Source: Magnetococcales bacterium (lineage in GTDB: Bacteria; Pseudomonadota; Magnetococcia; Magnetococcales; JADFYX01). Taken from it: a DNA stretch of 64,000 nt. Where the stretch lies: NCBI GenBank assembly GCA_002753565.1, contig PEAM01000001.1, forward strand, positions 186,001-250,000. Direction: 5' to 3'. The position numbers were made by a program, and so were the translations under genes. Shown here piece by piece: positions 1 through 64,000 of the stretch (position 1 is the first letter of the stretch; every line of letters begins with the position of its first letter). Under the pieces are notes generated by a model that was given only the letters and a program-made list of their open reading frames with translations, was not told the DNA's origin and searched no databases.

Positions 1-291
1 AAAATTGGCTGTCTCAAGGATTTTTTGGATCTCGGGGCGTGCGTTGGTAATTTCGATATCGGACTCGTTGGTCCCGGCTTCCTCTCTTAGAAGAAGCAGC
101 ATCCCCAAGGCAGAAGAGTCAATATACTCCGTCCCGGCAAGATTAATGACAAAACGACGACCTTTTTTGTCACCACCTGTATCTTCTTGATAGGCTGCAC
201 GAAACTGGGAGTGCATCTCAAAGTTGAAGCGACCTTTGATGTTGATAACGGTTTCCGATTCTTCTCGGGTGACGGAAATAGTTCCGGACAT
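1..291 (-). CDS. STAS-domain protein (anti-sigma factor antagonist type), 3' end outside window
   Basis: Reading the minus strand from ATG at 291 gives 97 open codons that run off the window edge. The protein has the STAS fold pattern: an early beta-strand stretch (residues 5-20), then the segment VINLAGTEYIDSSALGMLLL, in which the serine pair after the aspartate is the usual phosphorylation region of SpoIIAA-like antagonists. It lies downstream of cheA, cheW and a receptor-like gene on the same strand, so it probably belongs to this chemosensory cluster. STAS proteins act by binding partner kinases or sigma regulators; the partner is not visible here. The C-terminus is missing because the window ends. 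Confidence 0.85.
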   Translation of the reverse strand, partial: MSGTISVTREESETVINIKGRFNFEMHSQFRAAYQEDTGGDKKGRRFVINLAGTEYIDSSALGMLLLLREEAGTNESDIEITNARPEIQKILETANF

Positions 292-328
292 CTGAAAGCT
301 CCTGCATAGTTCTAATGGTTATCATCAA

Positions 329-377
329 AAAACAAAAAGACCCAACCCGGCAACTCTAACAAAAAAAGGGCCGGGTT
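329..377 (-). terminator. Probable Rho-independent terminator between receptor and STAS genes
   Basis: On the minus strand an 8-bp stem (aacccggc with gccgggtt, at 370-377 and 344-351) encloses an A/T-rich loop of about 18 bases. It is followed by a T-rich tract at 329-340. The loop is long, so termination may be partial and the STAS gene could still be reached from upstream. Confidence 0.5.
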
Positions 378-467
378 ACCCATAAAAAAGAGAGGGATGG
401 ACTGGAAATCGTCTAAAGACCACCCGTTTCTCTACACTCTTATCTTGTAGAGGAGGGTGATTCCCGC

Positions 468-1487
468 TTAAAACAGCTCAATATCCCCCTCATCCATGGA
501 GCTCTGTTGAACCGCTTGTCGGTCCACTTCATCAAATGATTGGATCTGCATGTTCAGGGATTCTTGAAGTTTTTCCACCCGCTCTGCCATCGGCTGAGAC
601 TCATCCGTTAACTGATCAATGCCGATGACCTCGGCAAACTGCTCGATAACAGCAAACTTTCTCTCCATACTGGCCGAGAGTTGAGAGACCATATCCTCAA
701 ACTGCAGTGACATCACCGCATTGCCAACACTCTGATTGAGTTCATCGGCAATCCCCGAGACCTGGGCGATGGTTTCGCTGGTGTAGCGGTCAATGTCGCT
801 CACCTCTTCCATCATCTCATCCACGCGCCCCTTGGACTCAATGGCAAAGCTCATATCCTTGGAGGCCATTACCTCAATGATGTTCTTGGCGGCATGAATA
901 TTGGTCTTGGCCGAGCCAACCACCGCTCCGATTTTGTCGCTGAACTCATGGGAGTTTTTCGAGAGCTTGCGCACCTCACCGGCCACCACCGAAAAAGCCG
1001 CCCCAGACGAACCGGCTCGGGCGGCCACAATGCGGGCGTTGAGAGAGAGTACGTTGGTTAGTTCGGCAATGGCGTTGATATCTTTGAGCAGAGAGGAGAC
1101 CTCATTCATCTGGGTGGCCAGCTCATCAACCCGATGCACCATCTCCATGCTCTGTCGACTCACCAGGATGATATGGTCGACAAAGGTACGAAGGATCTGG
1201 TCGGTTTCTGAGACAAAGCTGCGGATGTTGATCCGTTTGACCGCATCCTCTCCCTCTTGAGCCTCTTCCTGGTCGCTGTTACCCTCCATGGAAGAGGTCA
1301 GGGTGGTCACCAGTGCCAACTGACGGTTGGATTGATCGCGCATGCCGCCAAAACTGTCAGTCAGACGAACAATGGCATCCTGAACCAGATCACGAATCTG
1401 CTCCATCTCCATGCGAACACTCGCCACCTCGCGGTTCAGTTCAGCTTTCAGATCGTTGGAGAGTTTTCTGGCTAACTCGTCACTCAT
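468..1487 (-). CDS. Soluble methyl-accepting chemotaxis-like signalling protein
   Basis: This 339-residue protein has no membrane segment. It begins with a helical coiled-coil region (1-130), followed by a receptor signalling hairpin at about 140-178 (LTNVLSLNARIVAARAG, then FSVVAGEVRKLSKNS). The hairpin matches the MCP kinase-control tip but departs from the usual N-A-x-I-E-A-A-R-A-G form by replacing the glutamate with valine. A helical region (180-300) and an acidic tail ending in DIELF follow. It sits directly downstream of cheW and cheA, so it probably forms a cytoplasmic array with them. There is no recognisable sensor domain, so any input must come through another protein or the N-terminal helices. 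A CheA-binding accessory coiled-coil protein is the alternative. Confidence 0.8.
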   Translation of the reverse strand: MSDELARKLSNDLKAELNREVASVRMEMEQIRDLVQDAIVRLTDSFGGMRDQSNRQLALVTTLTSSMEGNSDQEEAQEGEDAVKRINIRSFVSETDQILRTFVDHIILVSRQSMEMVHRVDELATQMNEVSSLLKDINAIAELTNVLSLNARIVAARAGSSGAAFSVVAGEVRKLSKNSHEFSDKIGAVVGSAKTNIHAAKNIIEVMASKDMSFAIESKGRVDEMMEEVSDIDRYTSETIAQVSGIADELNQSVGNAVMSLQFEDMVSQLSASMERKFAVIEQFAEVIGIDQLTDESQPMAERVEKLQESLNMQIQSFDEVDRQAVQQSSMDEGDIELF

Positions 1488-1621
1488 TAAATATTCCTAA
1501 AAAAACGGCAATGAGACAGTTCACCTCTTGGTGAAGGTTTGTGGCATATTTTGCCTGGTGTCAGCACGCTTTGAACGGAGCTGCTCCCTGAAAAAAAGGG
1601 GGTCACGTGGATCAATCCACC

Positions 1622-2110
1622 TTATTGGTTATGTTTATCCAGCCCCAAAACCATCGCGACATCAATGATGATCAGCAGGTTCTGCTCAAACTCAACCACA
1701 CCATGGACAAAGTCGGCGGCAATACCCCGTAAGTTGGCTGGTGGGGGAAGAATGTTGTCGTCGACAATCTCCCGCACATCCCCCAGTTGATCCACTGCCA
1801 AGCCGACCGGGTCTTCCCATGGGCAGCGGGCCGTAGCCAGTTCCGGGTTGATTTTCATCACCTCGGCTCGGGTTTTCATGATGACGTTGTACTGCTTGAT
1901 GGTACTGTCGCTCACCTCATCTTCCGACCAACCCAAACGTCGTTTGAGATCGAAGAGGGAGATGACCCGGCCACGAATGTTGAGCATGCCCCGAATATAA
2001 TCTTGTGAACCGGGAACCGGTGTACACTCCATGGAACGGTTGATCTCTCGAACCAGAATGATATCGATGCCCAGGTAGAGTTCGCCCAAGGTGAAAGTGC
2101 TGACTAACAT
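1622..2110 (-). CDS. cheW: CheW chemotaxis coupling protein
   Basis: This 162-residue protein has the length and strand pattern of CheW. It opens with TFTLGELYLGIDIILVREI, includes the PGSQDYIRGMLNIRGRVISLFDL core, and ends with the conserved FVHGVVEFEQNLLIIIDV-type strand (residues about 130-155). CheW couples receptors to the CheA kinase on the cytoplasmic side of the array. The gene lies between cheA (78 bp upstream) and the soluble receptor gene (134 bp downstream) on the same strand, so one transcript is likely. It is slightly longer than a minimal CheW, with an insertion around residues 85-105. Confidence 0.93.
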   Translation of the reverse strand: MLVSTFTLGELYLGIDIILVREINRSMECTPVPGSQDYIRGMLNIRGRVISLFDLKRRLGWSEDEVSDSTIKQYNVIMKTRAEVMKINPELATARCPWEDPVGLAVDQLGDVREIVDDNILPPPANLRGIAADFVHGVVEFEQNLLIIIDVAMVLGLDKHNQ

Positions 2111-2188
2111 AGCCTTCTTTCTCCAAAATCAGACTGTTTGTCACAGTCCCAAAAAAAATCGTCAATAAAAACAGAGTCTATTTTCGCT

Positions 2189-5100
2189 CTATCCATCCCG
2201 TGGCTGCAAGGTAGCAATAATACTCAGCAGTCGAGCTTTGTCGATGGTTGGAACACAACTGACAAAGCCGGCCCGATTACAGCGCTGTTGAATCTCCGAA
2301 GAGATGGAGGAGGTGGTGCCAATAATGGGAATCTCTGCATGGGCTGTGGTTGGAACCTCCAAGGCCAGCTCAAATCCATCCATGATCGGCATGTTCAGGT
2401 CGGTAACAAGGAGATCGTACTCACCCTTGTTGAGCATGGCAATGGCCTGATGGCCATCCTCAGCCTGCTCAACTTCAAACCCGGCTGATTGAAGATAGTT
2501 GCTGGTTAAAACCCGGATAAAGGGGGTGTCATCCACCACCAACGCCCGGTATCCTGTCCCATCTACCGACGGCATGCGTCCCGAGTCGGTAATGCCAGCC
2601 ATCTCCAGCAGGTGGTTGACATCGGGGAACAGTACCACCCGGTCATCAATCTGTGCAGAACCAAACAGCCCTTCCGATTGAATGGCACGACAGTCGAGAT
2701 CCACATGGGTCTCGCGGGTGTCGAGGATTCGGGAAAAGATCAATCCGGCCTGAATGTTTGGAATATTGGGAACCACCATACAGAGGTTCTCCTCCTCCTC
2801 CTCACCCTCCTCGGTCTCTCGAATGCTCAAGCCCATCCCTTCCAGCCCCATGACCTGGTCAGGATAGATGGCCCGGAAGGTTTTACCATCGTAGCGGACG
2901 TAAGGGAGGCCGCCGATGTTGTCCAACAAGGAGGGGGAGATCTTCTCGACCCGGCGTACCATGCTGTGGACAATGCCCATGATCAGCCCGGTATCGGTCT
3001 CCAGCAGGATGATGTTCTGTTTTTCGCGCAGAGCCGCCCGGCGCTCTTGATCCAGGTCGCTGCGGGTGGCTTTCTCTACGTTGCTGAAGTTGATGTTGGC
3101 CTGCTCCATCAATCCGGCATAGTCGATGATGAGAGAGACGCTACCATCGCCCAAAATGGTGGTTGCCGAGAAACAGAGGTTGTCTTTGAAGAAAGAGGGG
3201 AGGGGTTTCACCACAATCTCCTCACTATCGAGCACCTCATCCACCACCATGCCAAACTCATTACCACCGACGTTAAGAACCATCACATAGGCAACCAGAT
3301 TATTGGGGTCACGACGATCATCGGTAGAGTCACGTCCTGTCGTCCCGTCGGCATTTTTGGCCTTGGCGGCTTTTTTCATGGCAGCACGGCGATCGGAGAG
3401 CCGCTCTCGTTGATCAATCTGGGTGCTGTCATGGGGCCAGACTCGCTGAACGCCAAGCACTTCAGCCAGATCCACCAGAGGCAGCAGCATGTTGCGAAGC
3501 CTTAAAACCGGCGCATTGCCAACGGTTTCAATCTGGTTGGCCCGGTCGGACTCGGCAATCCGCACAATTTCAACCAGACCGATCTCGGGAATGGCAAAAC
3601 GCTGCTTGCCGGATGAGACGATCATGGCTGGAATAATAGCCAGGGTCAGGGGAAGCTTGAGAATAATGGTGGTACCCTTGCCAACCTTGGACTGGATCTG
3701 AACCGTGCCGCCCAACTTTTCGATGTTGGTACGTACCACATCCATCCCCACCCCTCGCCCAGAGACGTCGGAAACCTTCTTGGCCATGGAGAGACCCGGC
3801 GCAAAGATGAGGTCCAGAGCATCCTCTTCGCTCATGATGTCCGCTTCTCGTTCGGTAATCTGGCCTTTTTCCAGCGCTTTGAGTTTGATTCTCTCCGCAT
3901 CGATACCGGCGCCATCATCTGCCAAAGCGATATTGACCATGCCATTTTCGTGGTAGGCCGCCAGTTCAACCTGTCCGGCATCAATTTTTCCTGCCTGAAT
4001 CCGCTCTTCCGGCATTTCAATGGCGTGATCAGCCACATTACGGATCATGTGGGTGAGCGGGTCGGAGAGATGCTCAATCACCGACTTGTCCAGATCCACC
4101 TCACCGCCTCGAAGCTCCAGATCGATTTTTTTGCCCAGTTTGCGAGCCAGATCTCGAACAATCCGCGGAAATTTATTGAAAACTATACTCACCGGCTGCA
4201 TTCGAGCCTGCATCACTTTTTCTTGGATACGGCTGGTAATGGAGTCCAGATTTTGTACCAGAGGACCAAAGTGGGGAAACTGGGTCTGCACCTCAACAGC
4301 GGCCCGGCTGAGTTGGTTTCTGGCCAGTACCAGCTCACCGGCGTTGTTGATCAACTCATCCAGCAGGGAGACGCTGACCCGCAGGGTCTCTTCCACAGTG
4401 GGATGGGAACCCTTGGCGCCAGATGGGGCCGGTTTCTTGGATTTACTGCTCTCGGTGCTGCTAACTGCCTGAATGGATGGCTTGATCAGTCCCGGTTTGC
4501 GAACACCCTCATCCCCGGCCGGCATGTCAGCCACTGTCTCTCCCTCTGGAGCAGAAGAGGCGGGAGGGGGGGTGGCTGCGGGAATCTCGGTTTTGGCTTT
4601 TTCCATGCCGGCTGGAATGGCAATTTTACTCACCTTGCTCTCTTGCGTCTGGAGAAGAGAGATGAGCAGGTCATCCTCCAGCACAGTCGCAATAAGCAGG
4701 CTGAGAGATGAGCCGGTATAGTTGGCAACAGCCTGATCATCCAACATGTGGGGGTCGGTATCGACCAGGGAACCGACAGAGGAGAGCAGCGCCCGAATGC
4801 GGGTGAAAGACTCTTTTTTCTCGGCCCCTTCTCCGGGAAGATCGAGAAGAAAGGAGAAAAATTTGCGACCATGGGTCTGGGCGTCGGCAACTACTTGAGG
4901 ATATTGGGTCAGATCGAAGGAGCCGCTGGGCGCACTCGCCGTGTCGGCGTCGGGAGCGGCCTCGGCGGCTGGCGGAGAAGAGGGAGGTTCTGTAACGGCC
5001 GGTTCAGGAGTTGGCTCCGGTGCGTCGGGAGCGGCCTCGGCCGTATCCGCCGCAGGGGGTGCTTCGGCTGGTTTGGCATCGGGACCACCATCGAGGATGG

Positions 5101-5470
5101 CTTGAATGACGGCAATCTGTTCCGTCGCATCGACGGAATCACTGGCGGCGACGTCGTTGATCATGGTCTGGAGTTTATCCAGGCCGGAAAGCAGGCTGTC
5201 GGTCACCGCCGGAGAAGCCGGCATGGTCTTTTCCCGAACCTTGCCGAGGAGATTCTCCATGGTATGGCTCAGTTTGGTAATGCTGGTCAGACCGAAAAAC
5301 CCCGCAGACCCCTTGATGGAGTGCACACCCCGGAAGAGTCGATTGATGATTTCCGGCTCAGTGTCGTCACCGTTCTCTTCCAGTGTAAGAAGATCGGGTT
5401 CGATGGTCTCCAGATGTTCAGCAGCCTCCTGAACGAACATCCCTAGTAGTTCATCATCTTCCTCTGACAT
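2189..5470 (-). CDS. cheA: CheA-type hybrid chemotaxis histidine kinase with two CheW domains and a C-terminal receiver
   Basis: The protein has 1093 residues. The N-terminal Hpt domain carries the phospho-acceptor His50 in GVHSIKGSAGF. An Ala/Pro/Glu-rich linker spans about 130-190, and the dimerisation helices lie near 360-425. The ATPase has an N-box (MIRNVADHAIEMPEER, near 473), a G1 box (ADDGAGID) and a G2 box (GRGVGMDVV). Two CheW-like regions follow; the first is interrupted by a charged insertion around 680-715. The C-terminal receiver (about 972-1090) keeps VVDD and the acceptor in LLVTDLNMP, but the usual Lys before the last helix is replaced (VPTID). The start is ATG 5470, preceded by AAGG. 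It heads the cheA-cheW-receptor-STAS run and should phosphorylate response regulators encoded elsewhere. Confidence 0.95.
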   Translation of the reverse strand: MSEEDDELLGMFVQEAAEHLETIEPDLLTLEENGDDTEPEIINRLFRGVHSIKGSAGFFGLTSITKLSHTMENLLGKVREKTMPASPAVTDSLLSGLDKLQTMINDVAASDSVDATEQIAVIQAILDGGPDAKPAEAPPAADTAEAAPDAPEPTPEPAVTEPPSSPPAAEAAPDADTASAPSGSFDLTQYPQVVADAQTHGRKFFSFLLDLPGEGAEKKESFTRIRALLSSVGSLVDTDPHMLDDQAVANYTGSSLSLLIATVLEDDLLISLLQTQESKVSKIAIPAGMEKAKTEIPAATPPPASSAPEGETVADMPAGDEGVRKPGLIKPSIQAVSSTESSKSKKPAPSGAKGSHPTVEETLRVSVSLLDELINNAGELVLARNQLSRAAVEVQTQFPHFGPLVQNLDSITSRIQEKVMQARMQPVSIVFNKFPRIVRDLARKLGKKIDLELRGGEVDLDKSVIEHLSDPLTHMIRNVADHAIEMPEERIQAGKIDAGQVELAAYHENGMVNIALADDGAGIDAERIKLKALEKGQITEREADIMSEEDALDLIFAPGLSMAKKVSDVSGRGVGMDVVRTNIEKLGGTVQIQSKVGKGTTIILKLPLTLAIIPAMIVSSGKQRFAIPEIGLVEIVRIAESDRANQIETVGNAPVLRLRNMLLPLVDLAEVLGVQRVWPHDSTQIDQRERLSDRRAAMKKAAKAKNADGTTGRDSTDDRRDPNNLVAYVMVLNVGGNEFGMVVDEVLDSEEIVVKPLPSFFKDNLCFSATTILGDGSVSLIIDYAGLMEQANINFSNVEKATRSDLDQERRAALREKQNIILLETDTGLIMGIVHSMVRRVEKISPSLLDNIGGLPYVRYDGKTFRAIYPDQVMGLEGMGLSIRETEEGEEEEENLCMVVPNIPNIQAGLIFSRILDTRETHVDLDCRAIQSEGLFGSAQIDDRVVLFPDVNHLLEMAGITDSGRMPSVDGTGYRALVVDDTPFIRVLTSNYLQSAGFEVEQAEDGHQAIAMLNKGEYDLLVTDLNMPIMDGFELALEVPTTAHAEIPIIGTTSSISSEIQQRCNRAGFVSCVPTIDKARLLSIIATLQPRDG

Positions 5471-5767
5471 GACGCAACCTTATAATGGCAAAACCTAGTT
5501 TGATAAGTAGAATATGACCCAAAGTGATCATTCTCGGTGATTGCTATAAAAATATCAAGACATTGCGTCTTTCACCCCCTCTTTCTTATTATGCGCTTGC
5601 AAAAACAGGTGAATTTTTCTATATCATTTTCCAAGTTTGTTCGCTACAATTAATCATTTTTTAATCTATGTGTATACGACGAACCTGCCACCATTCATAG
5701 CCGACCTGGAAGGGCCGGTGAGTGGGGGCTATCGTTTTTTACTTTCAGCAAATTAAGGAGAGACCTT
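5471..5767. promoter_or_regulatory. Divergent intergenic region between cheA and the 5768 gene, with a sigma-70-like promoter
   Basis: This AT-rich spacer separates two divergently read genes. On the plus strand TTGCAA (5597-5602), a 17-base spacer and TATATC (5620-5625) form a good sigma-70-like promoter for the gene at 5768, leaving an untranslated leader of about 135 bases. The leader contains a small GC-rich inverted segment near 5702-5720. I could not pick a convincing promoter for cheA on the minus strand. Confidence 0.4.
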
Positions 5768-6145
5768 GTGAAAAAATCAGTGGTTTCAGAAGCCGTTGGA
5801 GAAGCGGTTTACGATAACAACGACACCCATTTATGGATGGCTGTCATGGATCGTGCCGTCCGTGATCTGGTTGCTTTGGAAAAGTATCGTCAGGATCCTG
5901 CCGTGATGGAAGATCCGGTTTTTCGATACGACTACCGAACCCTGAAAAAATGGTTTCACTCCACCTCCATGGAGCCCGGCTCCTTCAACTGGATCTGCTC
6001 CCTGGTCAACATCGACCCCAAGTGGGCCTTGAACCGTCTGGAAGAGCGGCTGGAGGTCACGTTGAGTCCCGAAGCCCGCAAGGCCAAAGAGTCTCTGCTC
6101 AACAGTACCAAGGATTCCGACGTTCAAACCGCCTGTGCCGCTTGA
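5768..6145 (+). CDS. Small conserved-looking protein of unknown function
   Basis: This is a 125-residue soluble protein starting at GTG 5768 with a good ribosome site (AAGGAG about 8 bases before). I do not recognise its family. It has no signal peptide, no membrane segment and no cysteine-rich motif; it does have Trp/Tyr-rich stretches (LWMAVMDRAVRDL, then YDYRTLKKWF at about 58-67) and an Arg/Glu-rich helical part near 85-105. The segment FNWICSLVNIDPKWALNRLEERL suggests a helical, possibly DNA- or protein-binding fold, but this is only an impression. It is a single-gene unit: its own promoter lies upstream and a strong terminator follows at 6221. Its placement beside the chemosensory cluster may be incidental. 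Confidence 0.75.
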   Translation: MKKSVVSEAVGEAVYDNNDTHLWMAVMDRAVRDLVALEKYRQDPAVMEDPVFRYDYRTLKKWFHSTSMEPGSFNWICSLVNIDPKWALNRLEERLEVTLSPEARKAKESLLNSTKDSDVQTACAA

Positions 6146-6220
6146 TGACAGAGCGATTGATTTAAGGGTGGGCTGGGCGCTTTTGAGTCCAAAAAGGGTC
6201 TGAGTCAGCCATCCTGGCAA

Positions 6221-6260
6221 AAAAAGAGAGTCGGGCCTTTGTGCCCGACTCTCTTTTTTT
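6221..6260. terminator. Strong bidirectional Rho-independent terminator
   Basis: A perfect 16-bp stem (6221-6236 with 6243-6258) has a six-base loop and a T7 tract on the plus strand, and an A tract in front that would serve the minus strand. It ends the transcript of the 5768 gene. It also shows that the next gene must start after it, at 6316. Confidence 0.92.
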
Positions 6261-6315
6261 GCTAGAGTTGGCGGAATGGTTATCTGTTTCGTGGTTATTC
6301 AAGGAGATTTTTTTT

Positions 6316-7320
6316 ATGTCGGAGACAACGCAACCCCAATCCAAAACATTGCCGGAATCGTGGCTTCGGGGCCGGGCATTTTTGGGGACAGAATATGCCA
6401 TTTTGGGTGGGGCCATGTCTTGGCTATCCGAACATCGGCTGGTGAGTGCGCTGTCGGAATCCGGTGGGTTTGGCGTCATTGCATCGGGCAACATGCCGCC
6501 AGCTCTTTTCCGTCGCGAGATTCAGGCCACCCGTGAGCGGACCAGTAAACCTTTCGGCGTCAACCTGATTACCATGAACCCGGAGCTGCCACAGTTGGTG
6601 GAGGTTCTTCTGGAAGAGAAGGTGACCCACTGTGTCTTGGCTGGGGGGCTGCCCGATCAGAACACCATCGCTCAACTCAAGGAGGCCGGTGTTAACGTCA
6701 TTCTGTTCGCCCCCTCCCTGGCCCTCTCCAAACGGCTGATTCGGCGCGGTGCGGATGCGTTGATCATCGAGGGGAGTGAAGCAGGGGGGCATGTGGGGCC
6801 GGTCTCAACCAGTGTTCTCATTCAAGAGATTCTGCACGAAATTTCTGAGGTGCCGGTTTTTGCTGCGGGTGGTATTGCCAACGGTCGTATGGTGGAAGGG
6901 TTGGTGCGGATGGGGGCGGCTGGTTGTCAGTTGGGGACCCGCTTTGTCTGTGCAAAGGAGTGTGTGGCCCACGCCAACTTTAAAAAAGCCTTTATTCGCG
7001 CCCAATCTCGGGATGCTGTCGTTACCTCTCAATTTGACCCCGCTTTTCCGGTGATTCCGGTCCGGGCTTTGGCCAATAAGGGGACGCAGGCGTTTAACGC
7101 CCTGCAACTACAGTTGATTCAACAGGTCAAGGAGTTGGGGCGAGATCGTAAAGAGGCACAGCTGGAGCTGGAGCGGTTCTGGGTAGGTTCTCTAAAAAAA
7201 GCTGCTATCGACGGGGATGTGGAGAATGGTTCGGTGATGGCGGGACAGAGCGTCGGTATGATCAAATCCATCCAGCCGGTGCGTGAGATCATGAAGGAGC
7301 TGGTCTCTCACCTGGTTTAG
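6316..7320 (+). CDS. Nitronate monooxygenase (2-nitropropane dioxygenase family)
   Basis: The protein has 334 residues. I chose ATG 6316 because AAGGAG lies just before it; the longer open frame upstream overlaps the terminator hairpin. It is an FMN TIM-barrel oxidoreductase: the early segment gives YAILGGAMSWLSEHRLVSALSESGG, then GVNLITMNPE, then the GSEAGGHVGP FMN/substrate loop (about 150-160) and FAAGGIANGRM, which binds the FMN phosphate. Family members oxidise alkyl nitronates such as propionate 3-nitronate; some homologues are enoyl-ACP reductases (FabK-like), so the substrate is not certain. It appears to be a stand-alone gene. Confidence 0.9.
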   Translation: MSETTQPQSKTLPESWLRGRAFLGTEYAILGGAMSWLSEHRLVSALSESGGFGVIASGNMPPALFRREIQATRERTSKPFGVNLITMNPELPQLVEVLLEEKVTHCVLAGGLPDQNTIAQLKEAGVNVILFAPSLALSKRLIRRGADALIIEGSEAGGHVGPVSTSVLIQEILHEISEVPVFAAGGIANGRMVEGLVRMGAAGCQLGTRFVCAKECVAHANFKKAFIRAQSRDAVVTSQFDPAFPVIPVRALANKGTQAFNALQLQLIQQVKELGRDRKEAQLELERFWVGSLKKAAIDGDVENGSVMAGQSVGMIKSIQPVREIMKELVSHLV

Positions 7321-7384
7321 GCTGGGGGCTTCTATCCGGGAAGAGGGGGTAACCCCTTCCCGCTGATTTCAGCTTGCTGTTTAG

Positions 7385-7429
7385 GCGGCAGAAAATTCCA
7401 CACGGGGGGATTATCTGCCGTTTTTTTTT
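7385..7429 (+). terminator. Possible Rho-independent terminator after the nitronate monooxygenase gene
   Basis: CGGCAGA at 7386-7392 can pair with TCTGCCG at 7414-7420 across a loop of about 20 bases. A T9 tract follows immediately. The tract is convincing but the loop is long. Confidence 0.5.
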
Positions 7430-7505
7430 GTCCTGTCATCTCTTCATGACAGACTTTCTCCTCTATTTTTTTTCAAAATCATGTAATAACAGATAGTTAA
7501 AAGTT

Positions 7506-7520
7506 TGGCACGGCTGTTGA
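7506..7520 (+). promoter_or_regulatory. Candidate sigma-54 promoter upstream of fliK
   Basis: TGGCACGGCTGTTGA matches the -24/-12 pattern TGGCACG-N4-TTGC at every key base except that the -12 element reads GA instead of GC. GG and GA are separated by the required 10 bases. It lies about 52 bases before the fliK start, and sigma-54 control of hook genes is common. Two sigma-54 activators are encoded in the window, at 32251 and 36078. Confidence 0.45.
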
Positions 7521-7571
7521 ATATCATCAGGTGACCCACGCCCTTTTCTTGCCGATATTTTCGAGGTGGTT

Positions 7572-8669
7572 ATGACCCCAATTAATGTGCCCCTACCCAC
7601 TGTTCAGCCCCCAACGGCTGGAGAGGCGGCGGCTGCTAAAAAAGTGCTTAATAAAGAGAGCTCTTCCGATTTCCCCAAAACCTTGGAGGATGTCTCCGCC
7701 ACCGAAAAGGCAGCCAAACAGAAGCTGACCGAGAGCCATCAGGCAAGCAACCCTAAGGAGGAGACTAAAAAGGCGGCCAATAAAGGGGAAAAGAGCGAGC
7801 CAGAGAGCGCCTCTACAGAGAAAACCAACCGTGAAGAGCGGATGGAGAAAAACCGTAAAACGACGAAAAAAGGGGAGGGTGAAGAGGCGCAACCGGTTTT
7901 TGCCGCTCTCCCGGAAGGGGTTCAACCCCCTCCGCCCGCACCGGTTGACCCGGCTGTTGAGCTGAGTATGGCCAAGGGTGGGACTGTTACCCAGGTTGGT
8001 TTGAAATCGGCTTCCTCGCCGATTGTCATGCCAAACCTGGCTGATGGGGGTGAGGTAACCCAGGGGATGAAAAGCGGCACCCTGGTTATTGGCAAAAACA
8101 GCAGTTTTGAAGGGGGTGGCCTACCGTTTGAGTTGCGTCCTCCGGCCTCACGCAATGGTCAAGCCCAGCCCTCGATCAACCGTTCTCCCTTGTCAGCACA
8201 ATCTCCCAAGTTCAGCCAGGAGTTGGCAGAGCGCGTAGGGAATCTGCGACTGATCTCCCGGGCAGGTGTTTCCGATCAGGTTCGTATCAACCTGGTGCCA
8301 CGGGATCTGGGTAATCTGGATATTCGCCTGCAGGTGGATGGTGATAGCCGGGTCCATATGATGGTGACGGCCGAGTCGGAGGCGGCTAAGGATCTTCTTA
8401 AAAACCAGATTTCTCAACTCAAGGAGGCTCTCATCAAGCAGGGTATGGAGTTTGGGGATGTGGATATTCAGGTGGATGTCAAACAGCGAGAGGCCGGCGC
8501 AGAGACTCAGGCTGAATTGGCGTGGGGTGGTGATGGTCGCTTTCGGTCATCGGATGGTCAGAGATCTGGTCAGGGAAAAGAGGCGGATGGGGGGGGTGTG
8601 AACGAAGAGCGGTTGATCCTGGGCAAGGTGATCCGATCCAGCGATGGCGGGATGAGTGTCTTCATTTAA
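7572..8669 (+). CDS. fliK: Flagellar hook-length control protein FliK
   Basis: The protein has 365 residues. ATG 7572 is preferred over the in-frame GTG at 7566 because GAGG at 7563-7566 then sits at a normal distance. The first two thirds are low-complexity, rich in Lys, Glu, Ala and Pro, as in FliK rulers. The C-terminal domain (about 215-310) carries the hook-length signature VRINLVPRDLGNLDIRLQVD followed by a helix with KNQISQLKEALIKQG. FliK measures the hook and switches the export gate from hook to filament substrates. It heads the fliK-flgD-flgE run. Confidence 0.92.
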   Translation: MTPINVPLPTVQPPTAGEAAAAKKVLNKESSSDFPKTLEDVSATEKAAKQKLTESHQASNPKEETKKAANKGEKSEPESASTEKTNREERMEKNRKTTKKGEGEEAQPVFAALPEGVQPPPPAPVDPAVELSMAKGGTVTQVGLKSASSPIVMPNLADGGEVTQGMKSGTLVIGKNSSFEGGGLPFELRPPASRNGQAQPSINRSPLSAQSPKFSQELAERVGNLRLISRAGVSDQVRINLVPRDLGNLDIRLQVDGDSRVHMMVTAESEAAKDLLKNQISQLKEALIKQGMEFGDVDIQVDVKQREAGAETQAELAWGGDGRFRSSDGQRSGQGKEADGGGVNEERLILGKVIRSSDGGMSVFI

Positions 8670-8987
8670 CCTGGAAACGGACGTTTCTAGGTTTAACGTA
8701 ACAGATCAATTTTGACGCCGAGAGGAAGGTTAGGTTTTTTTTGGGAAGAAAATGCCTTGCCAGAAGGAGGAAAAATTTTCCCTCCACTGTAAAATTTCAT
8801 TACTAAGATTATAAAGCATTGAAAAAAAAGAAAAAATAAAGAGTAAATATTTGTGACAGAACGGCATGAATATTGTATGTGTTTAATGGTGATAGAGTTT
8901 GTCACGGCAGAATTACACATTTTGTAGAGCTGAGTTGACTGTTCTTTGGGAGACGGACGGTTCGACAAATCAGCAGGAGAAGAGACA
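8670..8987. other. 318-base non-coding gap between fliK and flgD
   Basis: No gene fits here. An imperfect hairpin (aacct-g-gaaac with gtttc-t-aggtt, 8668-8693) directly follows fliK but has no adjacent T tract. The middle is very AT-rich (about 8813-8860). A weak sigma-54-like match, CGGCATGAATATTGTA at 8862-8877, has correct spacing but GT at -12; it could serve flgD. The gap suggests flgD may have its own promoter as well as read-through from fliK. Confidence 0.45.
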
Positions 8988-9644
8988 ATGGAAGTAAATG
9001 GAAATTATGGCGCTGTTCCAACAGTTGTGGAAGAGAGCAAGTTTGCCGACAGTGGTCAGGATGCCGAACAGCTTAGGATCGATTTCCTCAAGATGTTGAC
9101 GGCTCAACTGGAGTACCAGGACCCCATGGACCCGGTGGAGAATACCGAGTTTACTCAGCAGATGGCTCAATTCACCTCCCTGGGAGAGCAGCAGAAGAGC
9201 AATGAACTCCTGCAAAAACTGATTGACTCCCAATCGGTCAACGAACTCAATCAGGTGGTCTCCTATATTGGCAACCAGGTGGTCTTCGATGGCGATCGTA
9301 CCATGGCCGCCGAAGGGGAGGCGAAGGTCTCCTTCCATATGCCCGAAAGCGGTGTTGCCGACATCAAGCTGTATGGTGAAAACGGTCAGTTTATCCGTTC
9401 CGAATCCCAGTCTTACAACAAAGGGGATCAGAGCTTTACCTTTATTGATCCGGCACTGGCTGACGGTCCGTACTCTTTCGCCGTCTCAATCCGTGGAGAA
9501 GATGGCAACTCGGCCGCAGTCAAGACCTATGAGGCTGGGCTGGTGACTGGCGTCATCAATGGGGATTCGGGTCCACAGCTTGAGGTGAATGGTCGTACCA
9601 TATCTCTGGCTGACGTCCGCCGGGTAGCGCAACAAACAAGCTGA
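8988..9644 (+). CDS. flgD: Flagellar hook assembly scaffold protein FlgD
   Basis: The protein has 218 residues. ATG 8988 follows AGGAG by seven bases; an earlier in-frame start has no ribosome site. The N-terminal half contains the FlgD signature FLKMLTAQLEYQDPMDPVENTEFTQQMAQFT (two motifs within residues 30-62), and the C-terminal half is the paired beta-domain seen in hook-capping proteins (about 100-210). FlgD caps the growing hook and is exported by the flagellar apparatus. It sits 42 bp before flgE, as expected for an operon. Confidence 0.95.
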   Translation: MEVNGNYGAVPTVVEESKFADSGQDAEQLRIDFLKMLTAQLEYQDPMDPVENTEFTQQMAQFTSLGEQQKSNELLQKLIDSQSVNELNQVVSYIGNQVVFDGDRTMAAEGEAKVSFHMPESGVADIKLYGENGQFIRSESQSYNKGDQSFTFIDPALADGPYSFAVSIRGEDGNSAAVKTYEAGLVTGVINGDSGPQLEVNGRTISLADVRRVAQQTS

Positions 9645-9686
9645 TTTAAGGCCGGGTAACCCGGCACTGTTTTCAGGAGAGCATTC

Positions 9687-11483
9687 ATGTCCATTCTTCA
9701 AGCGATGTATTCGGGTTCCAGCGGTCTCACCAATTTTGGTGAAGCCATGACTGTGATCGGCAACAACCTTGCTAACGCCAATACAACTTCATTCAAATCC
9801 AGCTCCACCCAGTTCCAGGATGTTCTCATCCAGACAGTTGGAACCCAGGGAAGTGGGGCCTCCACCCAGGTTGGTACCGGTGTGGGGCTGGGGGCCATTA
9901 CCCAGGATATGGCGCAAGGCTCCTTCAACCCCTCGGCCAATGTGACCGACCTCTCCATTGATGGAAAAGGGTTTTTCATGGTCAAGGATATCAATGCCAG
10001 CTCTACCGGTGTTGATCAGACCGGTAAGCCGGAGGATATCTTCTACACCCGAGCGGGCGGATTTAAAAAAGATGTGAAGGGGGATTTGATCAACTCTGGC
10101 GGTTTGGTTTTGCAGGGGTGGGAGTTGGATGTGGATGGCAACCAGATTGCCGGTGGCCAGAAAGATATCAACTTTACCAAGTTTAACGTAGCCGATCCCA
10201 CACCGACCAGTTTGGTGGAGGTGGGGGCCAATCTGGACTCTGGCGTGGTTGCCAAAGATGTCAATCTGGCCTATGACCCCAACAACCCGACCACCTATGA
10301 TTTTGCCACCAGTGTCCGGATTTTTGATACCCGTGGTACCGGTCATAATGTCGAGTTGCAGTTTCGCAAGCTCCCTATGGCGGTTGCTGCAACGGCTGTT
10401 GGTCAAAATGGCAATAACACCATCGGTTTTGATTTGAGCGAAGCTGCTGACGTTAAACTGACTTTCACCCCCATCAACGGTGGTGCGGCCATTACGACTG
10501 ATTCAATCACGTTGGCCCAGGGTAACAATCAGATTGATTTGAGCACTCTGGCATCAGGCACCGCTACCCAGCCGATTCTGGCAAAGGATGTACGATACAA
10601 GATCAGTTATGAAGCAACCCCCACTGATACCACCAGTACAGCCACCAAGGTATTAACCAATTTGGTTGGCGATGATCAGACTCAGGAGATTGTCGGTGAG
10701 AGTACCGATAACATCTGGACCTGGCATGCGGTGGTCAAGTCCAGTGAGTTGGATATCTCTCAGCAGGGTAGTGGAAATCTGACGGCGCTGGATTTAACCA
10801 GTGGTAATGTCAAGGCTGCGGCAGACAATGCCGGGTATACGGCAGGACGGTTGGAGTTTGATAAGTCGGGCAAGTTGAAGAATGAGGGGTCGACCCCCAT
10901 CAAGTTTACCTTTGCCGGCTCAGACTCCCAGGAGATCATCTTTGATTTTGGTGATGCCTATGGTACCAATGGGGATGCCACCAACGACTTTACCAAGGCG
11001 ACGTTGGATCTGACCTATGGTGATGCTACCCTGACCACCGATGCCGGTAATACCGGTGGGCTGGGCAGTAAGGCACAATCGTTGGATTTTTCCACTAACA
11101 GTTTGGCTCAAAATGGGTTTCCGGCAGGATTTTTAGACCAGTTGGCGGTGAGTGGTGACGGCACCATCAGTGCCAGCTACACCAATGGTCAAACCAAGAA
11201 GTTGTTTCAGATTGCCATGGTGGATTTTAAGGATGAGACCGGTTTGGAACAGGTTGGCTCCAACCTGTTCGTTGAGACCCTGGAGTCGGGCACACCGTTG
11301 GTTGGTGGGGCAGAGACCGGTCGTCTGGGTGGGATCATAGCTTTCTCTCTTGAAAACTCCAATGTGGATATGTCAACCGAATTTGTTCGGATGATCACCA
11401 TTCAACGTGGATTCCAAGCCAACTCACGCATTATCACCGTCACAGATGGTATGCTCGAAGAGTTGATCGCCCTCAAGCGGTAA
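9687..11483 (+). CDS. flgE: Flagellar hook protein FlgE
   Basis: The protein has 598 residues; FlgE is often about 400, and the extra length is in the central variable region. The N-terminus has the rod/hook motif MYSGSSGLTNFGEAMTVIGNNLANANTTSFK. The C-terminus has the paired helix SLENSNVDMSTEFVRMITIQRGFQANSR with a terminal MLEELIALKR. These ends form the inner D0/D1 coiled-coil tube of the hook. The central part (about 250-480) is Thr/Asp/Gly-rich and would be surface-exposed domains of the hook. A ribosome site (AGGAG) lies 9 bases before ATG 9687. Confidence 0.95.
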   Translation: MSILQAMYSGSSGLTNFGEAMTVIGNNLANANTTSFKSSSTQFQDVLIQTVGTQGSGASTQVGTGVGLGAITQDMAQGSFNPSANVTDLSIDGKGFFMVKDINASSTGVDQTGKPEDIFYTRAGGFKKDVKGDLINSGGLVLQGWELDVDGNQIAGGQKDINFTKFNVADPTPTSLVEVGANLDSGVVAKDVNLAYDPNNPTTYDFATSVRIFDTRGTGHNVELQFRKLPMAVAATAVGQNGNNTIGFDLSEAADVKLTFTPINGGAAITTDSITLAQGNNQIDLSTLASGTATQPILAKDVRYKISYEATPTDTTSTATKVLTNLVGDDQTQEIVGESTDNIWTWHAVVKSSELDISQQGSGNLTALDLTSGNVKAAADNAGYTAGRLEFDKSGKLKNEGSTPIKFTFAGSDSQEIIFDFGDAYGTNGDATNDFTKATLDLTYGDATLTTDAGNTGGLGSKAQSLDFSTNSLAQNGFPAGFLDQLAVSGDGTISASYTNGQTKKLFQIAMVDFKDETGLEQVGSNLFVETLESGTPLVGGAETGRLGGIIAFSLENSNVDMSTEFVRMITIQRGFQANSRIITVTDGMLEELIALKR

Positions 11484-11524
11484 TCGTACCCCATAAAAAT
11501 GGAAAGACGGCGGGAGCAGGATAG

Positions 11525-11565
11525 GCCACCACCCTAATTAACGTTAAAATGGCATGGGTGGTGGC
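11525..11565 (+). other. Inverted repeat after flgE
   Basis: GCCACCACCC (11525-11534) pairs perfectly with GGGTGGTGGC (11556-11565) across a 21-base AT-rich loop. There is no T tract, so it is not a standard terminator. It could slow transcription or protect the flgE message end, or be a protein-binding palindrome before fliL. Confidence 0.4.
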
Positions 11566-11651
11566 AAAGCCGTTGTAAATGGGTATTTAACCTGTTAAAT
11601 TGGGTCGATTCTGAATCCGAACTATCACAAAATATAAAGAGTAGGTGTGTC

Positions 11652-12149
11652 ATGGCGGAAGAAGCGGAACAGGAAGAGGCATCGGGCGGCGGCGGCATCA
11701 TGAAGCTGGTCATCCCGATTGTGGCACTGTTGATCGGTGCCGGAGGGGGGTTCTATCTGGGTGGCTCCATGACGGAACAGAGTATCCAAGAGGCCGAAAA
11801 GCTCGAACCCAAGGCGGAGCCGGTCAATAAAGACCCCAACTCCATGGTGGGAGAGATGTTTAAACTCGACCCCTTTGTGGTCAATCTCAACGAGCCTCGG
11901 GGTAATCGGTACCTGAAAACAACCATCCAACTGGAGATGGACTCCGAAGCGCTGATGGCTGAGTTGGAGCGGCGTAATGCCCAGTTGCAGGATGTCATTC
12001 TGTCTCTGCTGACCTCTAAATCCTCCAAAGAGCTCCAGGCATTGGAAGGTAAATTCCGGCTGAGAGAGGAACTGCTCTCCCGGATCAACGCCTTGTTGGT
12101 CAACGGAATCGTTACCCGTGTTTATTTCACTGAATTTGTGATTCAGTAA
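11652..12149 (+). CDS. fliL: Flagellar basal-body-associated protein FliL
   Basis: The protein has 165 residues. A short Glu-rich cytoplasmic start (1-14) is followed by a single membrane segment at about 16-40, then a periplasmic domain. It keeps the FliL pattern: LDPFVVNLNEPRGNRYLKTTIQLEM, then a helix with LRDVILSLLTSK-like sequence (here LQDVILSLLTSKS), and a C-terminal RINALLVNGIVTRVYFTEFVIQ. FliL surrounds the stator and affects motor torque. It begins the fliL-M-N-O-P run. Confidence 0.93.
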   Translation: MAEEAEQEEASGGGGIMKLVIPIVALLIGAGGGFYLGGSMTEQSIQEAEKLEPKAEPVNKDPNSMVGEMFKLDPFVVNLNEPRGNRYLKTTIQLEMDSEALMAELERRNAQLQDVILSLLTSKSSKELQALEGKFRLREELLSRINALLVNGIVTRVYFTEFVIQ

Positions 12150-12171
12150 AATTGTCAGCTTTGGGTGAATC

Positions 12172-13167
12172 ATGACGCAGATTTTATCAACGGACGAGAT
12201 TGATGCCCTGATGAGAGGGTTGGAGGAGGGGTCCATCGACCTGGATTCGGTCGAAGAGGAGCTTCCTGCCAACTCTCAAGATGATACGGTAACCTCTTTT
12301 TTCTTTGGGCAGAAAACCTCCATTCGGGCTGGTGCTCTTCCTGGTCTGGACCTGATCAACGAACATCTGGCCTCCCAGCTCTCTTTTAAAATGAGCCAGA
12401 AGGTTGGACGGGAGGTTCATGTCCAGCCAAAGGCGACGACCAACCAGATTTTTGGGCGGTTCCTGCATGCGTTGGATCCACCGATCTTTATCAATATCCT
12501 TCGGGTTGAACCCTCACAATCCATGGCTCTCATCTCCATTGATGGGGAGATCATGTATCAGATTCTGGAGGGTTTCTTCGGAGGGGTGGGGGATTCCGAA
12601 CGACCGTTCAGAAACTTCTCTCCCTTCGAAATGAAGGTGATCGACCGGATCATGGATGTGACCCGGGAGCAGATTGAGCTCTCCTGGAAAAAACTGGATG
12701 ACTCTTTCAACCTGATTTTAACCCGCTGGGAAAATCAACCCCAGTTTGCCGCTGTCATGCCCCTGGATGAGACGGTCTTCCTGATCAGCTTCTCCATCGA
12801 GGTGGGTGATGCGGAGGGGACGCTGACCATCTGTTATCCCTCGGTTATCCTGGAGCTGTTCAAACAGCAGCTCAAAGTGGGCTTTCAGCAGAAAGACAAG
12901 GTAGAAGGCTCCTCGGCCTGGATGGCCTCCCTGACCCACGAGTTGGGGATGGTGCCTCTCTCTGTCTCGCCGGTTATCTCCAAAGAAAAAATGACGGTCA
13001 AAGAGATGCTTGACCTGAAAAAGGGTGATGTCATCACCCTGAGTCACGATATGTCTGAAGAGATGGCGGTGGATGTGGAAGGCATTACCAAATTTAAAGG
13101 TCTGGCCGGTGTGGTGGATGGAAAGCGGGCCGTGCGTATAACAGAGATCGTCCGTGATGACGATTGA
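12172..13167 (+). CDS. fliM: Flagellar motor switch protein FliM
   Basis: The protein has 331 residues, a typical FliM length. It starts with the CheY-P/FliN peptide region (LSTDEIDALMRGL, residues 4-16), continues with the CheC-like middle domain (about 50-240; GRFLHALDPPIFINILRVEP and DRIMDVTREQIELSWKKL), and ends with a SpoA/FliN-like domain (about 255-328; KKGDVITLSHDMSEEMAV). It forms the C-ring on the cytoplasmic face and sets rotation direction. It starts 22 bp after fliL. Confidence 0.96.
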   Translation: MTQILSTDEIDALMRGLEEGSIDLDSVEEELPANSQDDTVTSFFFGQKTSIRAGALPGLDLINEHLASQLSFKMSQKVGREVHVQPKATTNQIFGRFLHALDPPIFINILRVEPSQSMALISIDGEIMYQILEGFFGGVGDSERPFRNFSPFEMKVIDRIMDVTREQIELSWKKLDDSFNLILTRWENQPQFAAVMPLDETVFLISFSIEVGDAEGTLTICYPSVILELFKQQLKVGFQQKDKVEGSSAWMASLTHELGMVPLSVSPVISKEKMTVKEMLDLKKGDVITLSHDMSEEMAVDVEGITKFKGLAGVVDGKRAVRITEIVRDDD

Positions 13168-13222
13168 CGGGGCAAAGGTCCCATTCTAACATTATCAGCA
13201 AGCAATTTCTGGAGAGTGGGCG

Positions 13223-13633
13223 ATGGCTGAAGAAGAGTTTATGGACGAGGCGATGGACGAAGATCTTGGTGGAGATCTTTTGGGCAATATGGACCTGGCG
13301 GAAGAGGTGGCAGCCTCAACTCCCTCGACTACCAGCGGGCTGAGCGCAGAGCTTGACGCCGATGGTATTCCAAAAAATCTCGAACTCCTGATGGATGTGC
13401 CTCTGGACGTTTCTGTCCGGCTGGGACAAATACAGATGCAGGTTCGTGAGCTGCTCAAACTGAATAAAGGCTCCTTGATCGAGCTGGAAAAAGAGGCCGA
13501 TGATCCCCTGGAGATCCATGTTAATAATCGCCTGATGGCCTATGGCGAGGTGGTGATGATCAAAGACAAGTTGGGTATCCGTATTACCGATATCGTCTCG
13601 CTGAATGAGCGGTTGGAGAATTTGCGAGGATGA
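13223..13633 (+). CDS. fliN: Flagellar motor switch protein FliN
   Basis: The protein has 136 residues with an acidic N-terminal extension (1-45) and the SpoA domain at about 55-132. It shows LMDVPLDVSVRLGQIQMQVRELLKLNKGSLIEL and the closing GEVVMIKDKLGIRITDIVS, both diagnostic of FliN. FliN builds the lower C-ring with FliM and docks the export ATPase complex. Its last four bases overlap the fliO start at 13630. Confidence 0.96.
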   Translation: MAEEEFMDEAMDEDLGGDLLGNMDLAEEVAASTPSTTSGLSAELDADGIPKNLELLMDVPLDVSVRLGQIQMQVRELLKLNKGSLIELEKEADDPLEIHVNNRLMAYGEVVMIKDKLGIRITDIVSLNERLENLRG

Positions 13634-14088
13634 GGTTGGGTCCCAGCCTGGCACGAACCCTTACCCATGGTGTGCGAGGGGGCGCTCTCTTCTCTGGAGA
13701 TCGGATATTCAAAAGTATTTTCCCTCTCTGGATATGGCTCTCTGTTCTGCTTTTCTCTTCTCCTCTGTTGGCTGCTGCCACAGGTGGTGAGCCCTCCCCT
13801 GAACCAATCGACCTGATGAAAGAGGGGGTAGAGATTGTTGGCTATCTCCTTATTTTTATCGTTATTGCGGCGGTGGTTATCCGCGTAGGAAAACATTTTC
13901 AGCCCCGTATGGGTGGTGGGGGGTTGATTCGAATTGAAGATGGTCATAATCTGGCCCCTGGTGTGGGTGTTCGCCTTATCCGAGTCGGGTCACGGGCTTG
14001 GTTGATTGGTGTCACCCGCGAACGGGTATCCCTCCTGGCTGAGATGAGCGAAGAGGAGATACGACCTTCCAAGGAGGGGGCTTCGTGA
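13630..14088 (+). CDS. fliO: Flagellar biosynthetic protein FliO
   Basis: The protein has 152 residues. There are two hydrophobic stretches, a signal-like one at about 24-45 and a membrane segment at about 64-82, then a cytoplasmic part with GGGLIRIEDGHNLAPGVGVRLIRVGSRAWLIGVTRERVSLLAEM, the FliO pattern. It helps assemble the FliP ring of the export gate. It overlaps fliN by four bases and fliP by four bases, implying translational coupling. FliO is poorly conserved, so the position between fliN and fliP is important support. Confidence 0.88.
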   Translation: MRLGPSLARTLTHGVRGGALFSGDRIFKSIFPLWIWLSVLLFSSPLLAAATGGEPSPEPIDLMKEGVEIVGYLLIFIVIAAVVIRVGKHFQPRMGGGGLIRIEDGHNLAPGVGVRLIRVGSRAWLIGVTRERVSLLAEMSEEEIRPSKEGAS

Positions 14089-14876
14089 AGTATTTGGCAA
14101 CTCGATCCGGTTTAACTGTCGCATTTCTACTCAGTTGTCTGACCCCTCTGTTGGTTTGGCTCTCCATCGACCCAGCGATTGCGGCTGATATTACCCTGCC
14201 GGGGGTCTCCTTTTCTACCGGGCAGGCTGTCGGTACCGCTGAGCCTGATCAGGTTGGGACGGGGCTGCAAATCCTGGCCTTCCTGACCCTCTTCTCCCTG
14301 GCACCCGGACTGTTGGTGATGGTCACCTCGTTTACTCGGGTGGTGGTGGTTTTGTCATTTGTACGTCAGGCCATGGGGCTTCAAGGTCAGCCACCTAATC
14401 AGGTATTGATCTCCCTGGCGCTGTTTATCACCTTTTTTGTCATGGGGCCGGTTTTCGACCGCGCCTATGAGAATGGCCTGCGCCCCTATCTGGATAAACA
14501 GATCAACGAAGAACAGGCATGGGATCGGGTGGTTGCGCCCATCAAAAGCTTTATGCTTCGGCAGACCCGAGAGAAAGATCTGGAGCTGTTCATGCGGCTT
14601 TCTGGGGTCACCAAAGCTCAGCGCCCTGAGGATGTTCCGCTCCGCCTGGCCGTACCGGCTTTTATGGTTTCGGAGTTGAAAACCGCCTTCCAGATCGGTT
14701 TTATGATCTATCTTCCCTTTCTGATCATCGATATGGTGGTGGCCAGTGTGGTCATGTCCATGGGTATGATGATGTTGCCTCCCCTTGTCATTTCCATGCC
14801 GGTCAAGCTGATCCTTTTTGTGTTGGTGGATGGCTGGTCTCTGGTTGTTGGGTCTCTGGTTCAATCCTTTAAGTAA
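14085..14876 (+). CDS. fliP: Flagellar export gate protein FliP
   Basis: The protein has 263 residues. A cleavable-looking N-terminal hydrophobic segment (about 10-34) is followed by the core membrane segments. The FliP signature FTRVVVVLSFVRQAMGLQ and the later PFLIIDMVVASVVMSMGMMMLPP are both present, with the intervening periplasmic segment containing REKDLELFMRLSG. FliP forms the pentameric core of the flagellar type III export gate with FliQ and FliR. Normally fliQ follows; here the next gene encodes a sulfotransferase. Confidence 0.96.
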   Translation: MKYLATRSGLTVAFLLSCLTPLLVWLSIDPAIAADITLPGVSFSTGQAVGTAEPDQVGTGLQILAFLTLFSLAPGLLVMVTSFTRVVVVLSFVRQAMGLQGQPPNQVLISLALFITFFVMGPVFDRAYENGLRPYLDKQINEEQAWDRVVAPIKSFMLRQTREKDLELFMRLSGVTKAQRPEDVPLRLAVPAFMVSELKTAFQIGFMIYLPFLIIDMVVASVVMSMGMMMLPPLVISMPVKLILFVLVDGWSLVVGSLVQSFK

Positions 14877-14881
14877 TCACA

Positions 14882-16522
14882 ATGAGACCCCCTCCAACCC
14901 CTGAAGAGCGTTTGAATGGTGCTGTCGCCGCCTGTCGACAGCATCCTCAGAGTCTTGAGGCTCTTCTTGATCTGATCGATCTGCTGTGTGAAGCCAAACA
15001 GCTGGATGTTGCCGAGTCCACCCTGCAGAGCGTCGCTTCACTCCATGAAGAGCAGTCTGGTTTTCATGAGTGGTTGGGACGTATTGCCTTTTTGCGGCAC
15101 CAGTTTGATCAGGCCATCCCCTCTCTTCAGCACGCGCTTGAGCTTGATCCATCCAACCACGCTGCTTTGAAACTACTGGGACTCTCCTACTTTCAATTAA
15201 GCCGGTTTACTGAAGCCATCCAACAGTTCAAAGCCCTTTTGACCATTCAGTCAGAGGATGCTTTGGTAGAAAATTGTCTGGGTGTTGCCCTGGCCCAGAG
15301 CGGTTGTGCCAGTGAGGGGGTCGCTATTCTCAGCCGCTCTGCCGATAGAAACCCTCAAGACCTCTCTCTTCTGACCAACCTGGCCGATGCTCTCTCCATC
15401 CATGGGGAGAGTGAGGCGGCCGAACAATGGTATCGAAAAGTGATCGAGGCCGACCCCACCTATGGGCAGGCTCATGTCGGTTTGGTCTCATTGATCAAAT
15501 ATAAGGATGTGGATCATCCTGATCTGGCTCAAGGTCAATGGGTGCTTAACCAGGGTCACTTGACGCCCCATAACGAGGCTGGATTACGTTTTGCTCTCGG
15601 AAAAGCCTATAACGATTGTCAGGCCTATGATTTGGCTTTTGAACAATATCGCCAGGGCAACAATCTGAGAAAAAAAGAGGGGCGCGCTTTTGATCACGCG
15701 GTATATGCCCACTATTTTGAGCAGATAAAAAACGCTTTTGGTGGCCCTTTTTTTTCCACAAACACCTTGACAGGCTCACAATCCCAGAGGCCGGTCTTCA
15801 TTGTGGGCATGTATCGTTCTGGAACCTCCTTGGTTGAACAGATTGTTGCCAGCCACCCAGCCGCCTTTGGAGCGGGAGAGCTGCTTTGGTTCAGCCAGGC
15901 CACCTCTCAGATGGCGGAAAAGTTTGGTCTTGAAAAGGGCTTTCCCAACGCAATGGATAAGTTGACCATACCGATTGTCGAGCAGATGGCTCAGGGGTTT
16001 GAGGCGGAATTGATACGGATTTCGGGTTCGGATAGCTTTGAGCGTGTCACAGATAAAATGCCCCACAACTATTTCTATCTGGGGCTGATTGCCCGCCTGT
16101 TTCCAAACGCCCGAGTCATCCACTGTCAGCGCCAGCCGATGGATACATGCCTCTCCATCTATTTTCAGGATTTCACCAATAATTTAAGCTATACCAATGA
16201 TCTGCAGGATCTCGGTCGATATTACGCGTTGTATGCCGACTTGATGGCCCATTGGCGGGAGCATCTACCTTTAAGAATGTACGAGGTTAGCTATGACCAG
16301 CTGGTTTGTGATCCTGAGCAGGAGAGTCGTCGGATTATGGAGTTTCTAGGCCTGCCCTGGCACCCAGACTGTCTGCAGCCCCACCTCAAACAGAGAACGG
16401 TCAACACGGCCAGCCATTGGCAGGTTCGACAGCGGATTCATACCCAATCCAAACAGCGTTGGAAACATTACGAGAAGCACCTTCACCCCCTGAAAGCCAG
16501 CTTAGGCTCTTTGGTGGAGTAA
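14882..16522 (+). CDS. TPR-repeat protein with C-terminal sulfotransferase domain
   Basis: The protein has 546 residues. Residues 1-270 are tandem TPR helices (for example AIPSLQHALELDPSNHAALK and AEQWYRKVIEADPTYGQAHV). Residues about 300-530 form a sulfotransferase: the PAPS 5'-phosphosulfate loop reads FIVGMYRSGTSLVEQI, the second site is VIHCQRQPMDTCLSIYFQ, and a tail with YEKHLHPLKASLG-type sequence closes it. Such TPR-sulfotransferases transfer sulfate from PAPS to peptide or glycan acceptors. It starts 5 bp after fliP, the place usually held by fliQ, so it is probably co-transcribed with flagellar genes. Flagellin or a surface glycan as the acceptor is inference. Confidence 0.88.
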   Translation: MRPPPTPEERLNGAVAACRQHPQSLEALLDLIDLLCEAKQLDVAESTLQSVASLHEEQSGFHEWLGRIAFLRHQFDQAIPSLQHALELDPSNHAALKLLGLSYFQLSRFTEAIQQFKALLTIQSEDALVENCLGVALAQSGCASEGVAILSRSADRNPQDLSLLTNLADALSIHGESEAAEQWYRKVIEADPTYGQAHVGLVSLIKYKDVDHPDLAQGQWVLNQGHLTPHNEAGLRFALGKAYNDCQAYDLAFEQYRQGNNLRKKEGRAFDHAVYAHYFEQIKNAFGGPFFSTNTLTGSQSQRPVFIVGMYRSGTSLVEQIVASHPAAFGAGELLWFSQATSQMAEKFGLEKGFPNAMDKLTIPIVEQMAQGFEAELIRISGSDSFERVTDKMPHNYFYLGLIARLFPNARVIHCQRQPMDTCLSIYFQDFTNNLSYTNDLQDLGRYYALYADLMAHWREHLPLRMYEVSYDQLVCDPEQESRRIMEFLGLPWHPDCLQPHLKQRTVNTASHWQVRQRIHTQSKQRWKHYEKHLHPLKASLGSLVE

Positions 16523-16639
16523 CCCCGGACAAAAAATAGCCCAGTGCCCATGAGCACCTGTTGACCAAGACCGGGTAGTATGGCAGAGTTACCGAGCTTT
16601 ACAGGGGAGCAGACACTCTTATCTCCAACCCAAAGCGAC

Positions 16640-16715
<76 letters not shown>

Positions 16716-16724
16716 ATAAAACTA

Positions 16725-16760
16725 AGGGGTTAGACTGGAAATGGTCTGGCCCCTTTTTTT
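16725..16760 (+). terminator. Terminator of the tRNA-Lys transcript
   Basis: AAGGGGTTAGAC (from 16725) pairs with GTCTGGCCCCTT (to about 16755), including two G-T pairs, around a short loop. A run of T follows. It ends the single-tRNA unit. Confidence 0.85.
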
Positions 16761-16843
16761 GTTGAGTCAGCAACACGACTCTGCCCCCCCTCCATCGTCC
16801 AACCTGCTCATCGCTGAGTCTTGATCGAAAAGGGGTAGAACCC

Positions 16844-17377
16844 ATGCATGAAGAGAGTATGACTATTCAACCCACAGGAAAAAAGGCATCGCTTCTTGCT
16901 GGCGCCCTTTTCTCCCTGTCGTCTATCGTTATTCTTGGCGTGGTTTCAGTTTTTTTAGAGAGTGCTTTTCTGGTGCTGTTTATCTGGGCCATTGTGCCAG
17001 CAATCTTTATGGCAAGCTCCACCATGTGGTGGTTTATTGTTGAGAAAAAAGGTCGGCATACCCTGAAATATGGCCTGTTGGCTGGTCTACTCGCCAGTTT
17101 ACTCACCTATCTTCTTGTCGGAATACTATGGAATCTGGGTTTTATGCTCTTTACGTTGGTAACGGACGGGGACGTCGACGCCTTGGCTGGTTGGGCCAAC
17201 CCCCTGTCCATGTTAGGAGTCTCAATGATGAGTTTCTTGATGAGCTTCCCGCTTATTCCCATTCCCATGGCTATGGGTGGTTTTCTGGCTCATAGACGAG
17301 GTAAAACGATTTCTCAGGCGTTAATCATCAAGAAAAGCAGAATGGAGCGGGTTAATGATCAACTTGATGGAAAATAG
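16844..17377 (+). CDS. Integral membrane protein of unknown function (first of an overlapping pair)
   Basis: The protein has 177 residues and I do not recognise its family. It has about four hydrophobic segments: residues 15-38, 40-62, 75-100 and 120-148, the last two separated by an acidic loop (VTDGDVDALAGW). The C-terminus is basic and cytoplasmic-looking (HRRGKTISQALIIKKSRMERV). ATG 16844 follows AAGGGG at a normal distance; ATG 16859 is an alternative. It overlaps the next membrane protein by 23 bases, so the two are translated together and probably interact in the inner membrane. Confidence 0.7.
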   Translation: MHEESMTIQPTGKKASLLAGALFSLSSIVILGVVSVFLESAFLVLFIWAIVPAIFMASSTMWWFIVEKKGRHTLKYGLLAGLLASLLTYLLVGILWNLGFMLFTLVTDGDVDALAGWANPLSMLGVSMMSFLMSFPLIPIPMAMGGFLAHRRGKTISQALIIKKSRMERVNDQLDGK

Positions 17378-17957
17378 TGGTGGGCAAACCCATCTTCTAC
17401 CTACCCTGATTGGCTTGATGTTTCTGCTATCCCTAGCGCTTGTCGTTTTTCACATCACCCTGAGTTTAAGAGATCCCTGGCGGTACTACGACTTCACCAA
17501 ATCCATTGAGGCCATACCGGTTATTGGGCGGGTCTATCTGGCTCTGTTAATCATCGGTTGGGTTGGGGTGGTCTACCTGGGATCTATTGGTATATTGCTT
17601 CTGATGCCCGACGGTTTTATCTGGGGATTTGACCCTCTATTCCTGAAGAGAGTGTTCGCCGTTTCGTTTGCATTTATCTCTTTATACCTTTTGAAGGTTC
17701 TGGATTCCTACGCCATTCATTTGGTTAATAAAGAGGTGTGGGAAAAAGAGCAGGAGGAGCTAACCAGGTTGCATGATGGGTTGCTCAATCATTGGGGAAA
17801 AAGAGCCGAAACCAGTGTTTTTTTAGAGTCTGAAAAGAGGGGGTTTCTAGAGCAGGCTCGGAAGGCTGAACATGATGAAAATAGCTTCATGTATACCGGT
17901 TTGGCAGACCGTTGTGATGACTATTTGCGCCGAATGAAAGGGCAGGAAAAAGGGTGA
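17355..17957 (+). CDS. Membrane protein with long cytoplasmic tail, unknown function
   Basis: The protein has 200 residues with three predicted membrane segments (about 12-35, 55-82 and 92-110). A charged helical tail from 118 onward (NKEVWEKEQEELTRLHDGLL, then AETSVFLESEKRGFLEQARKAEHDENSF) looks cytoplasmic and could be a coiled coil. ATG 17355 has GGAGCGGG upstream, inside the previous gene. No family is recognised. The coupling with the 16844 gene suggests a two-component membrane complex whose job cannot be read from the sequence. Confidence 0.7.
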   Translation: MINLMENSGGQTHLLPTLIGLMFLLSLALVVFHITLSLRDPWRYYDFTKSIEAIPVIGRVYLALLIIGWVGVVYLGSIGILLLMPDGFIWGFDPLFLKRVFAVSFAFISLYLLKVLDSYAIHLVNKEVWEKEQEELTRLHDGLLNHWGKRAETSVFLESEKRGFLEQARKAEHDENSFMYTGLADRCDDYLRRMKGQEKG

Positions 17958-18142
17958 GAAGCGTGGAATCCTGGTTGAGGGAATGAGCTCTTTTTTGCCA
18001 GCATGGGGCAAACAAACGGCAGATGTGGATTTGTCGGTTGCAGTTGGGTACATTGGTCTTTTATTGTGTGCTGTTCATGTACGCGCTTAACGACCGTTTT
18101 CCGGTTTAGCGAGATAGTTCTCTCCTTTATTTAGGATCAATC

Positions 18143-19438
18143 ATGGCTGATCATCATTTTGATATTGCGGTTCATCATGTCGGTGGGCGTTCTGGAACCA
18201 CCTCTTTAAAAAAAATTCCCAGCTTTGTCGAGCACAACATGGTGCGGGTGCTTTATGATGCTGATGAGCGGTGTATTGATCAGATCAAGGATAACTGTGA
18301 AAAGATGTATTCTCGTTATGTTGTGCTGCCTTTCTGTTTATCTGATCGAGAGGGGGAGGAGCCTCTTTTTCTTAAGCCGGACCGTTATGAAAGCTCGCTT
18401 TTTGCTCCTGACGCTGAAACATCCCCCCGTTTTGAAGAGAACAGGCAGTTTGGTTGGGATCTGGATTTGCATGGTGTGGATGCCGTGCACCAGGTTGGTG
18501 TGACTACCCTGGATAGCCTGTTGATTGACAACCCTTCTCTCTCCCATGTTCCCCTACCGGACTATCTCTCTTTGGATGTGGAGTCAGCTGAACCGAAAAT
18601 TCTCTCTGGAGGGTCGACCCTACTCAAGAGAAAGTGTTTGGTTGTTCAATGTGAATTTGATCTGGAGGAGACGTTTCCGGCTTTAAATACTCTTTTTAAA
18701 CGGTTTGATTTTGAAATATCCGATGTCCAGATGTTTCCAGATGTTTTTCAACATACCCGACAGATTCCCTTGGGGCTTCGGTTTTCGGGAAAACGTTGTG
18801 CAAAACAGGGTGAGATTACTGTTTTCAAATCCCCTGCGGCCATTGTCGCTCACCATGATGACCCTCTGACAGATCTCAGCAAGGGGGCAATATTGTCTTT
18901 GGTGTTGTTTGATCTGGAAAAGTGCTATGGCTATTTGGACCAGCTGATGACCCTGCCGGATTGGGAAGCGTTTTTGACGGATAATCAAAAGGTTCCCTAT
19001 ATCAAGATCCTCTCTTATCTAATTAGCTCCATTGAGTCCTATCCAGCGATTCCCCAAATGAAATTTTCTCACCTTTTCCCCTCGGTGGATAGTCGCACCA
19101 ACCGTTTTTATATTGATGGGAAAGGGGATGGTGATGACGACAGCCAGGAGCTACCTTCTGAAGAGAGCCGGACACCGGCTGATCGCTATTTTTCGGAAGT
19201 GGATAAAAAGCAATTCTATCAATCGATTGATCACCTGTTGACGGAAGAGGAGATTGGTGTGGAGCTTTTGCTGCGGTCGGTCGGTATGGAGGAGCACGCT
19301 GAGCTGTTTCAAGCGAGCAGGGTTGAAGGGATTGAAAAACTGTTGCGTTGGTTGGGTCTAGAGAAAAAAGCCAGGGAAGATGTGGATGGCGTATCGGCAC
19401 AACAGCTACCGACAGGAGAGGGAAAAGGGGGTACATGA
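18143..19438 (+). CDS. FkbM-family-like methyltransferase with C-terminal extension
   Basis: The protein has 431 residues. Residues 1-230 follow the FkbM fold: an N-terminal strand (FDIAVHHVGGRSGTTSLKK), a middle strand with VVLPFCLSDREGEEPLF, then VGVTTLDSLLIDNP and the hallmark PDYLSLDVESAEPKILSGG before LVVQCEFDLEE. FkbM enzymes O-methylate sugars or small molecules with SAM. The usual GANxG SAM loop is altered to HHVGGRSG, so activity is plausible but not assured. Residues 240-431 are an extra, mostly helical domain that I do not recognise. With the sulfotransferase at 14882 and the SGNH hydrolase at 21034 it could decorate a surface glycan; that is inference. Confidence 0.75.
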   Translation: MADHHFDIAVHHVGGRSGTTSLKKIPSFVEHNMVRVLYDADERCIDQIKDNCEKMYSRYVVLPFCLSDREGEEPLFLKPDRYESSLFAPDAETSPRFEENRQFGWDLDLHGVDAVHQVGVTTLDSLLIDNPSLSHVPLPDYLSLDVESAEPKILSGGSTLLKRKCLVVQCEFDLEETFPALNTLFKRFDFEISDVQMFPDVFQHTRQIPLGLRFSGKRCAKQGEITVFKSPAAIVAHHDDPLTDLSKGAILSLVLFDLEKCYGYLDQLMTLPDWEAFLTDNQKVPYIKILSYLISSIESYPAIPQMKFSHLFPSVDSRTNRFYIDGKGDGDDDSQELPSEESRTPADRYFSEVDKKQFYQSIDHLLTEEEIGVELLLRSVGMEEHAELFQASRVEGIEKLLRWLGLEKKAREDVDGVSAQQLPTGEGKGGT

Positions 19439-19654
19439 CCAAGGTGAGTGGCCTGTTGGCTGGCTGGGATGGCGTTGATTTGAACGAGGTTGTTTTTTGC
19501 GTTTGCTGTGCGGTTTCTAATACGATAGCATGGCAAGTGACTGCCCGTTAATTTGGCCTCTTCCGGGTCTTTTGAGGTGCTGGTTTTATTGTTGTTAGAT
19601 GGCCTCTCTTTAGTTGGAGAGGTCCGATTATCCCGAATCAAGGAAAAACTATTC

Positions 19655-20275
19655 ATGTCTCTCTTTGGAAAAATTAGAACTTGGGCCACAACCCCAAGCA
19701 GTAAACCGGCCGCCCTTTTTCTGGGGTATGGTTTGACACTAGGCGTTCTCTTTTTTTTGGGGTTCCATTTTATCTTTATGAAGGGTACCAACAGTACCGA
19801 GCTCTGTATCTCTTGCCATGAGATGGAGGGGGTTTATCAGGAGTATAAAAAGAGCGTTCACTATAAAAACAACTCGGGAGTGCGCACCCAATGTGCCGAC
19901 TGTCATATTCCCCATGGGGATGATTTTTTGGACTACTACGATAAGTTCATGGATAAGGTCATCGTCGGCACTCGTCACCTGTACCATCATGTGATTGGCA
20001 CCTACCCGGATAGACAATCCTTCGAAAAGTCTCGGTATCGCCTGGCTCAGGATGTTTTGCAACACATGCGGGATCGGGACTCCAAGGAGTGTCGACAATG
20101 TCACAGTTATGAGGCCATGGCTCTGTTGGATCAGGGTAAATCGGCCTCCAGGAAACATACCAGGGTGATGAACAAGGGAGGCAAGACCTGTATTGATTGC
20201 CACTCTGGCATAGCCCATGAGGAGCAGGAGGAGCCAGACGAGGAGGATGAGGAGGACGAAGAGAAGGCGTCCTGA
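19655..20275 (+). CDS. Tetraheme NapC/NirT-type cytochrome c with polyacidic tail
   Basis: The protein has 206 residues. I start at ATG 19655 (AAGGAA upstream); a longer frame from 19553 has no ribosome site and would bury the anchor. A single N-terminal membrane anchor (about 18-42) is followed by four heme-binding CXXCH sites at 51-55 (CISCH), 80-84 (CADCH), 146-150 (CRQCH) and 179-183 (CIDCH), the NapC/NirT/NrfH spacing. Such proteins take electrons from quinol and pass them to periplasmic reductases or soluble cytochromes. The last 18 residues are almost entirely Glu/Asp, which is unusual and may dock a basic partner. The c'-type cytochrome gene follows. Confidence 0.92.
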   Translation: MSLFGKIRTWATTPSSKPAALFLGYGLTLGVLFFLGFHFIFMKGTNSTELCISCHEMEGVYQEYKKSVHYKNNSGVRTQCADCHIPHGDDFLDYYDKFMDKVIVGTRHLYHHVIGTYPDRQSFEKSRYRLAQDVLQHMRDRDSKECRQCHSYEAMALLDQGKSASRKHTRVMNKGGKTCIDCHSGIAHEEQEEPDEEDEEDEEKAS

Positions 20276-20429
20276 CCCCGGTAGGTTGGCACGGCCACGG
20301 GCGGTTGTTTCACCAACAGAGGGTAGGGGGGTGGCTCTCCTCCTCTGGTGTTTGGGAACTTTCTTTGCTTTTTTTTGCCCAAGTTCATCGTGATCTCATT
20401 TTTTTTTCAAGCATGTTAGGTGGAATACC

Positions 20430-20936
20430 ATGAATAGAATTGTTTTATCAGCCCTCGCTCTCTCTCTGTTTACGCTTATCCACAGTGGTCCGGTTTTGGC
20501 GGAGAAGAGTGAAAAAGAGAAGTATGTCTCTTCGGTCGTCACCTTGCTGAGACTTCATGAGCAGGCCATTCGTCAGCTATCGACCAACTCTTTTAAATAT
20601 TCTGAAAATCTGGCCCGCCACGCTAAAGCGCTCCAGCAGACCTTTGGCTTGCTGGGCCCCATGGATTGGCATACGGCTAAGTCTGTCACCATGCACCGCC
20701 GGGTAAAGAAGGCGAATCGGGTCGATGCCCAGAGCTTTGAGCTGTTGGCTAAAAACAGCACCAAAACCTTGAAGTCGCTCCACTTGGCAGCCCGCCAAGA
20801 GTTGGAGGAGGGTAAAAAAGGGGTTGTCATTGAGGCGTTGGAGACGCTGCAGAGAACCTGCCAACAGTGTCATGACCTGTTGCCTGAAGGGGCGGCTCCT
20901 CAAGTTTGGAATCTTGACGTACCACCGGGAGAGTAA
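20430..20936 (+). CDS. Periplasmic c-type cytochrome, class II (c'/c-556-like)
   Basis: The protein has 168 residues. A signal peptide (1-24, cut after VLA) leads to a helical domain with one heme site, CQQCH at 144-148, close to the C-terminus, as in cytochrome c' and c-556 four-helix bundles. The Met in the first helix that some members use as a ligand cannot be assigned here. It lies 154 bp after the tetraheme quinol dehydrogenase gene and may be its periplasmic electron acceptor. Confidence 0.82.
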   Translation: MNRIVLSALALSLFTLIHSGPVLAEKSEKEKYVSSVVTLLRLHEQAIRQLSTNSFKYSENLARHAKALQQTFGLLGPMDWHTAKSVTMHRRVKKANRVDAQSFELLAKNSTKTLKSLHLAARQELEEGKKGVVIEALETLQRTCQQCHDLLPEGAAPQVWNLDVPPGE

Positions 20937-21033
20937 TTCTGCTCTTATCGCTCCGACCACCGACCAAAGACCGCTTTAACCGGAACGGCTCTTTGGGACA
21001 ATCAGCCTTTTTATGGGATCAGGATCTCTTTTT

Positions 21034-22248
21034 ATGAGTGCTACCCCGCCCTTAACAGTCAAGCGTAAAATGCAGTTTATCGGTTTTCTGGTTACAATCT
21101 CTGTGCTTATCGCCCTTCTTTTGGGCGAATTGTATATTCGCTGGAATGTGGAATATCTGACCCCGGAGATTCTCCGGGATAAATCTCTTCAGTATGAGCC
21201 AGCTCTTTTTTCTCGCCATTTTATCAAGCAGCGCAGTACCACCATCCGATTTACCTCTTCCCAGCCGTTTGAGTACCGGATTAATGCGTTGGGGTATCGA
21301 GGGCCGGATTTTTTGCCGGACAAACCAGAGGGTACCTTGCGCATTCTCATCTATGGAGGCTCTCAGGTTTTTAATGGGGGGGGTAACCGGGATAATGACT
21401 GGCCTCGGCAGATTGAGAGAGCTGTGCGGGCTTCGGGCTATCCGAACGTCGAGGTGATTAATGCCGGTATTCCGGGGCTGGCCTCTTTCGATTCGGTCGG
21501 GCGGCTTTTTTCAGAGGGCCACCAATTTCATCCCGATATTGTGGTGTTGTGCAATGGGTGGAACGACATTAAATATTTCCATCTCAAGACCAACCTATTC
21601 CGCCATTATAAACCAAAAAAAGCCAGTGATTCCGACCACGTTCGCTATAACTATGTCAATGGACTGGATCGGTTTCTGAGTGAACACTCCCAGCTTTATG
21701 TTCAGCTTCGCGACCGATTTGTCTTCTGGTGGTTTGGGATTACGGCCGAGGGGGTGATCAACCAAGTGGATGGTTCCAACCCACCCGATAAGGAGATACC
21801 ACCCTATTCCCTCCAACAGTCTGCCTTGAATCAGTACCGCCTCAATATTGAGACATTTGTAGATCTGGCTAACAATATTGGTGCGGTGCCGGTGTTGGTC
21901 AAGCAGGCCCGCTTGGCCCACCCGGACAATAGCGAGGCAGAAAAAAAGCGGATCAGTTATACGTTTCTCGGGCCTGACCCAACCAATCTTCTTCCAGAGA
22001 TGCTCCCGAAGATTTTTGGTAAAATAGATGAGATCATCACCAGCGTAGCCGACAGAAAAGGGGCGCTGGTTCTCGACCCTTCCCAGAAGATGAGCGGGAA
22101 GGGGGACTATTTTTCTGACCATATCCATTTTTCTGCCCAGGGTACGGCTGAGATGGCTCGGATTCTTTCTGCAGGGCTGTTGCCGGTGGTGGAAAGGTTG
22201 AGTTTCTCTGGTCAAAATGAGGCTGTTACAGGAGAGATGGATAAATAA
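21034..22248 (+). CDS. Membrane-anchored SGNH/GDSL-family hydrolase
   Basis: The protein has 404 residues from ATG 21034; ATG 21013 is also in frame. An N-terminal anchor lies at about 15-34 and the rest is periplasmic. The SGNH blocks are: LIYGGSQVFNGGG (nucleophile Ser after YGG, replacing GDS), the Gly of VINAGIPG, the Asn of LCNGWNDIKYF, and the Asp/His pair in YFSDHIHFSAQGTAEMA near 360. These enzymes deacylate or acylate sugars and lipids; in this anchored form they often act on exopolysaccharide. It is downstream of the cytochromes and upstream of the hybrid kinase, with no clear functional link to either. Confidence 0.82.
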   Translation: MSATPPLTVKRKMQFIGFLVTISVLIALLLGELYIRWNVEYLTPEILRDKSLQYEPALFSRHFIKQRSTTIRFTSSQPFEYRINALGYRGPDFLPDKPEGTLRILIYGGSQVFNGGGNRDNDWPRQIERAVRASGYPNVEVINAGIPGLASFDSVGRLFSEGHQFHPDIVVLCNGWNDIKYFHLKTNLFRHYKPKKASDSDHVRYNYVNGLDRFLSEHSQLYVQLRDRFVFWWFGITAEGVINQVDGSNPPDKEIPPYSLQQSALNQYRLNIETFVDLANNIGAVPVLVKQARLAHPDNSEAEKKRISYTFLGPDPTNLLPEMLPKIFGKIDEIITSVADRKGALVLDPSQKMSGKGDYFSDHIHFSAQGTAEMARILSAGLLPVVERLSFSGQNEAVTGEMDK

Positions 22249-22349
22249 CACTTTAAATTCGTTAAAAATGGTGGAGGCTCTTCTGGATTTTTGTCCAATA
22301 AACAGGTAGCCTGTCGGGACTATAACCTGATCGAGGGGAACGCCTGACT

Positions 22350-22994
22350 GTGAATGAAACGACCCCTTCACCACCACCAAAGGATACAGGGGGGGGTGAA
22401 GCGACCTTATCCAAAGGGCTGATTCTACTGACCGGCACACTGGCAGCCCTGATTTTTGTGACAGATCTGCTCTTGCCGTTGGGGGCGGCAGGGGCGGTAC
22501 CATATGTGGTCGTTGTCATGACCGGATGGTGGTATCCCGGCGGCAAGCTGGTTCTATTGCGTCTGGCTGCCTTAAGCTCCATCCTTACCCTGGCCGGTTT
22601 TGTCTTCTCTCCGGCGGGGGGGGTGATCTGGGTTGTCCTGCTCAACCGCCTCTATGCTCTTTTTGCCATCTGGGCGGCAGCGGTTATTCTGATCATTGCC
22701 AAGACAAGTAGAAACTCCCTGGAAAAACAGACCTTTGAGCTTAAAAAACTTACCCTTGCTGTTGAGCAGAGCCCGATTTCGGTGGTTATTACCGACCTGG
22801 ACGGGACGATCGAGTATGTCAATTCCACCTTTTCTGATTTAACCGGCTTTTCGTCTGAGGAGGTCATCGGTCAGACTCCTCGTGTATTGAAGTCGGGGCT
22901 TTTGCCGGCGGCCCTTTATAAGGATCTCTGGGATACCATTTCCCGTGGTGAGAGCTGGCATGAGGAGATCCTCAATCGGAAAAAAAAATGGTGA
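22350..22994 (+). CDS. N-terminal part of a frameshifted hybrid histidine kinase (membrane region and first PAS)
   Basis: This frame runs from GTG 22350 for 214 residues and stops at TGA just after an A9 tract (22980-22988). It holds four to five membrane segments (about 20-125) and the first part of a PAS domain (VEQSPISVVITDLDGTIEYVNSTFSDLTGF). PAS domains of this kind normally continue with [11 protein letters not shown]; that continuation is present one frame over, immediately after the A tract. Deleting one A would join this piece to the 22945 frame and give a protein of about 1826 residues. Either the locus is a pseudogene, or transcript slippage restores it, or the tract is a sequencing error. 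Confidence 0.7.
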   Translation: MNETTPSPPPKDTGGGEATLSKGLILLTGTLAALIFVTDLLLPLGAAGAVPYVVVVMTGWWYPGGKLVLLRLAALSSILTLAGFVFSPAGGVIWVVLLNRLYALFAIWAAAVILIIAKTSRNSLEKQTFELKKLTLAVEQSPISVVITDLDGTIEYVNSTFSDLTGFSSEEVIGQTPRVLKSGLLPAALYKDLWDTISRGESWHEEILNRKKKW

Positions 22995-25900
22995 GCTTTA
23001 CTGGGCTGCTCTCAATATCCGTGGTGTGACAGATGATCAGGGCAGGATTCGCAAATATGTGGCTGTTCAGGAGGATATGACCGAGCGAAAGCTTGCGGAA
23101 AAAAAATTATCCCAGAGTAATCGTGCGTTGAAGGCCCGGTTGATGTTCTCGGAGATTCTGTCGTCAGCCACCGATGAGGAGAGTATTCTCGACAAGCTCT
23201 GTCAGGTGTTGGTGGAAGAGGCCGGTTATCGTCTCTGTTGGCTGGGGTTTGCCCAGGACGATGAGGAGAAGCGAGTCCTTCCCGTGGCCCAGTTTGGTTT
23301 TGACCAGGGTTATCTGGATCGTATCAAGGTCTCTTGGGCCGATTGCGAACTGGGGCAGGGTCCGACCGGCATGGCCATTCGTACCGGACAATCCCGTGTG
23401 GTACAAGATATTCATTTACACCCCAATTTCAAACTGTGGCACCTAGATGCCGAGGAGAGTGGCTTTGCCTCCAGTATTGCTCTTCCCCTGAAAAACAACA
23501 AGCAGGTCTTTGGTGCCCTCAACCTATACAGTGAGGATGAGGGGGCTTTTGATGAGAGTGAGGTCCTGCTTTTAGAGGATCTTGCCCAGCAGATGGCCCA
23601 AGGGCTGATTCGACTTCGCGAAGCGGCCTCCCACCGTCGCACCCAGATGGCTCTGCAAGATAGCGAACGGGGCTATAAAACCCTGTTTGATACCATGTCC
23701 AGTGGGGTGGCTGTCTATACGGTTGTGGGGGATGGGGAAGATTTTGTCTTTAAAGACTTAAATGCTGCAGCCGAGGAGATCAGCCAGGTAAAACGGGCAG
23801 ATGTGGTGGGGAAACGGTTGACGGTGGTCTTTCCGAAAGCCCAATCCTTTGGCCTGCTGGGTGTTTTTCAACAGGTTCATCGAACCGGAGAGCCGACCAA
23901 TCTTCCCGCCACTTTCTACCAAGATGATCAGATGCAGGCCTGGTTGGAAAACCGGGTTTATCGGCTGGAGTCGGGAGAGATTGTCGCCATCTATAACGAT
24001 TTGACCGATAAGATGGTGGCCGAGGAGAGGTTGCGTCTAGCCCAGGAGTCGTTGGAAAATACCAGTGATATGGTATTTTGGGTGAATCCGGATGGGACTT
24101 TTTTCAATGTCAACCCCTCGGCCTGTCACACCTTGGGGTACACCAGGTCGGAATTGATGGGGCTGAAAACCTCTGATCTCAACCCGGATCATCCACCTGA
24201 TATCTGGTTAGAGCACTGGGAGGAGTTGAAGGAAAAAGGCTGGCTGTTTTTTGAGGCCTCCATGATACCCAAAAAAGGGCCGCTGCTGCCGGTAGAGATC
24301 AGCGCCAGCTACATGGAGTTTGAAAATCAGATCTACAATCTGGCCATTGTCCGTGATATCTCGGTACGCAAACAGGCCGAAAGGTTGCTGCAGGAGTCGG
24401 AATCCATACAGCGGGATCTGTATGAAAATGCTCCGGTGGCCTTTATCTCTGTGAGTGTGCTGGATGGACGCATTTTACGCTGTAACAAGGCCTTTGAGCG
24501 GCTGTTTGGCTATCTGCCTGAGGAGGTGGAGAGCCTCAGGATCTTCAACCTGTATGCCGATACACCCCAGGGACTCCCTATTGCGGAGACCATTTTCAAC
24601 ACGCTGATAAGCAACGCCTCTGTTATGGATCAGGAGGTGGAGATGGTGCGCCAGGATGGTACCATCATCTGGGCCAGCGTCTCTACCTCCCCCAAAATGG
24701 ATGGACAGGGTCAGGTGGTTGAGAGCCGTTCGGTCATTTTGGATCTGACAGCCCGAAAGGAGGCGGAAAAGTCTCTGCGCCAATATGCTGCCATTGTGGC
24801 TGCTTCGAAAGATCATATGGCTTTTTTAGACCGGAACTATATCTATCGGGCGGTGAATGATGCCTATCTGATCAATCACGGTAAGCAGAAGGATGATATT
24901 ATTGGCCGAACGGTGGAAGATCTGTTAGGGGGTAAGGTTTTTAAGCGAATTCAAGCCAATCTCGATCGCTGCTTGGCGGGTGAGGTAGTGAATTTTCAAG
25001 GTTGGTTTGTTTTTCCCGTCCAGGGCAGGCGGTGGATGGATATCTCCTATTTTCCGCAGTTTCAGGAGGATGGTGAGGTGTCGGGGATTGTCGTCACCTC
25101 TCGTGACCACACCTACCGCAAGGAGCTGACCGACCAGCTCCAGGAGAGTGAAGAGCGGTTTCAGATCAGCTCCCGGTTTGCCAACATCGGGGTGTGGGAT
25201 TGGTATATCGAGACAGGTAGTTTGCACTGGTCAGAAAAGATAGCGCCACTCTTTGGCTATGAGCCAGGAGAGGTGGAGACCACCTATGACAACTTTCTGG
25301 CTGCCATCCACCCAGAAGATCGCCCTCGGGTGTTGGATGCGATTAAAAAGTGTGTCGATAACGGAGAGGATTACAACATTGAACACCGCATCATCCAAAA
25401 ATCCGATCAGTTGCGCTGGGTGAGTGAGCGAGGCGATGTCCTGCGTGATGAGCACGGAAAGCCCTATCGGATGCTGGGCGTGGTCCAGGATATTACCGCC
25501 CGTAAGGTGATGGAAAATGATCTGCGTTACGCCAAAATCCAGGCCGAGGTGGCCAATCAGGCCAAGGGGCAGTTTCTGGCCAACATGAGCCATGAAATCC
25601 GCACCCCCATGAATGCCATTACCGGCATGGCCTATCTGGCCCTGCAGACCGAGTTGACTCTCAAACAGAGAGGGTTTCTAGAGAAAATCCGTATGGCCTC
25701 GGAGGCGTTGCTGCGTATTATCAACGATATCCTGGATTTTTCCAAGATCGATGCAGGCAAGTTGGAGCTGGAGGTGGCGGCGTTTGATCTGGACGAACTG
25801 TTGACCCAGTTAAATGATATCACCCTGGCAAAGGGGGAGGCGAAAGGGTTGGAGATTCTTTTCTCCATCCCCTCGGAGGTGCCTCGCAGATTGATTGGAG

Positions 25901-27831
25901 ACTCTGTTCGGTTACGTCAGGTTTTGACCAACCTGTGTGATAACGCCATCAAGTTTACCGCCGAGGGGGAGGTTTTTGTCTCTGTGGGTTTGGATCGTGC
26001 TGAGGCTGAGGAGGTTGTGCTGCGCTTCCAGGTTGGTGATAGCGGCATAGGGATCTCACCACAGCAGAGTCAAAATCTCTTCCAGCCCTTCAAACAGGTA
26101 GATGCCTCCACCACCCGAAAATATGGCGGAACCGGCCTGGGGCTCTCCATCAGCCGTCGATTGGTGGAGATGATGGGAGGTGCCATTACCGTGGAGGAGG
26201 GCAGAGAGAAGAGGGGATCTGTCTTTGTCTTTACCGCCTGTTTTGGCCTCCAGAAACCAGCCTGTCAGCCCTCTTTTAGCTTGCCGAAAGAGTTGGAAAA
26301 CATCCGGGCTCTGGTTGTTGACGATCATGGCTTGTCTCGCGAAATTCTGCAAGACTATCTTGTCTCCCTCTCGCTATCCTGTGTGATGGCGGCCTCGGCA
26401 GAGGAGGCGCTTGGGCTTCTCTCTCAATCGGGAGAAAAACAGCCGACCCCTTTCGATCTTCTGGTGGTGGATTGGCAGATGCCGGGGATGAATGGGGTGG
26501 CGTTGGCGCATCAGATTCAAGCCCGTGCCGAATATGCCGATATGCCGGTACTTATTCTGGTTGGCAGTCAAGAGAGAGAGGAGGTAGAGAGCCTCTGCAG
26601 TCAACTCCGTCGGGTAGCGCTGTTGCGTAAGCCGGTCAACCTGATGGATCTGCAGAATCGGATTCTGACTCTCTTCAATCAAGCGATACCCCAACAGTCT
26701 CAGGGTTCTGAAGACGGGGCTGGGGCTAAAGGGCTTCAAGATCTGGCCGGTGCACGCTTTCTCCTGGTGGATGATCTGCCGGATAATCTGGAAATTCTCA
26801 CGGAGATTCTCATTCCCTATGGTATTGAGGTGTTCCGTGCCAACGACGGTCAGGAGGCGGTGGACAGGGTGGTAAACTCCCCCGGCTTTTTCGATGGTAT
26901 TTTAATGGATATTCAGATGCCGGGGATGGATGGCTATGAGGCAACGCGTCTGATTCGCAGCCATCCTGAGGAGACGGTGCCCATTATTGCCATGACGGCC
27001 AGTGCCATGGTTCAGGATGTGAAAAAATGTCTGGAGATTGGCATGAATGATCACGTAGCCAAACCCATCGAGGTGGAGCATCTGTTTGCTACCCTGCTCA
27101 AATGGGTTGAGGTTGATGAGGAGAGGCGGGCACCGATACGAGCCGACAGGGGGGAGAGCAGGGATGATAAAACAGAACGGCAGGGGTTTGTGTTGCCGGA
27201 GCGGTTGCCGGGAATCGACCGGGAGGATGGGCTGCGTAGATTTGAAGGCAATGGCGGGCTGTTGGCCAAAATGATTGGCCAATTTATTCGGGAGTACGGT
27301 GATATCTCAGCAGCCTTGGCTCACCATCTGGAGTCAGGAGAGAGGGGGGAGGCGTTGGCTCTTCTGCATCAGGTCAAGGGGTTGGCGGGGAACATCTCTG
27401 CCACGGAGATATTCCACGTCTGCAGAGCGTTGGAAGAGCGTCTGAATGATCAATCGGAAGAGCCGTTGTCTCCTCTGCTGTTACGGTTGCAAAAGGGGAT
27501 TGAGCAGCTGAAGGATTCTGCCCAAATTTTAACGGAACAAGAGGTGTTGGCTTCTTGTGGCGTTGTCAAAGTGGTGGAGGAGGTTGACCCGGAGAAAATT
27601 TTGCAATGGGCCGCAGAGTTATCAATCTATCTGGACCGGAGAGATCTTCAGAGCGATAATCACCTGGAGATGATCAAGGCTGCTCTGAGCGGTCTTCCTG
27701 AGTTTATCTATGACCTGAAGAGACTTGAATCCTGTCTCAGTCGTCTGGATAATGTCGGTGCCAAGGAGCCTCTAACAGAGATAGTGCGCAAATTAAAGCA
27801 GATGGCTACGAGGGATAATGCAGATATTTAA
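22945..27831 (+). CDS. Main part of a frameshifted multi-PAS hybrid sensor histidine kinase
   Basis: This is the downstream frame of the locus that begins at 22350. Its authentic sequence starts at about 22984; the first dozen residues are a shadow of the upstream frame. Order: end of PAS 1, GAF (about 23130-23640), several PAS domains (23680-25520), histidine kinase with the acceptor in [14 protein letters not shown] near 25580, ATPase boxes [14 protein letters not shown] and [13 protein letters not shown], receiver 1 ([11 protein letters not shown]; Lys in RKPVN), receiver 2 ([26 protein letters not shown]), and an Hpt domain with [10 protein letters not shown]. All catalytic motifs are intact, so it resembles a living phosphorelay kinase. 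It overlaps the REC-GGDEF gene by 14 bases, its probable output partner. Confidence 0.85.
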
Positions 27832-28726
27832 GAAAAAAAGCACCATCCTCATAGTGGATGACTCTACGGCAAACATCCGGATTTTAAGTGAAATTCTTGG
27901 GAAGGAGTACCAGATTATTTTTGCCACCACCGGCGTGGATGCTCTGGAGAGTGCGGTAACGGGGACTCCTGATCTGATTTTGTTGGATATCATGATGCCA
28001 GAAATGGATGGTTATGAGATCTGTTCCAGGCTTAAATCCGATAGCCGAACCAGTGATATTCCGGTCATCTTCATCACCTCCTTGGATAAGGAGCAGCATG
28101 AAACGGTCGGTCTGGAGCTGGGTGGTATCGACTATATTACCAAACCCATCAACCCCAACCTGGTTCGGCTGCGGATTCGTAACCACATGGAGTTGAAGAT
28201 TCTTCAGGATCACTATAAAAACCTCTCCTCCAAAGATGGTCTGACCGGTTTAGCCAATCGGCGACATTTTGATGAGTTCCTGGATCGTGAGTGGCGACGC
28301 TCCCTACGTTCCCGCTCGATTCTCTCTCTTATCCTGATGGATATTGACTGTTTCAAGCCGTATAATGACCATTATGGACATACGGCTGGGGATGATTGTT
28401 TAAAGAGGATCGCCTCGATCATGTTTGGCACCATGGAGCGCTCTACCGATCTGATCGCCCGCTATGGTGGGGAGGAGTTTGTCTGCGTTTTGCCGGGGAC
28501 CGATACGGAGGGGGCAAAAGTGTTGGCTGAAAAACTTCGGAAGAGGGTCGCCTCGTTAGAGATACCCCATGCCTATTCTCAAACCGGCAAGGGGTATGTG
28601 ACCATCAGTCTGGGTATCGCCAGTATGACCCCTTCCAAGGAGGGGCGCTGGAGTGCGTTGATTGAGTCGGCTGACAAAAAACTCTATCAGGCCAAAAAGT
28701 TGGGTAGAGATTGTGTGGTCGGGTGA
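27818..28726 (+). CDS. Response regulator with GGDEF (diguanylate cyclase) output
   Basis: The protein has 302 residues. The receiver (about 8-125) has ILIVDDSTAN, the acceptor in LILLDIMMPEMDGYE, and the conserved Thr/Lys pair (FITSLD and YITKPIN). The GGDEF domain (about 140-300) begins DGLTGLANRRHFDEFLDREW and carries the active motif RYGGEEFVC, with the metal aspartate in LMDIDCFKPYND. It should make c-di-GMP when phosphorylated. The gene starts inside the end of the hybrid kinase, so the two are translationally coupled and the kinase Hpt domain is the likely phosphodonor. I see no RxxD inhibitory site directly before GGEEF. Confidence 0.93.
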   Translation: MQIFKKKSTILIVDDSTANIRILSEILGKEYQIIFATTGVDALESAVTGTPDLILLDIMMPEMDGYEICSRLKSDSRTSDIPVIFITSLDKEQHETVGLELGGIDYITKPINPNLVRLRIRNHMELKILQDHYKNLSSKDGLTGLANRRHFDEFLDREWRRSLRSRSILSLILMDIDCFKPYNDHYGHTAGDDCLKRIASIMFGTMERSTDLIARYGGEEFVCVLPGTDTEGAKVLAEKLRKRVASLEIPHAYSQTGKGYVTISLGIASMTPSKEGRWSALIESADKKLYQAKKLGRDCVVG

Positions 28727-28784
28727 TGCGCCTGTCCGTTGCTCTGTGGAAGGCTCTTTTATCCCGGTAGATTAAAGGTACACT

Positions 28785-29174
28785 ATGGCAAAAAAGGGTC
28801 GGATATTACTCTTGTCGGTTTTAGTGGTCTGGGGCGTTATCGGTGGGGTGGTTCCACTCCATGACGCTTTTGGTGGGGTCTATACCTGTCGCAAGGTTGC
28901 GCAAGGGTGTGAGAGTAGCAACAATATTGAGTATGGTTCTTGCCTGGGGTATCTGGCGGGATTGAGTGGCTGGGAAATTTTTTTGCAGGTCAACCTGGAG
29001 AAACACCGGGTTTTCTGTTTTCCGGAGGTGATGAAAACCGGACAGTTGAAGAAAATTTTCCTCCGCTACCTGGAGAAACATCCTGAGCAGATGGACAGCG
29101 CGGCCTCCCTCTGTTTTTTTGAGGCGATGTCAGAGGCTTTTCCCTGCCGACCAGCAGCCCCACCCTCAGAATAA
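28785..29174 (+). CDS. Exported Rap1a/Tai-like protein
   Basis: The protein has 129 residues with an N-terminal signal peptide (about 1-28). The mature part matches the Rap1a/Tai pattern: CLGYLAGLSGWEIF, then CFPEVMKTGQLKKIFLRYLEKHPEQMDSAASLCFFEAMSEAFPC, with five cysteines beyond the signal peptide. Known members with this pattern are periplasmic immunity proteins against type VI secreted amidases, but many homologues are orphans of unknown role. No effector or secretion gene is visible nearby. It ends 17 bp before the converging hpnD stop. Confidence 0.75.
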   Translation: MAKKGRILLLSVLVVWGVIGGVVPLHDAFGGVYTCRKVAQGCESSNNIEYGSCLGYLAGLSGWEIFLQVNLEKHRVFCFPEVMKTGQLKKIFLRYLEKHPEQMDSAASLCFFEAMSEAFPCRPAAPPSE

Positions 29175-29190
29175 AAGCTGGGGGATCACT

Positions 29191-30063
29191 TTAACCTGGA
29201 AACGACTCTTTGAGCCAAAACCGCAGGGTCAAGATCAGTTTTTTGACAGAAGTGAGCTGGACCGGTCGGGTTAAGCTGTCAAATTTTCGTGCCTTGAGAA
29301 GTGTCAGGTAGCGGTGATAGATGGCAGACATCACCAGAGCGGGAAAGAGACATTTTCGCTCTTTTTTATCCTGGATCAACCCCTCCCCAGCCTGGAAATG
29401 GGTTTCGGCCAGGGCCCCCAGCTCTGTCAACGCCCGGCCAAGAGGCTCGCTCCAGCGGCCCGCCAGAATATCTTCTGTCTTGAGCCCATTGGCCAGCAAG
29501 AGGTTCTGGGGAATATAGACCCGACCCCGCTCTCCATCCTCTTTGATATCCCTTAATATATTGGTAAGCTGAAAGGCCATCCCCAGATGGAAGGCAAACT
29601 GATCCCACTTGGCCTGTTGTGCCGGGCTGATGGGTCTCTCCCGGCAGAAGATCGGCAGGGTGATCAAACCGACAGCGACCGCCACCTTGTGGCAGTAGTC
29701 GGAAAGGGCCTCCTGGTCTTTGAAGGTAGGCTGGTCAAGATCCATCTCCATGCCGTCGATAATGTCGTGGAAGGGCTGGGTGGGTAGCTTGAAGAGCTGT
29801 ATGGCCTGAGCCAACTCCTGACAGACCGGGTGTTCCGGGTTGGTGCGGGCGAATGCTCGATTAAGATCGTCCCGCCAGTGATTCAACCGTTCTCGGGCCT
29901 GCTCTGGGTCTCCTCCTTCATCCACCGTATCGTCTACCTCACGGCAGAAGGCGTAGAGGGCATACATGGCAGCGCGCCGGGGAGGGGAGAGGAGTCGGAT
30001 GGGATAGTAGAAAGAGCTGTTGGCTTTTAGGGTGCGGTCGCGACAGTAGGCGGCGGGGGTCAT
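29191..30063 (-). CDS. hpnD: Presqualene diphosphate synthase HpnD
   Basis: The protein has 290 residues and belongs to the squalene/phytoene synthase family. The first aspartate-rich motif is DDTVD at 44-48, with the preceding YALYAFCREV helix. The second is DIKEDGERGRVYIP near 170, which distinguishes HpnD-like enzymes. It joins two farnesyl diphosphates to presqualene diphosphate on the route to hopanoids. It overlaps hpnC by four bases (30060-30063), so the pair is translated together. HpnE, the third enzyme, is not in the window. Confidence 0.9.
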   Translation of the reverse strand: MTPAAYCRDRTLKANSSFYYPIRLLSPPRRAAMYALYAFCREVDDTVDEGGDPEQARERLNHWRDDLNRAFARTNPEHPVCQELAQAIQLFKLPTQPFHDIIDGMEMDLDQPTFKDQEALSDYCHKVAVAVGLITLPIFCRERPISPAQQAKWDQFAFHLGMAFQLTNILRDIKEDGERGRVYIPQNLLLANGLKTEDILAGRWSEPLGRALTELGALAETHFQAGEGLIQDKKERKCLFPALVMSAIYHRYLTLLKARKFDSLTRPVQLTSVKKLILTLRFWLKESFPG

Positions 30064-30965
30064 GAGCGAATTCGCTTGATGGCACGCCAGAGGCAGGCGG
30101 CACGATTGCTGTTGGTCAGGCGAGGCCGTCCCCGCAACGTGTTGCCATCCATCTCCTCAATTTTGCCCAGTACCGCCAGCCCACCCTCGATAATGGTTGC
30201 CATCTCCAGGTTGAGGGGCCACTGCAGCTGCTTGACCAGGGGCGAGCCATATTCAAACAGTTGCCGGCTCTGCTCCACCAAATGTTTGACAAGATTGCCC
30301 AGAGGGGGAGAAAAACGGCGGATAAGAATCATCTTTTCATCGACACCAAACCGCTCAAGCTCCTCTCGGGGCAGGTAGAGGGGGCGGCCGGTCAGGGTGT
30401 CTTGTCCCAGATCTTGGAGATGGTTGGTCAGTTGAAGCGCGGTACAGATGGCATCGGAATAGCGAATTTTTTGCGGCAGAGGCTCCCCCGGTTCCAGGTA
30501 GGCCTCTCCGGCAATATGCAGGATGATCCGACCCACCGGATTGGCGGAGTATCGACAGTACTCTTCCAGCTCTGCCAGGGTTTCGTAGCGCTTATTGGTT
30601 ACATCCATCCGAAAGGCGACAAGGAGTTCGTGGAAGGGGGCTGAGGTCAGTCCGGTCATGTCGAAGGTGTGGCGCAAGGCACGGAAAACCGGGTGGTTGG
30701 GCTTACCCTCCTCTGCCAGCATCAGGCGATCGGACCAGTTGTCCAGTAGCTGCAGTTTGGTATCATTTTCCCGGCCGGGCAGGTCGGCAAAGTCGTCAGC
30801 GGTTCGGGCAAAAGCATAGACAGCGTGGAGGTGGTGGCGAATCTGTCGAGGAGCCAGGAGAGAGCCAACCGGGAAGTTTTCGGTATTCTTCCGGACAATA
30901 TCTCGGCAATAGTCAAAATCTGCCGTCAGATGAGAGGGGATGGCGCTCAATAAATACATCATCAC
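30060..30965 (-). CDS. hpnC: Hydroxysqualene synthase HpnC
   Basis: The protein has 301 residues and is a second squalene-synthase-like enzyme. It has ENFPVGSLLAPRQIRHHLHAVYAFARTADDFADLPG, in which DDFAD is the first metal site, and DLGQDTLTGRPLYLP as the second, slightly unlike HpnD. HpnC turns presqualene diphosphate into hydroxysqualene. The gene precedes hpnD with a four-base overlap, the usual arrangement. Squalene-hopene cyclase must lie elsewhere. Confidence 0.9.
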   Translation of the reverse strand: MMMYLLSAIPSHLTADFDYCRDIVRKNTENFPVGSLLAPRQIRHHLHAVYAFARTADDFADLPGRENDTKLQLLDNWSDRLMLAEEGKPNHPVFRALRHTFDMTGLTSAPFHELLVAFRMDVTNKRYETLAELEEYCRYSANPVGRIILHIAGEAYLEPGEPLPQKIRYSDAICTALQLTNHLQDLGQDTLTGRPLYLPREELERFGVDEKMILIRRFSPPLGNLVKHLVEQSRQLFEYGSPLVKQLQWPLNLEMATIIEGGLAVLGKIEEMDGNTLRGRPRLTNSNRAACLWRAIKRIRS

Positions 30966-31067
30966 AAATTACTATAACCAGACCCCATCCACAAGCCGAT
31001 CGGTGTTGTGGGGGTAATTCGATGGGTTAATTGGCGGTAATAGTGTTGTTAAAAGGTTGATTAAACT

Positions 31068-32075
31068 TTACAAATCCTTGCTTGGAGAGGGGGCTGTTTT
31101 CGGGTGGTCCAGGCTGCCTCTGACGGTCAGCCATTGGGACAGCTGTTCCCGGTCGATGGCAAACAGTCCACTGCCGCCAAAATGAAAGAGAAGCCAGTCG
31201 CCTGGAAAGTCAGGCCAGCAGGTTTCCATGATCTCCTGGGTTTCATCCCCCACCTCGCACAGCAGTAGTCCTCCCGGTTTGAGATGGTCAACAGCTTGTT
31301 GCAGCAGGGGGATGATCAGATCAAGCCCCTGGGCGCCGGCTGCCAGAGCCAGGGCAGGTTCATGGCGGTATTCCGGTGGGAGCGTATCCATGGTCTGGGT
31401 GGAAACATAGGGGGGGTTGGTGACGATGAGATCATAGGTTTTACCTGACAGCCCCTGGAAAAGGTCGGACTCGATCAGTTGGAGCTGACTGCCCAGCTTA
31501 AAGTGATCTCTGTTGATCTGGGCTACCTGCAGCGCCAGAGGAGAGATGTCGGCACCATCAACCTGGGCATGGGGAAAGGTTCGGGCCAGAATAATGGCCA
31601 GACAGCCGCTACCGGTACAGAGGTCGAGAATATGCGAAACCTGTCCGGTTTCCAACAAGGCGTCAAAACCCTCTTCGTCATCAAAAATATTTTCAAATCG
31701 GGAGCGGGGAATGAGTACCCGCTCATCGACAAAAAAGCGTTCTCCAGCGAAAAAAGCCTCCTGGGTGATGTAGGCCGCTGGCAGACGTTTGTTAATACGG
31801 TTATCCCAAATTGGTGCCACCCGATTGGCAGCATCATCCGGTGGGGGTTGATCCAGCCTCTGTTCAATTTCGTTAAATGCTATTGAAAATGCATAACATA
31901 TTAAATATTCAGCTTCTAGGTATGGTTCTTGCGAGCCATTCTCCAGGCAAATTTCCTCCGTTTGGAGGTTGTCTGCCACCAGGGTGATCCACTCTCCGAT
32001 GGTGGCCGGTTTGGACCGGCCAGCCAAGAAAGGGGGGGGATTGTTGTAACGATTGGTATTTTTGTCCTTTTTCAT
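31068..32075 (-). CDS. prmB: 50S ribosomal protein L3 N5-glutamine methyltransferase PrmB
   Basis: The protein has 335 residues. The N-terminal helical domain (1-130) contains the LPAAYITQEAFFAGERFFVDERVLIPRSR region typical of PrmB. The SAM domain has LDLCTGSGCLAIILA (motif I, about 150-164) and the catalytic VTNPPYV (about 215-221), which positions the glutamine amide. PrmB methylates Gln in ribosomal protein L3; PrmC on release factors is the related alternative, but the N-terminal PRSR segment favours PrmB. It stands alone, divergent from the sigma-54 activator at 32251. Confidence 0.9.
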   Translation of the reverse strand: MKKDKNTNRYNNPPPFLAGRSKPATIGEWITLVADNLQTEEICLENGSQEPYLEAEYLICYAFSIAFNEIEQRLDQPPPDDAANRVAPIWDNRINKRLPAAYITQEAFFAGERFFVDERVLIPRSRFENIFDDEEGFDALLETGQVSHILDLCTGSGCLAIILARTFPHAQVDGADISPLALQVAQINRDHFKLGSQLQLIESDLFQGLSGKTYDLIVTNPPYVSTQTMDTLPPEYRHEPALALAAGAQGLDLIIPLLQQAVDHLKPGGLLLCEVGDETQEIMETCWPDFPGDWLLFHFGGSGLFAIDREQLSQWLTVRGSLDHPKTAPSPSKDL

Positions 32076-32250
32076 GGAGAATATACTCTACCCGGGTGGT
32101 GTTATGAAAAAAAATACAATTTCAGGGTGAATCGACTTGTTGACGAGACGTAATTGTCGTACTCTCTGTTGGAATTTTGACACATCAAGCTTCTAAGATC
32201 GGGGGTGGCGGTCCACCCTGTCAACCAGGCAAGGATGATTTTTTGACATC

Positions 32251-33249
32251 ATGTATGGAATCATAGGCAAATCCCCACGGATGCAAAAGCTGTACAAGAT
32301 GATTGAACGGGTAGCGCCGGCCAATTCCACTGTACTGATACAAGGCGAGAGCGGAACCGGCAAGGAGTTGATTGCCCGCGCCCTGCACTATACCTCACCC
32401 AGGAAGGACCAGGCACTGGTTGCTGTCAATTGTGGCGCCATTCCCGAAGATCTGTTGGAATCTGAACTGTTTGGTCATGTGCGAGGCGCCTTCACCGGTG
32501 CGGCTCATGCTCGGGTAGGGCGATTTGAGCTGGCCAGTGGTGGCACCCTGTTTTTGGATGAGATTGGCGACATGAGTCCCAAGCTTCAGGTCAAAATGTT
32601 GCGGGTTCTCCAAGAGAAGGTGGTGGAGCCGGTTGGTAGTGTCAAGTCCATCAAGGTGGATGTTCGAGTGGTGGCGGCCACCCATAAAAATCTGGAGACT
32701 GAAGTGGCGGAGGGCCGTTTTCGGGAAGATCTTTTCTATCGGCTCAACGTGGTGCCGCTCCATGTCCCTCCTCTGCGTGAGAGAGGGGCGGATATTACGC
32801 TCTTGGCGGAGTTTTTTCTTGATAAATGCGTTAAGGATATGGGGTGTGACCGGGTAACGGTCAGCAAAGAGATTCAAGATATTTTTCTCCATTATACCTG
32901 GCCGGGCAATGTGCGCGAGTTGGAAAATCTGATGGAACGGCTGACGGTTCTATCCGATGGCTCGGTTTTACATGAAGACCTGCCTCTTAAGCTGCTGGAC
33001 GGTACCCATCCCAATACCGATGCCAATGCCAATCAACCCATACCCGCTTCGGCCTTTTCGGTTGGTGAAACCATTCCAGATGGGTTTGACTTCAATAAGG
33101 AGGTTGCCTCTTTTGAGAACCAGTTGATTCTTTCTGCCCTTAACAGTACCGACTGGAACAAAAACAAGGCGGCACGTCTGCTCAATCTAAACCGAACAAC
33201 CCTGGTCGAGAAGATCAAGAAAAAAGGGTTGGAGAAGTTGGAAAGTTGA
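32251..33249 (+). CDS. Sigma-54 transcriptional activator without receiver domain (PspF-like architecture)
   Basis: The protein has 332 residues. The AAA+ domain starts almost at the N-terminus: Walker A GESGTGKE at 33-40, the sigma-54-contacting GAFTGA loop at 79-84, Walker B TLFLDE at about 99-104, and WPGNVRELENLMERL. A Fis-type helix-turn-helix closes the protein (NKNKAARLLNLNRTTLVEKIKKKGL). With no regulatory domain it must be controlled by a partner protein, as PspF is by PspA. The next gene encodes an exported TPR protein 15 bp away. Flagellar or envelope-stress control is possible; the sequence does not decide. Confidence 0.93.
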   Translation: MYGIIGKSPRMQKLYKMIERVAPANSTVLIQGESGTGKELIARALHYTSPRKDQALVAVNCGAIPEDLLESELFGHVRGAFTGAAHARVGRFELASGGTLFLDEIGDMSPKLQVKMLRVLQEKVVEPVGSVKSIKVDVRVVAATHKNLETEVAEGRFREDLFYRLNVVPLHVPPLRERGADITLLAEFFLDKCVKDMGCDRVTVSKEIQDIFLHYTWPGNVRELENLMERLTVLSDGSVLHEDLPLKLLDGTHPNTDANANQPIPASAFSVGETIPDGFDFNKEVASFENQLILSALNSTDWNKNKAARLLNLNRTTLVEKIKKKGLEKLES

Positions 33250-33264
33250 TCTGTGGGGGGGATT

Positions 33265-36072
33265 ATGAGAATGAGGGCTAAGAGTTCAATGACCAGAATC
33301 GGCTTGTCCATTTGGCTTGCAGGGGCTTTCATGGTGTTGGCATTGATGACACCTGGTGAGAGCCACGCTTTTTTCTCCAAGCTCTCTTACTCTACCGAAG
33401 AGATGGGTAAGCGGGAGGTTCTCTCCTTTCGAGTGCCACCCGGCAGCTCTCGTCCTCGGATCAAGCTGGTGGAGGAGAAGCTGTTGAAGTTGACGGTTCC
33501 CGGTTTGGTGGCTCTGCCGGCCTCGGCTCTCAATACCGATCGTTCCCGCTGGATTAACAGTTTTCAGGTAGAAGAGATTCCCGGTGGTGAGATGGGGCTG
33601 CAGATTATGATCGGCTTGAAGGAGCCGCTTCTCAACTTTCGGGACTCCATTGGTAAAGAGGATATTGTTGACGGTTCTCTCTATCGGCTGGAGATTGATA
33701 AACCGCAAAAACCGTCAGAAACCGGACCTGCCAAATTATTGGAGGGTCGGGTGCTTGTGGGCAGAGATGGCACCTTGATTATCTTCTCCCACTCTGGCAA
33801 CGGATTTGTTGAGAGTACCATAGATAAGAGCAGCCAACTGGTTGGTCTTCACTGGCGTTCAGCCGGGTTGGGGGCCAGTTGGCGGGATGTGGTGCCGGGT
33901 GGGCTGGTGGAAAAAATTCTCGCCTATGAGTTTCCCCGTGGTCAGGTAGAGCTGGAGATCCTGCTCAACGAAGAGACAGAAAATGTGCGCTTTCATCGAG
34001 GCTCCAAGCTGGGGCTGTTTATTGTTGAACTGGTGACAAAAAACGGTATTGGTCGCAAAGATGACATCGATCGGATCATGAGTCAGCGTCTGGCCGAGAT
34101 AGAGGCGGGGGCGCCCAGACCACTCAATCGTCTCTGGCCTCTTTTCGAGCCCTCTGATGAGGTGGTAGAGCTTGGCGGCAGGACGGTGGACGAAGCCTAC
34201 TTTATGCAAAATGCCAAAGAGGCTGAGGGTAACCGGGATTTTGCCCAGGCCCGCGCCTATCTGGATAGTCTGCTCGACGTGTTTCCCGACACTCCCAACC
34301 GGGAGGTGATCGATTTTTACAAGGTCGATCTGGCCAGCCGCATGAACTGGAAACCGGGTTGGTTGCTTACCGAACTGGAAGCGGCTCTGGCTCGACACCC
34401 CAATGAACCGGACTATTCAGCGCACCGTCTATGGCAACTTCAGCTCTATAATCAGGCCAAGCTCTACGAAAACGCCTATAACATCATGTGGGACCCCAAT
34501 CTTCCCAAAGGGGAGCCAGCGGTCTGGATGGAGCGGGGGCGGGCAACCATCGGTCTGGCCCGTGCCCAGGTCTCTGCCGAGGCCAATCAGAAGGCGGCAG
34601 CGGGCTATTTGAAGAAGATTATCGACATTACCAGGAACAAGGGGCCGCACAGTGCCGAGGCCAACTATCTGCTGGCCGAGTTGAGTGATAACGATGGGGA
34701 TATGGATAAAACCCTGGCCCTTCTCGATGGCTTAAGCCCAGAACAGATGGCGGTGTTGAACCAAAACCCGGATCGGATTATGGGAATTGCCGACCTTTAT
34801 TACAAGTACACCCGCTATGGTGATGCGGTGCGCCACTATGCGGTTCTGCTGGAAAACTATCCCACTCTGGACCAGATGGCCCCTTGGGCCTTGTTGAGAG
34901 CGGCGGAGTCGAGCCATCAACTCTCCAAAATAGCCGCTGCAGCCGGCGAGACCGAAGAGGCCGAGGCCCGACTCAAAGAGGCTAGATTACTTTTTGATCG
35001 GCTGAAAAATATTCATGTGGCCTCCGATGCCGCCGTTTGGGGCCGGATTTTTGAGCTGTCCATGGATGAGCAGACCGATGTCAATGAGCGATTGAAAAAA
35101 TTGGACACCCTGATTGAAGAGATCGCCTTGCCGGATGCTCTGGCTGAGGCTCAACTCTCTCGGGCAGAGCTGTTGGGGCAATCGGGTCGCTACCATGAGG
35201 CGTTGAATACCCTCAACGATCTACTGACTCTGACCTCTCGTCAGGCGGTGGTGAGGCGGGCGGACCGTTTTAGAAAAGAGTTCTTGGTGGATGGCATGGC
35301 GGCGGCTCTGGATGAGGCCCGACCGGAATTTGCCGCCCTGCTGGCTGAGATCTACGGGGAGAACTGGCGTAACGACCCCCGTTATCCCAAAGCACGGGTC
35401 CATCTGGCGGAAGCGTTGATGCGTATGGGGGCCAGTGAAGAGGCTCTGCCTATCCTCGATGGTCTGAATGATAAGCCAGCCACAGAACTGGCTCAACTGG
35501 GCAGGACCCTGATCAACGGCTCCTATATGGGGCTGCCAACGGTCACGGAAATTGGTGAAAGCATGCCCCAGTCGGTGGCTCGGGTTCGTCTGGATGAGGG
35601 GGAGAGGCTGGTTCGCCGCAAAGAGTGGGAGGCGGTGCTGATTCTTTTGGAGCGTCTGCCCATTGAGCTGCTCAACGAGGCGGGCCGGGATAAACGGCTC
35701 CATCTTTTGGCCCAGGCCGAGGCCGGGCGTGGGCGGTTTCCCCAGACTGTTCGGCATCTGGAAGATCTTTTTTTCCAGAAACCCCTGGGAGATGGTAAGA
35801 TCTACTATTGGTATGGCACCATTTTGCAAAAGTGGAAGGGTGATGAAAAATCGCAAGCGGCATACCAACGGGTGGCCAAAGAGGCTACCGACCCGGAAAT
35901 ACAAGCCCTGGCTCGGGTTCGTATCGGTGACATCTTTCAAAGGGCTGGAGATTTTTCCGGGGCACGTGAAGAGTATCTGCAAGCGGTAAAGCTGGCCCCC
36001 GGAACACCTTGGGCGAAAGTTGCCAACGAAAATGCCGCTCAGCTTCAGATGGCCATGGATGTAGGGAAATAG
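33265..36072 (+). CDS. Large exported TPR-repeat protein
   Basis: The protein has 935 residues from ATG 33265, which sits after a G-rich ribosome site. The signal peptide ends near residue 36 (SHAFF). Residues 40-260 look like a beta-rich N-terminal domain (FRVPPGSSRPRIKLVEEKLL; AFYE-like strands). Residues 300-930 are dense TPR-type helical repeats, such as AKLYENAYNIMWDPNLPKGE and LLGQSGRYHEALNTLNDLL, with a last repeat at QRAGDFSGAREEYLQAVKLAP. It probably scaffolds a periplasmic or outer-membrane complex. It lies between two sigma-54 activators and could be their target or part of the signal they sense. Confidence 0.8.
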   Translation: MRMRAKSSMTRIGLSIWLAGAFMVLALMTPGESHAFFSKLSYSTEEMGKREVLSFRVPPGSSRPRIKLVEEKLLKLTVPGLVALPASALNTDRSRWINSFQVEEIPGGEMGLQIMIGLKEPLLNFRDSIGKEDIVDGSLYRLEIDKPQKPSETGPAKLLEGRVLVGRDGTLIIFSHSGNGFVESTIDKSSQLVGLHWRSAGLGASWRDVVPGGLVEKILAYEFPRGQVELEILLNEETENVRFHRGSKLGLFIVELVTKNGIGRKDDIDRIMSQRLAEIEAGAPRPLNRLWPLFEPSDEVVELGGRTVDEAYFMQNAKEAEGNRDFAQARAYLDSLLDVFPDTPNREVIDFYKVDLASRMNWKPGWLLTELEAALARHPNEPDYSAHRLWQLQLYNQAKLYENAYNIMWDPNLPKGEPAVWMERGRATIGLARAQVSAEANQKAAAGYLKKIIDITRNKGPHSAEANYLLAELSDNDGDMDKTLALLDGLSPEQMAVLNQNPDRIMGIADLYYKYTRYGDAVRHYAVLLENYPTLDQMAPWALLRAAESSHQLSKIAAAAGETEEAEARLKEARLLFDRLKNIHVASDAAVWGRIFELSMDEQTDVNERLKKLDTLIEEIALPDALAEAQLSRAELLGQSGRYHEALNTLNDLLTLTSRQAVVRRADRFRKEFLVDGMAAALDEARPEFAALLAEIYGENWRNDPRYPKARVHLAEALMRMGASEEALPILDGLNDKPATELAQLGRTLINGSYMGLPTVTEIGESMPQSVARVRLDEGERLVRRKEWEAVLILLERLPIELLNEAGRDKRLHLLAQAEAGRGRFPQTVRHLEDLFFQKPLGDGKIYYWYGTILQKWKGDEKSQAAYQRVAKEATDPEIQALARVRIGDIFQRAGDFSGAREEYLQAVKLAPGTPWAKVANENAAQLQMAMDVGK

Positions 36073-36077
36073 TCACT

Positions 36078-37454
36078 ATGTCGGAACGTAATGAAATTGT
36101 TGTAATCGGATCAACCAGCAGCCCATTAACCAGCCTGGTCTCCCAACTGCGCATGTTTGGGAGCAAAGTGGTGTTGATGGATCAGGTGATCGAAGCCAAA
36201 AAACAGATTGCCCAACCACAGGTGGGGATGGTCATTGTCGACCTGGAAGGGGTTGAGGATGGGTTGGATCTGATTCGGGAGTTGAGCTTTCTTTTTCGAG
36301 GCATGCCTATTTTAGCCTCTGCGGTGAAAGGGAACCTGACCGAGGCCAGAGAGGCGATCGGCTTGGGGGCGGCAGACTATCTCCACCTTCCGGTGGAGGA
36401 GGATAAGCTCAAGTCGATCATCCAGAACTATTGCAGCCAGTTTTTTGATCCTGAACTGGGACGTGGCCGCAGAATCATCACCAACGACCCCGGCATGCGA
36501 CGGCTGTTGGGTCAGGTGCGCCGGGTAGCCCGTTCGCAGGCTTCCGTCCTGATTCAGGGGGAGAGCGGTACCGGAAAAGAGTTGATTGCTCGCTTTGTGC
36601 ATCAGGTCTCCGACCGCCCCAAGGGGCCGTTTATTGCCATCAACTGCGCCGCTCTACCCGAAAACCTGTTGGAGTCCGAACTGTTTGGTCATGCCAAAGG
36701 GGCCTTTACCGGTGCTACGGCTGACCGGAAGGGTAAATTTTTGCAGGCCAACGGCGGCACCATCTTTCTGGATGAAATTTCAGAGATGTCTCTCAATCTG
36801 CAGGCAAAAATGTTGCGGGTGTTGCAAGAGAGAGAGGTGGACCCGGTTGGCGGCAAGGCTGCCATCTCCTTGGATGTCCGTGTGGTCGCCTCAACCAACC
36901 GCGATCTGAAAGCCTATGCCATGGAGGGTAATTTTCGCGAGGATCTCTACTATCGTCTCAATGTTTTCCCCGTTCAGCTTCCCCCGCTCAGAGAGCGAAG
37001 CAAAGATGTTCTGTTACTCTCCAACAGCTTTAGAAAACGGTTTGTTGCGGAGTTGGCCAGAAACGATATCTCCTTTTCCAAGCGGTCCATGGTGGCCTTG
37101 ACCAACTACCAGTGGCCCGGCAATGTCCGTGAGCTGGAGAATGTCATTCAGCGGGCTTTGCTGATGGCGGAAGGGGCGCAGATTGAGCCGGAAGATTTGA
37201 TGTTGGATGTTCCGGACGATCTGGATACCGGTGCCGATTCAGGTGGCTCGATGGAGGCGGTGGAGGGGGACTCTTTTACAGGAGACGAAGAGGATATTCG
37301 TCTCCCTATCGGTACCACGGTCCGGCAGATGGAAGAGATTTTGATCCATCGTACCTTAAACGAGGTCAACGGTAATCGAACCCGAGCCGCTGAGCTGCTG
37401 GGTATCTCCATCCGCACGTTGCGGAACAAGCTCAATGAATATGCCGCCCGATAA
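36078..37454 (+). CDS. Sigma-54-dependent response regulator, FleQ/FlrC-like
   Basis: The protein has 458 residues from ATG 36078; the earlier frame from 36009 has no supported start. The N-terminal receiver-like domain (about 5-120) keeps the aspartate in GMVIVDLEGVED but lacks the usual acidic pair after the first strand (VIGSTSS), so phosphorylation may be lost, as in FleQ. The AAA+ part has GESGTGKE, GAFTGA, FLDEISEMS and WPGNVRELENVIQRA. The Fis helix-turn-helix reads NRTRAAELLGISIRTLRNKL. It starts 6 bp after the TPR gene and overlaps the lipoprotein gene by 20 bases. A flagellar master regulator is a reasonable guess. Confidence 0.9.
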   Translation: MSERNEIVVIGSTSSPLTSLVSQLRMFGSKVVLMDQVIEAKKQIAQPQVGMVIVDLEGVEDGLDLIRELSFLFRGMPILASAVKGNLTEAREAIGLGAADYLHLPVEEDKLKSIIQNYCSQFFDPELGRGRRIITNDPGMRRLLGQVRRVARSQASVLIQGESGTGKELIARFVHQVSDRPKGPFIAINCAALPENLLESELFGHAKGAFTGATADRKGKFLQANGGTIFLDEISEMSLNLQAKMLRVLQEREVDPVGGKAAISLDVRVVASTNRDLKAYAMEGNFREDLYYRLNVFPVQLPPLRERSKDVLLLSNSFRKRFVAELARNDISFSKRSMVALTNYQWPGNVRELENVIQRALLMAEGAQIEPEDLMLDVPDDLDTGADSGGSMEAVEGDSFTGDEEDIRLPIGTTVRQMEEILIHRTLNEVNGNRTRAAELLGISIRTLRNKLNEYAAR

Positions 37455-37923
37455 TGCAGGGCTTATAAGGGGGGGGTGCCAACATAAAAGGGGGTTGGTT
37501 CTGGTTGTTCTCTTCTCTCTTTTAACCGGCTGTTCCGATCCGAACTCCTCCAGCCTGGATGCCAGCTTTTATGCCAAGGACAGTACCTGGGAGAAGCTGC
37601 GGCATTTTTTTACACCAGAGAGCTATTGGCAAAAGAAGGTGGTCGATCTGACGGCGGAGCTGGAGGTTGACCGAGCCTTTTTTCATGAAGAGAACCAGCG
37701 CTACCGTGCGCTGCTCAGCCGCCGCCGGCAGCAGGTGGTTGAGGCGGTAGCCGAGGCCAAAAAGAGCGGCTCAGACCCCAAGCAGGCCCGGCAACAGGTT
37801 ATTCTCTCTTTCAGGGCACAGTTGGACCCGGCACGAACGAGGGCGCGGGAGGCGGGGCGAAAGTTGCGGCAGAAGATGGATTTTCTTACCCGCCTCAGTC
37901 AGGAGTTGACCAAGGCTCAGTAA
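37435..37923 (+). CDS. Small putative lipoprotein
   Basis: The protein has 162 residues. A basic start is followed by a hydrophobic core and the lipobox LLTGC (Cys at about 33), so it should be a lipoprotein. The mature part is Arg/Lys/Gln-rich and helical, probably a coiled coil (about 75-160), with REAGRKLRQKMDFLTRLSQEL near the end. No family is recognised. It overlaps the preceding sigma-54 regulator gene by 20 bases and is the last gene of this four-gene run; it converges on the 37935 gene. Confidence 0.75.
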   Translation: MNMPPDNAGLIRGGCQHKRGLVLVVLFSLLTGCSDPNSSSLDASFYAKDSTWEKLRHFFTPESYWQKKVVDLTAELEVDRAFFHEENQRYRALLSRRRQQVVEAVAEAKKSGSDPKQARQQVILSFRAQLDPARTRAREAGRKLRQKMDFLTRLSQELTKAQ

Positions 37924-37934
37924 CAGGTAGGGGG

Positions 37935-39275
37935 CTAGAGGGTCAAGCCTTTTTTCATGACCAGACGAATGTTGTTGGCCCGATAGGTTCCATCACGACC
38001 AGGAAAGACATCAAACTCAATAATATCCCCCGGATTGGGGACATTCTCCGGGGATGTCAGCTCAGAAACATGAATATAGACATTGTTTCTGCGGCATTTG
38101 GCAAAGCCATAGCCTTTTTCAACAAAATAGACGGTAATCACCGCTCTCTCTACCGAGCCAATCTTCAGGTTGTCTCCCGATCCTACCACTTCGGACGGAC
38201 CCTCCTTGCCTTCGAAGGGCTGGATATTAAGGGCAATCAACCCCTCCATTTCAGAGCCGGAACCGACGGTAAACTCAACAATATCGTTAACCTGGATGGT
38301 GCTGGATCTTAACTCTTGAGGGAGAACAAAGAAGCGGATCAGGCCGGAGTCTTGATTGTGGATGGTGACATGGCCGGAACCGTCACACTCCAGAGACTCC
38401 ATTTGACCCTGAAGACGACTGCCCATCACCAGAACCGAACAGGCTTGGGGGCGACCCTCCTTGCCGGGTTTGATGGTAAATTGCACATGGTCATGCTCTT
38501 GGATGGAGATCTGGTTGATCACATAGGTCATGTGAAAATAGATCTCCCGATACTCCTGATCTTCGGAATAATATTGAATAAACCCAAATCCTCGCTCTTT
38601 TTTGAAGGCGGAAACCCGACCAAAATAGATCTGCTCCTCCTGGTAAAGGTCCACCTCCATCTCGCTGGTGAGGCTCTCTTCGACCGGGTTGGTGGTCAGA
38701 AAATGGGTTGGCTGTTCTTGCCAAAAGATAGAGTAGCAGCCAACCGGCTGAGCCAAAGAGGGAAATTTGAGGGGAGACTGCTCGACAAAATAGGCATTTT
38801 GCGGGCGGTTTGACGCCCGACCAGCTTGAGAGGTGACTTGAAGAGAGTCCGCCGGGTAGGAGTCGGCACTGTTGAGCAGGATGGCATTTCCCCGTGCGCG
38901 AACCGATAAAAGAGCGGCTATGTCGATGGGGCTGCCAATATAGTCAGGGCGCTCTCCCTCTTGAAGGTAACACTCAAACACAGGCCCTGAGGAGATACCG
39001 ATGGCGCAGCTGGGATGAGCGCTGATGGTGGTGGCACTCTCCTGGAGGTCAATAGCCGCCTGAACCCCCTGAACGGCATCCTCGAATACGACCAGGATAC
39101 CGTCAGGGGTCAATTTGACGATCTCTCCCCCGTGGGGGTGGATGGTCTGTTGAGCACTCTGTAGAAAGCCGTCGAAAAACTCGGCCCAATCGGGTTCCGA
39201 TAGCCCTTTTTTTGTCTGGTCGGCATTGAAGATCCGAACCTGCAAAAAGGTTTTCCCGACCGCTTCCATTTCCAT
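37935..39275 (-). CDS. Nucleotide-cyclase-homology domain fused to three cold-shock (OB) domains
   Basis: The protein has 446 residues. Residues about 8-145 resemble a class III adenylate/guanylate cyclase: HPHGGEIVKLTPDGILVVFED keeps the second metal aspartate, followed by CAIGISSGPVFE and DYIGSPIDIAALLSVRARGN. The transition-state Asn and Arg positions of that last motif read Asp and Leu, so catalysis is doubtful. Residues 217-285 form a cold-shock domain with RGFGFI and IYFHMT; 289-352 a degenerate one; 376-440 a third with KGYGFAK and VYIHVS. A nucleotide-sensing RNA-binding protein would fit. It is transcribed away from the cyclophilin gene by only 10 bp of spacing. Confidence 0.82.
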   Translation of the reverse strand: MEMEAVGKTFLQVRIFNADQTKKGLSEPDWAEFFDGFLQSAQQTIHPHGGEIVKLTPDGILVVFEDAVQGVQAAIDLQESATTISAHPSCAIGISSGPVFECYLQEGERPDYIGSPIDIAALLSVRARGNAILLNSADSYPADSLQVTSQAGRASNRPQNAYFVEQSPLKFPSLAQPVGCYSIFWQEQPTHFLTTNPVEESLTSEMEVDLYQEEQIYFGRVSAFKKERGFGFIQYYSEDQEYREIYFHMTYVINQISIQEHDHVQFTIKPGKEGRPQACSVLVMGSRLQGQMESLECDGSGHVTIHNQDSGLIRFFVLPQELRSSTIQVNDIVEFTVGSGSEMEGLIALNIQPFEGKEGPSEVVGSGDNLKIGSVERAVITVYFVEKGYGFAKCRRNNVYIHVSELTSPENVPNPGDIIEFDVFPGRDGTYRANNIRLVMKKGLTL

Positions 39276-39285
39276 GATGATATCG

Positions 39286-39879
39286 TTACTTTCGCTTGAC
39301 GGATTCTATTAAGACCGTCTCCACAGGAACATCGCTGTGACCACGGTTCATGCCTGTCTTGACTTCGGCAATTTTTTCAACCACCTCCATCCCTTCGACA
39401 ACTTTTCCGAACACCGCATAGCCAAAATCCCGGCCGCCATGGTCAAGAAAGCTGTTGTTGTTGAGGTTGATGAAAAACTGGGAGGTGGCGCTATCCACAA
39501 CCTGAGTACGGGCCATGGCCAGCGTTCCCTTTTCATTTTTCAGGCCATTGTCGGCTTCATTTTTAATGGGAGCATTGTTGGCTTTTTCTCCCATGTCATC
39601 GGTCATGCCGCCGCCTTGGACCATGAAGTTGGGGATGACTCTATGGAAGATGGTACCATCATAAAAGCCTTCATCAACGTATTTCAAGAAGTTTTCGACG
39701 GTGATGGGGGCCTTTTCGGCATTGAGTTCTATGGTGATTTCACCAAGGGATGTGGTCATGATAACCATGGGGTTTACTCCAGAGTTTGAGTTTGTCGTTG
39801 TGGCTGCCCCGGCAGGCTGAATGGCTATACCGGTCAGGATGAGGAGTGCAATGTAGTAAAAACGGATGGTGTTGGTCAA
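39286..39879 (-). CDS. Exported cyclophilin-type peptidyl-prolyl isomerase
   Basis: The protein has 197 residues from TTG 39879, supported by a strong AGGAGG site just before it. A signal peptide covers about 1-25. The cyclophilin core has [43 protein letters not shown], where the [13 protein letters not shown] segment holds the catalytic Arg and Gln, and later [35 protein letters not shown]. It catalyses proline cis/trans exchange in the periplasm. It is the small PpiA/PpiB-like type. Confidence 0.93.
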
Positions 39880-39895
39880 TGGATCCTCCTAGAAT

Positions 39896-40348
39896 TTAGA
39901 GTGTTGCTGGTTGGGGCTTCGCCACCCCATGCTCGGAATGATCAAGCAGTTGATTCACTTGATTAACAATAATTTGGCTGGAGAGAACAAGCTGTTGGGC
40001 CTTCTGTCGGGTAAAGGGCTGCTCCAGGCCGTAATCGGCCCCATGGCGAAGATCGCGGACACTGCTTAGCAGGTGGCCCAACTGGCGGATGTTGATTGCC
40101 CGGTGCCATGCTGGACCCTTCTGCAAGGGGAGCGGGGTCTGCTGAAGCGAGCGGATCAGCTTTTTGTGGCACCCCTCCCGCTCTGGGACATTGATCAAGG
40201 GGCCGAGATTGAGTCTCTCCCGAAGCTGACGACAGGCATGGTGGGCCCCCTGGTAGGCTCGGCTACCGGCATTGCGGTAGTTGATCTCCAGATCCTCTTC
40301 CAATAATTTTTCAGCTGAGCGGATAAAATCCTGGGGCGTGATGCTCAC
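39896..40348 (-). CDS. HEPN-domain-like protein
   Basis: The protein has 150 residues from GTG 40348 (AAGGAG before it). The first helices contain YRNAGSRAYQGAHHACRQL, like the SRAYYAxxxA helix of HEPN (UPF0332) proteins, and the second half has LSSVRDLRHGADYGLE, matching the HEPN RxxADY signature at 101-106, followed by a long helix to 135. HEPN proteins are often toxins or RNases, but many are non-catalytic partners. The GTG start overlaps the stop of the upstream TPR-like gene by four bases (GTGA), so the two act as a pair. No MNT nucleotidyltransferase is present, which is the usual HEPN partner. Confidence 0.7.
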   Translation of the reverse strand: MSITPQDFIRSAEKLLEEDLEINYRNAGSRAYQGAHHACRQLRERLNLGPLINVPEREGCHKKLIRSLQQTPLPLQKGPAWHRAINIRQLGHLLSSVRDLRHGADYGLEQPFTRQKAQQLVLSSQIIVNQVNQLLDHSEHGVAKPQPATL

Positions 40349-41109
40349 GGTTGCTCCTTAGCCAAAAATCCGATAGAGACATGTCGACAGGTCTGGTCGT
40401 ACAGTCGAGAGCCCGCCAGTCGTTGGCTTAACTCCCACTCCAAAGCGACCACTCTCTCTTCGGGAAGAGGGAGCAGAAAACGGAAGCTCAACCAGCGGTC
40501 TATCTCATCTTCCCGGAGCTGATAGCGCAGAGCCGCCCCCAGCACCTTCTCTTCCCGTAGCAGGGAGGCCGCCTGCTGTTGCAGAGACTCCAGATCTCGA
40601 TCGGCGACCCGGTTTTCCCGCAAAAAGAGGCTGATGCGACGAATGGTTTTGGCTGTGGGCAGGGTGTCGGTTGTGGCGGTGGCCCGGTCATAATCGTCCA
40701 TCCAGTGGGTGGCCTCGTGAAAACGACCTGACTGTACACAGGCATGGACGGTTTCGGCCAGTAGCTCGGGATTTTTTTGGTAGATCTGGCTGGCTTCCCT
40801 GGCCTCGATTGCCGACTCCGAAAAACAGGCGAAGCCCTGAAGGGCCAAGATATGGTTGACCCGAATGGAGTAGGAGACCTTGTCGATGCAGCGGGCCGCT
40901 TTAAAATGGGCGCGCATCTTCTCTTCTCGCCCCTGCAGGGTGGCGATCATCCCTAAAATAGAGTGGCTGGTGGTCGGGTGACGGTCGAGATAGGTCTCGG
41001 CCAGGCAGAGGTCGTGATTGAGCCGCTCGTTGTCACACTCTTTGCCCGGGGCGATGGTGCGCATGCGCTGAATGATTTTTTCAAGATCCGCTGGCAGGTT
41101 GGAACCCAT
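40345..41109 (-). CDS. TPR-like helical protein, partner of the HEPN gene
   Basis: The protein has 254 residues and is all-helical with degenerate TPR-like repeats (LCLAETYLDRHPTTSHSILGMIA; EKMRAHFKAARCIDKVSYSIRVNHILAL; AIEAREASQIYQKNPELL; CVQSGRFHEATHWMDDY). No signal or membrane segment. I do not recognise a named family. It is translationally coupled to the HEPN-like gene and could be its neutralising or targeting partner. It is upstream of the HEPN gene and about 110 bp from the 3' end of the phage module, separated from it by a terminator. Confidence 0.65.
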   Translation of the reverse strand: MGSNLPADLEKIIQRMRTIAPGKECDNERLNHDLCLAETYLDRHPTTSHSILGMIATLQGREEKMRAHFKAARCIDKVSYSIRVNHILALQGFACFSESAIEAREASQIYQKNPELLAETVHACVQSGRFHEATHWMDDYDRATATTDTLPTAKTIRRISLFLRENRVADRDLESLQQQAASLLREEKVLGAALRYQLREDEIDRWLSFRFLLPLPEERVVALEWELSQRLAGSRLYDQTCRHVSIGFLAKEQP

Positions 41110-41184
41110 TCCTCATCCTCTATACCCTGAATTTTTCGTTAGCGTAACTTACGTTTCATTCTGGTATAGGGCAAGGAATCGTTT

Positions 41185-41214
41185 AAAAAAAAGGGGGTTT
41201 AACCCCCTTTTTTT
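41185..41214. terminator. Strong terminator at the end of the phage-like module
   Basis: An almost perfect palindrome, AAAGGGGGTTTAACCCCCTTT, is flanked by A8 and T7 tracts, so it can act on both strands. On the minus strand it ends the 51245-to-41219 phage transcript and insulates the HEPN-TPR pair. Confidence 0.92.
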
Positions 41215-41218
41215 GCGG

Positions 41219-41491
41219 TTAGCTGTAGGTTAAAGCGGCACGGTTGCTCCACAGTTGGTCAAATGTCACTCGACCGTTGGCAAACAGGGTGGCGGTAGAG
41301 CCATCGGCAAAGAGGGCGGTTCTCTGGATCAACCAGACGGGGTCCGATTCACTGCTGCCGGGGTCAGCGCTGCCCATATAGATATAGTCGGTGCTGTCAA
41401 CGGTGGTGGAGTCGGTTCGGGTGGTGAGCAGATTTTTTCCACTCAGGAGGTTGTTGAGTTTGCTTTTGTCAATATGGATCGAGTGGGGCAT
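41219..41491 (-). CDS. Small protein at the end of the phage module, probably tail-associated
   Basis: The protein has 90 residues. No named family recognised. It starts HSIHIDKSKLNNLLSGKN and continues with a Thr/Asp/Ser-rich middle and a C-terminal strand-rich part (LFADGSTATLFANGRVTFDQLW). It follows the tail tip-like gene by 36 bases and precedes the terminator, so it is the last gene of the module. A tail-fibre or baseplate accessory role is inferred only from position. Confidence 0.6.
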   Translation of the reverse strand: MPHSIHIDKSKLNNLLSGKNLLTTRTDSTTVDSTDYIYMGSADPGSSESDPVWLIQRTALFADGSTATLFANGRVTFDQLWSNRAALTYS

Positions 41492-41527
41492 GATACTCTC
41501 CTTGGGTTAGGTTAATAGGTAAAAAAA

Positions 41528-43837
41528 TTAGGGTTTGATTAGGGTTAGCCGAGAAATCTGGCTGTCGGGTTCAAGATGGTGATGCAGGGTTGTGAGCAGC
41601 CCTCTAAAACTTGCACCGTGGAGGGCGTCGTGAACCTCCACCAGTTGACCGGGGGCCAGGTCAGGTCGCCAGACGATGGTCAGCTCCACCTGCTGGCAGG
41701 TGGCTCCACGGTTCAGCTCCTGCTCTCCTCGAGCCAGCAGGGCCGATTGGCTGCTCAGCAGGTGCGAAACGATCTCTGCGCCTGGATGGCCGCCGTTATC
41801 CCGTTGGAGTGTGACGGTCTCATCCGCTAACGGTTGGCGGTAAGCATAACTGGAAAAGGCCACGGGAAAATTCGCCTCTCCGGCCAGTTGTGAGGGGGCC
41901 TGATAGTGATAACTCTGGCTGGTGGTGGTGGCGGTCAGGTGGAGTATGGCGGTGCCGGTGTCGGGGGTGGTCAGGGTGCGGCCATCGGCACTTAGATGGG
42001 GTGTGCCCAGATCTCTTCCCAACCAGGTATGGTGGTCGATACGGCGGATGGGCCGCTTGAGTTTGGCTTGGTTGGACTGGAGGAAAACCAGGTTTTCGGT
42101 CACCGTATAGCTGACCTCTCCCAGAGAGGTGACGCTTGCTGTCGAGGGGGTGAGAGGGGCCGGTTCCTGATTGGGTCCGGCGGTCAGGAGCAGATGGGCG
42201 GTATCGCCAGGTTGAAAATGGCTCTTGCCCCGATTGGGCCCTGCGACACGCTGATCCAGATGGATGGAGAGGTACCCTTCTGCCTGGTTGGGGTTGCGGT
42301 TATGGATGGTTATCTCATTGAACGGTTGCTGTGGCAGACTGCTGATTCGCATCTTGAGATTATCGGCTTGGTCGGTCAAAACATGGTTGGGCTGGCTGCT
42401 CTGCCAGTGGGGCAGGGACGGGGTGAAACGGGGCCGTGCCACCAAAGAGCCATCGGGCAGGCTGTTGATGACGCCGCCCACCGCACCCACAATGGTCTGG
42501 GCCATCTCCATGGGGGTCTGGCCCTGGCTCTGTAGCTTGTTGCTTGCGATGGACCAATCAACCATCTGCCACTCCAGGGGGGTGGAGAGCAGGGTCTCTA
42601 CCGCTGTTTTGGCGGTGATACTCTCTGACCACACCTTGTCAAACGGCAAGGCGTAAGGAGCGGCATCACGGGCAGCCGGGCTGATGGCGTTGATGACTCG
42701 AACCCCTTTTCCCGTCCCATCACGGAGGGTGCTTTGTTGGTGGATGATCAGGTTGAATCTTGCTTGGCCCACCTCTAAAATAATCAATTCATCCAGGTTG
42801 AGAGCCTGCCCGGCCTGTTCGGGAGCCAGGGTCAGCTTAGCCTGCCAGCCAAAATGGTCCTGGCTGGCTTGAATCTCCAGTTCAACCGGGTTGATGGGCA
42901 GGCCGTTCAGGCGGATCTCCGGTTGAGAGCGCTGTAGCCAGAGCGGATCGGAAGAGAGATCCCAAAAGCCTTTTTTGGTACGGGAAACCGGGTTGTAGAG
43001 TCGTAGATCGAAGAGGTGTCGGCAGGCGCTCTGTTGGCTCTGAGTCTGGGTGAAAGGTTGGCGGTTGTGGTGGTTGAGGATCCGGCGCAGAGACCATTCG
43101 GCTCGATTGGTCTGGTGTATGCGGTCATGGAGAGGTTGGCTTGAGTGACCAAGCAGCCATCTTTTCCAGCTCTGCCGATGCTCTTCTACCAAAACAACCG
43201 GGTAGGGTCGTGCACTGTCGGCAGCCAGAGAGAGGGGGTAGGTGAGGGTGCTCTGTCTGGCCAGGAGCAGGCCATAGGGGTGGCTGTGGTGATGGCCGAC
43301 CGGCAGGCTGAAGGGGAGGGTGGCAGCATGGTGGACAAAGAGTCCGATGGCAGCCGGCTGTCTGCTCTCCCTGATCAGGGCCATGGCGAAAGGGTGGCTA
43401 CTCTTGGCTTGAGCCATGGGGCCGGGAACAGTGAAGGTTCTTCCCGCCCCACCAATCCACCCCGACACCCCGTTCCAGGCCATCTCTTCGTGCCAGTCGG
43501 TGCCATCATCCGAAGAGGAGAGGGTAAAATCCTGCGGACATTGATAGCTGTTTCTCGGGAGAAAATAGATCTGCTTGATTGCCACATCCCCGGCGGAGAA
43601 GTCATACTGAATCCAGCAGGTTTCCGAAGGGCCGCCATTGCTCCAGTAGAGGCTGATATTGTTGTCGAAAAGCTTGTCGACCGAGCTGTTATTGTGGCTG
43701 GCTTGTGGGGTGCCACCATGACAAAGGTCGATTCCCTGAGGGGTTCCGCGCAGCTCTACCTCATAGAAAGAGAGCAGATTATCGGCTCCGGAGGTGGATT
43801 GGGTGATGGTGATTCGCCAGTAACGGTGGGTAGCCAT
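41528..43837 (-). CDS. Phage tail tip/host-contact protein with discoidin-like N-terminus
   Basis: The protein has 769 residues. Residues 1-138 look like an F5/8 (discoidin) carbohydrate-binding domain (YWRITITQSTSGADNLLSFYEVEL, then IQYDFSAGDVAIKQIYF and DFTLSSSDDGTDWHE). Residues 148-221 are six tandem units of about 12 residues built on an aromatic-Pro/Leu core (HPFAMALIRES, HPYGLLLARQST, RPYPVVLVEEHR). Residues 300-769 resemble a tail hub: TPMEMAQTIVGAVGGVINSLPDG, then beta-rich repeats. It is the largest gene of the module and the likely receptor-binding or baseplate protein. Exact homologues could not be named. Confidence 0.65.
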   Translation of the reverse strand: MATHRYWRITITQSTSGADNLLSFYEVELRGTPQGIDLCHGGTPQASHNNSSVDKLFDNNISLYWSNGGPSETCWIQYDFSAGDVAIKQIYFLPRNSYQCPQDFTLSSSDDGTDWHEEMAWNGVSGWIGGAGRTFTVPGPMAQAKSSHPFAMALIRESRQPAAIGLFVHHAATLPFSLPVGHHHSHPYGLLLARQSTLTYPLSLAADSARPYPVVLVEEHRQSWKRWLLGHSSQPLHDRIHQTNRAEWSLRRILNHHNRQPFTQTQSQQSACRHLFDLRLYNPVSRTKKGFWDLSSDPLWLQRSQPEIRLNGLPINPVELEIQASQDHFGWQAKLTLAPEQAGQALNLDELIILEVGQARFNLIIHQQSTLRDGTGKGVRVINAISPAARDAAPYALPFDKVWSESITAKTAVETLLSTPLEWQMVDWSIASNKLQSQGQTPMEMAQTIVGAVGGVINSLPDGSLVARPRFTPSLPHWQSSQPNHVLTDQADNLKMRISSLPQQPFNEITIHNRNPNQAEGYLSIHLDQRVAGPNRGKSHFQPGDTAHLLLTAGPNQEPAPLTPSTASVTSLGEVSYTVTENLVFLQSNQAKLKRPIRRIDHHTWLGRDLGTPHLSADGRTLTTPDTGTAILHLTATTTSQSYHYQAPSQLAGEANFPVAFSSYAYRQPLADETVTLQRDNGGHPGAEIVSHLLSSQSALLARGEQELNRGATCQQVELTIVWRPDLAPGQLVEVHDALHGASFRGLLTTLHHHLEPDSQISRLTLIKP

Positions 43838-43838
43838 A

Positions 43839-44948
43839 TTATTTTTCCGGCAAGGGGTTGAAGATAAAGGAGGCGAAGTCCAAGACAGGACTTTCGACCA
43901 GCGTGGCCGTTTGGCCGCTGAGGGGGAGAGGCTCCCCGGTGCTGTAGGTAAAGTGGTCTCTATCCCACAGTAGTTCGCCGGTCAGGGAGAAGGTCTCTCC
44001 TGCCAGGCTGCCGCCAAACTCAGAGAGAGGCTGCTCCAGGTCGATCAAGCTTTCATCGGCTGAAATGGTGGGGAGTTGGGTCTGGAAACCGACATTGGAT
44101 TGAATGGAAACAGCCGGCTCGCTCCATCTTCCCGGACAGGCTGAAACGGAGAGGGTGAGGGTGATGTTTTCAAACAGTGTGTAACGTCGGTCCAACAGGC
44201 TTTCCGGCGGCTCGGTGGGTTGTGTCACCCCGGCCGGATATTGCCAGGGGGCCGTGACGGTTCCTCCGCTACAGATATCTCGAATATCAAAAGTGCCATG
44301 CCAGCCGGAAAGGTCCGCTTTGGGGTGCCAGATAATACCCAGTACGGGAAAGAGAAAAGCCAACAGCGCCTGGCCACCGACCATCTCCAGAGTAGCCTGA
44401 AAGGGGACTGAGCTGGAGAGGGTTGTCTGCTGCTCGGTCCGGGTTGGCGTCGGATGGTTGAACTGAGTCACTTGATGCCAATAGGGGAAGGTGAGATCCC
44501 AGGTTCCCGGTCCAATCAGGGCGGAGGTCGCCCCTGAATGGTAGACACGATGATAACCGGTCTCCAAGGTTTTTGATCCACTGGTTCGAAGATAACAGCG
44601 GAGGTTCTCCCTCCCCATATCGAAGCGGCTCTGCAGCAGCAGTCGATCCAGCTCCAGCAGGTAGTAGCCCAACTCAAAATGAAAACGGACCACCAGCCCC
44701 TCCGCCCCTTCGAAGTAATCCAGGGGTTGGTTGGGGTTGGACCGCCGGCTCTGGCCGCTAAAGAGAAAAAGACCCAGGGGGGTGTAGAGGGTCAGGGTGA
44801 TGGTCTCATCCAGATCGGGGGAGAAGGTCACCCCATCGTCCCGCGTGAGTTGAAACTTGAAGCGGGCCATCTGACCAAACTGAATGGCCACAATGCGGCC
44901 AAAGGGTCCGGGGGCTTTGAAGGGAGGGGATGAGGGGAGTATCGTCAT
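43839..44948 (-). CDS. Phage-module protein of unknown function (beta-rich, tail-like)
   Basis: The protein has 369 residues and no recognised family. It is rich in beta-prone segments with many aromatic and Gly/Thr residues (MARFKFQLTRDDGVTFSPDLDETITLTLYTPLGLFLFSG; LRCYLRTSGSKTLETGYHRVYH). It starts with a hydrophobic/Pro-rich segment but has no convincing signal peptide. Stop and start codons are separated from its neighbours by one and five bases, tightly packed in the module. A tail or distal-tail role is inferred from position between a tail-like gene and the tip gene. Confidence 0.6.
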   Translation of the reverse strand: MTILPSSPPFKAPGPFGRIVAIQFGQMARFKFQLTRDDGVTFSPDLDETITLTLYTPLGLFLFSGQSRRSNPNQPLDYFEGAEGLVVRFHFELGYYLLELDRLLLQSRFDMGRENLRCYLRTSGSKTLETGYHRVYHSGATSALIGPGTWDLTFPYWHQVTQFNHPTPTRTEQQTTLSSSVPFQATLEMVGGQALLAFLFPVLGIIWHPKADLSGWHGTFDIRDICSGGTVTAPWQYPAGVTQPTEPPESLLDRRYTLFENITLTLSVSACPGRWSEPAVSIQSNVGFQTQLPTISADESLIDLEQPLSEFGGSLAGETFSLTGELLWDRDHFTYSTGEPLPLSGQTATLVESPVLDFASFIFNPLPEK

Positions 44949-44953
44949 TTTCT

Positions 44954-46030
44954 TTATTGGCTGAATCGAAAGGTGATTTCAGGAAGATAGGGGTGGGCAT
45001 CCCACCCTTCACAGGTCGGCTCTCCATTGGCTGGGGTCAGCTGCATGGTGAGTGAAACGGGTCGCTCGACATCGATATAGACATCCGCATCATCCTGGTT
45101 ATAGATCCGTTCAACCTGAGTTTGGCGATCGGTTTCCACGTAGTGCAGGGGGGTGTCACGATTGGCCGATGCGACACACTCACTGATGGCCAGGTAGTCG
45201 TTGGGGGTGATGGTTTGGCTGCCACCGGTTATCTGTTGCCAACATTTTTTCCAGCAGGGGTCCAGATCCTCCAAAAGCGGGAGGAGATCAAAGGGTGGCG
45301 GGGCTGGTTCATTGGCATAGCCCCGTTTTCCCACCGACCCTTCGGGCCAGAACTGGCGTTGAAAAGAGAGCTGGGTGGCGTGCCCCTCTGCCAGGGCGAT
45401 GACATGGACTGGAGGAATGTCACTATCGCGAATATTGCCCGCAAGCCAGGCCAGCTTCATCTCTCGGAAACGGTCCGGATCCATCTGCTCCTCTCCCATG
45501 TCATAGCGCACCTCGAACAGAGAAAATTCCGGGCTGTATTGGACTACAAGTGCGCCGGTAACCGCTTCGGTGTGGTAAAAAAGGCCTTGATCGGGCAGAA
45601 AGACCGGTGGAGAGACCTCGTGCCCCTCTCTGTTGAAGAAGCGGGTTTTGTCCACCACCTCCACACTCAGTTCATCATAGGTAAAACGGAGAGATTGGCT
45701 ATTTCTGTTGGTCCAGGTCAGGGTTTCGGTCCGCCGAGCGGTTCGACGGCCCAGAGCGGTGGCTTCCCCCGTATGGACGCTTAGTCGAGCGGTCTCGGCC
45801 AGTTGCCGTGAGCAGTAGAGACGCAACCTGCGGGTACCCCGATGGGTCATTCTCAAGCTGGTCTCGACCTGATCACCGTAGTGGTCCGGGCTTCGGCTCC
45901 AGATTCCCACCAGCTTGGGCTTGACCAGAATCGGTGAAGCCCCCAAATCATCTCCCGCCATCAGGGTGAAGGGGGATTGTCTCTGCTGACTGAGAAAATC
46001 CAGGGTCAGTCCGGCCTGCAACTCGCTCAT
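44954..46030 (-). CDS. Phage-module protein of unknown function
   Basis: The protein has 358 residues; no family recognised. It has no signal or membrane segment. Charged/aromatic segments such as GTRRLRLYCSRQLAETARLSVH and DLDPCWKKCWQQITGGSQTI stand out, and the C-terminus is strand-rich (VYIDVERPVSLTMQLTPANG). It overlaps the preceding 46027 gene by four bases, implying translational coupling with the probable tail-tube-like protein. Confidence 0.6.
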   Translation of the reverse strand: MSELQAGLTLDFLSQQRQSPFTLMAGDDLGASPILVKPKLVGIWSRSPDHYGDQVETSLRMTHRGTRRLRLYCSRQLAETARLSVHTGEATALGRRTARRTETLTWTNRNSQSLRFTYDELSVEVVDKTRFFNREGHEVSPPVFLPDQGLFYHTEAVTGALVVQYSPEFSLFEVRYDMGEEQMDPDRFREMKLAWLAGNIRDSDIPPVHVIALAEGHATQLSFQRQFWPEGSVGKRGYANEPAPPPFDLLPLLEDLDPCWKKCWQQITGGSQTITPNDYLAISECVASANRDTPLHYVETDRQTQVERIYNQDDADVYIDVERPVSLTMQLTPANGEPTCEGWDAHPYLPEITFRFSQ

Positions 46031-47058
46031 TCACTCTCTCCACTGATGGCAATCACCACCTTGTTGCCGGAGAGGCTGTCGGCCCCGGCGGGAACGGTAC
46101 GTTTTTCCCAGATGGCCATAGCCGCCGGGTGGGTTTTGAAGGTAAGGGTATCCCCGGATGCCCAGGTGCCCCCCCAGGGGGGGGTGCCATCGGTAAGGGT
46201 AAAATAGGGTTTGGCAAAGGTGCTGTTGTTGGGAGAAAAATCACCACCACCAATCGAGCCGCTACCCACATTGCCCACCGTATTGCCGGAGCAGGTAAAG
46301 TTGCTGGCGTCTGAGAAGGTGACGATCCAGGTCTGCTCGATGGTGCCGATATGGTCGGTAATCGGTGGGTTGGCGCTCTCGTCATAGCTACCGGCCACCG
46401 ACGACTCTCCCCATCCATCGACGCTGGCTTCAATGTTGGCAGCCTCCAGAACAGAGGCCACTTTGGTCGAGCCGCTCAGATAACTGTTGGCCAGTGCCAC
46501 CCCAGAGGCCAGGGTCAGGGTTGCCTGATCCCCATTCCAAGAGACGCCCCCCGTGGCAGCCAGGCGGAGAAACTCACTGTTGCCAGACGGATCGTCGATG
46601 CTGGTCTGGTTGGAGATGCGGATCAGGTCACCGTTTTGGAAGATGGCATGGCCTGCGGCACTGTTTCCCGGTTCCACATTCACCGTGATACCGGTATCCA
46701 GAGCCGCCACATTGGCATCGAGGGTTCCAGCCCCGTAAAAACGGGTATAATCATCGGCATCCCCCTGGGTATCGGTCTGGGTGCCGCTCATCAGAACAAT
46801 GCTGTCGTCACCGGGGGTTTGGGTCTCGATAAAAAGCTTGGGGTCGATGAGGGTCAGATCGTCATCGTTGGCAACCTTGATAAAACTTTTTCGATACTTG
46901 ATGGAGCCCGCCGTCCGCTCCACCTGGGGGACGTCGGGCCAGACATTGTTCTTGACGCCATCGGGAATTTCGCTGTTTGAAAGGGTGCCGCCATTGGTGG
47001 CAGTGTCGTTGATCAGGGCAGGTTTATACCATTTGATTTCGCTTGTTTGAATGGCCAT
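46027..47058 (-). CDS. Phage tail-like structural protein (candidate major tail protein)
   Basis: The protein has 343 residues from ATG 47058, which has AAGGAAGTG at the right distance; the longer frame start at 47094 lacks support. It is Gly/Ser/Thr/Asn-rich with few charged clusters, like phage structural beta-proteins: MAIQTSEIKWYKPALINDTA, then RKSFIKVANDDDLTLIDPKLF, then a C-terminal Gly-rich domain. It is the best candidate for the tail tube or a sheath-less tail protein, but no diagnostic motif is seen. It is followed with a four-base overlap by the 44954 gene. Confidence 0.6.
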   Translation of the reverse strand: MAIQTSEIKWYKPALINDTATNGGTLSNSEIPDGVKNNVWPDVPQVERTAGSIKYRKSFIKVANDDDLTLIDPKLFIETQTPGDDSIVLMSGTQTDTQGDADDYTRFYGAGTLDANVAALDTGITVNVEPGNSAAGHAIFQNGDLIRISNQTSIDDPSGNSEFLRLAATGGVSWNGDQATLTLASGVALANSYLSGSTKVASVLEAANIEASVDGWGESSVAGSYDESANPPITDHIGTIEQTWIVTFSDASNFTCSGNTVGNVGSGSIGGGDFSPNNSTFAKPYFTLTDGTPPWGGTWASGDTLTFKTHPAAMAIWEKRTVPAGADSLSGNKVVIAISGESE

Positions 47059-47071
47059 GGGTGTCACTTCC

Positions 47072-47452
47072 TTAGGAAACGGGGTTGGATACAATTCCGG
47101 TCAGTCGGATGGTGCCGACAAATTGGGTGTGGTGAGGCCACACAGGGGTTAAATCCAGGGCTGGGGGTTGGTGATGGCGAAAACCGACATTCAGGGTCAC
47201 CTCCTCCCAGACCAGAGGGTAGATGGCACCCGCCTGGGCTGCCATCTCCAGCAAGGCTTCCGTCGTGGTGTGGCTCAACCAGGTGGTCTCTTTGCTTGCT
47301 GTCAGGGTGATGGGGGTTCCACCCCCCTGACGGTGAAAGGCCACCGGCGTGCCAGCCAAGGTCTGGACCACCGTCTGGGCCACCGGAGAGACCGCATAAC
47401 GATCAATCCACTGCAGGGAGTCGGGTAAAAGAAGCTCTCCGAGTTTTTTCAT
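47072..47452 (-). CDS. Small phage-module protein, unknown function
   Basis: The protein has 126 residues. No family recognised. It begins MKKLGELLLPDSLQWIDRYAVSPVAQTVVQTLAGTP and continues with strands (ITLTASKETTWLSHTTTEALLEMA; EEVTLNVGFRHH). It sits between the tail-terminator-like gene (27 bp) and the 46027 gene (13 bp), where head-tail joining or tail completion genes usually lie. That role is inference from position. Confidence 0.6.
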   Translation of the reverse strand: MKKLGELLLPDSLQWIDRYAVSPVAQTVVQTLAGTPVAFHRQGGGTPITLTASKETTWLSHTTTEALLEMAAQAGAIYPLVWEEVTLNVGFRHHQPPALDLTPVWPHHTQFVGTIRLTGIVSNPVS

Positions 47453-47478
47453 CTGATTTTCAATCTCCTAAATGGCTG

Positions 47479-47910
47479 CTAAAGGCCCCGTAAGATCAGA
47501 CGGGTGCTTACCCGCAACGGGTAGAATCCATAACCATTGTGATAGAGTGGCCCAGACACTTTTTTGAAGGTAAGAGGCCCATACTCTGCGCCGGGTTGCC
47601 AGCCGATCAGGGTTTCACAAAGTTGGATCAACAGCGGCCCGGACATTGCCCGCTCCTCCGAGCCGGAGACTGTCTCTCGACCGGTACGCACAACGGTAAT
47701 CAACAGCCACTGTTGGTCGATGGCCTGTTCCTGGCCAGCCCCTAAAAAGGGCTCCTGTCCGTCATACACCAGATAGAGTGCCGGAACCGGGCCGGGTTGA
47801 TCCTGCAGAGCCTTCTGGCTGCGAGCGGTGGTGATTAGCCTGAAGGCTCCCTGAAGGGTTTGCAGTCGGTCTAGCAGGAGCGACTCGGCAGAAAAAAAAT
47901 CATCCATCAT
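47479..47910 (-). CDS. DUF1834/gp37-like phage protein, possible tail terminator
   Basis: The protein has 143 residues. It reads LLLDRLQTLQGAFRLITTARSQKAL, then LYLVYDGQEPFLGAGQEQAIDQQWLLITVVR, then PLLIQLCETLIGWQPG and a final GFYPLRVSTRLIL, the alpha/beta order of small tail-terminator proteins such as Mu gp37/DUF1834. Tail terminators end tail-tube growth and join the head. The order after the DUF1320-like gene matches Mu-like phages, which supports this, but the family call is not certain. Confidence 0.6.
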   Translation of the reverse strand: MMDDFFSAESLLLDRLQTLQGAFRLITTARSQKALQDQPGPVPALYLVYDGQEPFLGAGQEQAIDQQWLLITVVRTGRETVSGSEERAMSGPLLIQLCETLIGWQPGAEYGPLTFKKVSGPLYHNGYGFYPLRVSTRLILRGL

Positions 47911-47916
47911 TTTCTC

Positions 47917-48435
47917 CTACCGGCTGATAAATTGGTTGAGGGTTGGGCGATCAAAAACCGGACTGCCGGCCTCAAAGTCGACCAAGCCAGCCCCAACCCC
48001 CCCTTGGGTTGTCAAAGAGCTGCCCAAATGGGCCTGACCACTGGCCAGATCTCGCAGCCAGCTCAGGGTCAGGGTGTAGCGCTGTTCAACCTCAGGCGGG
48101 ACGCCATCGTCATAAAGAAGTCGACGTGCCATGGCGCCACAAGCCCGTGGCAGGGGGCTGGACTGAACCATCTCTGGGGCAATGGGTAGGGAAAAACGGT
48201 GACCCAGATAGGATTCAATCAACTGGCTGGACTCCTCCAAAGCGATGGTCATCCGATTGAGGGCGGCATCGGCAGCGGTAGTCTCTTCCTCTGAAAAACC
48301 GCTCCGATCCTCCTCTGCCAGTGTCAGGCGAAGCAGCTGGGCCGAAACCAGAGCCAGATCGTCTGGGGTGGCAATTTGAGCCATCTCTTTGGCTCCGTAC
48401 CAGTCGAGGAGATGGTGTGGTGCGGCAAAGCTCAT
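47917..48435 (-). CDS. DUF1320 (Mu gp36-like) head-tail protein
   Basis: The protein has 172 residues from ATG 48435, which follows AAAGGAG; this start overlaps the preceding stop by four bases. It matches the Mu gp36/DUF1320 pattern: HHLLDWYGAKEMAQIATPDD, then AALNRMTIALEESSQLIESYLGHRFSLPI, then CGAMARRLLYDDGVPPEVEQRYTLTLSWLRDLASGQ. These proteins are head-completion or connector parts. It lies directly between the capsid-side genes and the tail terminator, as in Mu-like genomes. Confidence 0.8.
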   Translation of the reverse strand: MSFAAPHHLLDWYGAKEMAQIATPDDLALVSAQLLRLTLAEEDRSGFSEEETTAADAALNRMTIALEESSQLIESYLGHRFSLPIAPEMVQSSPLPRACGAMARRLLYDDGVPPEVEQRYTLTLSWLRDLASGQAHLGSSLTTQGGVGAGLVDFEAGSPVFDRPTLNQFISR

Positions 48436-48767
48436 GGGTTTTTCTCCTTTATCCATTGTGTCCAAAGCCGATTGCGTTCCGAGGCCGAGACCCTGCGCCC
48501 CATCAGGGTTGTCAGGGTCTCGGTGCGGGGTAGGCCGGTCCGGGTCCAGTGGTTGGGGTTGTTCGGTTCCAGTTGGTGCAGGAGCTTCCCCAGGGGGGCG
48601 TCTGGTGGGTTATGCCCAGTCCCCCCTTCCTCCTGTACGGGTGGCTCTCCCAGGGCGGCTACCCGCAGCAGAGCAGCCCCCTGGTCTGGTCCCATCTCAA
48701 CCACGGCACCGGGGGCAAACCGTTTGCCGTCGTGGTGCAGTGGGGTGAGTACGGTAAACCGTGCCAT
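48432..48767 (-). CDS. Small phage head-associated protein
   Basis: The protein has 111 residues. A short N-terminal part (ARFTVLTPLHHDGKRFAPGAVVEM) is followed by a Pro/Gly linker and a C-terminal helix-turn segment HWTRTGLPRTETLTTLMGRRVSASERNRLW. That C-terminal pattern is seen in small phage proteins encoded between capsid and DUF1320 genes. No enzymatic role is visible. It lies 5 bp after the capsid gene and overlaps the DUF1320-like gene by four bases. Confidence 0.7.
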   Translation of the reverse strand: MARFTVLTPLHHDGKRFAPGAVVEMGPDQGAALLRVAALGEPPVQEEGGTGHNPPDAPLGKLLHQLEPNNPNHWTRTGLPRTETLTTLMGRRVSASERNRLWTQWIKEKNP

Positions 48768-48772
48768 GGGTG

Positions 48773-49699
48773 TTAAGCCGGATTTTGGATCAGGTAGCCG
48801 GAGAGGATGCCCGTCAAAACAGGGATACGCTCGTAGGTGACCGGGAATATCCAGCTTTTGGCGTTATTTTCGTAGTAAGGCTTCTCCACCAGCGGATGGC
48901 CATCCATGGTATAGGTGTAACCAAAGGAGGGGTCCTCCATACCCGAGGGCGAGCTGGGAACATAGGCTAAAATGGCGTTGTTGCCCCAGATGTCGATATC
49001 GTTACCCTCATCGTCAAAGGCAACCGCCTTGCCGACCACCACCTGCTCCAGATCCAGCAAGGCGGCGAGCATGTCCGGGGTGACGGACTCTCGGCTGGTA
49101 TATTTGAACCGCTCGATGATGGTGGGGTGGTTTTTCAAGGCGTTGAAGGCTTGAGAGGAGAGGGCCAGGGTGTTGGGATTGATACCCACCGAGGTGCGGA
49201 CCGACTCTTTGCCCACATTGATGGCCTGGGTTGGGTCGGAGGCACCATCGCTCCACTGGTCGCTGCCGGAGAGGGCTACTTTGTGGTCACCATCATAGTT
49301 GTTGGTGTCGGTAGCCAGTTGAGCCTGTTCATACTCCAGGGTCAGGGAGAGGGCACGCAAGGTGTTGTTGATGGCACGACCACCCAGGTCGATTCCGGGA
49401 GCGTGGGCGGCATCTCGAAGATATTCACGGGGTATTTGACCCTCTAGGGAGTCCTGAACCAGGGCAAAACTTTTCCCCAGATGGCCAAACCGAATCCGTT
49501 TGGTGGCGGCACCGGGGGCACGGCGGGCTTGATAGAGCTTGAAGCTCTCTTTGCCAAACTCCAACACCTGACCACCGGAAACCGGTACCGATACCCGTGG
49601 AAACAGGGTGTGTCCAATATGTTCGGAGTGGCGATAACCTTGAGCAATTTCCGTGAGAACCGGATCGATGACCCGTACTTGACTGGCTGACATAGACAT
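48773..49699 (-). CDS. Phage major capsid protein
   Basis: The protein has 308 residues with the layout of a capsid protein: an N-terminal arm (ASQVRVIDPVLTEIAQGYRHSEHIGHTLFPRVSV), the extended GKESFKLYQARRAPGAATKRI strand, the spine helix with LRALSLTLEYEQAQLATDTNNY, and a peripheral domain ending RIPVLTGILSGYLIQNPA. The segment VVVGKAVAFDDEGNDIDIWGNNAILAYVP is typical of this coat family. It follows the decoration gene by 49 bp. It should self-assemble into a shell around the 50202 scaffold. Confidence 0.88.
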   Translation of the reverse strand: MSMSASQVRVIDPVLTEIAQGYRHSEHIGHTLFPRVSVPVSGGQVLEFGKESFKLYQARRAPGAATKRIRFGHLGKSFALVQDSLEGQIPREYLRDAAHAPGIDLGGRAINNTLRALSLTLEYEQAQLATDTNNYDGDHKVALSGSDQWSDGASDPTQAINVGKESVRTSVGINPNTLALSSQAFNALKNHPTIIERFKYTSRESVTPDMLAALLDLEQVVVGKAVAFDDEGNDIDIWGNNAILAYVPSSPSGMEDPSFGYTYTMDGHPLVEKPYYENNAKSWIFPVTYERIPVLTGILSGYLIQNPA

Positions 49700-49748
49700 G
49701 TTCCATTATCCTTATTCAAATAAAAAGTTGGTATTAAAAAGGGTTCTT

Positions 49749-50165
49749 TTAACGACGAAGCAGCACTTCAATCCTTTTTCCGGCGGAGGCCGCCCCCTGC
49801 AGGGCATCGGCAAAGACAAATTCCGGCAGGTCACCCCCCTCCAGAATGGCTCCGTCGGCAGCGGAGCTGCTGACCGCTACAGCACCGCTGGAAATCCCCA
49901 GGGTTGTGGCTGGAATCACCCGGCCCTGACTATCCGTCATCAAAGAGTCCCCTACAGCGATGCTGGCGCCAGACTCGATAATGGCGGTTCCGTGGGTAAT
50001 GACCGCAACCGAACCGCCATCGTCAGCCTGGCTGAGGGTGGCTCCGGCCACTTTTTGCCCTTGGCTGGTTGCCTGGGCACCGTCAAAACCGATGGCTCGA
50101 TGGCTGGATACGGTCCCGCTGGCTGTGAGGGTCAAGGTGAGTACAGAGATATTTTGTTGGCTCAT
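49749..50165 (-). CDS. Capsid decoration/cement protein (DUF2190-like)
   Basis: The protein has 138 residues, small, Ala/Gly/Ser-rich and beta-rich: LTLTASGTVSSHRAIGFDGAQATSQGQKVAGATLS, then SGASIAVGDSLMTDSQGRVIPAT and a final AGKRIEVLLRR. It matches DUF2190-type proteins that sit on capsids and are encoded between scaffold and capsid genes, as here. There is an AGGATCAGACC ribosome site before the start. Confidence 0.8.
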   Translation of the reverse strand: MSQQNISVLTLTLTASGTVSSHRAIGFDGAQATSQGQKVAGATLSQADDGGSVAVITHGTAIIESGASIAVGDSLMTDSQGRVIPATTLGISSGAVAVSSSAADGAILEGGDLPEFVFADALQGAASAGKRIEVLLRR

Positions 50166-50201
50166 GGTCTGATCCTTAAATGGTGAGGTAGATGGTTTGG
50201 C

Positions 50202-50717
50202 CTACTGACCCAGGGTCAGGGCGGCGGTGAGATAGTCGATGTCACGGGTTTTGGCATAGGCCAGAATTTTCTGGTGGGTGTTCAAGCCGTCCGGGTCCAC
50301 CTGGTATCCTCTTGGGGTGGTGTAATGGCTGGGTTGAGAGGTGGTGTGATCGGTCTGGGGGGTGGTTTCGGCAAAGGCAACCTGAACCGGGAGTCGGGCC
50401 ATGAAGGATTGCAAGTAGTTGACCGCTTCGGAGGTGACCTTTTCCCCCGCCGCACCCGCTTCAGAAAACTCAATGATGCCGGTCTCTTTCAGTTTATCCA
50501 TCAGGGCAAGCAGCCCCTCCCGGTCTCGGGGCAGAATGCGACCCTCTTTGATCAATTGATCAACAAACTGAATCAGGCTTCCCTTTCTGTTCTCCTGTTC
50601 TTTCAGGCCGACGGCCTCTTCCCGTCTGGTCAGTTTTTCTTCCCGCTCATCCAGCTCCTTTTGGCGTCTGGTTAGCTCCTCCTGGTTGGGTGGTGTGGGT
50701 TTTTGTGGTGTTTTCAT
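50202..50717 (-). CDS. Nested in-frame scaffold protein (internal start)
   Basis: Within the protease gene an ATG at 50717 is preceded on the minus strand by GAGGAGAACACC, a very strong ribosome site. Translation from there yields 171 residues, all scaffold: a Lys/Glu coiled coil then the C-terminal tail. Phages of the Mu and lambda kinds use exactly such nested scaffold starts. The strength of the internal site argues that this short form is the abundant one. Confidence 0.7.
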   Translation of the reverse strand: MKTPQKPTPPNQEELTRRQKELDEREEKLTRREEAVGLKEQENRKGSLIQFVDQLIKEGRILPRDREGLLALMDKLKETGIIEFSEAGAAGEKVTSEAVNYLQSFMARLPVQVAFAETTPQTDHTTSQPSHYTTPRGYQVDPDGLNTHQKILAYAKTRDIDYLTAALTLGQ

Positions 50718-51245
50718 GGTGTTCTCCTCTGTTGATGGGGTTTCAGAAAAATCGGCACGGCTGGGTTGTTGAGTGGTTAAAAGATCGACGGCCCCGCTGA
50801 AGGTGAGCACTCCGCTCTCTGCTTCGTTAAAGGAGACATCACCAAGCCCTTTGATGGCCGGAGGCTGAGCACCCAAAAAACCCACATGACGCAGATAGTA
50901 GGTGCCCGGAACCGGATTGTTGGCTGCGGTGGGAGTGTAGAAGCTGGCAGAGACCTTTTTGTAGCGTCCCGCCTGAACAATCTGGCGAAAAGCGGGGTCC
51001 ACCTGTTGCACGGAGGCTTGGAGAGTTGCGTTCTTTACCGAAAGCTTGGAGACCCATCCCCAGGCCGGTGCGTCATCCTGGGGATGGCCGATAACCAGCG
51101 GGGCTTCATGACGAGTCGGTTGGTAGGCAGAGGCTGTTTTGTCCAGCTCCACCTTGGTGATTGATACGGTCGTCCCACTGATATCCTGATGACGACCAGC
51201 CTGGAATATTGGAAAATTGGTTAATGTGTTCATGGGGGGGATCAT
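50202..51245 (-). CDS. Phage head maturation protease with scaffold domain (Mu I-like)
   Basis: The protein has 347 residues. Residues 1-150 match the Mu gpI-type protease: APLVIGHPQDDAPAWGWVSKL, then GRYKKVSASFYTP with the probable catalytic serine, then YYLRHVGFLGAQPPAIKGLG. Residues 180-347 are scaffold: a Lys/Glu coiled coil (QEELTRRQKELDEREEKLTRREE) and a hydrophobic tail. A ribosome site and ATG inside the frame at 50717 would make the scaffold alone, as with Mu I and Z. It is the first gene of the phage module on the minus strand. Confidence 0.85.
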   Translation of the reverse strand: MIPPMNTLTNFPIFQAGRHQDISGTTVSITKVELDKTASAYQPTRHEAPLVIGHPQDDAPAWGWVSKLSVKNATLQASVQQVDPAFRQIVQAGRYKKVSASFYTPTAANNPVPGTYYLRHVGFLGAQPPAIKGLGDVSFNEAESGVLTFSGAVDLLTTQQPSRADFSETPSTEENTMKTPQKPTPPNQEELTRRQKELDEREEKLTRREEAVGLKEQENRKGSLIQFVDQLIKEGRILPRDREGLLALMDKLKETGIIEFSEAGAAGEKVTSEAVNYLQSFMARLPVQVAFAETTPQTDHTTSQPSHYTTPRGYQVDPDGLNTHQKILAYAKTRDIDYLTAALTLGQ

Positions 51246-51538
51246 GGTTTCCCCGTCGGCTAAATAGAATGTGAAGTTATTCAGTTGCTGACATATCTGG
51301 AAGACACTTCCTTATGGGGAGAAACCTGGGGTTGGGTAATAAGGGTAGAATAAGCGAATAGTTGCTTGCTCGAATTTTCAACAGGGGCAAAGATTTTGCC
51401 GCGGGAAAAATTGAAGTGAGGGGGGTGTTGTGTTAAAATCTCGCGGTTTTATACGATCTCCAAATGTGATTATTTGTGATTGGCCGCGATTTTTGTGTTT
51501 TTAGTGTTGAAACAGCCATAATGGAAGCTATTTTTGCG
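51246..51538. other. Divergent region between the phage module and the 51539 regulator
   Basis: About 290 bases separate the phage protease start from the regulator start. On the plus strand a good sigma-70-like promoter is seen (next entry). On the minus strand TTGAAA-type -35 elements exist near 51381 but without a clear -10, so I could not identify the promoter of the phage module. No operator palindrome or repressor gene is visible. Confidence 0.4.
51411..51439 (+). promoter_or_regulatory. Sigma-70-like promoter for the REC-PAS-GGDEF-EAL gene
   Basis: TTGAAG (51411-51416), a 17-base spacer and TAAAAT (51434-51439) form a close match to the sigma-70 consensus. Transcription would start near 51446, before every candidate start codon of the regulator. 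Confidence 0.6.
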
Positions 51539-54193
51539 ATGAGATCGGCAAAAAACAAAAAAATGGAGCAGGAAAACCATTCTGAGAGTGACCTGCTCTT
51601 TGCAGAAGAGTCCCTTGACGACTCCCTGGCGGACCTGACTGTCGAAGAGCGTTGGAAGATTCTCATCATCGATGATGATAGAGATATCCATCACTTGACC
51701 CGGATGGTTCTTCGGGGCTTGAAGGTTGATGGGCGAGGCGTCTCCTTGATCAGTGGCTACTCTGGTGAAGATGCCTGCCGCCTCATGGCCGAAGATCCCA
51801 GCATAGCGGTGCTTCTACTCGATGTGGTGATGGAGACAGACCATGCCGGGCTGGAGGCGATCCAGACCATTCGCGATGAACTCCGCAACGGTTTTGTCCG
51901 TATTATCCTGCGTACCGGTCAGGCTGGTCAGGCTCCCGAGCTGGATGTCATCTCTCAGTACGATATCAACGACTATCGGGAAAAGACCGATCTAACCAGC
52001 CAGCAGCTCATCACCTCGGTCACCACCGCTCTGCGGGCCTTTCGTGATCTTCGAACCATCGAACATCTGGCCGGTCGCTTGAAGGGAGAGCGGGAGATTC
52101 TCAAAAAAGCCCAGCAGATTGCCCATATTGGCAACTGGGACTGGGATACCGTTTCCGACTCAATCACCATCTCCGATGAACTCTCACGCATTTTGGGTCT
52201 TTCCCCCGGTTTTTTTGGTGGTCGCATTCAAGACTATCTGGACCGGGTCCATCCCAATGACCAGGACAGGTTGGAGAAGACCATCCGCTCTGCCCTTCAG
52301 GGGCGTCGCTCCTTCGACCTGGAGTATCGGGTGCTGCGTCCTGATGGGTCAAAGCGGATTGTGCGGGCTTTGGGAGAGCCGTACTGTGAGGATGAGACCC
52401 ATCAAAAATGTCGGATGATCGGCACCGTACACGATATTACCGAACAGCGGGAGGCGGAGAGCAATCTGAAAATAGCCGCCTCGGTTTTTGGTGGTGCCAT
52501 GCAGGAGGTGGAGGCCCAGCTCAACCTGACGGCGCAGGTGTTTGAAAATGCGATTGAAGGGGTGATTATTACCGATGAAAAAGGGATCATCCAGACGGTC
52601 AACAGTGCCTTCCAGACCATTACCGGCTATTCGGAAAAAGAGGCTGTCGGCAACACCACCGATTTTTTACAATCCACCGATCAGAATGACCATTTAAACA
52701 AGCGCAAATGGGCAGCCCTCCATCAAGGCAACGTCTGGAAGGGTGAGGTCTGGAATCGGCGCAAAAATGGAGAAGCCTACTCCCAGTGGGAGACGGTCAC
52801 CGCCATCTGTGATCGGGCTGGGGTGGTTACCAACTACGTCTCTGTTTTTCATGACCTCTCCGACATTAAAGCTCGGGAGCAACTCCTCGAGTTTCGCATC
52901 CACCACGACACCTTGACCGATCTACCCAACCGGGGACTTTTTATCGATCGACTCAAGCAGTCGGTGATTACCGCCCAACGGACAAAGGGAAAGGTTCTGG
53001 TTCTTTTTCTGGGTCTGGACCACTTTAAAAAAATCAACAACAGTTTAGGTCACGGCAGTGGCGATCAACTTCTCAAAAGTGTTGCCCACCGATTTCGCGA
53101 TTTTATCCGCGAGGAGGATACCCTCTGTCGCCTGGGAGGGGACTCTTTTGGCTTTATTCTTCGAGAAATCGGCCATCTTAAAGATGCCTTGACGGTTGTG
53201 CAGAAGCTGACCGGGGTTCTTTCGGAGCCTTTTTACATCAAGGGACATGAGCTGCACATAACCGCCAGTTCCGGCATAACCCTCTACCCGGATGACGGTG
53301 AGGATACTGAATCCCTGATCAAATACGCCGATATGGCCTTGACCCGTGCCAAACTGGCCGGCAGGGATGGCTGTCAATTCTACACAGAGACCATGGGCCA
53401 GCAGGCCGACCGGCGGTTGACTCTGGAGAAAAATCTTCGGGTGGCGTTGGAAAAAGAGGAGTTTATTCTCCACTACCAGCCAAAACTCTCTTTTGGGTCT
53501 CATCAGGTGGTGGGGATGGAGGCGTTGGTGCGTTGGCAGCACCCGGAGACCGGCTTGATCTCTCCGGGAGAGTTTATCCCGGTGGCGGAAGAGACCGGCC
53601 TGATCATCCCCTTGGGAGATTGGATCTTACGTGCCGCCTGCCGACAGACAAAAATCTGGCTGGATGCCGGTTATACCCCTCTAAAAGTGGCGGTTAACCT
53701 CTCGGCTCGCCAATTTCGTCAGGTGGGTATCTTCGATCTGATCAAACAAATTCTAGAAGAGACGGGCCTGCCGGCGGAGATGTTGGAGTTGGAGATTACG
53801 GAAAGCATGGTGATGGATGATGTGGAGGGGGCCATTGCCACCCTGACCCAACTGCGTTCCCACGGGATCTCCATTGCGGTGGATGATTTTGGCACCGGAT
53901 ACTCCTCGCTGAGCTATTTAAAGCGGTTTCCCATCCACACCTTGAAAATTGATCAATCGTTTGTTCGAGATCTGAGTTCGGACTCCAAAGATGCCGCCAT
54001 CATCGAATCCATCATCTCCCTGGCCAACGGATTGGATCTGCGGGTGGTGGCCGAAGGGGTGGAAACCGGTGAGCAGTTGATCTTTCTGGAGGTGGAGGGG
54101 TGTAATGAGGTGCAGGGTTATCACTACAGCCGTCCTCTTCCAGCGGAGGCTTTTTTAACGTTTCTGGAGAAGAAAAAAAAGGATATTTGTTAA
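51539..54193 (+). CDS. Response regulator with two PAS domains, degenerate GGDEF and intact EAL
   Basis: The protein has about 884 residues from ATG 51539; ATG 51521 and ATG 51563 are also possible, and none has a strong ribosome site. The receiver has ILIIDDDRDIHHL, LLLDVVMETDHAGLEA and ILRTGQAGQAPE. Two PAS domains follow (GNWDWDTVSDSITISDELSR; AIEGVIITDEKGIIQTVN). The GGDEF motif reads GGDSF, lacking the catalytic Glu, so cyclase activity is doubtful. The EAL domain keeps EALVRW, ELEITESMVMDD, DDFGTGYSSLSYLKRF and VAEGVET, so c-di-GMP hydrolysis is likely. It is independent of the phage module and reads away from it. Confidence 0.9.
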   Translation: MRSAKNKKMEQENHSESDLLFAEESLDDSLADLTVEERWKILIIDDDRDIHHLTRMVLRGLKVDGRGVSLISGYSGEDACRLMAEDPSIAVLLLDVVMETDHAGLEAIQTIRDELRNGFVRIILRTGQAGQAPELDVISQYDINDYREKTDLTSQQLITSVTTALRAFRDLRTIEHLAGRLKGEREILKKAQQIAHIGNWDWDTVSDSITISDELSRILGLSPGFFGGRIQDYLDRVHPNDQDRLEKTIRSALQGRRSFDLEYRVLRPDGSKRIVRALGEPYCEDETHQKCRMIGTVHDITEQREAESNLKIAASVFGGAMQEVEAQLNLTAQVFENAIEGVIITDEKGIIQTVNSAFQTITGYSEKEAVGNTTDFLQSTDQNDHLNKRKWAALHQGNVWKGEVWNRRKNGEAYSQWETVTAICDRAGVVTNYVSVFHDLSDIKAREQLLEFRIHHDTLTDLPNRGLFIDRLKQSVITAQRTKGKVLVLFLGLDHFKKINNSLGHGSGDQLLKSVAHRFRDFIREEDTLCRLGGDSFGFILREIGHLKDALTVVQKLTGVLSEPFYIKGHELHITASSGITLYPDDGEDTESLIKYADMALTRAKLAGRDGCQFYTETMGQQADRRLTLEKNLRVALEKEEFILHYQPKLSFGSHQVVGMEALVRWQHPETGLISPGEFIPVAEETGLIIPLGDWILRAACRQTKIWLDAGYTPLKVAVNLSARQFRQVGIFDLIKQILEETGLPAEMLELEITESMVMDDVEGAIATLTQLRSHGISIAVDDFGTGYSSLSYLKRFPIHTLKIDQSFVRDLSSDSKDAAIIESIISLANGLDLRVVAEGVETGEQLIFLEVEGCNEVQGYHYSRPLPAEAFLTFLEKKKKDIC

Positions 54194-54307
54194 TCCATTA
54201 ACGGATCTTCCTGGAAAAAGAGGGGGGAGAGGTCGTATGATCGGAACCATTCATGGATTATGAAAAGTCAGACCTGGATGAATGACCTCTAGATTTTGAG
54301 CCCTATT

Positions 54308-55222
54308 ATGACTATTCGCACTGCTGTCCTCCCCGTTGCGGGTCTTGGAACCCGTTTTCTGCCCATCACCAAATCCCTGCCTAAAGAGATGCTGCCGGTT
54401 GTCGACGCCCCCTTAATTCAATATGTCGTGGAGGAGGCCTGGTCGGCTGGGATGGAGCAGGTGGTTTTGGTCTCCAGCCGGGGAAAAGCGATTCTGGAAG
54501 ACCATTTCGATACCAGCCCAGAGTTGGAGTCAGCTTTAGAGGCCAAGGGGGCCGAGGCGCTGTTGGCCACCCTGCGAGAGCTGACTCCTGCCGGTGTTGG
54601 AAGAATAGCCTCGGTAAGGCAGAGTGCCCCTCTGGGGTTGGGCCATGCGGTGTTGTGCGCACGGGCTGTGGTGGGGAATGAGCCCTTTGCCGTGTTGTTG
54701 CCGGACGATCTGATCTGGACAGAGGAGTCGACGCCAACCGTTCTTCGTCAGATGGTTGATGCGTTCCAGCACAAGGGTAGCTCGTTGGTGGCGGTGATGG
54801 AGGTGGACCCCTCTCAAACCGACAAATATGGGGTGATCGACCCGGTTGACAGGGAGATCAAGCCGGGGGAGCGGTTGATTCAGACCCAGGGGTTGGTTGA
54901 AAAACCCGAACCGGCTCAGGCCCCTTCCAACTTGGCTGTGATTGGTCGCTACATTCTAACCCCTGATGTGTTTGATCTGCTGGAGAACGGCAAGCGAGGG
55001 GCGGGAGGGGAGATCCAGTTGACCGATGCCATCTGTGCCCTGCTCCCCAGCCAGTCGGTCTATGGCTATCGATTTGAAGGTACCCGCTTTGACTGCGGGG
55101 ATAAAGTTGGCTATCAGATGGCCAACCTGGCACTCTCACTCCATCGTCCGGAGATGAGGGAGCGGTTGCTTCCGTTTTTGCAAGAGCAGTTGGCCCATTG
55201 GGGAGGGGTCGGCGGAGGCTGA
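54308..55222 (+). CDS. galU: UTP-glucose-1-phosphate uridylyltransferase GalU
   Basis: The protein has 304 residues from ATG 54308; an upstream TTG is less likely. The N-terminal nucleotide-binding loop reads VLPVAGLGTRFLPITKSLPKEMLPVVD, and later ALLPDDLIWTEE, KYGVIDPVDREIKPGERL and GRYILTPDVFDLLENG follow in the family order. It makes UDP-glucose from UTP and glucose-1-phosphate. The next two genes use or supply its chemistry (ugd, phosphomannomutase), so this is a sugar-nucleotide operon for envelope or exopolysaccharide. Confidence 0.95.
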   Translation: MTIRTAVLPVAGLGTRFLPITKSLPKEMLPVVDAPLIQYVVEEAWSAGMEQVVLVSSRGKAILEDHFDTSPELESALEAKGAEALLATLRELTPAGVGRIASVRQSAPLGLGHAVLCARAVVGNEPFAVLLPDDLIWTEESTPTVLRQMVDAFQHKGSSLVAVMEVDPSQTDKYGVIDPVDREIKPGERLIQTQGLVEKPEPAQAPSNLAVIGRYILTPDVFDLLENGKRGAGGEIQLTDAICALLPSQSVYGYRFEGTRFDCGDKVGYQMANLALSLHRPEMRERLLPFLQEQLAHWGGVGGG

Positions 55223-55250
55223 GTAACGCATATTTGTTTAGGAAAATATC

Positions 55251-56567
55251 ATGCGAATTACAATGATCGGTACCGGCTATGTCGGTTTAGTCTCTGGGGC
55301 CTGCTTTTCGGAGTTTGGGGTTCAGGTCACCTGTGTCGACAAAGATGCGGATAAAATCGCCGGATTAAACCGAGGTGAAATTCCCATCTTTGAGCCGGGT
55401 CTGAATCGTCTGGTCATCCGCAACCATGAGGCGGGCCGGTTACGCTTTTCGTTGGATACGGTCACCGAGGTGGGGGCCAGTGATGTGGTTTTTATTGCCG
55501 TGGGCACACCCGAGCGGCGAGGGGATGGGGCGGCCGATCTGCAATATGTCTATCAGGCGGCCCGAGATGTGGCCAAGGGTCTGAAGGGATTTACCGTGGT
55601 TGTGACCAAATCCACGGTCCCCGTTGGTACCGGCAAGGAGGTTGAGCGCATCATTCGGGAAGAGAACCCCGAGGCCGATTTTGCCATGGCTTCCAACCCG
55701 GAGTTTTTGCGGGAGGGGGCTGCCATTGAGGATTTTATGCGCCCCAACCGGGTGGTTATCGGTGTGGAGGAGCCTCGTGCGGCGGAGGTGATGAAGAGTC
55801 TCTATCGACCGCTCTACCTGATTGAAACCCCCATTCTGCTCACCAACATTCCCACCGCAGAGCTGACCAAATATGCGGCTAATGCCTTTTTGGCGACCAA
55901 GATCACCTTTATCAACCAGATTGCCAATCTGTGCGAAAAGGTGGGGGCGGATGTTCATGATCTGGCCAAGGGTATGGGGTTGGATCGACGAATTGGTGGA
56001 AAATTCCTCCACCCCGGCCCTGGATATGGCGGCTCTTGCTTTCCGAAAGATACCCAGGCTCTGGCCAATACGGCACGGGATCATGGCGAGCCGATCACCA
56101 TTGTCGATGCGGTGATTGCCGCCAATAGCCAACAGAAAGAGCGGATGACGCAGAAAATTTTGGCGGAAATGGGTCAGGATCTTTCTGGGGTTGTCATAGG
56201 GGTGTTGGGGTTGACCTTCAAGCCCAACACCGACGATATGCGAGACTCACCCTCGTTGACGATTCTTCCCGAGTTGATCAAGCGGGGGGCGACCCTTCAA
56301 GCGTACGACCCGGAAGGGATGAAAGAGGCGGCCAAACATCTGGAGGGGGTTGCCTATGCCAAGGGGGTCTATGAAGCCTGCCAGGGGGTTGATGCCATTG
56401 TTATTCTGACGGAGTGGAATCTGTTTCGCAGCATGGACCTGGATCGACTCAAGGGGGGCATGAAGGGGGGGGAGGATGGGCGGTATCTCTTTTTTGATTT
56501 TAGAAATATCTACGATCCGGTACCCATGGCACAACAGGGATTTCACTATATCTGTATTGGGAGATAA
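55251..56567 (+). CDS. ugd: UDP-glucose 6-dehydrogenase
   Basis: The protein has 438 residues. NAD site GTGYVGLVSGACFSEFG, then VFIAVGTPERRGDGAADL, then AELTKYAANAFLATKITFINQIAN, and the catalytic cysteine in GPGYGGSCFPKDTQAL. A C-terminal UDP-binding part is present. It oxidises UDP-glucose, made by GalU, to UDP-glucuronate for polysaccharide synthesis. It starts 28 bp after galU (AGGAAA site) and ends 3 bp before the phosphomannomutase gene. Confidence 0.95.
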   Translation: MRITMIGTGYVGLVSGACFSEFGVQVTCVDKDADKIAGLNRGEIPIFEPGLNRLVIRNHEAGRLRFSLDTVTEVGASDVVFIAVGTPERRGDGAADLQYVYQAARDVAKGLKGFTVVVTKSTVPVGTGKEVERIIREENPEADFAMASNPEFLREGAAIEDFMRPNRVVIGVEEPRAAEVMKSLYRPLYLIETPILLTNIPTAELTKYAANAFLATKITFINQIANLCEKVGADVHDLAKGMGLDRRIGGKFLHPGPGYGGSCFPKDTQALANTARDHGEPITIVDAVIAANSQQKERMTQKILAEMGQDLSGVVIGVLGLTFKPNTDDMRDSPSLTILPELIKRGATLQAYDPEGMKEAAKHLEGVAYAKGVYEACQGVDAIVILTEWNLFRSMDLDRLKGGMKGGEDGRYLFFDFRNIYDPVPMAQQGFHYICIGR

Positions 56568-56570
56568 ATC

Positions 56571-57971
56571 ATGGAAGATATCAATCTGCACATGTTTCGG
56601 GAGTATGATATTCGAGGTGTTGCCGGAGAGGATTTGACGGAGGAGCTGGTCTGTAATCTGGGGCGGGTTTTTGCTGCCCACCTAAAGGCAAACAGCACGA
56701 AAGATAAGCTCTCGGTCGCCATTGGTCGGGATGGACGGATCTCTTCTCCTGCCCTTGCAAAAAGTTTGGCCGAGGGGCTTTGTCTGGGTGGGGTGGAGGT
56801 GGTGGATATCGGCTTGGCACCCACGCCAACCCTCTATTTTGCTACCCACCACTTCCATACCGATGCCGGTATCATGCTGACCGGCAGCCACAATCCACCA
56901 GACTATAACGGGCTGAAGATGGTTCGAGATAACCGCCCGGTCTATGGTGAGGAGATCCAGGCCCTGAAAAAAGGGTTGTTGGCAGGTCTGCCTCCCGAGG
57001 CAGCCACAGCAGGAACGGTCCGTCAGGAGCCGATACTCGATATCTATCTGGATCGGCTGGTCGCCGATTTCAAGCCGGGCAGGCCGATGAAGGTTATCTT
57101 GGATTGTGGCAACGGCGTGACAGGGGTTGCGGCTCCTGGACTGATGGCGCGACTGCCCTCTGTGGAGGGTGAGGTGCTGTTTCCCGAGGTGGACGGAACC
57201 TTTCCCAACCACCATCCCGACCCGACCGTACCGGAAAACCTGCGGGCCATGCGCCAGCGGATGGATGAGACCGGTGCCGAATTGGGGATCGCTTTTGATG
57301 GAGATGGGGACCGAATCGGTGCCTTGGATGAGCAGGGGCGAGTGATCTGGGGTGATCGGTTGATGATCCTGTTTGGTCGGGATATTCTCAAGGCTCAACC
57401 TGGTGCCATGATCATTGGCGATGTGAAATGTTCTCAGTTACTGTTTGATGCCATCGGTCAGGCGGGGGGGGAGCCGCTGATGTGGAAAACCGGTCACTCC
57501 CTGGTTAAAGCCAAAATGCGCGAGACTGGCGCTCCACTGGCAGGGGAGATGAGTGGTCATCTCTTTTTTGCCGACCGCTATTACGGCTTTGACGATGCCC
57601 TCTATGCAGCTGTACGCCTGATTGAACTGGTCGCAGCCCAACCGACGGTCATCTCTGAACGGTTGCTGGGTCTGCCGGACATTTTTTCAACCCCAGAGCT
57701 GCGGATTACCTGCCCGGATGAGAGAAAATTCCAGGTAATGGAGCGGGTGTTGGCCGAACAGCGGCGTTTGGGGTCCGATTTTTCTGATATTGACGGGGTT
57801 CGGGTCAAGGTTCCGGGCGGATGGTGGCTGTTACGGGTCTCCAACACTCAGCCAGCCTTGGTTGCACGGGTGGAAGCGGATAGTCGGGAAGGGTTGCGAA
57901 AAATCGTTGCCGAAGTGGCAGCCATACTGGAGCGTGAAGGGGTTGCGTTCCCTTCGTGGGAAGAGGCGTGA
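56571..57971 (+). CDS. Phosphomannomutase/phosphoglucomutase
   Basis: The protein has 466 residues, the AlgC/ManB length. The four-domain phosphohexomutase marks are present: substrate-side REYDIRGVAGED, catalytic phosphoserine in MLTGSHNPPDYNGLK, metal site FDGDGDRIGALD, the GEMSGHLFFADRYYGFDDAL sugar loop, and the C-terminal phosphate loop RVSNTQPALVARVEA. It interconverts hexose 6- and 1-phosphates, supplying glucose-1-phosphate to GalU or mannose-1-phosphate to GDP-mannose synthesis. It is the third gene of the sugar-nucleotide run. Confidence 0.95.
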   Translation: MEDINLHMFREYDIRGVAGEDLTEELVCNLGRVFAAHLKANSTKDKLSVAIGRDGRISSPALAKSLAEGLCLGGVEVVDIGLAPTPTLYFATHHFHTDAGIMLTGSHNPPDYNGLKMVRDNRPVYGEEIQALKKGLLAGLPPEAATAGTVRQEPILDIYLDRLVADFKPGRPMKVILDCGNGVTGVAAPGLMARLPSVEGEVLFPEVDGTFPNHHPDPTVPENLRAMRQRMDETGAELGIAFDGDGDRIGALDEQGRVIWGDRLMILFGRDILKAQPGAMIIGDVKCSQLLFDAIGQAGGEPLMWKTGHSLVKAKMRETGAPLAGEMSGHLFFADRYYGFDDALYAAVRLIELVAAQPTVISERLLGLPDIFSTPELRITCPDERKFQVMERVLAEQRRLGSDFSDIDGVRVKVPGGWWLLRVSNTQPALVARVEADSREGLRKIVAEVAAILEREGVAFPSWEEA

Positions 57972-57981
57972 GGGTAAACCA

Positions 57982-58914
57982 TTGAACAGGCCGGATTTGC
58001 GTGTCAATTTTGCGGGCATCTCGTTAGCCAACCCGGTGGTTCTGCTTTCGGGGTGTGTGGGTTTTGGTGAAGATCTGGCCCGTTTACAGGGGTTTGACCT
58101 CTCTTCGGTTGGGGCTATCTGTCTGAAAGGGACCACCCTGACCCCTCGATCGGGCAACCCCCCCCCTCGTATCGTAGAGACCCCCTCTGGCATGTTGAAC
58201 GCCATCGGATTACAAAACCCCGGCGCCCGAGAGGTTGTGGAAGAGATTCTACCTCGTATCATGCACTGGCCGACCCAACTGATCGCCAATATAGCCGGCT
58301 CTACCGTGGAAGAGTATGAAGAGGTGGCACGGATTTTTGATGATAGCCCGGTGGCAGGAATCGAGATCAACATCTCCTGTCCCAATGTCAAAAAAGGTGG
58401 GGCTGCTTTTGGTTCGGACCCTCTGATGGCGGCTCGAGTGGTTGCGGCGGTTCGTCAAGGCACCTCCAAGCCGATTATCACCAAACTTTCTCCCAATGTG
58501 ACCGATATTCGCACCGTGGCCCAGGCGGCCTTGGAGGCGGGTACCGACGGTTTTTCGGCGATCAATACCCTGATGGGTATGGCGGTGGATGTGGATAAAC
58601 GTCAGGCGGTTTTGGGTAATGTTCAGGGCGGGCTGTCTGGTCCGGCTATCAAGCCGGTCGCTCTGCTGCAGGTCTGGCGTGTCTATGAGGTGGCCAAACC
58701 CCACGGTATCCCCATTATGGGGCAGGGTGGCATCTCCAACAGTGAAGATGCCCTGGCCTTCCTGATTGCCGGCTCTTCGGCGGTTGGGGTGGGGACGGCG
58801 CTGTTTAAAAATCCGCTGGTTGGCGGTGAAATTGTGACGGGGATCGACTCCTATCTGAGCCGATCTGGCTTGAGATCGGTGTCGGCTTTAACCGGTACAC
58901 TTCAGGGTAGATAA
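57982..58914 (+). CDS. pyrD: Dihydroorotate dehydrogenase, class 1B catalytic subunit
   Basis: The protein has 310 residues from TTG 57982, the only start that fits the family's N-terminus (NRPDLRVNFAGISLANPVVLLSG) and lies after the preceding stop. Motifs: LKGTTLTPRSGNPPPRIVETPSGMLNAIGLQNPG for substrate and FMN, catalytic cysteine in EINISCPNVKKGG, and GQGGISNSEDALAFLIAGSSAVGVGTALF for the FMN phosphate. Class 1B enzymes pair with PyrK, which is not here. It makes orotate for pyrimidines and probably shares the transcript of the preceding genes. Confidence 0.92.
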   Translation: MNRPDLRVNFAGISLANPVVLLSGCVGFGEDLARLQGFDLSSVGAICLKGTTLTPRSGNPPPRIVETPSGMLNAIGLQNPGAREVVEEILPRIMHWPTQLIANIAGSTVEEYEEVARIFDDSPVAGIEINISCPNVKKGGAAFGSDPLMAARVVAAVRQGTSKPIITKLSPNVTDIRTVAQAALEAGTDGFSAINTLMGMAVDVDKRQAVLGNVQGGLSGPAIKPVALLQVWRVYEVAKPHGIPIMGQGGISNSEDALAFLIAGSSAVGVGTALFKNPLVGGEIVTGIDSYLSRSGLRSVSALTGTLQGR

Positions 58915-58929
58915 TCGAGAGGGATAGCC

Positions 58930-59871
58930 ATGCGGGTATTGTTGGCGGAACCCCGAGGTTTTTGTGCGGGCGTTGATCGGGCCATTGCCATTGTTGAGAG
59001 AGCGTTGGAAAAATTTGGGCCGCCTATCTATGTGCGCCATGAGATTGTCCATAACCGCTGGGTGGTGGACTCTTTACGGCGTAAAGGGGCAAAGTTTGTT
59101 CAGGAGTTGAGCGATGTTCCCGATGGAGAGACGGTCATCTATTCCGCCCATGGGGTCTCCAAATCGGTTGAGGAGGAGGGGGCATCGAGGCCCCTTAGGG
59201 TTTTGGATGCTACCTGCCCGCTGGTGAGTAAAGTCCATCGAGAGGCGGAACGTCTGGATGAGGCCGGTAGACGGGTTATCCTGATCGGCCATAAGGGGCA
59301 CCCAGAGGTGGAGGGGACTGTTGGGCAGTTGGCCCCTGGTCAGATTGAGGTTCTCTCTCGGGTAGAAGAGGTGGAGGCGTTGGTTCCTGGTGAGGGGGAT
59401 AAAACGGCCTTTATTACCCAGACTACCCTCTCTTTGGATGAGACTGCCGAGGTGGTTGCGGCCCTGCGCAAGCAGTTTCCCGGTATTAAAGAGCCCAGCC
59501 GTGAGGATATCTGCTACGCTACCCAAAATCGTCAAAATGCGGTCAAAGCCCTGGTGAAAGAGGCGGATCTGGTGCTGGTGATCGGTGCGCCCAATAGCAG
59601 TAACTCCAATCGACTTCGGGAGGTGGCAGAACGGGGTGGGGTTCGGGCCTACCTTATTGAATCAGCTCAGGATATCGATCTGTCTTGGCTGGAGGGTGTG
59701 ACCTGTTTGGGGGTGACGGCTGGGGCATCGGCACCAGAAGTTCTCATTACAGAACTGCTGGCGTTCCTCTCTCATCGGGTGGAGCGGGTGGATGTGCTCT
59801 CCATCAGTGAGGAGAATCTGGTTTTTCCTCTTCCTAAAGTGTTGCAGGAGATCGCCAACACCCCATCCTGA
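58930..59871 (+). CDS. ispH: 4-hydroxy-3-methylbut-2-enyl diphosphate reductase IspH
   Basis: The protein has 313 residues. The three iron-sulfur cysteines lie in AEPRGFCAGVDRAI, VLDATCPLVSKVHRE and EDICYATQNRQNAV; the His of HGVSKSV and the TGP-like ITQTTLSLDET segment bind substrate. IspH is the last step of the MEP isoprenoid route and feeds hopanoid synthesis (hpnC/hpnD at 29191-30965). It starts 15 bp after pyrD. Confidence 0.96.
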   Translation: MRVLLAEPRGFCAGVDRAIAIVERALEKFGPPIYVRHEIVHNRWVVDSLRRKGAKFVQELSDVPDGETVIYSAHGVSKSVEEEGASRPLRVLDATCPLVSKVHREAERLDEAGRRVILIGHKGHPEVEGTVGQLAPGQIEVLSRVEEVEALVPGEGDKTAFITQTTLSLDETAEVVAALRKQFPGIKEPSREDICYATQNRQNAVKALVKEADLVLVIGAPNSSNSNRLREVAERGGVRAYLIESAQDIDLSWLEGVTCLGVTAGASAPEVLITELLAFLSHRVERVDVLSISEENLVFPLPKVLQEIANTPS

Positions 59872-59933
59872 TGAGATTGGTGGTCGGTTGGGTTGTTTGA
59901 TATTGTTGCCAACGGTTTTTTTGGAGATAATCC

Positions 59934-60344
59934 GTGTTTATCATGAATAGAGCCTCTGCTTTCATGCTCGCTCTTTGCGTATTTGGTCTGCCATTCTCTC
60001 TTTTTGCTCAGGAGGGTGAAGGGCTGATGGAACCAGAAGAGAAGGGGACCATGGCACTCTCTTCTTCCATCTTGGACACCCCCCCCAAGCAACCCTCAAC
60101 AGCCCAATCAACCCAAGATCCCCCCAATCTATTCGAGGCCGCCAGCGATATTATTCAAGAGCAGGCGATGGAAGAGGGGAGGGAGCTAAGCCGAAACCTG
60201 GATGTATCGGACAACGTTTTGGCACCCGGTAGTGTGGCTGATAAAGGGGGTATGGATGTTTCTGTTTCTCCGGATGTTGGGGGGTTGGCGGAGAGAAAGC
60301 CCCAGTTGCAGGGTGGGAGCCTTAAGATCAAGGGGCGTTTCTAA
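59934..60344 (+). CDS. Small exported Pro/Ser-rich protein, unknown function
   Basis: The protein has 136 residues from GTG 59934, which has GGAG at a good distance; ATG 59943 is the alternative. A signal peptide (to about FA at 23) is followed by a low-complexity Pro/Ser/Gln part and a Val/Gly/Asp-rich C-terminus. No family recognised. It is convergent with the DksA/TraR-type gene 13 bp away. Confidence 0.6.
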   Translation: MFIMNRASAFMLALCVFGLPFSLFAQEGEGLMEPEEKGTMALSSSILDTPPKQPSTAQSTQDPPNLFEAASDIIQEQAMEEGRELSRNLDVSDNVLAPGSVADKGGMDVSVSPDVGGLAERKPQLQGGSLKIKGRF

Positions 60345-60357
60345 ACCGGGTGGGGCG

Positions 60358-60714
60358 CTACTGCTCCGAGGAACGGGCGCAGGCGATACAGGTGGGGATG
60401 GAGGGTTCGAGTAAGAGACGTTTTTCATAAATGGGTTCATCGCAGACAGTACAGTAGCCGTAGTCTCCGTTTTCCATTCGCTGTAAGGCTCCGCGAATAC
60501 GCAACAGCTCCATACCTCTTCGCCGTTCTGTCTCCTGGGCCATGGATTGCATCTGCATGGCATCCATGCGGGAGAGTCGACCAACCCGGGTTTGATCCAA
60601 CTCCACCGGCCCTTGGGACTCCTTGGCAGAGGCTGAGACCTCTTCCAGCTCTTTTTGCCGTGCCAATAACAGGGATTTAAAGGCAGCCAGGTCGATATTC
60701 AGCTCGCTGTCCAT
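60358..60714 (-). CDS. DksA/TraR-type C4 zinc-finger protein
   Basis: The protein has 118 residues, shorter than E. coli DksA (151). A helical N-terminus (QKELEEVSASAKESQ, then RRRGMELLRIRGALQRMENGDYGYC) is followed by CTVCDEP and CIACARSSEQ, the four-cysteine finger (CxxC-x17-CxxC). The usual DksA coiled-coil tip Asp pair appears altered (DQTRVGRLSRMDAM). Proteins of this family bind RNA polymerase in the secondary channel. TraR-like or a DksA paralogue is possible. Confidence 0.88.
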   Translation of the reverse strand: MDSELNIDLAAFKSLLLARQKELEEVSASAKESQGPVELDQTRVGRLSRMDAMQMQSMAQETERRRGMELLRIRGALQRMENGDYGYCTVCDEPIYEKRLLLEPSIPTCIACARSSEQ

Positions 60715-60968
60715 CGTGTCTCTTCCATCCTAAATAAGCCAAACTTTTGGTGGGGATCCAGAGATGGCTAAGAACGCTCTGGTGGTCGGTAAGGTGTAGG
60801 CGATAACCCCTGAGGGTAAACCAGTATAGAGGCTTTCTTCTCAAGGTCAAAGGGAGCAGTCTGAGAGGTGGATTCTCTATTCTGTGTCGGCCAACCTTGG
60901 AAGATGCTACACTGACATCTGGTTTCATCATAATCGTTGGGATGCGGATCATGATAAAAAGAGGATCA

Positions 60969-61466
60969 ATGCAGAGGGGGCTGGGGGGGGTCAGGTTGGC
61001 TCTTCTACTGCTTTTTTCCCTGTTTTTTATCCAGCCAGCCCTGGCTGATTGGAGTGGGCCGGTTGTCTGGGTTCAGGATGGGGACTCCCTGATTGTCAAG
61101 CGTGGGGGAGAGCGGGTTGTGATTCGTCTTCAGGGGATCGATACGCCGGAAAAAGGGCAGCCGTTTGCTCAGGAGGCCAAAAAAACCGCCATACGTCTGG
61201 CAAAAAACAAGAGAGTCCGAATCCAGGTCAAGGAGAGAGACAAGTATGGTCGAATGGTTGCCCAGGTTTTTCTGCCGGATGGACGCAATCTGGCCCATAC
61301 CCTGGTTCGGATGGGGCTGGCCTGGCGCCACATCTATTTTGCCAAAGATCCCATGCTGAAAACTCTGGAGGAGCAAGCCAGAAAAGCTGGTTTGGGGCTA
61401 TGGCAAGAGCGTAATCCAACCCCCCCGTGGGTTTGGAAAAAGCGTCTTCGTAAGAAAAACCACTAG
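60969..61466 (+). CDS. Exported thermonuclease-like (SNase) protein
   Basis: The protein has 165 residues from ATG 60969 (AGAGGA before it); ATG 60951 and ATG 60942 are in frame. A signal peptide ends near ALA/DW at about 27. The SNase marks are WVQDGDSLIVKRG, then VIRLQGIDTPEKGQPF with the catalytic Arg and Glu, and ERDKYGRMVAQVFL with the second Arg, ending LARKAGLGLW-type sequence (here ARKAGLGLWQERN). It would cut nucleic acid in the periplasm or outside the cell. Confidence 0.9.
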   Translation: MQRGLGGVRLALLLLFSLFFIQPALADWSGPVVWVQDGDSLIVKRGGERVVIRLQGIDTPEKGQPFAQEAKKTAIRLAKNKRVRIQVKERDKYGRMVAQVFLPDGRNLAHTLVRMGLAWRHIYFAKDPMLKTLEEQARKAGLGLWQERNPTPPWVWKKRLRKKNH

Positions 61467-61771
61467 TGGCGTGTGGGGCCAGGGGGGTGTTGTTATGATC
61501 ATTCTGTAGAGATTTCAAACCAAATTTGTACAAAACGATTGCGGATGGGTCTGGGAAGGTAGGAATGCCTTCCCAGCGGGTTTGGGCAGCGCCCAAGGTC
61601 CTAAGCCTTTGACTTTGCTTTTTTTTAATTATAAAAGCGTGAAGGTTTGGGGGCCTGCAAGGCCTCCCAAGGTGTTGACTTTGCCTTTAACCGTTGTCCA
61701 AATTTGGTTTTAATGGATTATATATGGTCAGTCAAGACCAGATTGGGATAAAGATGAAAGAACTGAAGAGA
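61467..61771. repeat. Non-coding palindrome-rich repeat element (MITE/REP-like candidate)
   Basis: No gene fits in this stretch. AAACCAAATTTG at 61517-61528 is matched by an exact inverse copy at 61699-61710, framing about 194 bases. Inside are three hairpins: CTGGGAAGG/CCTTCCCAG (61551-61576), TTGGGC/GCCCAA (61582-61596) and TTGGG-GGCCT/AGGCC-CCCAA (61647-61670), plus a near-direct repeat of TTGACTTTGC. The layout suggests a small mobile or regulatory repeat. A second copy would be needed to prove it. Confidence 0.5.
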
Positions 61772-62098
61772 CTAGATCTCTTCTTGAATGAGAACCAGGT
61801 CATCCCCATGGTCAATAATTCTCAGACCGACGGCATAGCCATTCGACTCTTTCCGGCAGAACGAAACCTGACAGATGTAGCGCTCCGCTCCAGCCTCTTC
61901 AGGAATATCCAGATTAACGGTCTCACCTTGGTCTAAAGGGTGGGGAGATAACAGGCCGAATCCTTCCAGCCCCATATCGAGGATGGTTATAATGATAACC
62001 GACTCGCCTCGGTAGAGTGTGGCGGTTTCAGTCGCATCAATCCGGTTGGAGACCCTGGACCCAATCTGAACCTCTCGCTCAATCGGCAGACCTGTCAT
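61772..62098 (-). CDS. PilZ-like domain protein
   Basis: The protein has 108 residues. It opens with SRVSNRIDATETATL, resembling the RxxxR region, and has ITILDMGLEGFGLLSPHPLDQGETVNLDI, resembling the DxSxxG-containing strand but with DMGLEG in place of the usual serine. The C-terminus is YAVGLRIIDHGDDL. PilZ domains bind c-di-GMP; the altered motif makes binding uncertain. It is the last of the DUF3108-kdsB-PilZ run and overlaps kdsB by four bases. Confidence 0.65.
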   Translation of the reverse strand: MTGLPIEREVQIGSRVSNRIDATETATLYRGESVIIITILDMGLEGFGLLSPHPLDQGETVNLDIPEEAGAERYICQVSFCRKESNGYAVGLRIIDHGDDLVLIQEEI

Positions 62099-62865
62099 AT
62101 TGATTTCTCCTCAAGAATAGCCTTCACCTTCTCCACATCATCTTGGGTATCCACGCCTACAACGGACTGTTCAACCGTAACAACCCGAATCCGATGGCCC
62201 TTCTCCAGGGCGCGGAGTTGTTCTAGTTTTTCCAGTTTTTCCAATGGGGTGGGCGCTAGAGAGGCAAACTGTTGTAAAAAATCGGCTCGATAAACATACA
62301 GACCGATATGGCGCATCATGGAGGAGGGAGCCAAAGAGAGCGTATCAACCGGCAGACGGGCACCAAAGCGATCTCGGTCGTAGGGGAGGGGGGCACGGGA
62401 AAAATAGAGGGCAAACCCCTGTTGATCACAGACAACCTTGACGATGTTGGCGTTGAATACCTCTTCTGGGTCGGTCAAGGGGTGGGCCAGGGTGCCCATT
62501 TGGATGGCGCTCTGCTCTCGCAACGGTGCCACGGCCCGGTTGATGGAGTCGGGATTTAAAAGCGGTTCATCCCCTTGAACATTGATGATAAGATCCGCAT
62601 CGGTCTGGCGAGCCGCCTCTGCTACCCGGTCTGTGCCAGAGAGATGGTCGGCTCTGGTCAGGATCACCTCACCACCGAAATCGGTTACCGCTCGGGCAAT
62701 TCGGTTGTCATCTGTGGCAACAATCACCCGGCTTACTTCAGCCAGAGAGGCCCGTTCATAGACATGCTGAATCATCGGTTTACCCGCCAGAGAGATGAGC
62801 GGTTTACCCGGCAGGCGAGTCGAGGCGTAGCGGGCCGGAATGATGACCAGAACCCTGTCAGACAT
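62095..62865 (-). CDS. kdsB: 3-deoxy-manno-octulosonate cytidylyltransferase KdsB
   Basis: The protein has 256 residues. Nucleotide loop IIPARYASTRLPGKPLISLAGKPMIQHVYERA, then the metal/CTP site IINVQGDEPLLNP, and FALYFSRAPLPYDRD and YVYRADFLQQF downstream. It activates Kdo with CMP for LPS inner-core synthesis, which shows a Gram-negative outer membrane. It begins immediately after the stop of the DUF3108 gene and overlaps the PilZ-like gene by four bases. Confidence 0.96.
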   Translation of the reverse strand: MSDRVLVIIPARYASTRLPGKPLISLAGKPMIQHVYERASLAEVSRVIVATDDNRIARAVTDFGGEVILTRADHLSGTDRVAEAARQTDADLIINVQGDEPLLNPDSINRAVAPLREQSAIQMGTLAHPLTDPEEVFNANIVKVVCDQQGFALYFSRAPLPYDRDRFGARLPVDTLSLAPSSMMRHIGLYVYRADFLQQFASLAPTPLEKLEKLEQLRALEKGHRIRVVTVEQSVVGVDTQDDVEKVKAILEEKSI

Positions 62866-63687
62866 CTACCTCTCCTCTCCGAGCTCTCCATGGCCTCCAC
62901 GGCCATCTCTATAGGCAACCAGGTCGGCGGCGACTCCGCCCAGACTTAAGCGGGTTTCCACTCTGACCGGCATGCGTCTTTCATCATCGGTCAGCCAGAT
63001 TTCAATGGCCTCTTCCTGACGAAACAGCTCCCCACTGGAGGGTATCTTTACCTTGATGGGAATAATTTTGAACCGTCCCAAGGGGGTGAATCGCTGGGCT
63101 GGTTTGCCAATATCAACCTGCATGTTATATTCCCGGCGACCATCGACAGTGATCCAGACCAACGATTTCCCAGGCTCCAGATTGGAGAGGCCGCGCAGGG
63201 TATAGAAAACCGCCAGGGGGTCATTGACCTTGATTGAGGAGATTTTGATGGGAATCGGTTTTTCTCCCTTGCGCAGCCGGGTGACAACCTTGGTTTCCCG
63301 GTCGAATTGATAATCGACCTGACGAACCTGGCTCCCCTTGCGTTGATCTTTAAAATAACTGGTTGAACGGAATCCCCCATTCTCCAGCCACTCACCTTTA
63401 GAGCGGAGGGTATCTTTCAGGGAGTGGAGAAACCTGACCATGCCAATGGTCTCAACCATGGCCTCCAGGTCAAATTTTCCCGGACCGGCCTGGTTCATCT
63501 TCATCTCAGCCCGACCAGCCGGAATACCCATCCAATGGACGTTGAAGGTAAATTGTTCACCCGGAACCCCCCCATAGAGGGTTTTCTTTGTACCCTCTTC
63601 AGCCTGCAACGGCGAGAGGGTTGCAGAAAAAAGGAGGAAAAAAAGGAGCGTGAAGGAGGTTTTTCTCCAGAAGAGAAGTGTTTGCAT
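62866..63687 (-). CDS. Exported DUF3108 protein
   Basis: The protein has 273 residues from ATG 63687; a longer open frame upstream lacks coding character. A signal peptide covers about 1-30. The DUF3108 order is clear: GGVPGEQFTFNVHWMGIPAGRAEMKM, then VETIGMVRFLHSLKDTLRSKGEWLENGGFRSTSYFKD, then PLAVFYTLRGLS, and a closing EIWLTDDERRMPVRVETRLSLG. The family is periplasmic and linked to envelope or LPS genes; its function is not known. It sits at the head of the kdsB run. Confidence 0.85.
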   Translation of the reverse strand: MQTLLFWRKTSFTLLFFLLFSATLSPLQAEEGTKKTLYGGVPGEQFTFNVHWMGIPAGRAEMKMNQAGPGKFDLEAMVETIGMVRFLHSLKDTLRSKGEWLENGGFRSTSYFKDQRKGSQVRQVDYQFDRETKVVTRLRKGEKPIPIKISSIKVNDPLAVFYTLRGLSNLEPGKSLVWITVDGRREYNMQVDIGKPAQRFTPLGRFKIIPIKVKIPSSGELFRQEEAIEIWLTDDERRMPVRVETRLSLGGVAADLVAYRDGRGGHGELGEER

Positions 63688-64000
63688 GATAGTTCCAAGA
63701 AAAGGTACCCGACGGCTCAACCTGAACAGAGTGGTTGGCGGTGGGTGAATGGCGTAATCGATTGGTCCATCTGGTGGGGTAGAAAAAACCTCTTTTACCA
63801 TACTGGTAAGGAGATTATTTGTGATGACACCAGGTGAATTCAGAGGTTGTGTCGGGAGCATGCCGACAACGGCCGTTTCTAGGTTCAAGGTAGACCAACT
63901 CCACACTGTTTTCAGTGCTCAAAAAGGGTTTATGACTACCGTCTGTAAGGTAAAAGTGTAAGATAATCCCAGACCCAACATGCTACAACTCAGGAAACAA
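63688..64000. other. 313-base region upstream of the DUF3108 gene
   Basis: I see no supported gene here. The minus-strand open frame that extends DUF3108 upstream to 63906 lacks a start site or protein-like composition. GTTTCTAGGTT near 63876 also occurs in the hairpin after fliK (8683-8693), possibly a scattered motif. The DUF3108 promoter should be in this stretch but could not be located. Confidence 0.4.

Follow-up and report, generated by a model that had tools for sequence, protein, structure and literature searches.

A multi-locus system of Mu-like phage head and tail-tip genes in Magnetococcales, probably a domesticated gene transfer agent

Gene transfer agents (GTAs) have been described as built from phage-derived proteins, encoded at several loci and inherited vertically (PMC9662315; PMC11841831). 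As viriforms they are further defined by particles resembling tailed phages, by a cargo of mostly random host DNA delivered to other cells, and by a genome of their own that cannot be packaged completely (PMC9662315). Their formal classification is built on three groups whose genetic basis is established, and the genes of RcGTA are spread over five loci (PMC9662315). Where a GTA consists of dispersed single genes descended from other phages, homology does not reveal it, as pointed out in a review (PMC11841831). Judging by titles and abstracts, no report was found of GTAs in Magnetococcales or magnetotactic bacteria, nor of GTAs derived from Mu-like phages. The closest named capsid and portal matches of the system described here were Mu-like phages, i.e. 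Chromohalobacter phage YPCBV-1 (capsid 58% and portal 55% identical to the Magnetococcales copies), Rhodobacter phage RcapMu (capsid 46% identical to that of the module) and Pseudomonas phage B3 (portal 52% identical to the orphan portal, see below). All three share with the module the order protease, cement, capsid, connector, terminator. Yet, they are complete phages and, in contrast to the module, YPCBV-1 and RcapMu display contiguous large terminase (TerL), portal, F and G genes together with transposase, tail and tape-measure genes.

In the window (the whole stretch of 64,000 nucleotides that was analysed), the module occupies the minus strand from 51245 (likely start ATG 51233) down to 41219 as a compact series of genes, every frame being open (Table 1). 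The original prediction had counted eleven intact, tightly packed genes on this strand; packing, strand and frames were borne out, but the count is 12, including the 111-aa ORF g4, which lies between the capsid and gp36 genes and overlaps the latter. Family matches backed its assignments of a protease/scaffold, a decoration protein, a capsid, DUF1320 and DUF1834 connectors, tail-like proteins and a host-contact protein, and the single terminator ending the operon was likewise recovered. Neither inside the cluster nor directly adjoining it was a terminase, portal, MuF, MuG, tube or tape measure gene present.

Table 1. Features of the head and tail-tip operon and its flanks (window coordinates).
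Feature	Position (strand)	Assignment	Evidence
Upstream element TGAATAACTTCACATT	51268..51283 (-)	Copy of motif common to portal and terminase loci	Whole-genome pattern search; motif test p = 0.009 for site
g1	50202..51245 (-)	Head maturation protease/scaffold, Mu I-like, 347 aa; likely start ATG 51233	phrog_976 4.8e-92
g2	49749..50165 (-)	Capsid cement/decoration protein, 138 aa	PF09956 1.3e-6; phrog_673 2.1e-14
g3	48773..49699 (-)	Major capsid protein, HK97 type, 308 aa	phrog_1005 5e-97; PDB 3bjq 1e-109
g4	48432..48767 (-)	Small head protein, 111 aa	PF23843 0.0021 (below cut-off); phrog_2498 1.4e-6
g5	47917..48465 (-)	Head-tail connector, Mu gp36/DUF1320, 182 aa	PF07030 2.7e-14
g6	47479..47910 (-)	Tail terminator, DUF1834 type, 143 aa	PF23840 5.6e-19
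g7	47072..47452 (-)	Tail-tip protein, 126 aa	phrog_4408 1.2e-17
g8	46027..47058 (-)	Tail-tip/tailspike-like protein, 343 aa from ATG 47058; 355 aa from upstream TTG	phrog_6128 8.1e-33
g9	44954..46030 (-)	Tail-tip protein, 358 aa, without named relative	In place in 15 genomes
g10	43839..44948 (-)	Tail-tip protein, 369 aa, without named relative	In place in 16 genomes
g11	41528..43837 (-)	Tail hub/host-contact protein, 769 aa; N-terminal F5/8-type C domain	PF00754 1.8e-7; phrog_24698 2.4e-28; phrog_6079 tail protein 1.1e-16
g12	41219..41491 (-)	90-aa protein	Homologues L234, L236, L246, 44-46% identical
Intrinsic terminator closing the operon	41185..41207 (-)	GGGGG/CCCCC hairpin + T8	Read from sequence

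Protein g1 was 37-61% identical to its counterparts in other module genomes, and g4 was retained in families f1 and f12, with only partial matches in f7. In sibling prophages (L066, L069, L071 and L072) the g7 counterpart immediately follows the tape measure gene. The g8 alignment across families reached a mean column identity of 74%; its weakly predicted structure (pLDDT 63) displayed a tailspike-domain-like middle of about 100 residues (prob 1.0, E about 0.005) and nothing further, and g8 was dropped as a tube replacement. Searches of PDB gave no match for g9 or g10, nor did phage records or a fold comparison of the predicted structure (pLDDT 76) for g9.

The search of related genomes that had been proposed recovered the same gene set in 21 of 48 Magnetococcales genomes, a sample composed mostly of fragmented MAGs. 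These belong to families f1, f7, f10 and f12, in all of which the module is collinear and without adjacent portal, TerL, F or G genes; the module itself does not occupy one site throughout the families. A recent deletion and a decaying prophage, both considered initially, are not supported by this occurrence of the same trimmed module in four host families. The cluster is indeed terminase-less and portal-less as first described; for the genome this description was wrong, since the portal and the terminase each have a gene of their own, standing singly at a locus unlinked to the module.

In the window's genome the orphan portal (Portal_Mu 3.8e-108) and orphan TerL (phrog_38 7.6e-119, both profile matches) occur on other contigs, so that module, portal and TerL lie on three separate contigs, which fits the earlier suggestion of a missing part located elsewhere. 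Judging from contig separation alone, a single headful containing all loci is unlikely. Nearly all module genomes have Portal_Mu and TerL as lone genes at other host loci, and orphan copies of either were absent from the complete module-less genomes G008, G019, G023, G014, G021, G016 and G022. In 17 of 20 genomes, spanning three families, the portal gene is adjoined by hemH and cobB with orientation conserved (in 2 of these 17, cobB was out of reach or unmatched). ATPase and nuclease motifs of TerL were invariant across 17 genomes; f10 copies were divergent, and the sole full-length TerL of G015 (f12) sits in a prophage.

Phylogenies gave a consistent picture. Module capsids formed one clade (SH-aLRT 93), as did orphan portals (SH-aLRT 96), and 16 of 17 orphan TerLs grouped together (SH-aLRT 96). 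The capsid, portal and TerL trees, built from unlinked loci, each recovered f1, f7-g7 and f7-g17, the same groups as obtained from hemH, cobB and g1; relations among groups were weakly resolved. The recovered host groups and the common portal site indicate that inheritance is mostly vertical, in co-diversification with the host, and the particle parts were apparently inherited from a common ancestor of the module-bearing Magnetococcales. The suggested dN/dS analysis yielded 0.03-0.21 overall for portal (0.03-0.12), TerL (0.09-0.21) and capsid (0.05-0.09, close pairs), compared with 0.15-0.25 for hemH. Conserved gene set and boundaries, purifying selection and co-inheritance with the host thus favour the domesticated, gene-transfer-like particle among the options originally listed.

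The same data bear on slow decay, in which the loci would be old Mu-like prophage remnants with terminase and portal as chance survivors. Such an origin would fit a partial set of phage genes lacking large parts, as well as the sibling prophages in the same genomes. Yet, an identical subset was retained in four families, portal, capsid and terminase copies are intact and no less constrained than hemH and cobB, aligned frames are open over 15-20 genomes (with stops only at the extreme ends of a few alignments), and the loci have an upstream motif in common. Decay is therefore highly improbable.

The proposed genome-wide profile search located terminase and portal, but no tape measure as a conserved orphan. 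MuF, MuG, tube and tape measure were sought with sibling-prophage profiles and PF20155, and absence is understood in terms of these profile searches. None was found in the prophage-free module genomes; TMP_3 matches in module genomes were mostly below cut-off and in long ORFs, the one above cut-off, in G003, being at most a candidate tape measure. All four parts are present in prophage-bearing module genomes, though not as conserved orphans. At the module, portal and TerL loci no genes for phage replication were seen, and no lysis gene or regulator was identified for the particle system. The contiguous TerL-portal-F-G block with tube, tape measure and transposase that defines a complete Mu-like prophage was not observed for the module. 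A tailocin was rejected, as tube, sheath and tape measure are missing yet portal and TerL are retained; the tailocin or protein-packaging shell proposed at first is unlikely because the portal was kept together with a packaging motor whose ATPase and nuclease motifs are conserved, while tube and tape measure were lost.

A phage satellite was also considered, with its own head, portal and terminase, relying on a Mu-like prophage in the same cell for tube and tape measure. The absent parts are those a helper could provide, and sibling prophages carrying them occur in some genomes (L065, L067, L068 and L072). However, the genes are dispersed over separate host loci without integrase or mobile boundaries, inherited vertically, and kept in genomes where no helper was found (G010, G020, G001, G003 and G004), which leaves this alternative very doubtful.

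Further evidence for a joint system came from the upstream element. Its motif is strong across loci in f7 and weak in f1 and in the window's own genus. A search with the motif only led to three loci in which a g12 homologue is the first gene, and in one of them an ALTTAQ-repeat/C1q fibre comes next; in several f7-g17 genomes the g12 homologue begins a separate fibre locus, the fourth, downstream of the common motif. Motif matches located inside genes, L232/L240 among them, were attributed to a coincidence of codons and rejected.

Taken together, and with a probability of roughly 70%, we read the module as encoding the structural part of a domesticated particle that packages DNA and whose genes occupy several loci. 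It would probably be a GTA, independently derived from a Mu/B3/RcapMu-like phage. The genes present point to a head bearing a portal and a tip, the tail being uncertain; particle formation, host DNA content, delivery and host control are what we infer. At least three unlinked loci would be involved, namely the 12-gene head/tail-tip operon, the lone Mu-type portal and the lone TerL, plus a g12-plus-fibre locus in some relatives. Their ancestor would have been a B3/RcapMu-type Mu-like transposable phage; its genes for replication and integration, and those for MuF, MuG, tube and tape measure, would have been lost before vertical inheritance within Magnetococcales. A host-controlled signal at the common upstream element might co-express the loci; protease/scaffold and capsid would then build a prohead on the portal, and the terminase would load it with host DNA, the expected cargo since the phage genome is no longer there to package. 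Tip proteins and fibres would bind the particle to related cells and deliver the DNA, as a gene transfer agent. A system in which neither tube nor tape measure was found does not explain how DNA would be delivered, unless a tail of unrelated origin is encoded elsewhere. Tentatively, a GTA may do without them: the tail terminator on the portal-bearing head could hold tip and fibres directly, giving a short-tailed particle from a long-tailed phage, with motor, portal and fibres at separate host loci under one common control element.

Identical genomic evidence would be expected from a domesticated particle with another role, i.e. a PBSX-like or other DNA-filled particle against competitors, or a structural or signalling shell. 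Gene transfer is read from genes and its delivery step is inferred, the host-contact protein g11 is the fastest evolving (dN/dS 0.39-0.71), and the attachment module was retained with tube and tape measure missing. Yet, strong purifying selection on packaging motor and portal argues that DNA filling matters, and a killing device would be expected to retain tube and tape measure. Such a role is unlikely, though less so than decay or a satellite.

If the GTA reading is true, it adds a further independent exaptation, from a Mu-like source, in magnetotactic bacteria, a group in which horizontal transfer is believed to shape the magnetosome genes. Orphan terminase and portal genes co-occurring with a head module and a common upstream element offer a discovery route for such systems, and, with tube and tape measure missing, the minimal tail size that still delivers DNA becomes a question that can be tested.

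Nearest to the module stand Magnetococcales Mu-like prophages (L065, L067 and L068 in G030, G038 and G045), sister or near-sister in all three trees and with capsids 66-69% identical. They are likely of the ancestral type but, unlike the module, display contiguous TerL, portal, F, G, protease, cement and capsid genes and occur sporadically. Like RcGTA and the Rhodogtaviriformidae (type I GTAs of Alphaproteobacteria), the Magnetococcales system comprises phage-derived head and tail genes endogenised at multiple loci and inherited vertically. It differs by its Mu/B3/RcapMu-like ancestor, by TerL and portal as lone genes, by tube and tape measure not being found and by a GTA function predicted from genes. 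The reduced-carbon amino-acid signature of RcGTA was absent (4.90 C per residue in the module vs 4.85 in prophage capsids), and portal, TerL and g1 showed no reduction either. By description, BaGTA (Bartonella) and BhGTA/VSH-1 (Brachyspira) are similar in being tailed phages independently exapted, endogenised and co-diversifying with their hosts (PMC9662315); they belong to other host groups, and neither a run-off replication origin nor an endolysin was identified in the Magnetococcales system. As in the definition of GTA viriforms (PMC9662315), this system combines tailed-phage-derived proteins, full endogenisation over several loci and mostly vertical inheritance.

The operon in the window was compact and counted 12 open frames, one more than the eleven of the original prediction, whose description of the module held in all other respects. 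In order of transcription, its genes encode a protease/scaffold (g1), a cement (g2), the capsid (g3), a small protein (g4), a connector (g5, Mu gp36), a tail terminator (g6), tip proteins (g7 to g11) and a 90-aa product (g12), 3' of which a hairpin terminator closes the operon. Host genes flank the operon directly: a galU-like gene lies upstream together with a regulator of PAS/GGDEF/EAL type, and a cyclophilin-type isomerase is among those downstream.

The module had also been described as terminase-less and portal-less, which is true of the cluster but not of the genome: a portal and a large terminase (TerL) stood elsewhere, each as a single gene amid host genes and outside prophages (see table). 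With phage-portal and TerL profiles, such orphan portals were found outside prophages in all 21 module genomes, and TerL in nearly all. Among 48 genomes of the order, both tracked the module and were absent from complete module-less genomes. Exceptions to their co-occurrence were the incomplete or fragmented G042, G043, G044, G046 and G047, G038 for TerL, and G015, where the sole full-length TerL sits in a prophage. TerL ATPase and nuclease motifs were invariant (17 genomes). The window's genome further contained two Mu-like prophage pieces, of which L107 encodes F, G and portal along with part of TerL, and L106 tube and tape measure; they may be one split prophage, and their genes were unlike the orphan ones. 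Signalling genes adjoin portal, TerL and module, which is probably due to chance since such genes seem common in this genome.

Coordinates of the module, the orphan genes and associated features (G000 is the window's genome; L234 lies in another genome, G034)
Feature	Location	Length	Basis
Module operon, g1-g12	window 41219-51245, minus strand		
Upstream motif copy	window 51268-51283		whole-genome pattern search
GGDEF/EAL regulator (by module)	window 51476-54193		
Orphan portal	G000:C71:59241-60395	389 aa	Portal_Mu 3.8e-108
Chemoreceptor (by portal)	L104:10722-13526		
Orphan TerL	G000:C25:69609-71189		phrog_38 7.6e-119
Hybrid histidine kinase (by TerL)	L105:11468-14491		
Prophage piece L107	G000:C85:20054-27167		
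Prophage piece L106	G000:C5:15797-19753		
Fibre locus L234	G034:C105:6500-12500		

The capsid gene is present once in the window's genome. Its product's nearest counterparts in phage records come from transposable phages of the Mu-like type, with 58% for Chromohalobacter YPCBV-1 and 46% for RcapMu. Among 100 related genomes, mostly fragmented MAGs, it occurred in all five of the window's genus (85-86%), in 14 from family f7 (74-78% in most; a single copy is just a fragment) and in the sole f10 and f12 genomes, these last two copies being less certain. The window genes, together with the TerL, portal, F, G and tape-measure proteins of phages, were compared by tblastn with the loci retrieved from relatives; these showed the same collinear set, and none of TerL, portal, F and G stood upstream of it. 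Beyond the order, capsid relatives with sufficient flank mostly adjoined portal and MuF, as in ordinary phages. The f12 module (L055) is flanked by the window's isomerase and the neighbour of the latter, so that the sites in f12 and in f1, the window's family, are orthologous; f7 modules occupy another site, common within group f7-g7.

Module capsids formed a single clade (SH-aLRT 93), as did orphan portals (96) and 16 of the 17 orphan TerLs (96), with prophages of Magnetococcales, L065, L067 and L068 among them, on neighbouring branches. The unlinked capsid, portal and TerL trees recovered identical host groups (f1, f7-g7 and f7-g17), also found with hemH, cobB, g1 and g8; branching order among them was weakly supported. 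In 17 of 20 genomes, portal and hemH are adjacent and share their orientation, with cobB coming next in 15 of these 17. According to the original prediction, dN/dS near 1 would indicate an ordinary degraded prophage; in close f7 pairs, values were 0.03-0.12 for portal, 0.05-0.09 for capsid and 0.09-0.21 for TerL, next to 0.11-0.44 for the remaining g1-g9 genes, 0.26-0.55 for g10, 0.39-0.71 for g11, and 0.15-0.25 and 0.14-0.19 for neighbours hemH and cobB.

Sibling Mu-like prophages (L066, L069, L071, L072) have g6 and g7 separated by a tail tube and a tape measure (862-1596 aa), usually along with a small protein; in the module, g6 directly adjoins g7. Profile searches detected no phage-type F, G, tube or tape measure in prophage-free module genomes, and detected them in genomes with prophages. 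The tail poses a mechanical problem, since terminator and tip proteins are retained and the profiles recovered neither tube nor tape measure: either a very short tail is in use or an unrelated tail gene was overlooked. The prophage fragment L066 (G015:C88), ordered g1-g6, tube, tape measure, g7-g12, offers a good picture of the ancestral arrangement; it also encodes a 306-aa protein with a C-terminal Mor-type late activator domain. Up to seven tube matches per genome, on separate contigs, suggest many related prophages in G039 and G040.

A motif near CTGCTGAAATnCTTCayaTT, first spotted by eye, precedes g1, portal and TerL. In motif discovery, the three groups reached log-likelihoods of 147, 106 and 145 versus 60-83 in shuffles, values inflated by genome relatedness. 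Leaving one locus out, p was about 0.002-0.04 at most f7-g17 sites and about 0.01 at f7-g7 TerL sites; f1 values were mostly weak, as is the motif in the window's own genus. Genome-wide, the pattern matched 29 times in five f7-g17 genomes and once when reversed; among the matches were those at g1, portal and TerL in G028, G034 and G041, as well as the window's own copy (see table). Three of the remaining matches lay 40-130 nt 5' of a g12 homologue (44-46% identical), behind which come fibre-like genes, one of them carrying a C1q domain and ALTTAQ repeats; the motif thus located another part of the system unprompted. Many other matches, inside coding sequence, appear accidental. This fourth locus of the system, represented by L234, neighbours genes resembling hemW and an M16 peptidase; it encodes g12, a fibre protein rich in repeats, a fibre-like ORF rich in glycine and a 129-aa protein. 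In one genome (L253, G003:C7), a dnaK-like gene has the pattern at a distance of about 290 nt on its upstream side, possibly a stress-control link or a coincidence.

Taken together, the evidence fits a domesticated DNA-packaging particle. Gene transfer agents (GTAs) have been described as using proteins of phage origin, being endogenised at several loci and passing vertically from parent to offspring; they also carry random host DNA, package themselves incompletely and deliver their cargo (PMC9662315). The module system is best called GTA-like rather than a proven GTA, sharing with GTAs its phage-derived proteins, multi-locus endogenisation and vertical inheritance.
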